From a virus: a stretch of 24,681 nucleotides of DNA. Under the pieces are notes generated by a model. That model saw only the letters and a program-made list of their open reading frames with translations, was not told the DNA's origin and did no database searches. Below, in pieces: positions 1 through 24,681 of the stretch. The DNA is taken from IMG/VR virus record IMGVR_UViG_3300008050_000299, positions 1 through 24,681 of that record, one strand, 5' to 3'. Position numbers and translations under genes: made by a program. The stretch's first letter is position 1, and each line of letters begins with the position of its first letter.

Positions 1-30
1 AAAAAACTTTCCCGAATTCCTGGATTGGCC

Positions 31-58
31 TTGACGGGCCGTCGATACCTGTCATACT
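31..58 (+). promoter_or_regulatory. Sigma-70-like promoter, repeat leader copy 1
   Basis: TTGACG at 31-36 and CATACT at 53-58 are separated by 16 bp. The same arrangement recurs at 785, 1141 and 1659, each ahead of a small gene, and this recurrence is the main support. The block CCTGGATTGGC just upstream of the -35 and GTCGATA inside the spacer are also conserved. Bases 1-20 are the end of a terminator-like hairpin whose start lies outside the window. The promoter is followed by an A/C-rich leader and AAGGAAAC at 97-104 before the ATG at 111. Confidence 0.75.
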
Positions 59-110
59 GAGCAAACAAGACACAAAACAAACTTTCACCACTTCACAAGG
101 AAACAAGACA

Positions 111-734
111 ATGTCGAAAACAACCACCACCACGACAGCCGCCGAAGCCGCCTTCAAAGCTTACACAAGCCTGCCCTTGACCGTCGCCCGCCTGAAGCAA
201 ATTGACGAAGCCGCCGATCGTTCCGACACAATGAACGAAATCGAATGGGTTGGTAATATTCCATCAGGCGAATTGAATGACTTGTTCCGCTTCGGCCTGG
301 TCGAATGGTGCACGTCAGATACAAGCTTCCCGACTGAATACTTCGAACTATCGAAGAAGGGCGAAGCCGTCCTGGCTGGCGTCAAACTGGCCGAAGCCGT
401 GGCTGACGAAACTGTAACTGACGAAGAATTCCAGGAAGCCGTCGATTCCGTCCTGGAAAACGCGAAGCCCTTTCAGCCGTACCACCTGGACGAAGAAAAC
501 TGCAAGCACGTCGTCGACTTCGTGTTCGGCGGCTTTCAAGCCGCAATCAAGGAACTGCACGGCGGCTACAATCCGACCGACAGCCGCAATGGCTATGCGA
601 CGCCAGGAACAGCCCGAACAGCCCTGGCGCGTCACTACGCCGCCGCGAAGGCGGGCTACGCTGACGACGCACGCTTCGTGATCTATCGCGACCTGAACGT
701 CGACCGTTACTTCTTCGTGACGCATACCAAGTAA
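111..734 (+). CDS. Hypothetical early phage protein (207 aa)
   Basis: I do not recognise this 207-residue protein. It opens with a Thr-rich stretch (residues 4-9). The first ~90 residues are mixed helical and end in a segment (FELSKKGEAVL, about 77-87) that resembles the wing of a winged-helix DNA-binding fold, but this is weak. The middle is strongly acidic, and the C-terminal third has a possible globular core ending RYFFVTHTK. All 18 Glu codons are GAA. The ATG at 111 is chosen because AAGGAA at 97-102 lies 8 bases upstream, exactly as in the three following cassettes. The gene is monocistronic, between promoter copy 1 and the terminator at 742-777. An early protein that acts on the host is plausible from position only. 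Confidence 0.8.
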   Translation: MSKTTTTTTAAEAAFKAYTSLPLTVARLKQIDEAADRSDTMNEIEWVGNIPSGELNDLFRFGLVEWCTSDTSFPTEYFELSKKGEAVLAGVKLAEAVADETVTDEEFQEAVDSVLENAKPFQPYHLDEENCKHVVDFVFGGFQAAIKELHGGYNPTDSRNGYATPGTARTALARHYAAAKAGYADDARFVIYRDLNVDRYFFVTHTK

Positions 735-741
735 GGGCCCA

Positions 742-777
742 CCAGGGGGCCGGAAAAAACTTTTCCGGTTTTCCTGG
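742..777 (+). terminator. Intrinsic terminator between genes 1 and 2
   Basis: A perfect 8-bp stem (CCGGAAAA at 750-757, TTTTCCGG at 761-768) with loop AAC is followed by TTTT at 769-772. An outer arm pairs CCAGG at 742-746 with CCTGG at 773-777, which could extend the hairpin. It lies a few bases after the stop of gene 1 and directly before promoter copy 2, so terminator and promoter form one compact unit. The short T tract makes its efficiency uncertain. Confidence 0.75.
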
Positions 778-784
778 ATTGGCG

Positions 785-812
785 TTGACAGGCTGTCGAT
801 ACTTGTCATACT
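785..812 (+). promoter_or_regulatory. Sigma-70-like promoter, repeat leader copy 2
   Basis: TTGACA at 785-790, the consensus -35, is followed after 16 bp by CATACT at 807-812. It shares the upstream block CCTGGATTGGC and the spacer GTCGATA with the other copies, and the leader GGAAGCACACGAAACGAAAAC downstream is nearly identical in copies 2 to 4. It drives the gene starting at 854, which has AAGGAAAC as ribosome binding site. Confidence 0.78.
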
Positions 813-853
813 GGAAGCACACGAAACGAAAACTTCAAACAAGGAAACGAACA

Positions 854-1087
854 ATGTCGAACGAAAACACACAACCAGCCGCCCCCGCCATTCCCGACCA
901 CAAGATCGAAAAAGGCGACGTCGTGCACGGCCTGGTTTGCGGTCGCTTCGTCGTCGTCGAATTACTGGAGAAAACCACGACGCGACCCTGGTCAGCCGCT
1001 ATGGTCCGCGAAAAGGGCCCTGGTCACGATCTGGGTCACGCCTTTTGCATGCCCCTAAATTGCTTCAAGGAATTCCAGGACCGCTAG
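854..1087 (+). CDS. Small hypothetical protein, paralogue of the next gene (77 aa)
   Basis: Unknown function. The open frame extends upstream to 779, but that part crosses the promoter; the ATG at 854 has the conserved AAGGAAAC site and starts MSNEN, like its neighbours' MSK and MSS. Residues ~17-75 align by eye with the start of the next gene: KxGxxVxGxxCGRFVVVxL, then VRxxGPxxxLGxAFxMPLxxFKEF. The pattern suggests a small beta-rich fold with a conserved Cys in CGRFVVV. The gene is a single-gene transcription unit between promoter copy 2 and the terminator at 1098-1133. Position and small size fit an early host-takeover or regulatory protein, but nothing in the sequence shows a function. Confidence 0.75.
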   Translation: MSNENTQPAAPAIPDHKIEKGDVVHGLVCGRFVVVELLEKTTTRPWSAAMVREKGPGHDLGHAFCMPLNCFKEFQDR

Positions 1088-1097
1088 AAGCCGCCCG

Positions 1098-1133
1098 CCA
1101 GGGGACCGGAAAAAACTTTTCCGGTTTTCCTGG
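1098..1133 (+). terminator. Intrinsic terminator between genes 2 and 3
   Basis: The stem CCGGAAAA (1106-1113) pairs with TTTTCCGG (1117-1124), loop AAC, then TTTT (1125-1128). The outer arms CCAGG (1098-1102) and CCTGG (1129-1133) are again complementary. It is almost base-for-base the same as the terminator at 742-777 and abuts promoter copy 3. Confidence 0.75.
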
Positions 1134-1140
1134 ATTGGCC

Positions 1141-1168
1141 TTGACGGCCTGTCGATATTAGTCATACT
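1141..1168 (+). promoter_or_regulatory. Sigma-70-like promoter, repeat leader copy 3
   Basis: TTGACG at 1141-1146, 16-bp spacer containing GTCGATA, CATACT at 1163-1168. The downstream leader and AAGGAAAC ribosome binding site match copies 2 and 4 closely. It drives the gene at 1212. Confidence 0.78.
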
Positions 1169-1211
1169 GGAAGCACACGAAACGAAAACCACTACCACAA
1201 GGAAACGAACA

Positions 1212-1607
1212 ATGTCGAAAACACACAACATCAAGCCAGGCCAGGAAGTCAATGGAAACGCTTGCGGGCGTTTCGTCGTCGTGAAGCTGACGCAAGTCGG
1301 AACAGTCGAAGCCGCCGAAGTCCGCCAGATCGGCCCGAAGGGTCAGCTAGGCACGGCCTTTATCATGCCCCTGGACGCCTTCAAGGAATTCTCACAAGAG
1401 GGCCGCGAAGAATTGTTGACGGCCTATCGCGAAATTGCAAGCAAAGCTATTTCATACTGCCGTCGTGCCGCGATCTACGGCCTTCTGAGCCAGGACGTCA
1501 AAAGCAATCGAAGCAATCGGCGACGAAACATCAAAAAGGCCCTAGCCTGTCGCGAAGCCGCCCGCGTACTTCGTGCCGCGACGACTGGCCTGACGCGACG
1601 ACGTTAG
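1212..1607 (+). CDS. Hypothetical basic protein, paralogue of the preceding gene (131 aa)
   Basis: The first ~60 residues repeat the domain of the preceding gene (CGRFVVVKL, GPKGQLGTAFIMPLDAFKEF). The remaining ~70 residues are an added helical, Arg/Lys-rich tail with RSNRRRNIKK and an end of TRRR, which could bind nucleic acid; that is inference from charge. The ATG at 1212 follows the cassette's conserved AAGGAAAC site. The gene lies alone between promoter copy 3 and the terminator at 1616-1651. The shared leader and shared domain together point to tandem duplication of a whole leader-plus-gene unit, followed by loss or gain of the C-terminal part. Function unknown. Confidence 0.78.
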   Translation: MSKTHNIKPGQEVNGNACGRFVVVKLTQVGTVEAAEVRQIGPKGQLGTAFIMPLDAFKEFSQEGREELLTAYREIASKAISYCRRAAIYGLLSQDVKSNRSNRRRNIKKALACREAARVLRAATTGLTRRR

Positions 1608-1615
1608 GCCGCCCG

Positions 1616-1651
1616 CCAGGGGCCAGGAAAGTTTTTTCCTGGTTTCCCTGG
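1616..1651 (+). terminator. Intrinsic terminator between genes 3 and 4
   Basis: The arm CCAGGAAA at 1623-1630 pairs with TTTCCTGG ending at 1642, around a T-rich loop, followed by TTT. The outer arms CCAGG (1616-1620) and CCTGG (1647-1651) pair as in the other two terminators. The inner stem has changed from CCGG to CCAGG with a matching change on the other arm, a compensatory difference that supports a selected RNA hairpin. Confidence 0.7.
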
Positions 1652-1658
1652 ATTGGCC

Positions 1659-1686
1659 TTGACGGGTCGTCGATAACAGTCATACT
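1659..1686 (+). promoter_or_regulatory. Sigma-70-like promoter, repeat leader copy 4
   Basis: TTGACG at 1659-1664, 16-bp spacer with GTCGATA, CATACT at 1681-1686. This is the last copy. No similar promoter was seen between here and 9991, so it may serve gene 4 and, by read-through, the whole replication operon. Confidence 0.78.
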
Positions 1687-1729
1687 GGAAGCACACGAAA
1701 CGAAAACCACCACCACAAGGAAACGAACA

Positions 1730-2002
1730 ATGTCAAGCCCACGAAAACAGCGAGCAATGTTTACAGCCCCACGACTGACGCCAGAAGCCGCCGAAGCTTT
1801 GCGAAAACGCCTTTCGCGAATGTTAGCAGTCACAAAAAACAAAGCTGACCAAGCTGGCTTTCGTATCGTCGTCGAAGGCGACGTCAACTGGTCGCCCTAC
1901 GCCACGACTTTCGAAACTGTCGAAGCTGTTTCGCTCGGCCTGGAACGCTGGAACAAACTCTATAATTTCACCGAAGGCGTAACCTTCGGCCTTTGCATGT
2001 AA
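1730..2002 (+). CDS. Hypothetical early phage protein (90 aa)
   Basis: Unknown function. The open frame runs back to 1262, but the upstream part is the shadow frame of the previous gene plus promoter; the ATG at 1730 has the conserved AAGGAAAC site. The protein begins with a basic segment (MSSPRKQRAMF), then a predicted helix LTPEAAEALRKRLSRML and a short mixed region ending FGLCM. It shows no metal-binding or catalytic motif. It is the last member of the four-cassette array. A 7-bp inverted repeat (CCGAAGG at 1971-1977, CCTTCGG at 1983-1989) lies inside its final codons and could form an RNA hairpin before the replication operon. Confidence 0.75.
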   Translation: MSSPRKQRAMFTAPRLTPEAAEALRKRLSRMLAVTKNKADQAGFRIVVEGDVNWSPYATTFETVEAVSLGLERWNKLYNFTEGVTFGLCM

Positions 2003-2012
2003 ACCACCACCT

Positions 2013-2034
2013 GGCGGGTCCTTCGGGGCCTGCC
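2013..2034 (+). promoter_or_regulatory. RNA hairpin with UUCG tetraloop
   Basis: GGCGGGTCC (2013-2021) pairs over nine positions, two of them G-U, with GGGCCTGCC (2026-2034). The loop is TTCG closed by C-G, the very stable UUCG tetraloop. No T tract follows (CCTTTCCTAAAGG), so it is more likely an mRNA stability, processing or attenuation element than a full terminator. It sits just before the ribosome binding site of the gene at 2059. Confidence 0.5.
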
Positions 2035-2058
2035 CCTTTCCTAAAGGAACCGAAGCCG

Positions 2059-2364
2059 ATGACAAACAACGAACACCCCTGGCCCCGCGTGCCGCTTGCC
2101 AGGAAAGACCCGCACGCGACCTGGTCTAACCTTGTCGCCTTCCGGCTGGACGGGGCCCGTGAAGTACTGGGGGCCGCTGAAGTCGAATTGTATATCGTCC
2201 GCCACTTGCCCACGATCCTGGAGGAATTCGCCGAACACCACGACCGCCGCGACTGGTCGATCTTCGTCGACGCCTTGCTTCCATACCTACTTGACACGCA
2301 CTATCGAAGAATAGTAAAACAGGCCGCCGCCGCTTTTGGCACGGCTACCCCTTCCCATTCCTGA
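2059..2364 (+). CDS. Hypothetical protein, first gene of the replication operon (101 aa)
   Basis: I do not recognise this protein. The frame is open from 1993, but the ATG at 2059 is preferred because AAAGGAACC lies about 9 bases upstream and the earlier part overlaps the hairpin at 2013-2034. The N-terminus is Pro/Trp-rich (HPWPRVPLARKD) and the rest looks helical, with FRLDGAREVLGAAEVELYIVR and a hydrophobic segment FVDALLPYLLDTHYRRIV. No signal peptide, membrane anchor or metal-binding motif is visible. It is followed after 11 bases by the DUF4406-like gene and is probably cotranscribed with it. Confidence 0.7.
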   Translation: MTNNEHPWPRVPLARKDPHATWSNLVAFRLDGAREVLGAAEVELYIVRHLPTILEEFAEHHDRRDWSIFVDALLPYLLDTHYRRIVKQAAAAFGTATPSHS

Positions 2365-2375
2365 AAGGAATACCT

Positions 2376-3221
2376 ATGCACCGCTTGAAAGTTTATATCG
2401 CGTGCCCCATTATGCACGACCCAGACGGCGACAATTTCGCCAGGGCCGCCGAAGCCCAAAGGCTTTTGATCGCGTCCGGCTTCGCCCCGCTTAATCCTGG
2501 CCTAACGACCGAAATGCCTGGTCACGAAGCCTTCACGCACGAAGCCTGGCTTGACGTCTGTAAGCCGTGGGTCGCGTCGAGCGACCTGGTCGTCAGGATA
2601 CCAGGCAAGTCGCCAGGCGCTGACATTGAAACCGACCTAGCCGACCAATTGGGGATACCTTGTTTCTATCCCAGCCACGACGCCTTCCCAGGCCCTGGTA
2701 CAGCAATTTCGAAGCTGGTTGACTACCTGGCGGGATACGACGACGCTGGCCTTCTTCGCCAGTACTGTAACGACTGCAAGGCGACGCCGCCCAGTAATCG
2801 CCAGATACAAGTCGACGACCAGGAAGCGACGACAGCCGCGAACTGGCTTAAAACCTTCTACGACGCCCAGGGGGCGACCGCTGACGAAGAACCGACTGAC
2901 GAAGCCTTGGGCGCGATCGACGCCGAAGAAGACAAACAGGCGGCCCTTGACGCGATCCGCGAAGAACGCGGCAAAGTCTACGGCGACCCCCGCGAAAACC
3001 ACGAAGGGATTGCCCAGATGTTCGCCCCGCTTCTGAAGCCGTGGGCCGATCTGATCGCCGACCAAGTGCCGCTACCACCGCATGTCGTGACGCTGCTAAT
3101 GTGCGCCGTCAAGATCAACCGTATGCGTCGAGTCTACCACCCAGACAATTTCGACGACTTGCGAAACTATGCCGATATGACTGAAGAACTACACCAGCAA
3201 TACGAAAGCGAAAACCTATGA
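2376..3221 (+). CDS. DUF4406-like / DUF6378-like fusion protein (281 aa)
   Basis: Residues ~4-100 resemble DUF4406, a relative of nucleoside 2-deoxyribosyltransferases: KVYIACPI at 5-12, GFAPLNPGL at 35-43, and SPGADIETDLADQLGIPCFY at 79-98, where E85 matches the family's catalytic Glu position. Residues ~195-270 resemble DUF6378, a phage MazG-like family: EERGKVYGDPRENHEGIA, then CAVKINRMRRVYHPDNFDDL and a final NYADM. An acidic, low-complexity linker (~145-190) joins them. The likely role is nucleotide salvage or housecleaning during phage replication; this follows from the families and no substrate can be named. GAAAGGA precedes the ATG at 2376. It overlaps the next gene by ATGA. Confidence 0.75.
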   Translation: MHRLKVYIACPIMHDPDGDNFARAAEAQRLLIASGFAPLNPGLTTEMPGHEAFTHEAWLDVCKPWVASSDLVVRIPGKSPGADIETDLADQLGIPCFYPSHDAFPGPGTAISKLVDYLAGYDDAGLLRQYCNDCKATPPSNRQIQVDDQEATTAANWLKTFYDAQGATADEEPTDEALGAIDAEEDKQAALDAIREERGKVYGDPRENHEGIAQMFAPLLKPWADLIADQVPLPPHVVTLLMCAVKINRMRRVYHPDNFDDLRNYADMTEELHQQYESENL

Positions 3222-4069
3222 CCAAATTGCAGCCCTGGAAGTCAGGAACAGCCTCCGCTGTCGACCTGACCGACGAACAGTACTTCGCCGAATATAACCA
3301 GTTTATGTCAGCCCACAACCTTCAGACTTTTCGTCATTCGCCGATGGCTTTCAAGCGAAAGCAATCGGGCGAAGTGGTCCGCCAGTCGTCGGCGGCTTAC
3401 GCCTTCGGCACGGCGGCCCATCACCTGGTACTAGAAGGGCCCGACGTTTTCCACGCGAACTACAGCGTGGGGGGTGGTCCAGTGAACCCGAAGACCGACA
3501 AGCCTTACGGCGCTTCGACCAATCGTTATAAGGAATGGCTGGCGGAACTGGCGAAAGCCGGAAAGGAACCGATCAGCGAAAGCGATTATTATAAAATCGG
3601 GTGTATGAACAACCATATTCACAACCACCCGACAGCCGCCCCGTTGTTCGAAACTGGAAAGCCGGAAGTCGCGATCAGGGGGCACCTGTACGACGTCAAG
3701 TCACAGTCGAAGATCGACTGGCTTGACGAAAAAAACAAGCGAATTGTCGACCTGAAAACTTGCGCGGAATTGGGAAGCAAGCACACGTCGCATTTCCCCT
3801 GCAAGTTCGCAAAGGACGCCCAGTACTTCGGGTACTTCCAGCAATTGGCTTTTTATCGTAGTATGGTAGCCGCCCTGACCGGCGAAAACTATGAAGTTTT
3901 CATCGTCGCCGTCGAAAAAACCGAACCCTTCGAAGTCGGCGTTTTCCGCCTGTCGAAGTCGACCCTTGACGGGGCCGAAGAACAGAACAGAAACACGCTG
4001 ACCGAATACAAGGCGTGTCTTGAAGCGGGCGACTGGCCTAGCCGTTTTAACGAAACCATCACACTATAA
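3218..4069 (+). CDS. PD-(D/E)XK exonuclease, RecE/DUF3799-like (283 aa)
   Basis: Phage-type exonuclease expected to resect double-stranded ends to make single strands for annealing. The RecB-family motifs appear in order: FGTAAHHLVLEG (63-74) with the upstream His motif, KPEVAI with E150, KIDWL with D167, IVDLKT with D178 and K180 as the D-x-K core, and QQLAFYR (208-214) as the Q-x-x-x-Y-like motif. The 283-residue length fits stand-alone phage exonucleases. The start overlaps the previous stop as ATGA. It is followed by a Sak4-like ATPase and a DUF669 protein, the usual company of phage recombination exonucleases. A Cas4-like nuclease is the main alternative, but no Fe-S cysteine cluster is seen. 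Confidence 0.82.
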   Translation: MTKLQPWKSGTASAVDLTDEQYFAEYNQFMSAHNLQTFRHSPMAFKRKQSGEVVRQSSAAYAFGTAAHHLVLEGPDVFHANYSVGGGPVNPKTDKPYGASTNRYKEWLAELAKAGKEPISESDYYKIGCMNNHIHNHPTAAPLFETGKPEVAIRGHLYDVKSQSKIDWLDEKNKRIVDLKTCAELGSKHTSHFPCKFAKDAQYFGYFQQLAFYRSMVAALTGENYEVFIVAVEKTEPFEVGVFRLSKSTLDGAEEQNRNTLTEYKACLEAGDWPSRFNETITL

Positions 4070-4081
4070 GGAAGCCACACT

Positions 4082-4813
4082 ATGAAAATCCATAAGGGAA
4101 AAAGACCCGCCCCGCGTAAGTGCCTAGTCTATGGCGGGCCAGGCGTGGGGAAGTCGACATTCGCCAGCCAGGCACCCAGCCCCGTTTTCATTCCGACAGA
4201 AGACGGGCTGGGCGAAATCGACTGTCATTCCTTCGACCTAGCGAAGCACTACGACGACGTTCTGGTCGCGATCGGCCAGCTTTACAGCGAAGACCACAAC
4301 TATAAGACGGTCTGTATTGACTCTGTCGACTGGTTAGAAAGCCTAATCTGGGAGAAAATTTGTGACGACCAGAAAGTCGACACGATCGAAATTGCATCAG
4401 GCGGCTATGGTAAAGGCTACGTCCTGGCGGCCCAGCTTATGGGCGACGTACTGACGGGCCTAAACGCGATCCGCGAGAAAAACGGTATGCACGTAATCCT
4501 AATCAGTCACGGGCGAACAGAACGCCACGCCGACCCCGAACAGCCTGACTATGACCGTTGGGCCCCAAAGCTCCACAAGCACGTTTCGGCTAAGGTTATG
4601 GAATGGTGCGACGAAGTTTTATTCGCAATGCCCAAAGTATTTACAACGACCGAAGAAGGCACCTTCGGTAAGAAGTCGACGAAAGCCCTGTCGACTGGTC
4701 AGCGAGTTTTACGAACGATCGACAAAGCGACGGCCCGCGCGAAAAACCGACTAGGGCTTCCTGAAGAAATCGAATTGAAATGGCAGGCTTACGCCGACCA
4801 CTTCAGCAAGTAA
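4082..4813 (+). CDS. Sak4-like RecA-fold ATPase, AAA_24 family (243 aa)
   Basis: RecA-like ATPase of the phage AAA_24/Sak4 type, thought to promote single-strand annealing together with a partner ssDNA-binding protein. The Walker A is GGPGVGKST (18-26), the Walker B region is KTVCIDSVDWLE (75-86), and ISHGRTE (141-147) matches the conserved strand after it. The length is typical of the family. AAGGAAG (4068-4074) lies 7 bases before the ATG. It sits between the exonuclease and the DUF669 protein. This order is the main argument for Sak4 over a generic AAA protein. No N- or C-terminal extra domain is visible. Confidence 0.85.
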   Translation: MKIHKGKRPAPRKCLVYGGPGVGKSTFASQAPSPVFIPTEDGLGEIDCHSFDLAKHYDDVLVAIGQLYSEDHNYKTVCIDSVDWLESLIWEKICDDQKVDTIEIASGGYGKGYVLAAQLMGDVLTGLNAIREKNGMHVILISHGRTERHADPEQPDYDRWAPKLHKHVSAKVMEWCDEVLFAMPKVFTTTEEGTFGKKSTKALSTGQRVLRTIDKATARAKNRLGLPEEIELKWQAYADHFSK

Positions 4814-4822
4814 GTTTTTTAC

Positions 4823-4852
4823 GCCTGACTACCAGGCCCCACTACTTTTTTT
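4823..4852 (+). terminator. Possible weak hairpin and T tract in the operon
   Basis: A short stem, GCCTG (4823-4827) with CAGGC (4833-4837), is followed eight bases later by a T run at 4846-4852. Stem and spacing are poor for an intrinsic terminator, so this may be only an attenuator or chance. The ribosome binding site GAAAGG of the next gene overlaps its 3' edge. Confidence 0.2.
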
Positions 4853-4866
4853 GAAAGGTCATTTCT

Positions 4867-5334
4867 ATGACGCAAATCGACTTCAGTCTTTCAGACCACG
4901 AAGAAGCCCCCCGCGAAGACTTCGCGCCGCTTCCAAACGGCGACTATCCTGTCGTAGTCCAGTCGAGCGATAAGCCCACCAGCAAGGCGGGGCACGTTTA
5001 CTTTAAGATCGTTTTTCAGGTGATCGAAGGCGAAGCGAAGAACCGCCTGATCTTCGATAACCTGAACTGTTACCACCCAAACGCCGACGTCGCCAGTCGG
5101 GCGAAAGGTTCGCTTTATCGACTTGGTGAAGCTGTCGGCAAGATCGGGGCGACTGATACTTCGGAGTTTCACAATATCCCACTGGTCGTCACCGTCAAAA
5201 GCAAACGAAACGGCGACCGCGTCGATACTAATGTCGTCGCTTATAAGCGAATGGGCGACCAGTCGCAACCGCTGGAACCGCCGAAGCCGAAACACAACTA
5301 CAATGACGTCAGCCCCTGGCAAAATGAGGGGTAA
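4867..5334 (+). CDS. DUF669 family protein, probable ssDNA-binding partner (155 aa)
   Basis: DUF669 proteins are small phage proteins found beside recombinases and helicases and are likely ssDNA-binding. The family signature is visible: LPNGDYPVVVQSSDKPTSKA (about 22-41), then YFKIVFQVIEGE, and RLIFDNLNCYHPN, followed by a helical part (SLYRLGEAVG) and a final beta segment TNVVAYKRM. The C-terminal ~30 residues are Pro-rich and probably disordered, ending SPWQNEG, which is not the usual SSB acidic tip. GAAAGG lies just upstream of the ATG. Placement after the Sak4-like gene fits a recombination trio. Biochemical role is inferred from family and context. Confidence 0.85.
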   Translation: MTQIDFSLSDHEEAPREDFAPLPNGDYPVVVQSSDKPTSKAGHVYFKIVFQVIEGEAKNRLIFDNLNCYHPNADVASRAKGSLYRLGEAVGKIGATDTSEFHNIPLVVTVKSKRNGDRVDTNVVAYKRMGDQSQPLEPPKPKHNYNDVSPWQNEG

Positions 5335-5338
5335 TTAA

Positions 5339-5761
5339 ATGGCCTACGACTTGAAGTTTTCCGATAACTGGATTAAGTCGCGGGCCCGCCTACTGGCGGG
5401 CGTCTTCAGGCACGTTGAATACGAAGACGCCTGTCAGGACCTGGCGGTGTTGTTTCTTGAAACGAAATTCGCCAGCCCTTCCGTTGTCTGGCTTCGCGCT
5501 TTGCAGATCGAAAACCGCAAGGCCGCCGCCACTTTCGAAAACCTGGCCGTCCCTGTTCTGGACCACGCCGACCCGTCGACACCCTACGACCTGGCCGACT
5601 GGCTAGGGTCTGTACTTGACGAAAGTCAATACCGCATTGCCATTATGTTAGTAGAAGGCTACACACAAGAAGAGATAGGGAAGGCGTTCAGTTATTCCCA
5701 GCAAGCCGCCGCCCTTCATTGTGAAACGATCCGCACCATACTAGAGAAGGCTACATTATGA
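5339..5761 (+). CDS. Small sigma-70-like / HTH protein (140 aa)
   Basis: Probable transcription factor of the ECF sigma type, or a sigma-derived DNA-binding protein. Residues ~95-137 resemble sigma region 4: RIAIMLVEGYTQEEIGKAF, then SYSQQAAALHCETIRTIL, giving a helix-turn-helix at ~108-135. The N-terminal part (VEYEDACQDLAVLFLE, about 26-41) is similar in layout to the start of sigma region 2, but it is short and lacks a clear DNA-melting motif. At 140 residues it is shorter than usual ECF factors. GAGGGG lies 7 bases before the ATG. The last bases ATGA overlap the helicase start, so the two are translationally coupled. It could drive late genes, or be a Xis- or terminase-like HTH protein instead. 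Confidence 0.6.
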   Translation: MAYDLKFSDNWIKSRARLLAGVFRHVEYEDACQDLAVLFLETKFASPSVVWLRALQIENRKAAATFENLAVPVLDHADPSTPYDLADWLGSVLDESQYRIAIMLVEGYTQEEIGKAFSYSQQAAALHCETIRTILEKATL

Positions 5762-7407
5762 AACCACGAGAATACCAGCAAGACGCGATCGACGCGACCT
5801 GGCTACACGTAAGACACAAAAAAACAAATCCCTGTATTGAAGCCCCCACCGGCGCGGGCAAGTCGATAATTATTGGAAAACTAGTCGCCGACGTGATCGG
5901 CTGGGGTGGGCGTGCTTGCGTACTCCAGCATAGAAAGGAACTGATCGAACAGAATCACGAAAAGATTGTCGCTATGTCGCCAGACGCAGACGTCGGCGTC
6001 TACTCCGCTGGCCTGAAGCGATCCGACCTTGACAATCAGGTGATTGTCGCCGGTATTCAGTCGGTCCATAAGAAGGCGTGGGATTTTAATAGCTTCGACA
6101 TTGTGATCGTTGACGAAGCCCACCTGATACCACCCGAAGGCGAAGGAATGTTTCGGGGCTTCCTGGCCGACTGTCAGGACGCAAACCCGAATGTGCGAAT
6201 CATCGGCCTGACGGCCACGCCGTACCGCCTGAAGACGGGCCTGGTTTGCGGGCCCGAAAACTTCCTTCACGAAATCTGCTACACGATCGACGTAAAGTCA
6301 CTGATCGCCGACGGCTACCTTTCGCCACTAATCAGTAAGCACGCCGTCAGCCAGGCCGACCTTTCAAGCGTCGGTGTTCGTGGTGGTGAATTTATCCCCG
6401 CGCAAGTCCAGAACGAAATGATTGACGGGCCACGCCTGGCCGAAGCTTGCGACGAACTGATCGCGAAGACCGCTGACCGAAAAAGCGTTCTGGTTTTCGC
6501 GTCAGGTGTTGACCACGCCCAGGAAGTCGTTTCGATGTTGGAATTCCTTTCGCCGCTGTCGAAGGTCGCAATGATAGAAGGCGGCACGGCGGCCTATATT
6601 CGGTCGAATATCCTGGCCGACTTCAAAGCGGGCCGCGTCAAGTACTTAGTTAATGTCGACGTCCTGACGACAGGCTTCGACGCGCCGAACGTCGACGCCG
6701 TCGCCTTGCTACGCCCCACGCTGTCGCCTGGCCTTTATTATCAGATGGTAGGTCGCGGCCTTCGGATCGCACCAGGTAAAACCGACTGCCTGATACTTGA
6801 CTTCGCGGGCAACATTGAAAGGCACGGGCCTATTGACGCGATTGAAGTCAGCCCGAAAAAAGGCGGGTCAGGAAAAGGGGGCGACCCTGTCGGTAAGCAT
6901 TGCCCAGAATGTCGCGAAGTGGTTCACGCCAGCGTCAGGGCTTGCACGTATTGCGGCCACGAATTTCCGCCGCCAGAACCGAAGCACGAAACAGAAGCAA
7001 GCGAAGAAGCTGTTCTGAGTGAACCAGACGAACTGTACAAAGTCCTTTCGATCGAATACACAATTCACGAAAAGCGCGACGCCGAACCAGGCGACCCCAG
7101 GACGCTTCGCGTTGACTATACTGTCGACGGGCGACGCTGGCCCGTTAGTGAATGGGTTTGTGTTGAACACGGCGGCTACGGGTTCGAAAAAGCCCTGACC
7201 TGGTGGAATAAAAGAACCGACGGCACGCCTTGCCCTACCAGGTGCGACGAAGCCGTCAGCCTGGCCCGTGACGGTATTCTTTTGGAACCGCGTGAAATTG
7301 CTGTTGACGAGTCGGGCAAGTTTGCTAGAATCAATCGCTACATTGATATGAAGTTTCCCGAAGCACCACAACCAAGCGAGGAAAAAGAAGATGACTTCCC
7401 GTTCTAA
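5758..7407 (+). CDS. SF2 DEAH-box helicase with zinc finger (549 aa)
   Basis: ATP-dependent helicase of superfamily 2 for phage replication or recombination. Motifs in order: REYQQDAI (4-11), Walker A APTGAGKS (29-36), DEAH (119-122), LTATPYR (151-157), LTTGFDAPNVD (303-313), and QMVGRGLRIAPGK (329-341). A four-Cys zinc finger follows (C382, C385, C396, C399). Next comes a phage-helicase C-terminal region with SEWVCVEHGGYGFEKALTWW (464-483). The protein ends EEKEDDFPF, which closely resembles the acidic tip of bacterial SSB (consensus DDDIPF). AGAAGG precedes the ATG, which overlaps the sigma-like gene's stop. The last 17 bases overlap the next gene. Confidence 0.9.
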   Translation: MKPREYQQDAIDATWLHVRHKKTNPCIEAPTGAGKSIIIGKLVADVIGWGGRACVLQHRKELIEQNHEKIVAMSPDADVGVYSAGLKRSDLDNQVIVAGIQSVHKKAWDFNSFDIVIVDEAHLIPPEGEGMFRGFLADCQDANPNVRIIGLTATPYRLKTGLVCGPENFLHEICYTIDVKSLIADGYLSPLISKHAVSQADLSSVGVRGGEFIPAQVQNEMIDGPRLAEACDELIAKTADRKSVLVFASGVDHAQEVVSMLEFLSPLSKVAMIEGGTAAYIRSNILADFKAGRVKYLVNVDVLTTGFDAPNVDAVALLRPTLSPGLYYQMVGRGLRIAPGKTDCLILDFAGNIERHGPIDAIEVSPKKGGSGKGGDPVGKHCPECREVVHASVRACTYCGHEFPPPEPKHETEASEEAVLSEPDELYKVLSIEYTIHEKRDAEPGDPRTLRVDYTVDGRRWPVSEWVCVEHGGYGFEKALTWWNKRTDGTPCPTRCDEAVSLARDGILLEPREIAVDESGKFARINRYIDMKFPEAPQPSEEKEDDFPF

Positions 7408-7825
7408 CTCAGACCGAAATGTAAAGTTAAGAAGTAAGAAACGGCTTCAAACGATCGACCGCCAGGCGAATGTTTACAGGACACTTGACGGCGTCAAGCA
7501 CGTCCTGCCAACAAACGAACACGAAGCCGAAATTCTGGCCGACATGGCGGGCGAATACGGCGACGGGCGACCGTCACAACAAAACGGGTACTTCGAACCG
7601 ATGACACCCGAAAAGGAAGCCAGGGCTGACGCCTGGATCAAAGCGCGTTGCGAGTACATCCGAAAAAACCCGCCAAACCTTTTCCCACGACCAGTCGAAA
7701 CGGCTGACTGGATTGCCCACGCTGGGCTTTGCTACGAAAGCGAAGCGAACACCCTCCCCGATGGTTCCCACCGCGTCAGTTATGCCGACGTCCTGGAACA
7801 CTTCAGACCAGAAGGGAAGAAGTAA
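7391..7825 (+). CDS. Hypothetical protein in the replication operon (144 aa)
   Basis: Not recognised. The N-terminus is basic (residues 1-25, KLRSKKRLQTIDRQ), followed by an acidic middle and a segment with two conserved-looking aromatic patches (EKEARADAWIKARCEYIRK and ADWIAHAGLCYESEA). No zinc cluster or nucleotide-binding motif is seen. The start overlaps the helicase end by 17 bases; its GAGG ribosome binding site (7378-7381) lies in the codons for the helicase's acidic tail. The tight coupling suggests a helicase or primase accessory role, but that is inference from position. The next gene starts 3 bases after its stop. Confidence 0.72.
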   Translation: MTSRSNSDRNVKLRSKKRLQTIDRQANVYRTLDGVKHVLPTNEHEAEILADMAGEYGDGRPSQQNGYFEPMTPEKEARADAWIKARCEYIRKNPPNLFPRPVETADWIAHAGLCYESEANTLPDGSHRVSYADVLEHFRPEGKK

Positions 7826-7828
7826 CCG

Positions 7829-9991
7829 ATGGTTGAATATAAAAACATACCAGCCCACCTGAAGGAAATCGACCAGTGGGTTTTATGGAAATATGAAGAT
7901 CGCGGGGGCAAGCCGACCAAAGTGCCCTACCAGGCTAATGGCCTTCGGGCGTCGTCAGTCGACCCCGCACACTGGTCGACATTTGAAGACGCGAAAACAG
8001 CCTTCTATAAAGCTGGCGACACAATGTCAGGTATTGGAATTGTTTTCACCGAAGGCGACAACCTAGTCGGCGTCGACCTTGACGACGCGATCGTCGACGG
8101 CAAGCTTACGCCGTGGGCGAAGAAGATCGTCAAACAGTTTCCGACCTACGCCGAAATCAGCCCGTCAGGAAACGGGCTGAAGCTGTTCGCGACGTGCGAC
8201 GAAAACCGAAAGGGGCGAAAGGTAAAACTTCCTGACGGCGGGGCGATCGAAGTTTACCACCAGGGCCGCTATTTCACCGTTACGGGCGACGTCGGCGCGT
8301 TAATGGGCTGCCCAGTCGCCCATTGTCAGAAGGGCCTAGAATGGCTTGACAAGGAACACCCCAGCCCGTCGACCGCGATCGACTTTCACAAGTCGGCGAC
8401 AATCGCCGACGACGGCGGGTCAGGTTTCAGCTTCAGCCCCACGACAATCGACAGGGCTGTCAAGTACATAGCGAAATACCCGCCCGCGATCGAAGGCCAG
8501 GACGGGCACGGTACGCTTTTTAGAATTGCTTGTGTGTTGGTCAATGGCTTCGAACTGCCCCCGTCGTCAGCCCTGGCCGTACTCACGAACCACTATAACG
8601 CGACGTGTCAGCCCCCTTGGTCGTCAAAGGAACTACAACACAAAGTCGACCAGGCACAAAAGGCCGACGGCCCCAGGGGCTGGCTTCTGAATGAAGCCGC
8701 TTTCGCTGACTCAGTCCAGCCAGTTAAGGCTTCAGAATTACCTGTCTTTAATGACTTCGTGAAGCCTAAAGAAGACGACCCTTTCCCACCCCACTTGCTG
8801 GACGTGCCAGGCTTCATAGCCGACGTAACGAACTGGATCAACAGCCAGAACAATGTAAAACAGCCGATACTTGGCCTTATGGGGGCGATCGCCCTTCAAG
8901 CGACGCTGGCGGGCCGTAAGGTCCGCGACAAGTCAGGCCAGCGAACAAACCTGTACATCGTCGCAATGGCCCCCAGTGGCGGAGGCAAACAGGCCCCGCA
9001 AACGTGCCTGAAGAAAATATTAGGAATGACTGGCCTGGCCGATCTGTACGGCGGCAAATGCGCCAGCGAATCAGCCCTGGCCCAGGACCTAGTAAACAGC
9101 CCCGCGAAAACCTGGTTATGGGACGAATTCGGGCGCTTCCTGGCGAAGTCGAGCGATAAGCCAGGGAACGCCCACCTTCACGCAATACAAGAAGTGCTTC
9201 TGGAACTATGGAATGAATCTTCTGTACTTTGGAAGCACAAAAGCATGGCCGACAGTAAATTCAACCGCGAAGTCGAACAGCCTTGCGCCAGCTTCTTCGG
9301 ACTGACTGTCGCCGAACACTTCTGGCGCGGTCTTGAAGAGTCCCACCTTTACGACGGCTTCGCAGGTCGCCTTCTGGTTGTCGACACTGGCAAGCGGGCC
9401 GCGAAGCGAGATAAAGAGGAACTGGACCCGCCCCAGTCCATACTTGACGCCGTCCAGCTTTGGAAGGATTTTCAGCCAGGCGGAAATATGGCGAGCGAAA
9501 ACCCCCGCCCGCGACTGATCGAAGAATCGAAACAGGCTGGCGAAGTGTTCCAGGAATTGATACGGCGGGCCGACCAGCATGAAGACCACCCGCTTAACTC
9601 CACGATCTGGAGTCGAGCAATCGAAAAGGCGAAGCGACTGGCGATGGTTTACGCGTGTTCCGCTGATCCGATGTTACCCTATATCGACGTCGACGCCGCC
9701 GCGTGGGCTTGTGGCCTGGTCGCCTGGTCGACTGACGCCTTCTGCGAAAAAATGGCAAGCGAAGTAATTGACGACAACCACTTCGCCGTGCTACGGAAAA
9801 AAGTACTTGACATCATCAAAAAGCACAACCACCGGGGCGAATACTGTCAGCGAACTATCCTACTAAGGGCCGCCCGCGTGCCAGCGAAGGCGTTAAACGA
9901 AGTACTTGACACCCTCCAGCAATCGGGCGAAGTTCGCCAGGTAGCCGAAGGGCGTGGCCTGGCTTACGCGATCCTGGAACAGAAAGCGTAG
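7829..9991 (+). CDS. Primase-polymerase (NrS-1-like AEP) fused to DUF3987 ATPase (720 aa)
   Basis: Large replication protein. Residues ~1-160 closely follow the layout of the NrS-1 phage primase-polymerase: KEIDQWVLWKYED, PYQANGLRASSVDPAHWSTF, catalytic GVDLDDAI with D83 and D85, ISPSGNGLKLF (110-120), and AIEVYHQGRYFTVTG (139-153). The usual SGxGLH histidine is Lys118 here. Residues ~205-280 resemble a primase C-terminal helical domain. Residues ~315-560 resemble DUF3987, with a Walker-A-like APSGGGKQ (381-388), WLWDEFGRF (429-437) and LYDGFAGRLLVVDT. The ~100-residue C-terminus resembles a winged helix (ARVPAKALNEVLDTL). It likely primes and unwinds DNA. Its stop lies 2 bases from the stop of the convergent gene. 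Confidence 0.88.
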   Translation: MVEYKNIPAHLKEIDQWVLWKYEDRGGKPTKVPYQANGLRASSVDPAHWSTFEDAKTAFYKAGDTMSGIGIVFTEGDNLVGVDLDDAIVDGKLTPWAKKIVKQFPTYAEISPSGNGLKLFATCDENRKGRKVKLPDGGAIEVYHQGRYFTVTGDVGALMGCPVAHCQKGLEWLDKEHPSPSTAIDFHKSATIADDGGSGFSFSPTTIDRAVKYIAKYPPAIEGQDGHGTLFRIACVLVNGFELPPSSALAVLTNHYNATCQPPWSSKELQHKVDQAQKADGPRGWLLNEAAFADSVQPVKASELPVFNDFVKPKEDDPFPPHLLDVPGFIADVTNWINSQNNVKQPILGLMGAIALQATLAGRKVRDKSGQRTNLYIVAMAPSGGGKQAPQTCLKKILGMTGLADLYGGKCASESALAQDLVNSPAKTWLWDEFGRFLAKSSDKPGNAHLHAIQEVLLELWNESSVLWKHKSMADSKFNREVEQPCASFFGLTVAEHFWRGLEESHLYDGFAGRLLVVDTGKRAAKRDKEELDPPQSILDAVQLWKDFQPGGNMASENPRPRLIEESKQAGEVFQELIRRADQHEDHPLNSTIWSRAIEKAKRLAMVYACSADPMLPYIDVDAAAWACGLVAWSTDAFCEKMASEVIDDNHFAVLRKKVLDIIKKHNHRGEYCQRTILLRAARVPAKALNEVLDTLQQSGEVRQVAEGRGLAYAILEQKA

Positions 9992-9993
9992 CG

Positions 9994-10398
9994 TCACCAC
10001 TTGCCAAGTGGGCACCGTTGCGTTTTCTGGGCTAGTTTGTTCCTCAATCCTGCCTCTGAGCGCGTAATACTACACCCACAAGACCGACAGCCGCCCCCAG
10101 TGAAGTGTTCGCAGGGCGTACAGATCAAAAAGTAAATCTTGTCGATCTGTCGCCGCGATCGCTTCGGGCAGCCGTGCCGCAACCACTTCCATAAGGCCCG
10201 CGAGTAGTTCTTCGCCTTTTGCCAGGTGGAAACAGGAAGCAAGGGCCTGGCGGCCTTCCTTGCCCTTGCCTGGTCGCATTTCCGGCGTGATAGAAGTGGT
10301 TCGCTGTAGTTACTGAGCGTAGGAACGCCGCAGACGTTGCAGACGTGTTCGAAACGCTTTCCTTTCATCTGGCCCGTCGGCCTGAAGTCGCACCGCAT
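9994..10398 (-). CDS. Cys-rich putative zinc-binding phage protein (134 aa)
   Basis: Last gene of the late operon. The C-terminal half carries a Cys cluster, C93-x2-C96-x7-C104-x2-C107-x-C109, and ends with C129 in CPLGKW, a layout I associate with small structural-region phage proteins of unknown role. An N-terminal CNVCG (C20, C23) may form a second site. Start: the ATG at 10398 directly follows the stop TAA of the upstream gene but has no good ribosome binding site; Met11 (10368) is an alternative. It may act in the virion, for example as a tail or host-contact accessory, but only position supports this. Antisense frames through it look like shadows. Confidence 0.7.
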   Translation of the reverse strand: MRCDFRPTGQMKGKRFEHVCNVCGVPTLSNYSEPLLSRRKCDQARARKAARPLLPVSTWQKAKNYSRALWKWLRHGCPKRSRRQIDKIYFLICTPCEHFTGGGCRSCGCSITRSEAGLRNKLAQKTQRCPLGKW

Positions 10399-11583
10399 TT
10401 AGTCAGCTTGTGGGGTGATAGTTACAGTGTCAGGCATAGTGCCGCCGTCGCACGCCGCGTGCGATCCGCTATGGCCTTCAGTGTCTTTTGGAAGCGTCAA
10501 AACTTGCGTGCAAAGGTCGTCAGGAATGTCGGCGGTATCGTACTCCAGCTTATAAAGGGCCCACCGAAGATGGCCGCCCCACCACAAGTCGACCCTGGCC
10601 GTTACTTCAATTCCACCCGCGACCGCGTAAATATAGAATTCACAATGTAAGGTATTGTACCAGCCCGCCAGCGTCGGCGTATCGCACCACTCTTCGTCGT
10701 AGGTCCAACGACATATTTTATGTGTCGAAGCGCTGGGCGACGCCCCCCAGGGATAACCAGGATAGGACAGTGTAAATTCGCCTTGAATATCCCCGCAAGT
10801 ATTACCCGCCCCGCCCGAACACTCTGAAGGGCTGGACGCCGTCCAGCCGCCCGCCCCCAGGTCAAGCACGACGTCGTACCGCTGGAGAATTTCGGCTTCG
10901 TCAGCCCCGCACCACCCGCACGCCCCCGTGTGGTTGTAAGACGCGCACGGCTTGCAGTCGTAAAGATCGAAGTCGGCGAAGTTCAGCTTCGTCGTTATGG
11001 AATCAGACTTCAGGCCGACAATTCCGCTACCGCCTAACGTGACGCCGTCAATCCGTATCCATCCCTGGACGTTCGGGGGTTCAGCGAATGGTAGGTTCAT
11101 AGTTCCGACGTGAACAATACCGTCGTTCGAAACGATGACGTTTAGATTCACATAAATCAAGGGGAAGTGGGGCAAGGTCTTGATAATAGTCTCCACGCCC
11201 GCGACGACGTGGCCGACTTCCATAAAGAACGAACCAGCCGCGCCCCAGGTCGCGTCGGAAAACTTATTTTCAACCCTCACGAAGGCGTAATTATTTGAGT
11301 CAGTCCAGTCCAGAAGAACAGAAAAACTATCGCCTATGTCAAGCACGTCGTAGGACGTGCCCATGTAAGCACCGCCCACCCTGACCGTATAATCGCCAGT
11401 CATAGCCGTGTCATAGGTCGCGACTGCCCCGTTAGTCGTACTCCAGCCTGCCCCACTGGTGCGTTCGAAGCCCGCCACGCGTTCGGTCCAGTCGGCCCCC
11501 AGGTTTGCCGCCGTGCCGCTGTCTGGGCCTTCGTATTCGGCAGCGCACCCCTTGCCGCAATTACAGCCAGGCGAAAACCTCAT
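10399..11583 (-). CDS. Cys-rich putative virion surface protein, laminin-G-like region (394 aa)
   Basis: Probably a tail-associated surface or receptor-binding protein, by position and composition. The N-terminus has a Cys cluster (CNCGKGC at ~7-13). Residues ~25-200 have the pattern of a laminin-G/concanavalin-like beta sandwich: ANLGADWTE, then FSVLLDWTDSNNYAFVRVEN. A second cluster, CKPCASYNHTGACGWCGADE, introduces a beta-rich C-terminal part with Trp-rich strands. There are 14 cysteines in all. The frame is open to 11640, but the ATG at 11583 overlaps the upstream stop as ATGA and is preferred. No signal peptide or membrane segment is seen. Function is inferred; a structural minor tail protein is the main alternative. 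Confidence 0.72.
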   Translation of the reverse strand: MRFSPGCNCGKGCAAEYEGPDSGTAANLGADWTERVAGFERTSGAGWSTTNGAVATYDTAMTGDYTVRVGGAYMGTSYDVLDIGDSFSVLLDWTDSNNYAFVRVENKFSDATWGAAGSFFMEVGHVVAGVETIIKTLPHFPLIYVNLNVIVSNDGIVHVGTMNLPFAEPPNVQGWIRIDGVTLGGSGIVGLKSDSITTKLNFADFDLYDCKPCASYNHTGACGWCGADEAEILQRYDVVLDLGAGGWTASSPSECSGGAGNTCGDIQGEFTLSYPGYPWGASPSASTHKICRWTYDEEWCDTPTLAGWYNTLHCEFYIYAVAGGIEVTARVDLWWGGHLRWALYKLEYDTADIPDDLCTQVLTLPKDTEGHSGSHAACDGGTMPDTVTITPQAD

Positions 11584-12164
11584 GGGCAGTCCGCCGCGAT
11601 GATAGTCCAGTCGCCGCTTCCTAACTGAAGAACTACACAATAAGTTCCTGACGCGATCGTCTGGCCGAAAACGCTTTTCGCCGTTACCGCTGTTCCAGTC
11701 GTCGCAAGGTCGTCTGACATTAAATTAACATTGCCAGTGCCAGGCGTCGCGCCTGACCTGGCCGTAATCGTACCGGACGTTTTGCCGTGCTTCGCCGTCG
11801 CCCGTGGTGTAACCCAAATGGTGCCAGCCAGGTCGCGGGTCGCCTGGAAAAAGTCGCCTTGCAGAATCTCGGGGCCCAGATTGTAGACCGTCGTCGAAAC
11901 TTCCTGGTTTGCGTGGCTGACAAGTTCCGCCGCCGTCGCCCCGTCAGCGTCACGTTTCGCGACAGCCGCTTCGCCACTACCAGCCGTCGTCGCGTCGACC
12001 GCCGCCGTTATGTCGGTCAGGGCTTCCATAAGCCAGGCCCCTACGGCGTTGCCGCCTGGCTGGACGAATGGCGCAATAAGTTCGTTCGGCGTGGGGTGGG
12101 CCATTCCTTTTAGAATCAAGGCCGTCGGCTTCGTGAAGCCATAAGCGCGGGGCGTTTCAGCCAT
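11580..12164 (-). CDS. Hypothetical distal tail/virion protein (194 aa)
   Basis: Not recognised. After an N-terminal GFTKPTALILKGM and a helical, Ala-rich segment (ITAAVDATTAGSGEAAVAKR) the protein becomes Thr/Gly-rich and probably beta-structured, ending YCVVLQLGSGDWTIIAADCP. This composition is common among tail fibre-associated and decoration proteins. GGAGG lies about 11 bases upstream of the ATG. It starts just after the stop of the preceding gene and overlaps the next by ATGA, so it belongs to the late operon. A virion role is inferred from position between tail genes. Confidence 0.7.
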   Translation of the reverse strand: MAETPRAYGFTKPTALILKGMAHPTPNELIAPFVQPGGNAVGAWLMEALTDITAAVDATTAGSGEAAVAKRDADGATAAELVSHANQEVSTTVYNLGPEILQGDFFQATRDLAGTIWVTPRATAKHGKTSGTITARSGATPGTGNVNLMSDDLATTGTAVTAKSVFGQTIASGTYCVVLQLGSGDWTIIAADCP

Positions 12165-12170
12165 CTCGGC

Positions 12171-12542
12171 TTAATCCTCCAGGACGTAAAAGGAAAGATC
12201 GCACGCCGCCGTGTTGGCTTGTGCTTTCCAGGTCGCTGAATCGTCGGTGCGAAACAAAGCGACTTCGCCCGCCTTCAGTTTGATCGCCGCAACCATACCC
12301 GTAGAATCAGGCCCCAGGGTGACGTAATTCGTGTCGTCAAGGTTACGAATAAAAACATAACCAGGCGTCGTAATATCGCCAAAGCTTACCGTTTCTTCAC
12401 TGGTGCCGATATTGACGAAGCCAGGGGCACCACCGCCCGCGATTACCTGGTCAATCTGCAAGGCCCCAGAAGTGTAGCGGGCCGTAAAGTTTCCGTTCGC
12501 AACCGTCAAGCTTGCGTTTACTGTGATTACGTTTGTTGCCAT
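12171..12542 (-). CDS. Hypothetical beta-rich virion protein (123 aa)
   Basis: Not recognised. The sequence alternates hydrophobic and small polar residues throughout (NVITVNASLTVANGNFTARY, GYVFIRNLDDTNYVTLGP, GEVALFRTDDSATWKA), which suggests a small all-beta fold such as those in tail-tip, fibre or decoration proteins. There is no signal peptide. The ATG comes one base after the stop of the gene at 12544. The next gene's ribosome binding site lies inside its last codons. Role in the virion is inferred from its place in the tail block. Confidence 0.7.
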   Translation of the reverse strand: MATNVITVNASLTVANGNFTARYTSGALQIDQVIAGGGAPGFVNIGTSEETVSFGDITTPGYVFIRNLDDTNYVTLGPDSTGMVAAIKLKAGEVALFRTDDSATWKAQANTAACDLSFYVLED

Positions 12543-12543
12543 T

Positions 12544-13398
12544 TTACCAGGGTCCTAAATCGAGTGTGTTTAAGTCGGCTTCGCCGTACTTGTGAAATGT
12601 CAAAAAGTGGGGCGTGTTCGTTGTGTTTTCTTCGCCGTTGCCGTCAAGGTTTCCGATTACTTGCTGAAAAGCGTCGTCACCAAACGGCACGCGCGTATTG
12701 TGACTAGGCCCCTTCCAGTGCCGAAGCCCCTGGTCTAAGATTTTCATCTTCCAGGCGTCGTCGTCGGTCTTGAATTTTATCTGGTACGCTACTTCCCACA
12801 ATTCAGTTTCTTTTATTTTGGTCTTGTTTGCGGTGATCGTTGAAAGCAAAGCTTCGCCGACACCAGCGCCCCAGAAAGCTGTTGAGTTCGTCTTGTTTGT
12901 CCAAAGGTCTACGGTCAGGCCGTCAAAAGTCAGTTCCTTTCGCGTGATCGTCAGGACAGGAATTGACCGGGGCGTCGTGACTGGCGGCAAAGGGTCGCCG
13001 CAGCTATTTTGAATAGCGTTCTGGACGTTCACCGCATCATATAACATAGGTACTTCGATAACTTCAGTAGACCAGCCCCACTTCGGTAGCCTGTCCCAGG
13101 GTTCCTGGTCGTCGGGCTTTTCGCCTTTCTTATCGTCAAAGCTGGCTTCGACTTCCCATACAAGCGGGCCGACTTCTGAAACGCTAAGGCTTCGGCACCA
13201 GGCCCCCGCATAAAGGGGCGACTCCGTGCCAATACTTGGAACGCCAGTAACGGCCAGAACGTCGGGTTCGCGTTCTGACTCGCTGGTCATTTGCACGACG
13301 TAGGTCGCTGAATGGTCGTATTCTATGCGACGGTCTGTTTCGTTCCAACTACTGCCCGATTCGACACCAAACCGTATACCCGCAAGCGTGCCTGACAT
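12544..13398 (-). CDS. Hypothetical protein directly after the tape measure; possible distal tail protein (284 aa)
   Basis: This gene has the position that distal tail (Dit) or baseplate-hub genes take in siphovirus operons, immediately after the tape measure, but I see no diagnostic Dit or hub motif. Visible features are SGSSWNETDRRIEYDHSATY near the start, a mixed alpha/beta core with many Trp and Asp, and a C-terminus PHFLTFHKYGEADLNTLDLG. It has no membrane segment or signal peptide. The ATG directly abuts the tape-measure stop (TAAATG). A tail-tip structural role is a positional inference only. Confidence 0.72.
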   Translation of the reverse strand: MSGTLAGIRFGVESGSSWNETDRRIEYDHSATYVVQMTSESEREPDVLAVTGVPSIGTESPLYAGAWCRSLSVSEVGPLVWEVEASFDDKKGEKPDDQEPWDRLPKWGWSTEVIEVPMLYDAVNVQNAIQNSCGDPLPPVTTPRSIPVLTITRKELTFDGLTVDLWTNKTNSTAFWGAGVGEALLSTITANKTKIKETELWEVAYQIKFKTDDDAWKMKILDQGLRHWKGPSHNTRVPFGDDAFQQVIGNLDGNGEENTTNTPHFLTFHKYGEADLNTLDLGPW

Positions 13399-14781
13399 TT
13401 ACACTAATCCCAGTGCGGGCTCTTGGTCTTTGATCGCGTCTTCGATCTTCTTCAAGGCCCTTAGTTCTTTATTGCTTTTGTTTTCTGTAAACTTCGTGTA
13501 AGCCGCGACGTCACGGGCCGCGTCAAGTGTTTCGGGGCTGGCGGCTTGTACCATCTTATCGGCGGCCTTGTCCATTTTTTCGACAGCCACGCCCGCGCCT
13601 TCCTTCAGTGGGTCCGTAAAGTCTTTTACTTTTTCCAGTTCGTCGCCCGCCGCCTGGCGGTTTTCTTCGATCTGTTTTTTCCCATTCGCAAAAGCTTCGT
13701 CAATCTTGTTTGAAAAGGCCAGTTCGAAGTTTTCGCCCGCCGCTTTGTTTTGTTCGTCGGCCAGCTTATTCAGTTCGTCAATAAGCATCTGGTCGCCAGT
13801 TATCAGCGAGATACCCGCCGCGATCCGCGTAAGCCAGGATTGTACTTTTCGAAGAACCGAAGCCAGGGCGAAAAAAGTCTTTACCGCGAACTGTATGGGG
13901 GAGCCTAATAGTTCCATTGCGCCGACCAGGCCGTCGACCGCGCTTTCAGCCCCGCCCATTTCGCTGGACGAATCTGACATAAGGCCCAGTAGGACGCTAA
14001 GGTCTGACGCCCAGCCCTCCAGGACGGGCAAAAGCTTTTCACCCACGACGACCAGGAAGTCGTTGATTTTACCTTTGATCGCTTTAATCTGGTTCGCCCA
14101 CGATCCGCCAGAACGCGATACGTCACCCTGTGCGGCTGAAGTGCCTTCCAGGATGATATTATAACGGGCCATTGCCTTCTGCGCGTTGCTGGCCGTCTTC
14201 GGGTCAATGCCGTTCTTCAGAAGCTCCGCCTTTGTCGCGGCTTCATTCAGAACAACGCCGTACTTTTTCATCACTTCACCCGACCCCGTCAGGGCCGCTT
14301 GAAAGTCGCGCACGACGTCGGCGTCGTTTTTATTATTGAAGCTTGCTACGTCAATACCTAGCTTCGTCAGGTCCTGACTAAGGCCCGTCGCGGCTTCGCC
14401 TGTCAAGCCCATAGGAACCAGTAGGTCTTGAAAGCTGGCCGCCGTGTCCGCGATCTGTTGCTTCGATCGACCGAAGGCCCCCGCCGTCGCGTCGCTCCAC
14501 TTCTTCATAACTTCAGAATTCTCGCCGAACACAACATTGAATTTATTCATTGTCTCCTGCATATCAGAAGCCGCCTTGACGCCCTTCGTCAAGACCACCG
14601 CCAGGCCGCCCAGCGTGGCCGCGCCAGCCGCCGCGACCGCCTTGGCTAACATACCGCCAAGCTTTTTCATTGCCCCCCCAAAAGCTTTCATTCGCTTCTG
14701 AACGCTCCCCAATTGGGCATTGACTTGTTCCTTTCCTTTGACGACCAGTTCGACAAAAGCCTTACCAGCATTTACAGCCAT
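13399..14781 (-). CDS. Tail tape measure protein (460 aa)
   Basis: Length-determining tail protein. The N-terminus is a coiled-coil-like helix (VKGKEQVNAQLGSVQKRMKA), then a Gly/Ala-rich hydrophobic segment (GGMLAKAVAAAGAATLGGLA, ~42-61) typical of tape measures. Next comes FNVVFGENSEVMKKWSDATA and SFNNKNDADVVRDFQAALTG, motifs of the phage tape-measure core domain. The rest is helical and Lys/Glu-rich, ending with AALKKI-like charged repeats. Using the usual ~1.5 angstrom per residue, 460 residues predict a short tail of roughly 70 nm. The start overlaps the previous stop by one base (TAATG). Confidence 0.88.
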   Translation of the reverse strand: MAVNAGKAFVELVVKGKEQVNAQLGSVQKRMKAFGGAMKKLGGMLAKAVAAAGAATLGGLAVVLTKGVKAASDMQETMNKFNVVFGENSEVMKKWSDATAGAFGRSKQQIADTAASFQDLLVPMGLTGEAATGLSQDLTKLGIDVASFNNKNDADVVRDFQAALTGSGEVMKKYGVVLNEAATKAELLKNGIDPKTASNAQKAMARYNIILEGTSAAQGDVSRSGGSWANQIKAIKGKINDFLVVVGEKLLPVLEGWASDLSVLLGLMSDSSSEMGGAESAVDGLVGAMELLGSPIQFAVKTFFALASVLRKVQSWLTRIAAGISLITGDQMLIDELNKLADEQNKAAGENFELAFSNKIDEAFANGKKQIEENRQAAGDELEKVKDFTDPLKEGAGVAVEKMDKAADKMVQAASPETLDAARDVAAYTKFTENKSNKELRALKKIEDAIKDQEPALGLV

Positions 14782-15389
14782 TAGCCAAACCTTCCTTGTG
14801 CCATTCTTTTCAGAAACTCTTTATAAGTCTTGTCGAATACAGGGGCCAGCATTGGTCGTTTCGGAACAGCGAAAGTTACCTTCGGAAAGTCTTTTGAGAA
14901 AATCAGCTTCTTTTGCGCCTTGCCTTTCTTCTTTTTTACTTTCCCGGTTTTCGTTAGCTGGTCAGCGACCTTCGCCCTGACCCTGGTCGACCCGCCAAAC
15001 TCGTGAGTTTCGGGCACGTTGTCGTTGTTGAATCGAGGAATGTAAATAATTACGTTCGCGTCAGCCCGCGACAAGTCGGCCTTATATTGCACGTTTCGAA
15101 GCGAAAGCGTTTCGTTGTCGCTTACCCTGGCGATCGGGGCCCCAGTCCCCTTCGGCCTGACCTTGCGTCGCTTTACTTTCGACTCTTCGCCTTTCCTGTT
15201 TACTTTCGTGCTTCCTTCGATATTCGGCTTCCCTATCCGCTGTCGTGTCTTCTCACGCATACGACCGCCGAACCACTTCAACGAAGCCAGTGTCTTTTCG
15301 TCAAGGGCGCTTATAATTGCTTCACGATCGAAGAAAGCCTCTTTAAGTTTCGGGGCCCATTTCAGGGTCGCTGTTATCTTCGGCGGCAT
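14781..15389 (-). CDS. HK97 gp10-like / minor tail protein (202 aa)
   Basis: Resembles the gp10-like family of head-tail or tail completion proteins. It has an N-terminal helical part (FDREAIISALDEKTLASLKW), a basic middle region (KVNRKGEESKVKRRKVRPKG), VPETHEFGGSTRVRAK in the position of the family's E-F-G motif, and KRPMLAPVFDKTYKEFLKRM, matching the family's RPFLRPAL-type ending. Similarity is by pattern only. AAAGG lies about 10 bases upstream of the ATG. Unusually, it lies between chaperone and tape measure. Its start overlaps the frameshifted chaperone frame by 47 bases. Confidence 0.65.
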   Translation of the reverse strand: MPPKITATLKWAPKLKEAFFDREAIISALDEKTLASLKWFGGRMREKTRQRIGKPNIEGSTKVNRKGEESKVKRRKVRPKGTGAPIARVSDNETLSLRNVQYKADLSRADANVIIYIPRFNNDNVPETHEFGGSTRVRAKVADQLTKTGKVKKKKGKAQKKLIFSKDFPKVTFAVPKRPMLAPVFDKTYKEFLKRMAQGRFG

Positions 15390-15947
15390 TGACGAAAACC
15401 TTTAACATCGAAATGGTTTGGCTTGTTAGCTTGTGCGTTTCATGCCGTCGCCCCTTTTTGTCAGGTATGGTGCCAGGGCTGGCCCCGTGTGCTAGTTCCA
15501 TCACTTGCCAGGCTGTCAAGTTCGTGGGGTCTACCCCAGCGACTCCAGCGAGCCGAAAGACAGCGCGCCAAGCATTGACCCCACCGCTTCGGCTTGTATC
15601 TGGTCCAGTTCCTTCGTCTTCGTCCAAATCCCCTGAATCGCTTGCCCCTTCGACGGCTGGATCTTCAAAAAAAAAGCCGCCAGTTCAGCCATAAAAAAGT
15701 CGACCGCTTCGGCTATGACGTCGCCGTCAAGCCTGGCCGCGAAGTCGGCTTCGGTCAGGCCCTTCGACTGGGCCTGGCTGAATAGCACGACCCACAAACA
15801 ATCGACCAGGCCGCCCAGATCTGTAGGCATATCGCCAGGCGAGTCGAGCAGGTCGACGCCTAGCTGTTCCTTGACGTCGCGAAGCGTGCCGACCGTCAGG
15901 GACAGCCGCCACGAATCGCCCGTCGTATCTTTGAAAATCTTCGCCAT
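15343..15947 (-). CDS. Tail assembly chaperone, -1 frameshift fusion product (~201 aa)
   Basis: Predicted GT-like product made when ribosomes shift -1 in the T9 run at 15667-15675. The first 93 residues come from the chaperone frame starting at 15947, then ~108 residues come from the frame that ends at 15343 and begins FEDPAVEGASDSGDLDEDEG. The second part is acidic and then helical (WRAVFRLAGV, WQVMELAHG), with no proper start of its own except a TTG. Frame arithmetic shows the second frame is exactly -1 relative to the first. In lambda-like phages such a fusion binds tail tube and tape measure during assembly. Ratio and exact shift point are inferred. Confidence 0.78.
15531..15947 (-). CDS. 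Tail assembly chaperone, unshifted product (138 aa)
   Basis: G-like tail assembly chaperone by position and frameshift. It follows the tail tube gene and precedes the tape measure region. The sequence shows MAKIFKDTTGDSWRLSLTVG, then LRDVKEQLGVDLL and a helical part FMAELAAFFLKIQPSKGQAI that contains the slippery run, ending SFGSLESLG. Length and low complexity fit lambda gpG-type chaperones, which share little sequence identity. The ATG comes two bases after the tail tube stop. The T9 run encodes part of AFFL, at about two thirds of the length, so the shifted product loses the last ~45 residues. No enzymatic motif is expected in this family. Confidence 0.78.
   Translation of the reverse strand: MAKIFKDTTGDSWRLSLTVGTLRDVKEQLGVDLLDSPGDMPTDLGGLVDCLWVVLFSQAQSKGLTEADFAARLDGDVIAEAVDFFMAELAAFFLKIQPSKGQAIQGIWTKTKELDQIQAEAVGSMLGALSFGSLESLG
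15667..15675 (-). other. Slippery T9 run for programmed -1 frameshift
   Basis: Nine consecutive T on the minus strand, read GCT TTT TTT TTG in frame 0. Re-pairing one base back gives TTT then GAA and enters the overlapping frame ending at 15343. It satisfies the X-XXY-YYZ rule as T-TTT-TTT. Transcriptional slippage on the homopolymer could give the same product. A downstream RNA structure was not worked out. Confidence 0.75.
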
Positions 15948-15949
15948 TA

Positions 15950-16393
15950 TCAGGGCACCGTATACCAGGCTGGGGCCGCGTCAGTATTCTTGACAGGCTT
16001 GATTGAAATGTCGACCGTCAGGGCTTCGCCTAGCGCTTCGTTTCGTGTGAAACTGAGAATCATACAAGTGGCCCGTAAGCCCTGGTTGCCTGTCGTGGCA
16101 GACGACCCGTCAAGTACTAGAAACTCTTCGGCGGTCTTGTTGAAAAAAGCCGTCTGAAGCGCAGTAAAGGCCGTATCGCTTGCGTCCCATAAGTGATTAA
16201 AGTCGACGCTGGCGTCAATCAAGCCGTCAGCCGCTTCCTTGAAACCACCAGACGCCCGCGTCGTCAGGTCAATTTCATCCTTCTCAAGGTTTAGCGTTAC
16301 ATCCTTGACAAGCGTAATTTCGGTCCAGGTGGGGCTAGCGTAAGTCCCGGTATTATAGTAAAGCTTCGCGTTTTCGCTCAGAACGTGGGCCAT
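15950..16393 (-). CDS. Major tail tube protein (147 aa)
   Basis: Forms the stacked rings of the tail tube. The layout fits phage tail tube proteins: an early ENAKLYYNTGTYASPTWTEI, then VKDVTLNLEKDEIDLTTRAS, the frequent strand-loop-strand region of this family, a helix DTAFTALQTAFFNKTAEEF, and a final beta hairpin with ALTVDISIKPV. About 150 residues matches small lambda gpV-like tubes. The start overlaps the previous stop by one base (TAATG). It stands between a terminator-like gene and the chaperones, the normal siphovirus order. High confidence in the class; no closer subfamily claim is possible from reading alone. Confidence 0.85.
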   Translation of the reverse strand: MAHVLSENAKLYYNTGTYASPTWTEITLVKDVTLNLEKDEIDLTTRASGGFKEAADGLIDASVDFNHLWDASDTAFTALQTAFFNKTAEEFLVLDGSSATTGNQGLRATCMILSFTRNEALGEALTVDISIKPVKNTDAAPAWYTVP

Positions 16394-16818
16394 TATGACG
16401 CCCCTTTATAGTTGATTGTGATGTAGGTAAAAAACTGGCCCGCTTCATACAGGTGTTCTTGACTGAAAGGTTCCGCCTGGTCGATCGAATCAGGCACCAG
16501 GCCCGCTTGTTCGCCGCCCGCAATTAGGCCCGTCTTTATCTCTTCAGCAAGTTCCAAAAAACCGCCGACGTCGCTGTCGCTGTCGCCACAAGGGGCGACA
16601 ATGTAAACCAAAACGGAATACGTTTTCAGGGAAGCACCCGACCGCGTCAGTTTTTCCCATTCTTCAGGCCCGCCCGAAACGACGACCTGTAAGCTTGTCA
16701 GGTTTTCCAGCAACCGCACGACCCAAAGGTCTTTTGCGATTGTTGGCGTGCCTGTCAGCGCCAGGGTCCCCAGCTTCGTGACGACCGCGTCAACCAGTGC
16801 TTCTGAAGCTCCAGCCAT
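16393..16818 (-). CDS. Tail terminator / completion protein (141 aa)
   Basis: Probably the tail terminator that caps the tube and joins the head. It has an N-terminal helix (ASEALVDAVVTKLGTLALTG), strands with LQVVVSGGPEEWEKL and YSVLVYIVAPCGD, a helix LELAEEIKTGLIAG, and a C-terminal strand FFTYITINYKG. This alpha-beta-beta-alpha-beta order matches gpU/gp10-type terminators. It is placed directly before the tail tube gene, the usual position. TAAGGAAAAG lies close upstream of the ATG. Identification rests on fold order and position. Confidence 0.7.
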   Translation of the reverse strand: MAGASEALVDAVVTKLGTLALTGTPTIAKDLWVVRLLENLTSLQVVVSGGPEEWEKLTRSGASLKTYSVLVYIVAPCGDSDSDVGGFLELAEEIKTGLIAGGEQAGLVPDSIDQAEPFSQEHLYEAGQFFTYITINYKGAS

Positions 16819-16826
16819 TCTTTTCC

Positions 16827-17180
16827 TTACTGCTTACAATGGACGCGAATGACGACGTGGGCGGGGCTTCCGTATCGCCAGTGCGTTTCCCCGCCGATCG
16901 CCAGTACGTCGTAAGTTTTACCGCCAGCCGCGACAGTGTCGCCGCGAAGGGGCGTTATCTCGCTTCCACTTATGACAAGTTCCGAAACTAAAAACAAATA
17001 ATCCTGGCTTTTCGTTTCCGTAGTGAAGCCGCTACTTGTGGTCGTTTCGTGCACCGAATCACCAGGCACAGCCGTCAAGGTTACTGACCCGACGGCTGGC
17101 CTGGTATAAATTGCAGAGATACCAGCGACCGACCTGGCCGCTTTGTATCCCGCGATTATTGCTTCGGATATACTTGACAT
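16827..17180 (-). CDS. Head-tail connector / head closure protein (117 aa)
   Basis: Small neck protein between capsid and tail terminator genes. The beta-rich C-terminal part ITPLRGDTVAAGGKTYDVLA followed by a variable tail THWRYGSPAHVVIRVHCKQ resembles head-closure/stopper proteins, which share a G-D-x-V/I-x-x-x-G-x-x-Y-x-V pattern. The N-terminus is a helix (SEAIIAGYKAARSVAG). The ATG begins one base after the capsid gene stop and lacks a strong ribosome binding site, so translation is probably coupled. Gene order supports a neck role; distinguishing adaptor from stopper is not possible by eye. Confidence 0.7.
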   Translation of the reverse strand: MSSISEAIIAGYKAARSVAGISAIYTRPAVGSVTLTAVPGDSVHETTTSSGFTTETKSQDYLFLVSELVISGSEITPLRGDTVAAGGKTYDVLAIGGETHWRYGSPAHVVIRVHCKQ

Positions 17181-17181
17181 T

Positions 17182-18117
17182 TTAGCTCAACAGAGTTTCT
17201 GTTACGCCCAGCGAGTCAGTCACCACGATCGGCACGCCGAAGGCTTCAGTGGGGAACGGGGCAGGCGCGCCAGTCGGATTTGTGGCCGTTCGGCTTGCTC
17301 GTAATTGCTCCAGGCTTCGCCCGTTCATTGCCAGGTAGTTCGGTTTTCCACCGGCTGGGAAAAGGTTCAGCAGTTCCGCGACCAGGTCGTCGGTCAAACC
17401 TTTGCCAGCGTCTTCGGTAAGATTACCGATACGACCGACCGAAGTCGACGAACCGATCTTCAGGCCAGTCCAGCCATTAATCGGATGGTAATAGGCCGGG
17501 AACAAACCAGTCGAAGAACCGGCGCGTTCCACGATCTGACGTTCGCCGACGGCGATCTTTCCTTGCTGGCCCCAGATGACTTCGACGTCATTCTGGCCCG
17601 TTCGGATGCCGTAAACACTGGACCCAGTCGATGCCGTGGTTCCTGCCGCGTTCACAACCATCGCGTCAGATGCGCCGTCAAGGTTCGTCTGGTCAGCGAA
17701 GCCGTCGAAGCCTGGTGAAGCCTGGTTCCCGACCGTACCGTTTAGAATTTGCTCCTCGACTTCCTTCATTGCCTGGCGAAGGTGGTCTTGTGCCTCCAGC
17801 GCCATGACGTGCTGCCAACCAAGTTCGTCGGCGTTCGCGACAGCCATATCGACGGCGAAGCTTGCGTCAAGAATTCCCAAATTGACAGTAACCGCCGACC
17901 TGGTCGCTTTCGTGTTTTCAGTACCGTCGTTCGCCGACCGAAAACCGACCGCAGGGTTCGCGGTCTTTTTGTTGTAGGTGAAGGTAATTCCCATCGTTTG
18001 GCGTGCCGCCAAAACTTGCAACAAAGGGGCTTCGTCCAGGACGTCAGAGATGACGCCTTCCATATCGGCGGCCCCGAAAATTGCGACGTCCGAAGTTGTT
18101 AAATAAGAATGTGCCAT
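17182..18117 (-). CDS. Major capsid protein (311 aa)
   Basis: Main shell protein, probably HK97 fold. It has an N-terminal part with VISDVLDEAPLLQVLAAR, a strand region ITFTYNKKTANPAVGFRSA, the central LDASFAVDMAVANADELGWQ, and a long helix LEAQDHLRQAMKEVEEQILN matching the spine helix, followed by a Gly/Thr-rich domain and a C-terminal PTEAFGVPIVVTDSLGVTET strand that matches the P-domain end. It follows the protease-scaffold gene, as usual. About 310 residues is normal. The 58-base gap upstream holds a T8 tract and only a weak GAAAG ribosome binding site, which is odd for the most abundant protein. Confidence 0.85.
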   Translation of the reverse strand: MAHSYLTTSDVAIFGAADMEGVISDVLDEAPLLQVLAARQTMGITFTYNKKTANPAVGFRSANDGTENTKATRSAVTVNLGILDASFAVDMAVANADELGWQHVMALEAQDHLRQAMKEVEEQILNGTVGNQASPGFDGFADQTNLDGASDAMVVNAAGTTASTGSSVYGIRTGQNDVEVIWGQQGKIAVGERQIVERAGSSTGLFPAYYHPINGWTGLKIGSSTSVGRIGNLTEDAGKGLTDDLVAELLNLFPAGGKPNYLAMNGRSLEQLRASRTATNPTGAPAPFPTEAFGVPIVVTDSLGVTETLLS

Positions 18118-18176
18118 TGTTATTCGCTTTCAAAAAAAATCGTTGTGGTTTGTACCGCTTCAGGTGGTCCAGTGGT

Positions 18177-18596
18177 TTACTTTTCCGAATACAGCCCGCC
18201 CATAATTTTGGCCGTGCTGGGGGCTACGCCCTTGGCTTGTGCTTCAGCCGAAAACTTCTGGGCCTGGCTCACTTCAGGAACAGGGTCAGAAGAAACGGGT
18301 TCAGGTTCGCCAGCGTCTTCGGCGAAGGCTTTCAAGTCCGCCAGTTCCTTCGACACTTCGGCCAGGCGATCTTGTGAAGCCTTCAGGGCTTCGGCCTGGC
18401 GGGTCCTGTCTTCTTTGAAGCAATCCAGAAGGCTTTTTCCTTCAAGGAACGCAAGGGCCCCCGCGTCACCGAAAGCTTCGATAAATGGCTTCGCGTTTTC
18501 GCTGGCTTGCTCCAAATCGAAAACCGCTGGCTCCACTTTGGGCGAGGCTTCGGGCGTTACTTCGGGGGTGACTTCTGGGGTTTTCTCGGCTGTCAT
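18177..18596 (-). CDS. Possible separate scaffold protein from an internal start (139 aa)
   Basis: Met190 of the protease-scaffold gene (ATG at 18594-18596) is preceded by AAAGGG at 18605-18610 with an 8-base gap, a good ribosome binding site. Translation from it gives only the linker and coiled-coil scaffold part. Lambda makes its scaffold Nu3 in this manner inside the protease gene C. Whether the internal site is used is inference. Confidence 0.45.
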   Translation of the reverse strand: MTAEKTPEVTPEVTPEASPKVEPAVFDLEQASENAKPFIEAFGDAGALAFLEGKSLLDCFKEDRTRQAEALKASQDRLAEVSKELADLKAFAEDAGEPEPVSSDPVPEVSQAQKFSAEAQAKGVAPSTAKIMGGLYSEK

Positions 18597-19163
18597 ATCG
18601 ACGGCCCTTTCTTGCTTGTTTGACGCGTCCGCCTTATTGAAAAGTCCGCCACGCGTTAGCGCTGGTTCGTCGACCAAGTCGGCGGCTTTGATATTGGAGA
18701 ACCGAAGCGCGCCGTCGGCTTCGAATGTTTCGTCGTGATTGATTAAAGCGTGAAGCGAAACGCCGAAGCTTTCAGGGTCGTCGGTCGCCATTGCCATAAG
18801 GTACGACCCGACGTCGCCTAAACCAGGTGCGTCGAAGGCCGCGTCAGAAAGGTGAAGATCGGCGTAAACCGCGTCACCGTTCTGGCGAAAATTCTTCCAT
18901 CGACCCAGGAACCGCCCCAGGCCAGGGTTTTCGGCTGTCGGATGACTAAAGCGGGCTTTCAGGCCCTTATTGAAGCTGTTGCCTATGTCGATCGTCTGGG
19001 ACAGCGTGACGTTATCAGCCGACCAGGGTCGGTCGTCACTGACTTCACCTAACTGAACGATCTTCGCCCCCGCGATGATATTGTTGACGCGGTCGATTTT
19101 ATGCGACGGCCCGCCGCTTGACTTTCGAAGCTGAAAATATTCGTCTTTTGTTGGCTTGCTCAT
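18177..19163 (-). CDS. Prohead protease fused to scaffold protein (328 aa)
   Basis: Residues ~30-180 look like an HK97-type prohead serine protease: GLKARFSHPTAENP with His74 as probable catalytic residue, GRFLGRWKNFRQNGDAVYAD, the Ser segment DPESFGVSLHA with Ser136 as likely nucleophile, and AADLVDEPALTRGGLF. The rest is a Pro/Glu linker (EVTPEVTPEAS) and a coiled-coil scaffold (LKASQDRLAEVSKELADLKA), ending SAEAQAKGVAPSTAK. It cleaves itself and capsid proteins in procapsid maturation while the scaffold shapes the shell. ATGA overlap with the portal gene. An internal start at 18596 may make scaffold alone. Confidence 0.82.
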   Translation of the reverse strand: MSKPTKDEYFQLRKSSGGPSHKIDRVNNIIAGAKIVQLGEVSDDRPWSADNVTLSQTIDIGNSFNKGLKARFSHPTAENPGLGRFLGRWKNFRQNGDAVYADLHLSDAAFDAPGLGDVGSYLMAMATDDPESFGVSLHALINHDETFEADGALRFSNIKAADLVDEPALTRGGLFNKADASNKQERAVDMTAEKTPEVTPEVTPEASPKVEPAVFDLEQASENAKPFIEAFGDAGALAFLEGKSLLDCFKEDRTRQAEALKASQDRLAEVSKELADLKAFAEDAGEPEPVSSDPVPEVSQAQKFSAEAQAKGVAPSTAKIMGGLYSEK

Positions 19164-20569
19164 TCGTCGTCTTCGCTTTCTTCTTCTATTTCTGTCGGTG
19201 CTTCTTCTTCGATTCCCAGGGCTAGCGGGCCTAAAGTTTCTAAAAGAAACTTATCTTCTTCAGCCTTGCGTCGCACGACGTCCCGCCAGGAGTCGCCGAA
19301 GCGTTCTTTACGAATTTCCGACCGTGTTCGCAAGTTGTTTTCGATCGCTAGGACGTCGCCTTTTATTTCCTTGCTGGGGTCCCACCAAGGAATACCGGCT
19401 GGTATCCAGTCCCATTTTAAGTCGGTCGCCTTCACGCCTGGCGGTAAAACCAGGACACCCCGCGCCAGCCACTTCGAAATTCGCCAGCCCGTCAGTCGGT
19501 TAAGCGTTTCCTTCAGGTCGTCGCGCTTGCTTTCGCACGACTTCTGATACTGGACCAAGGCCGACCGACTGCCGAAAAAATTCGTAAAGCTTTCGTCGAA
19601 AAAGCTCCAGGGAATGTCGAGCGACTTCAAAGCCGCCTGAAGTGTCAATTTTAGAAAAGCTTGAAATTCTGTCGAAGGGTGCTTTGACTCTAAAAAGGTG
19701 GCGTTGTCGCCAGGGTCCATATCTATCTTTACGGGGCCTTCGCCGAAGTCTATTTTATAGTCTTCGCTCGCTTCGTCGTCGTCGTTATCGAAAGCGTCAG
19801 CGTTTTCGCGGGTGATCGCCAGGGCGAAAAGTTGCGTTATCTTCGCTTTTGCAAGCGCGTAGTCTTTTGCCTCTAGTGCGTCCTGGAAGCCGCTGATCGC
19901 GGACGTCAGGGGCGACACCCCGCGATACTGGTCGAAGGCGTCGAAATAGCCTAGCTGTAGGATACCGCCCGCCCCTACGTTTCTCTCAAAAACATACGAC
20001 CCATCATCCTGTCGCCGATGGATTGCAACCGAAAGCATTTTTCCGGCTTTGTTTGTTTTGATGCCGTGGGTGTATGCTGGCGGGTCGCCTGGCTTTTGTG
20101 GGCTGACATTCCGGTCAGGTGTTCGCACGCGATCGCCTTCAATTGCCTGAAGCTGACCGCTGGCAAGCTTCACGACGAAAACGTCGCCGTCCATAACGCG
20201 ACGGGCTTCAAGAAGTCGCACGATCCGCTTTAGGGAATGGCGGCCAGCTACGTCGCAGTTAAGAGGCCGCCCCCACCAGTCCATAAGCTTTTCAAGCTGT
20301 TCGTTGACTTCAGGGTTCCCCGTGTCGGCCTGGAAGGTAAAATTCGCGACATAGTCCAGGTGTTTGCGAACAGCCCACGCCACGACCGAATAATTCCGCC
20401 ATAATTCGCGGGCCCCTTCGGTCGCTCGCTTTCGCTTCGACTCAGACAAGATCGAATCACTTGACTGTATCCGCGTGCCAGGGTCGCGACGTGTAGTACT
20501 AGGTTCAGCCGCTATATAGCGGCCAAATTGCTCTAGTCTGTTGCCGACGGCCTGGCTCATTTTACCCAT
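19160..20569 (-). CDS. Portal protein, lambda gpB family (469 aa)
   Basis: Dodecameric DNA-entry portal. Typical features: a basic N-terminal part (SKRKRATEGARELWRNYSV), YVANFTFQADTGNPEVNEQL, a conserved LLEARRVMDGDVFVVKLASG, the LQAIEGDRVRTP motif of lambda-type portals, YRGVSPLTSAISGFQDALEA for the stem region, and a C-terminal IPWSFFDESFTNFFGSRSAL with NRLTGWRISKWLARG. The tail is acidic (EEESEDDE). Length fits the family. It overlaps the gpW-like gene by 8 bases and the protease gene by ATGA. Met1 (20569) and Met4 (20560) are both possible starts and neither has a strong ribosome binding site. Confidence 0.88.
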   Translation of the reverse strand: MGKMSQAVGNRLEQFGRYIAAEPSTTRRDPGTRIQSSDSILSESKRKRATEGARELWRNYSVVAWAVRKHLDYVANFTFQADTGNPEVNEQLEKLMDWWGRPLNCDVAGRHSLKRIVRLLEARRVMDGDVFVVKLASGQLQAIEGDRVRTPDRNVSPQKPGDPPAYTHGIKTNKAGKMLSVAIHRRQDDGSYVFERNVGAGGILQLGYFDAFDQYRGVSPLTSAISGFQDALEAKDYALAKAKITQLFALAITRENADAFDNDDDEASEDYKIDFGEGPVKIDMDPGDNATFLESKHPSTEFQAFLKLTLQAALKSLDIPWSFFDESFTNFFGSRSALVQYQKSCESKRDDLKETLNRLTGWRISKWLARGVLVLPPGVKATDLKWDWIPAGIPWWDPSKEIKGDVLAIENNLRTRSEIRKERFGDSWRDVVRRKAEEDKFLLETLGPLALGIEEEAPTEIEEESEDDE

Positions 20570-20801
20570 GCGAATTACTCAGATTTATTCCCGCCGTTCG
20601 GCTGTTGCTTGGCTTCGATAATCGGGCCACTTTCTTCTCCCAAATTGACAATTCCTGAAGAAGCTGTCGCCGATCGAAAACCGTTGACACGCCGTCGATT
20701 GAGACCGACGTAACGCCGCTGGCCCCAGAAAGAAGCGCCGCTTCGATCTGATCTACCATCGACTTCGCGAAAACCAGCTTGTCGGCCCGTGTGTTTGGCA
20801 T
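20562..20801 (-). CDS. gpW-like head-tail joining protein (79 aa)
   Basis: Small connector placed between terminase and portal as in lambda. The pattern matches gpW: a helix KSMVDQIEAALLSGASGV, a short beta hairpin TSVSIDGVSTVFDRRQLL, then a second helix QELSIWEKKVARLSK. Length is typical. GAGG lies 7 bases upstream of the ATG. In lambda, gpW stabilises packaged DNA and is needed for tail attachment. The assignment rests on the helix-hairpin-helix pattern, the phrase SIDGVSTVFDR and context. The 66 bases upstream hold a possible internal promoter. Confidence 0.78.
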   Translation of the reverse strand: MPNTRADKLVFAKSMVDQIEAALLSGASGVTSVSIDGVSTVFDRRQLLQELSIWEKKVARLSKPSNSRTAGINLSNSHG

Positions 20802-20811
20802 AGTTCACCCT

Positions 20812-20847
20812 CTATTTATAAAATAGCGAAACACCCTTTTTTTACAA
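20812..20847 (-). promoter_or_regulatory. Possible AT-rich internal promoter or operator before gpW
   Basis: On the minus strand TTGTAA (20847-20842) is followed after 16 bases by TATTTT (20825-20820). The 15-bp perfect inverted repeat CTATTTATAAAATAG (20812-20826) overlaps the -10 position. This AT-rich gap contrasts with surrounding sequence. It may boost expression of gpW, portal and later genes, but each hexamer matches only 4 of 6 bases of the consensus. Confidence 0.3.
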
Positions 20848-20867
20848 GGAAAAACTTGACGGCTTTG

Positions 20868-21098
20868 TCAGTTCCTGACATTTGCCATTTTCGTGACCTG
20901 ACGAAGTACGAAAGTTTCGTCGCAGTCGCAGCAAGTAACATAAAACCAGGCGACGTGTTCGCCTGTCGCCTGGCTGTCAATTTCCCTATGGGCCCCGCGT
21001 TTCTTCAAGTGCTTCTGGTGCCCGCAGTGGGGGCAGGCCGGGGGCGTCGTCGTGACTGTCTTTTTCGGCTTTCGCTTCGTCGTTTTCTTTTTGCTCAT
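20868..21098 (-). CDS. Small Zn-ribbon protein (76 aa)
   Basis: A very basic N-terminus (MSKKKTTKRKPKKTV) is followed by a four-Cys zinc ribbon, CPHCG at ~22-26 and CCDCDE near 56-61, separated by ~30 residues that include HLKKRGAHRE. The C-terminus is VLRQVTKMANVRN. The gene overlaps the terminase stop by ATGA, so it is coupled to it. A DNA-binding or packaging role, or Com-like translational control, would fit its position, but neither can be shown from sequence. It is too short and has no HTH to be a standard small terminase. Confidence 0.72.
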   Translation of the reverse strand: MSKKKTTKRKPKKTVTTTPPACPHCGHQKHLKKRGAHREIDSQATGEHVAWFYVTCCDCDETFVLRQVTKMANVRN

Positions 21099-23152
21099 AA
21101 GTAACTTACGCCCTTTGTTCTTTTTCGTTTCGTTTTCGGTTTAGCTTCTGTCGACATACTGCAAGCCTGGATCGACGCCGCGACGCAGCAACCGACCGCG
21201 CAGTCAAGCCAGTGATTATCGGGCCTGTCAGGTTTCAGTTTCCATTCATCAACCTCACGACCACGCCCCGCCGTCCTGACAGGGTATTCGGCTTTCAGGT
21301 GCCGCGCGAAAGTCTTGTGTATTCGTGGGGAAGCCTGGAAAAGCGTCAGGGCCCCAGGTGTTCCAGGTTCGGTCGCCAGGCGACTAAACAGAAACGACTT
21401 CCAGTGGTTCGCGTCGTACAAACAATATTGCGCTGGGCTGTCTTTTGCTTTTTCTATTCGCCAGTGCGTTCCTATTCGCTTGCCTGACCGCTTCGCGATC
21501 GTCGCGTTCAGTGGTTCGTTGCTTGCCCCCACATACTTACCGTGCGACGGCGTCACGATCGCACGGTGCTGTGTGTTTCTGGAAAAGTCGTAAACAATGT
21601 TACGCGATAGCCCCCAGTTCGCGTCGATAAGTAACCGACTTATCGACAATTCGGCCCCGTCTTCACGCCGCCAGGTGCGACCGCACAAGCTGTCGATCGT
21701 TTCGTTCAGGGCTTTCGTCAGCCCGACTTCAAGGCTTGAACCAGGCCAGACGCTGTCGATAGTTTTCTTCGCCTGGTTCAGTCTGAAGTTGTTTGTTCGC
21801 TGGTCAGGGAAAGCCCCGTAGTCGACGACCCACCCCGTAAAGTCTGGCCGCCAGGCTATGACCGCATAATATAAAAGCGTTTTCTGGACGTCGACGAAGG
21901 CCGTCAGTAATTCGCCGCCAGTGGGGAAGGTGCCGCGTTCGCACGGGTGCGTGCGTTGCAAAATTTGTTCTTCTGTTACCGTGTCGTCTTGTGTTGTCTC
22001 CAGTGGCTGGTTTTGAAATTCAGACCAGAAGGCCGCTTCGTTTCTAAAAAACAAGTTCATAGCGTGCTGAATACCTGACGCTTCGTCTTCTGTATGACGT
22101 TCATTCCAGGCGGCCTTACATCCTAAATCCATTTCATCTTGATTGTTCATGTAAAACGCAAGGGCTTCGGTATCGTCCTGGCCGTTACGCCAGGCGTCTT
22201 CGCGAAACTCCTGGTACTTGTGCCACAAACTTATTTTCGTCGGCCAGCCGTAAAGCATTTGTGTGCGTTCGCCGTGCCATTCTGGGGCCTGTTCGTTGTC
22301 AAGAATCTGGTCAGCCATATCGCCGCGACTAATTACAGTGCACGGCATAACGCCCTTTATTTTAATACCTGGCCCCGCAAGCCCTAAAATGTCGCCCATC
22401 AAAGTGGCGATCCTGTCGTCGGTCTGGGAATTACTCTTTGCGCTTTCGCGCGTTTGCGGGTCGTCAAGTATTACATAGTCGGGCCGTATTACTTCGCCGT
22501 CTTGTGTCGTCTTCTGTTGCCCGCGAATGTCGCCGGTTATACCCGCGACCGTCACCAGTGCACCAGACGAAACAGACCCTTCAATAACTGGCAAACCTAA
22601 CTCGTCTTTATGCCACACGATACCCGTCGGGCTTCCCTTGTACGTTTGGCCCCCTGCCCTGATCGCCTTTCCTTCTAGCTTTATAATAGGCTGGCAAGCT
22701 TCGGGAAAGTCTTCAGCCAGTAAAGCATTGAAGCGAAGTTCGGTCTTTATCGACGCCAAAAGCTTTTGGGCCTTCGGGCCTGTCGCCCCCACCAAACAAA
22801 CCCATCGACCGTAACCGTATAAAAGGGCCCAGATCGCCGCCGTAATTGCGATCGTCGTTTTTCCACAACCGCGAGGCATTGCCAGGGCGAATAGCCCGCC
22901 GTCGCTGACTGTCGTTTCGATCTGTCGTAAAACCTTTAGGTGATCTTCAGACCAGCCCATAAAAAACGCGCCTGGTCGATAGGTTTCACAGAACAGCTTT
23001 AACGAATCGCCGCAAGCCGCCCGCCTGTCAGGGTCGACGGGTGGGGGAATTTCAGCCAGGTCGTTAGCTTTTGCCGCCGCGTCCTGTTTGCGTTTCGTGT
23101 TCGCCGCCTGGTAGGCTGCCAGGCGTTCGGCTGTAAGTTCCCCCTTACTCAA
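21095..23152 (-). CDS. Terminase large subunit, lambda gpA-like (685 aa)
   Basis: ATP-driven DNA packaging motor and nuclease. The N-terminal ATPase domain has Walker A MPRGCGKTT (92-100) and Walker B YVILDDPQT (226-234), followed by VMPCTVISRGDMADQIL, a coupling-like segment. The C-terminal nuclease has the three acidic residues expected for an RNase-H fold: TAFVDVQKT (D421), RLLIDANWG (D510) and NHWLDCAVG (D650). Length and order fit gpA/GpA-like terminases. The start is TTG at 23152; GAGGTG six bases upstream makes it convincing. The start overlaps the preceding gene's stop by 8 bases. No small subunit was recognised nearby. Confidence 0.92.
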   Translation of the reverse strand: MSKGELTAERLAAYQAANTKRKQDAAAKANDLAEIPPPVDPDRRAACGDSLKLFCETYRPGAFFMGWSEDHLKVLRQIETTVSDGGLFALAMPRGCGKTTIAITAAIWALLYGYGRWVCLVGATGPKAQKLLASIKTELRFNALLAEDFPEACQPIIKLEGKAIRAGGQTYKGSPTGIVWHKDELGLPVIEGSVSSGALVTVAGITGDIRGQQKTTQDGEVIRPDYVILDDPQTRESAKSNSQTDDRIATLMGDILGLAGPGIKIKGVMPCTVISRGDMADQILDNEQAPEWHGERTQMLYGWPTKISLWHKYQEFREDAWRNGQDDTEALAFYMNNQDEMDLGCKAAWNERHTEDEASGIQHAMNLFFRNEAAFWSEFQNQPLETTQDDTVTEEQILQRTHPCERGTFPTGGELLTAFVDVQKTLLYYAVIAWRPDFTGWVVDYGAFPDQRTNNFRLNQAKKTIDSVWPGSSLEVGLTKALNETIDSLCGRTWRREDGAELSISRLLIDANWGLSRNIVYDFSRNTQHRAIVTPSHGKYVGASNEPLNATIAKRSGKRIGTHWRIEKAKDSPAQYCLYDANHWKSFLFSRLATEPGTPGALTLFQASPRIHKTFARHLKAEYPVRTAGRGREVDEWKLKPDRPDNHWLDCAVGCCVAASIQACSMSTEAKPKTKRKRTKGVSYL

Positions 23153-23468
23153 TCGTCACCTCTAGAAGTCGCTTAATTGTACGAACCGACGTCGTCGCCG
23201 TAATCAGAAGCCACCGCGTTCCAGTCGACGTCGCGGTCAGGGTGAATTCCACCGCCTTACCAACCGCAACAGTTACGCCGTCCTGGTCTTCATACGTTGC
23301 CGTATTGTTCGCTGGCGTGCCGATCGTTACGTCGCTGTCAGCCGTCACCAGGGCGACCGTGGGGGTGCCTGACAGCGTGTCGCCGCCTAAATGGTCAGTG
23401 TAGTCGATCTTAAAGGCTTCGACGTCGTCGACCGACTGGCAAGGGTTCCCGGTTAAAATTATCGTCAT
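23145..23468 (-). CDS. Putative fibre/tail adaptor-like Ig-fold protein (107 aa)
   Basis: The residue pattern resembles small phage fibre-tail adaptor proteins with an Ig-like fold: an early AFKIDYTDHLGGDTLSG, a middle TVALVTADSDVTIGTPANN, GVTVAVGKAVEFTLTATSTG and a terminal RWLLITATTSVRTIKRLLEV strand pair. The spacing of the hydrophobic residues fits six to seven strands. It is preceded by a repeat protein (4-base overlap at 23465-23468) and a fibre-like gene, and followed by the terminase (8-base overlap). Function is inferred from the pattern; a decoration protein is another possibility. Confidence 0.5.
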   Translation of the reverse strand: MTIILTGNPCQSVDDVEAFKIDYTDHLGGDTLSGTPTVALVTADSDVTIGTPANNTATYEDQDGVTVAVGKAVEFTLTATSTGTRWLLITATTSVRTIKRLLEVTIE

Positions 23469-23746
23469 TGGTTCACCCGAATAAATGGCCTGTGATCTTG
23501 AAGTCGAATTAACGGCCTGGCGTCGACCAGGCTTACAAATGGCCTGGCATCAACCAGGCTGGAGTACGGCCTGGCGTCGACCAGTGCCGCGTATGGGCGA
23601 TCGTCGACCGCTTTGACGTGTCGACCGCCAGCCGCTGGAACAGAAGGCGTAGCGGCCCCCAGGAAGCCCCGCGCCGTGACGTTGCCGATCGTCGTCGTCA
23701 GCGTGCCATTTCCGAAGCCGCCCGTCGTGATTAGAGCAATCGACAT
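23465..23746 (-). CDS. Short repeat protein with VDARPY-type repeats (93 aa)
   Basis: Unrecognised. The first ~45 residues are Thr/Gly-rich and probably beta (SIALITTGGFGNGTLTTTIG). Residues 47-91 consist of five 9-residue repeats: VDDRPYAAL, VDARPYSSL, VDARPFVSL, VDARPLIRL and QDHRPFIRV. The D-x-R-P-[YFL] core is invariant, which suggests a regular solenoid or fibre segment. It overlaps the adaptor-like gene by 4 bases and starts right after the stop of the fibre-like gene, so a role in a fibre complex is plausible but unproven. Confidence 0.65.
   Translation of the reverse strand: MSIALITTGGFGNGTLTTTIGNVTARGFLGAATPSVPAAGGRHVKAVDDRPYAALVDARPYSSLVDARPFVSLVDARPLIRLQDHRPFIRVNQ
23474..23608 (-). 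repeat. Five 27-bp in-frame tandem repeats
   Basis: A 27-bp unit coding for VDARP(Y/F/L)xxL is repeated five times in the gene at 23465. The central units are the most alike and the outermost (VDDRP and QDHRP) have drifted, as expected for an array growing from the inside. Confidence 0.85.
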
Positions 23747-23747
23747 T

Positions 23748-24653
23748 TTAGGTTGTCTCTGTTATCGAAGTGGGGCTGGTCGCGTCGTCGTAGGTGTAGG
23801 TTTTCGCTGGCGTCGTGCCGTCTAGCTCGTAGATTGTTTTCGTTGTTCCGACGTTTCCATTTTCAGCCAGGTGCCCCAGTATTTCGTAAAGAAGCTGGGC
23901 CGCCGTTCCTTCGGCACCTGTCGCCCGCCACGCCGCCGTTAAGGCCGTGGTCCAGACCGCGTCGACCTTGCCGTCGGTGATCGCATGAAGGACCGCCGCC
24001 GTGCCAGCCGCGTCGGGCGTGGTGGTGTTCGCCCCGTCGGTTCCGCGCATCGGCGTCGTGGGAATTAACGCGACAGCCGCGTCGGTGATCGCATGAAGGG
24101 CCGCCGCCGTCCCGGCCGCGTCAGGCGTCGTCGTGTTTGCGCCATCGGTTCCGCGCATCGGCGTCGTGGGTATCAGTGCGACCGCAGCGTCAGTCGTTGT
24201 GTGCAAGGCCGCCGCTGTCCCGGCCGCGTCAGGCGTCGTGGTGTTCGCCCCGTCTGTTCCGCGCATCGGCGTCGTGGGTATCGCCGCGACGTCCGCCGAC
24301 AGGCTTGCCCCGCCAGGTGCCCCTAACCTAGCGAAGCTGTCGCCAGTCTGGGCCGTATGGCCGACCACCGAACCGACTGACCCGCCGACGTTGCCCGTAA
24401 CGCTGCCGACGGCCCCTGTTACGGAACCGACAGCACCCGTTACAGATCCGACAGCCCCGCTAAGACTGGCCGCCGAAGTGTTCGTAAGTGCTACCGTCGA
24501 AGTTTTGTTTTCGATATTGCCCCAGTCGATACCAGCCGCCCCCGTCGCCGTAACGTCAAGCGTTCGTCCTGCCGTTGTTGCTTGTAATGGTCCTTCAGCA
24601 GAGGCTCCGTACATCGCGTCATACACAGCTTCTTCAACGACGTGCCAAGTCAT
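23748..24653 (-). CDS. Fibre-like repeat protein (301 aa)
   Basis: Probable tail-fibre or fibre-associated protein. From Met1 (ATG 24653): a globular start MTWHVVEEAVYDAMYGASAE, then three GAVGSVT heptapeptides (66-86) and GNVGGSVGSVVG, a motif common in phage fibre-like proteins. SFARLGAPGGASLSADVAAI leads to three 36-residue repeats (122-229, IPTTPMRGTDGANTTTPDAA). The C-terminus is LLYEILGHLAENGNVGTTKT and KTYTYDDATSPTSITETT. The ATG at 24653 is preferred over a TTG at 24665 because it overlaps an upstream stop as ATGA. Composition suggests a long, thin, trimeric fold. The gene lies upstream of the terminase, not after the tape measure. Confidence 0.7.
   Translation of the reverse strand: MTWHVVEEAVYDAMYGASAEGPLQATTAGRTLDVTATGAAGIDWGNIENKTSTVALTNTSAASLSGAVGSVTGAVGSVTGAVGSVTGNVGGSVGSVVGHTAQTGDSFARLGAPGGASLSADVAAIPTTPMRGTDGANTTTPDAAGTAAALHTTTDAAVALIPTTPMRGTDGANTTTPDAAGTAAALHAITDAAVALIPTTPMRGTDGANTTTPDAAGTAAVLHAITDGKVDAVWTTALTAAWRATGAEGTAAQLLYEILGHLAENGNVGTTKTIYELDGTTPAKTYTYDDATSPTSITETT
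23967..24290 (-). repeat. Three 108-bp in-frame tandem repeats
   Basis: Three consecutive 36-codon units of the fibre-like gene, with the anchor GCATGAAG at 23983, its counterpart at 24091, and GTGTGCAAG at 24199, spaced exactly 108 bp. The copies are highly similar at DNA level, which favours copy-number change by recombination or slippage. Confidence 0.88.
24396..24458 (-). repeat. Three 21-bp repeats coding GAVGSVT
   Basis: Three tandem 21-bp units in the fibre-like gene code for GAVGSVT three times, followed by a related GNVGGSVGSVVG. The DNA copies differ mainly at third codon positions, so protein-level selection probably maintains them. Confidence 0.8.
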
Positions 24654-24681
24654 CTTGACCAGCAAGGCACCTGATTCATGG
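24650..24681 (-). CDS. Possible C-terminus of an upstream late gene (partial)
   Basis: Reading from the window edge, a frame codes for ...MNQVPCWSR and stops at 24650-24652 (TGA) within an ATGA overlap with the fibre-like gene. Such overlaps are the rule in this operon, so it is probably the end of a further late gene outside the window. Ten codons are too few for identification. Confidence 0.35.
   Translation of the reverse strand, partial: MNQVPCWSR

Follow-up and report, generated by a model that had tools for sequence, protein, structure and literature searches.

T4-type phages, among them RB49 and phi1, reportedly carry PeSL cassettes (early promoter plus stem-loop). For these units, PMC4503421 and PMC4177764 cite Arbiol et al. 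2010 and Comeau et al. 2014, and PMC4503421 states that PeSLs were reported to mediate gene shuffling. Direct comparison of the RB49 sequence revealed intergenic repeats that are 77-92% alike and occur in two forms. In the first, the stem-loop lies between or across the -35 and -10 hexamers. The second, at 34422-34524 and 45266-45366, is composed of a terminator, a promoter, a leader, a ribosome site and an ATG. Related arrangements are described in other viruses. In cluster K mycobacteriophages, the ESAS/SAS elements repeat a SigA-like promoter with an inverted repeat before siphovirus genes, with a conserved stretch, the 13-bp SAS GGGATAGGAGCCC, beside the start codons; in ESAS the promoter motif itself includes the inverted repeat, and there is no terminator in the unit (PMC11373665). 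In the haloarchaeal myovirus HGTV-1, an archaeal TATA-box-like promoter element and an inverted repeat precede most ORFs of one part of the genome, and these gene-start motifs were already compared with PeSLs by the authors (PMC3950731). Finally, morons of temperate phages, such as those of Serratia phage eta, are isolated insertions, each bringing one accessory gene together with a promoter and a terminator of its own (PMC3918226).

The window, that is the whole stretch of 24,681 bases analysed here, is a complete IMG/VR-type virus record and corresponds to a fragment of an uncultivated tailed phage. Searches with family libraries placed early genes running rightward from the left end and late genes running leftward from the right end (Table 1). 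TerL and portal match phrog_15/38 and phrog_21, and the primase shares about 26% identity with its counterpart in siphoviruses such as PaMx42. A near DNA search of phages gave no close match to the window. Judged from its sequence, the virus is a non-T4 phage.

Four copies of a module of about 120 nt, extending from a stop codon to a start codon, separate small genes at the left end of the window. All four occur where the original prediction had located them, each with the promoter TTGACG/A, 16 nt, CATACT. Besides this promoter, all modules share CTGGATTGGC, an unstructured leader and AAGGAAAC ahead of the ATG. The array is located directly upstream of the replication and recombination genes, which share its strand, and the late region has none. 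Scored against a 39-nt consensus, the four copies reach 35-38, and no module is found elsewhere in the window, where the next best site scores 21.

A second contig, IMGVR_UViG_3300025133_007249 (L005, from metagenome 3300025133), differs from window positions 1-6910 by 1 mismatch in 6,910 bases and represents the same virus. L005 reaches 1,288 bases further left. It completes copy 1 (module C) and brings two more copies, A and B. Thus, the array does continue leftward, as had been predicted, and contains at least six promoters. All six fit TTGACN7CGATANNNGTCATACT, with a single spacing and in a single array. From left to right, L005 contains what may be a small 42-aa ORF, then modules A and B, each ahead of the gene of the same letter, a hairpin of another kind, gene D, and modules C, 2, 3 and 4, which precede genes 1, 2, 3 and 4, respectively. 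Gene 4 is followed by a further hairpin unlike those of the modules and by the genes leading into the replication region. Positions 21-59 of L005 might hold a decayed seventh promoter copy (24/39 against the consensus, with a background of about 21, and no -35), which we do not claim.

Table 1 Features of the array and of the genes around it. Positions refer to the window unless L005 is named.
Feature	Position	Strand	Description
Module A	L005 204-324		complete
Module B	L005 523-610		without hairpin
Module C (window copy 1, upstream end complete)	L005 1269-1398		degenerate hairpin
Module copy 1 (C)	1..110	+	hairpin cut and degenerate; box CCTGGATTGGC 19-29; promoter 31-58 (-35 TTGACG 31-36, -10 CATACT 53-58); leader; AAGGAAAC; ATG 111
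Module copy 2	735..853	+	hairpin (outer stem) 742-777; promoter 785-812 (-35 TTGACA 785-790, -10 CATACT 807-812); leader and AAGGAAAC; ATG 854
Module copy 3	1088..1211	+	hairpin (outer stem) 1098-1133; promoter 1141-1168 (-35 TTGACG 1141-1146, -10 CATACT 1163-1168)
Module copy 4	1608..1729	+	hairpin (outer stem) 1616-1651, other stem sequence (CCAGG/CCTGG); promoter 1659-1686 (-35 TTGACG 1659-1664, -10 CATACT 1681-1686)
Gene A	L005, after module A		65 aa
Gene B	L005, after module B		123 aa
Gene D	L005, before module C		71 aa, no promoter module
Cassette gene 1	111..734	+	207 aa, orphan
Cassette gene 2	854..1087	+	77 aa, paralogue of gene 3
Cassette gene 3	1212..1607	+	131 aa; shares 52% identity with gene 2 across 59 aa, extra C-terminal stretch
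Cassette gene 4	1730..2002	+	90 aa, orphan, last in array
Hairpin GGCGGGTCC-TTCG-GGGCCTGCC	2013..2034	+	unrelated to module hairpins; poor T-tract; 3' of gene 4, no module after
Downstream genes without modules	2059..9991	+	orphan 2059-2364, DUF4406+DUF6378 protein, exonuclease VIII-like PDDEXK, Sak4-like, SSB-like, sigma-like HTH protein, helicase, primase
Early genes	left end onward	+	exonuclease VIII-like, Sak4-like annealing protein, SSB-like, helicase, primase
Late genes	from right end	-	major head protein, portal, terminase

A chance origin of the repeats was considered and rejected. The best 39-mer identity in L005 1-3400 is 39/39, versus at most 28/39 in 40 dinucleotide shuffles, which never came near the observed value. 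Alignment of the modules shows that the likeness spans from just past one stop codon to 2-3 codons beyond the next ATG. The repeat is therefore the whole intergenic interval. Modules A, 2, 3 and 4 are 81-90% similar in pairwise comparisons and copy C is 69-74% similar to the others. Despite this likeness of the modules, the flanked genes are unrelated, except for genes 2 and 3, a paralogous pair with 52% identity across a 59-aa stretch (E about 1e-15), each of which kept its own module. Sequence comparison detected no relation among the other products. Genes 2 and 3, with their adjacent modules, would fit tandem duplication of one gene and its flanks, followed by divergence of the genes, with modules that change more slowly and do not serve for exchange. 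However, the other products have no detectable relationship while their modules are 81-90% alike, and the boundary of the likeness sits at stop and start codons. Incompatible site patterns in 4 of 10 pairs also hint at mixing, with only five informative sites and possible homoplasy. Duplication on its own thus appears distinctly unlikely.

In modules A, 2 and 3, the hairpin is CCAGGGG-N-CCGGAAAA-AAC-TTTTCCGG-TTTT-CCTGG. The inner stem of module 4, CCAGGAAA-GTTT-TTTCCTGG, differs in sequence but keeps its 8 bp. Folding predicts strong hairpins in four of the six copies, A, 2, 3 and 4, whose energies lie between -20.7 and -23.4 kcal/mol and whose z-scores upstream of the -35 are -3.5, -2.9, -3.2 and -3.9, respectively. 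Copy C reaches only -9.9 kcal/mol (z-score -0.5) and copy B has no hairpin. Three complete hairpin terminators and a first one cut by the edge had been proposed from the window. The three complete hairpins are confirmed, but L005 shows that the first is degenerate and not merely truncated. Because B has no hairpin and C a poor one, termination is a non-constant part of the module. The suggestion that each gene is transcriptionally isolated consequently fails at modules B and C, and gene D has no module.

The T-run is weak, only four T followed by CC, and in the most stable fold it is base-paired within the outer stem. Both points leave the strength of the terminator uncertain. A simple terminator scan does not call the module hairpins, save for one alternative pairing. 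The short T-run and the best fold, a long 16-bp stem with one bulge, would also suit RNA 3'-end stabilisers or processing sites, the promoters then giving graded expression along a read-through transcript. Against this, the hairpin ends 7 nt before the -35 in every copy with a complete hairpin, a position that better suits termination and restart. We regard a role in stabilisation or processing as very unlikely.

The original prediction also recognised a box, CCTGGATTGGC, upstream of the -35. Its CCTGG pairs with CCAGG across the hairpin and so also forms the stem's 3' base, but CTGGATTGGC stays where the hairpin is missing. This conservation in copy B indicates a second reason for keeping CTGGATTGGC. 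In addition, the -35 and spacer contain an imperfect palindrome, TTGACRG-N-CYGTCGA, a candidate operator whose inner five pairs are perfect in A, 2 and C. A protein encoded by the phage or its host could bind it together with CTGGATTGGC and repress or activate all the genes at once, recombination playing no part. CTGGATTGG(C) and CGATA are retained even in copy B, at least 5 of 7 pairs of the 15-bp palindrome form in five of the six copies (versus 1.7% of window 15-mers), and a paired change from GACAG/CTGTC to GACGG/CCGTC is observed. But one pair is broken in copies 3 and 4, copy B is badly broken (3/7) and a repressor gene was not found in the fragment. Since common control would also leave the likeness of hairpins and leaders unexplained, we consider it possible but somewhat unlikely as the full account.

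The leaders, with 0 to 5 T each, have folding energies of about 0 kcal/mol, compared with a genome mean of about -6 to -9. Modules end with AAGGAAACGAACA-ATG or near variants, and all six genes start with ATGTC. From the arrangement of these parts, we favour a PeSL-like array, in which the intergenic unit ends the transcript of the preceding gene and starts a new one for the next gene (probability roughly 0.7). The hairpin and short T-run, both visible in the sequence, would act as a terminator. The sigma-70-type promoter TTGACR-16-CATACT would then restart transcription, presumably early in infection, by a host RNA polymerase assumed to be a sigma-70-type holoenzyme. The near U-free, unstructured leader, with AAGGA before the ATG, is expected to give efficient translation. 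Because unrelated genes are flanked by almost identical stop-to-start intervals, modules could recombine homologously and so duplicate, remove or swap individual genes while leaving expression intact, probably assisted by the exonuclease/Sak4-like system of the phage. The paralogous genes 2 and 3, each with a module, may be the trace of one such duplication. Such a control unit probably lets the genes switch on independently and be swapped in and out. Overall, the observed repeats are confirmed and the original interpretation is partly supported: the iterated terminator-promoter-leader cassette, its continuation to the left and its likeness to arrangements in other phages hold.

As in PeSLs, a sigma-70-type promoter and a stem-loop are repeated between small genes that lack known function. 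Six TTGACR-16-CATACT sites are recognised, by sequence alone, in near-identical repeats between accessory genes, and the second RB49 form has the same architecture, exactly terminator, promoter, leader, AAGGAG and ATG. In contrast, the module has no sequence relation to PeSLs, one module type dominates, and the hairpin lies wholly upstream of the -35, whereas many RB49 stem-loops lie between or across -35 and -10. Shuffling is reported for PeSLs, whereas we infer it here. Since the phage is not a T4-type myovirus, we file the array as working like a PeSL, not as a PeSL. The SAS of cluster K is absent from the module ends, HGTV-1 is a different virus with another kind of promoter, and, unlike the isolated signals of morons, those of the module are repeated six times within a single array. 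Because ESAS (PMC11373665) and the HGTV-1 motif (PMC3950731) are similar arrays from other groups, the kind is already known and the present array adds to it.

Searches beyond this virus returned no second array. With exact patterns, more than one copy was found only in L005 among 2.9 million viral contigs and 85,000 genomes; the other hits were single, with at most 26/39 against the consensus. The expectation of further copies in relatives was thus not borne out, multiple copies being confined to the same virus and the matches in other contigs being single chance ones. Near and distant DNA searches of phages and a distant search of plasmids found no module, and an Rfam search gave no match. 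A self-repeat scan of 82 relatives, collected through the Sak4-like and primase proteins, found no other gene-separated array, which is weak evidence because most of them are fragments. As the sole array-bearing relative is the same virus and none that differs in gene content turned up, no shuffling event was observed. In L006, the nearest relative by primase (40-41% identity), an accessory region (12943-14057) contains a hairpin with a T-run and a leader ending in ACAATGAGGGAAA at the gene starts 13223 and 14015, and the leader alone at 12953. These repeats look like a partial analogue of the module, without an obvious promoter.

The cassette genes gave no match above noise in PADLOC, Pfam, NCBIfam and PHROGs, and reliable homologues of their products were not found in phage records. 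AlphaFold models have a mean pLDDT of 52 for gene 3 and 40 for gene 1. The array had been likened to plug-in cassettes for host-takeover or anti-defence genes known from other phages. The comparison with RB49 bears out the arrangement, but the role gains no support from genes without family matches, and from position and size it is a guess. A dedicated gene-exchange platform outside the T4 group, at whose uniform modules the exonuclease/Sak4-like system of the phage itself would recombine and whose orphans would be a changing stock of genes for early host interaction, perhaps for anti-defence, is a tentative and unlikely extension. If the PeSL-like reading is right, a phage group with no relation to T4 evolved promoter-terminator cassettes independently. 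This would point to a general means by which phages gather and trade small accessory genes. The module would also single out six genes without known function (A, B and 1-4) that are candidates for a role in early interaction with the host, and offer a search handle for more.

Other features of the window were noted. The 140-aa product of 5339-5761 (+) shows weak likeness to sigma-70 region 4 (Pfam Sigma70_ECF, E 0.015, below cut-off). With 30% identity, the counterpart in L006 hits Sigma70_r4 at an E of 0.001, again short of the cut-off. The gene may thus encode a sigma-like regulator of the phage within the replication operon. The gene at 2376-3221 (+) encodes one protein with an N-terminal DUF4406 (nucleoside 2-deoxyribosyltransferase-like) and a C-terminal DUF6378. 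Beside the terminase, 20868-21098 (-) encodes a 76-aa zinc-ribbon protein that weakly matches restriction alleviation protein Lar (E 9e-5, below cut-off). Within the leftward gene 23748-24665, a 108-nt unit is present three times in tandem at 23972-24295 (81-86% alike) and yields protein repeats of IPTTPMRGTDGANTTTPDAAGTAA.
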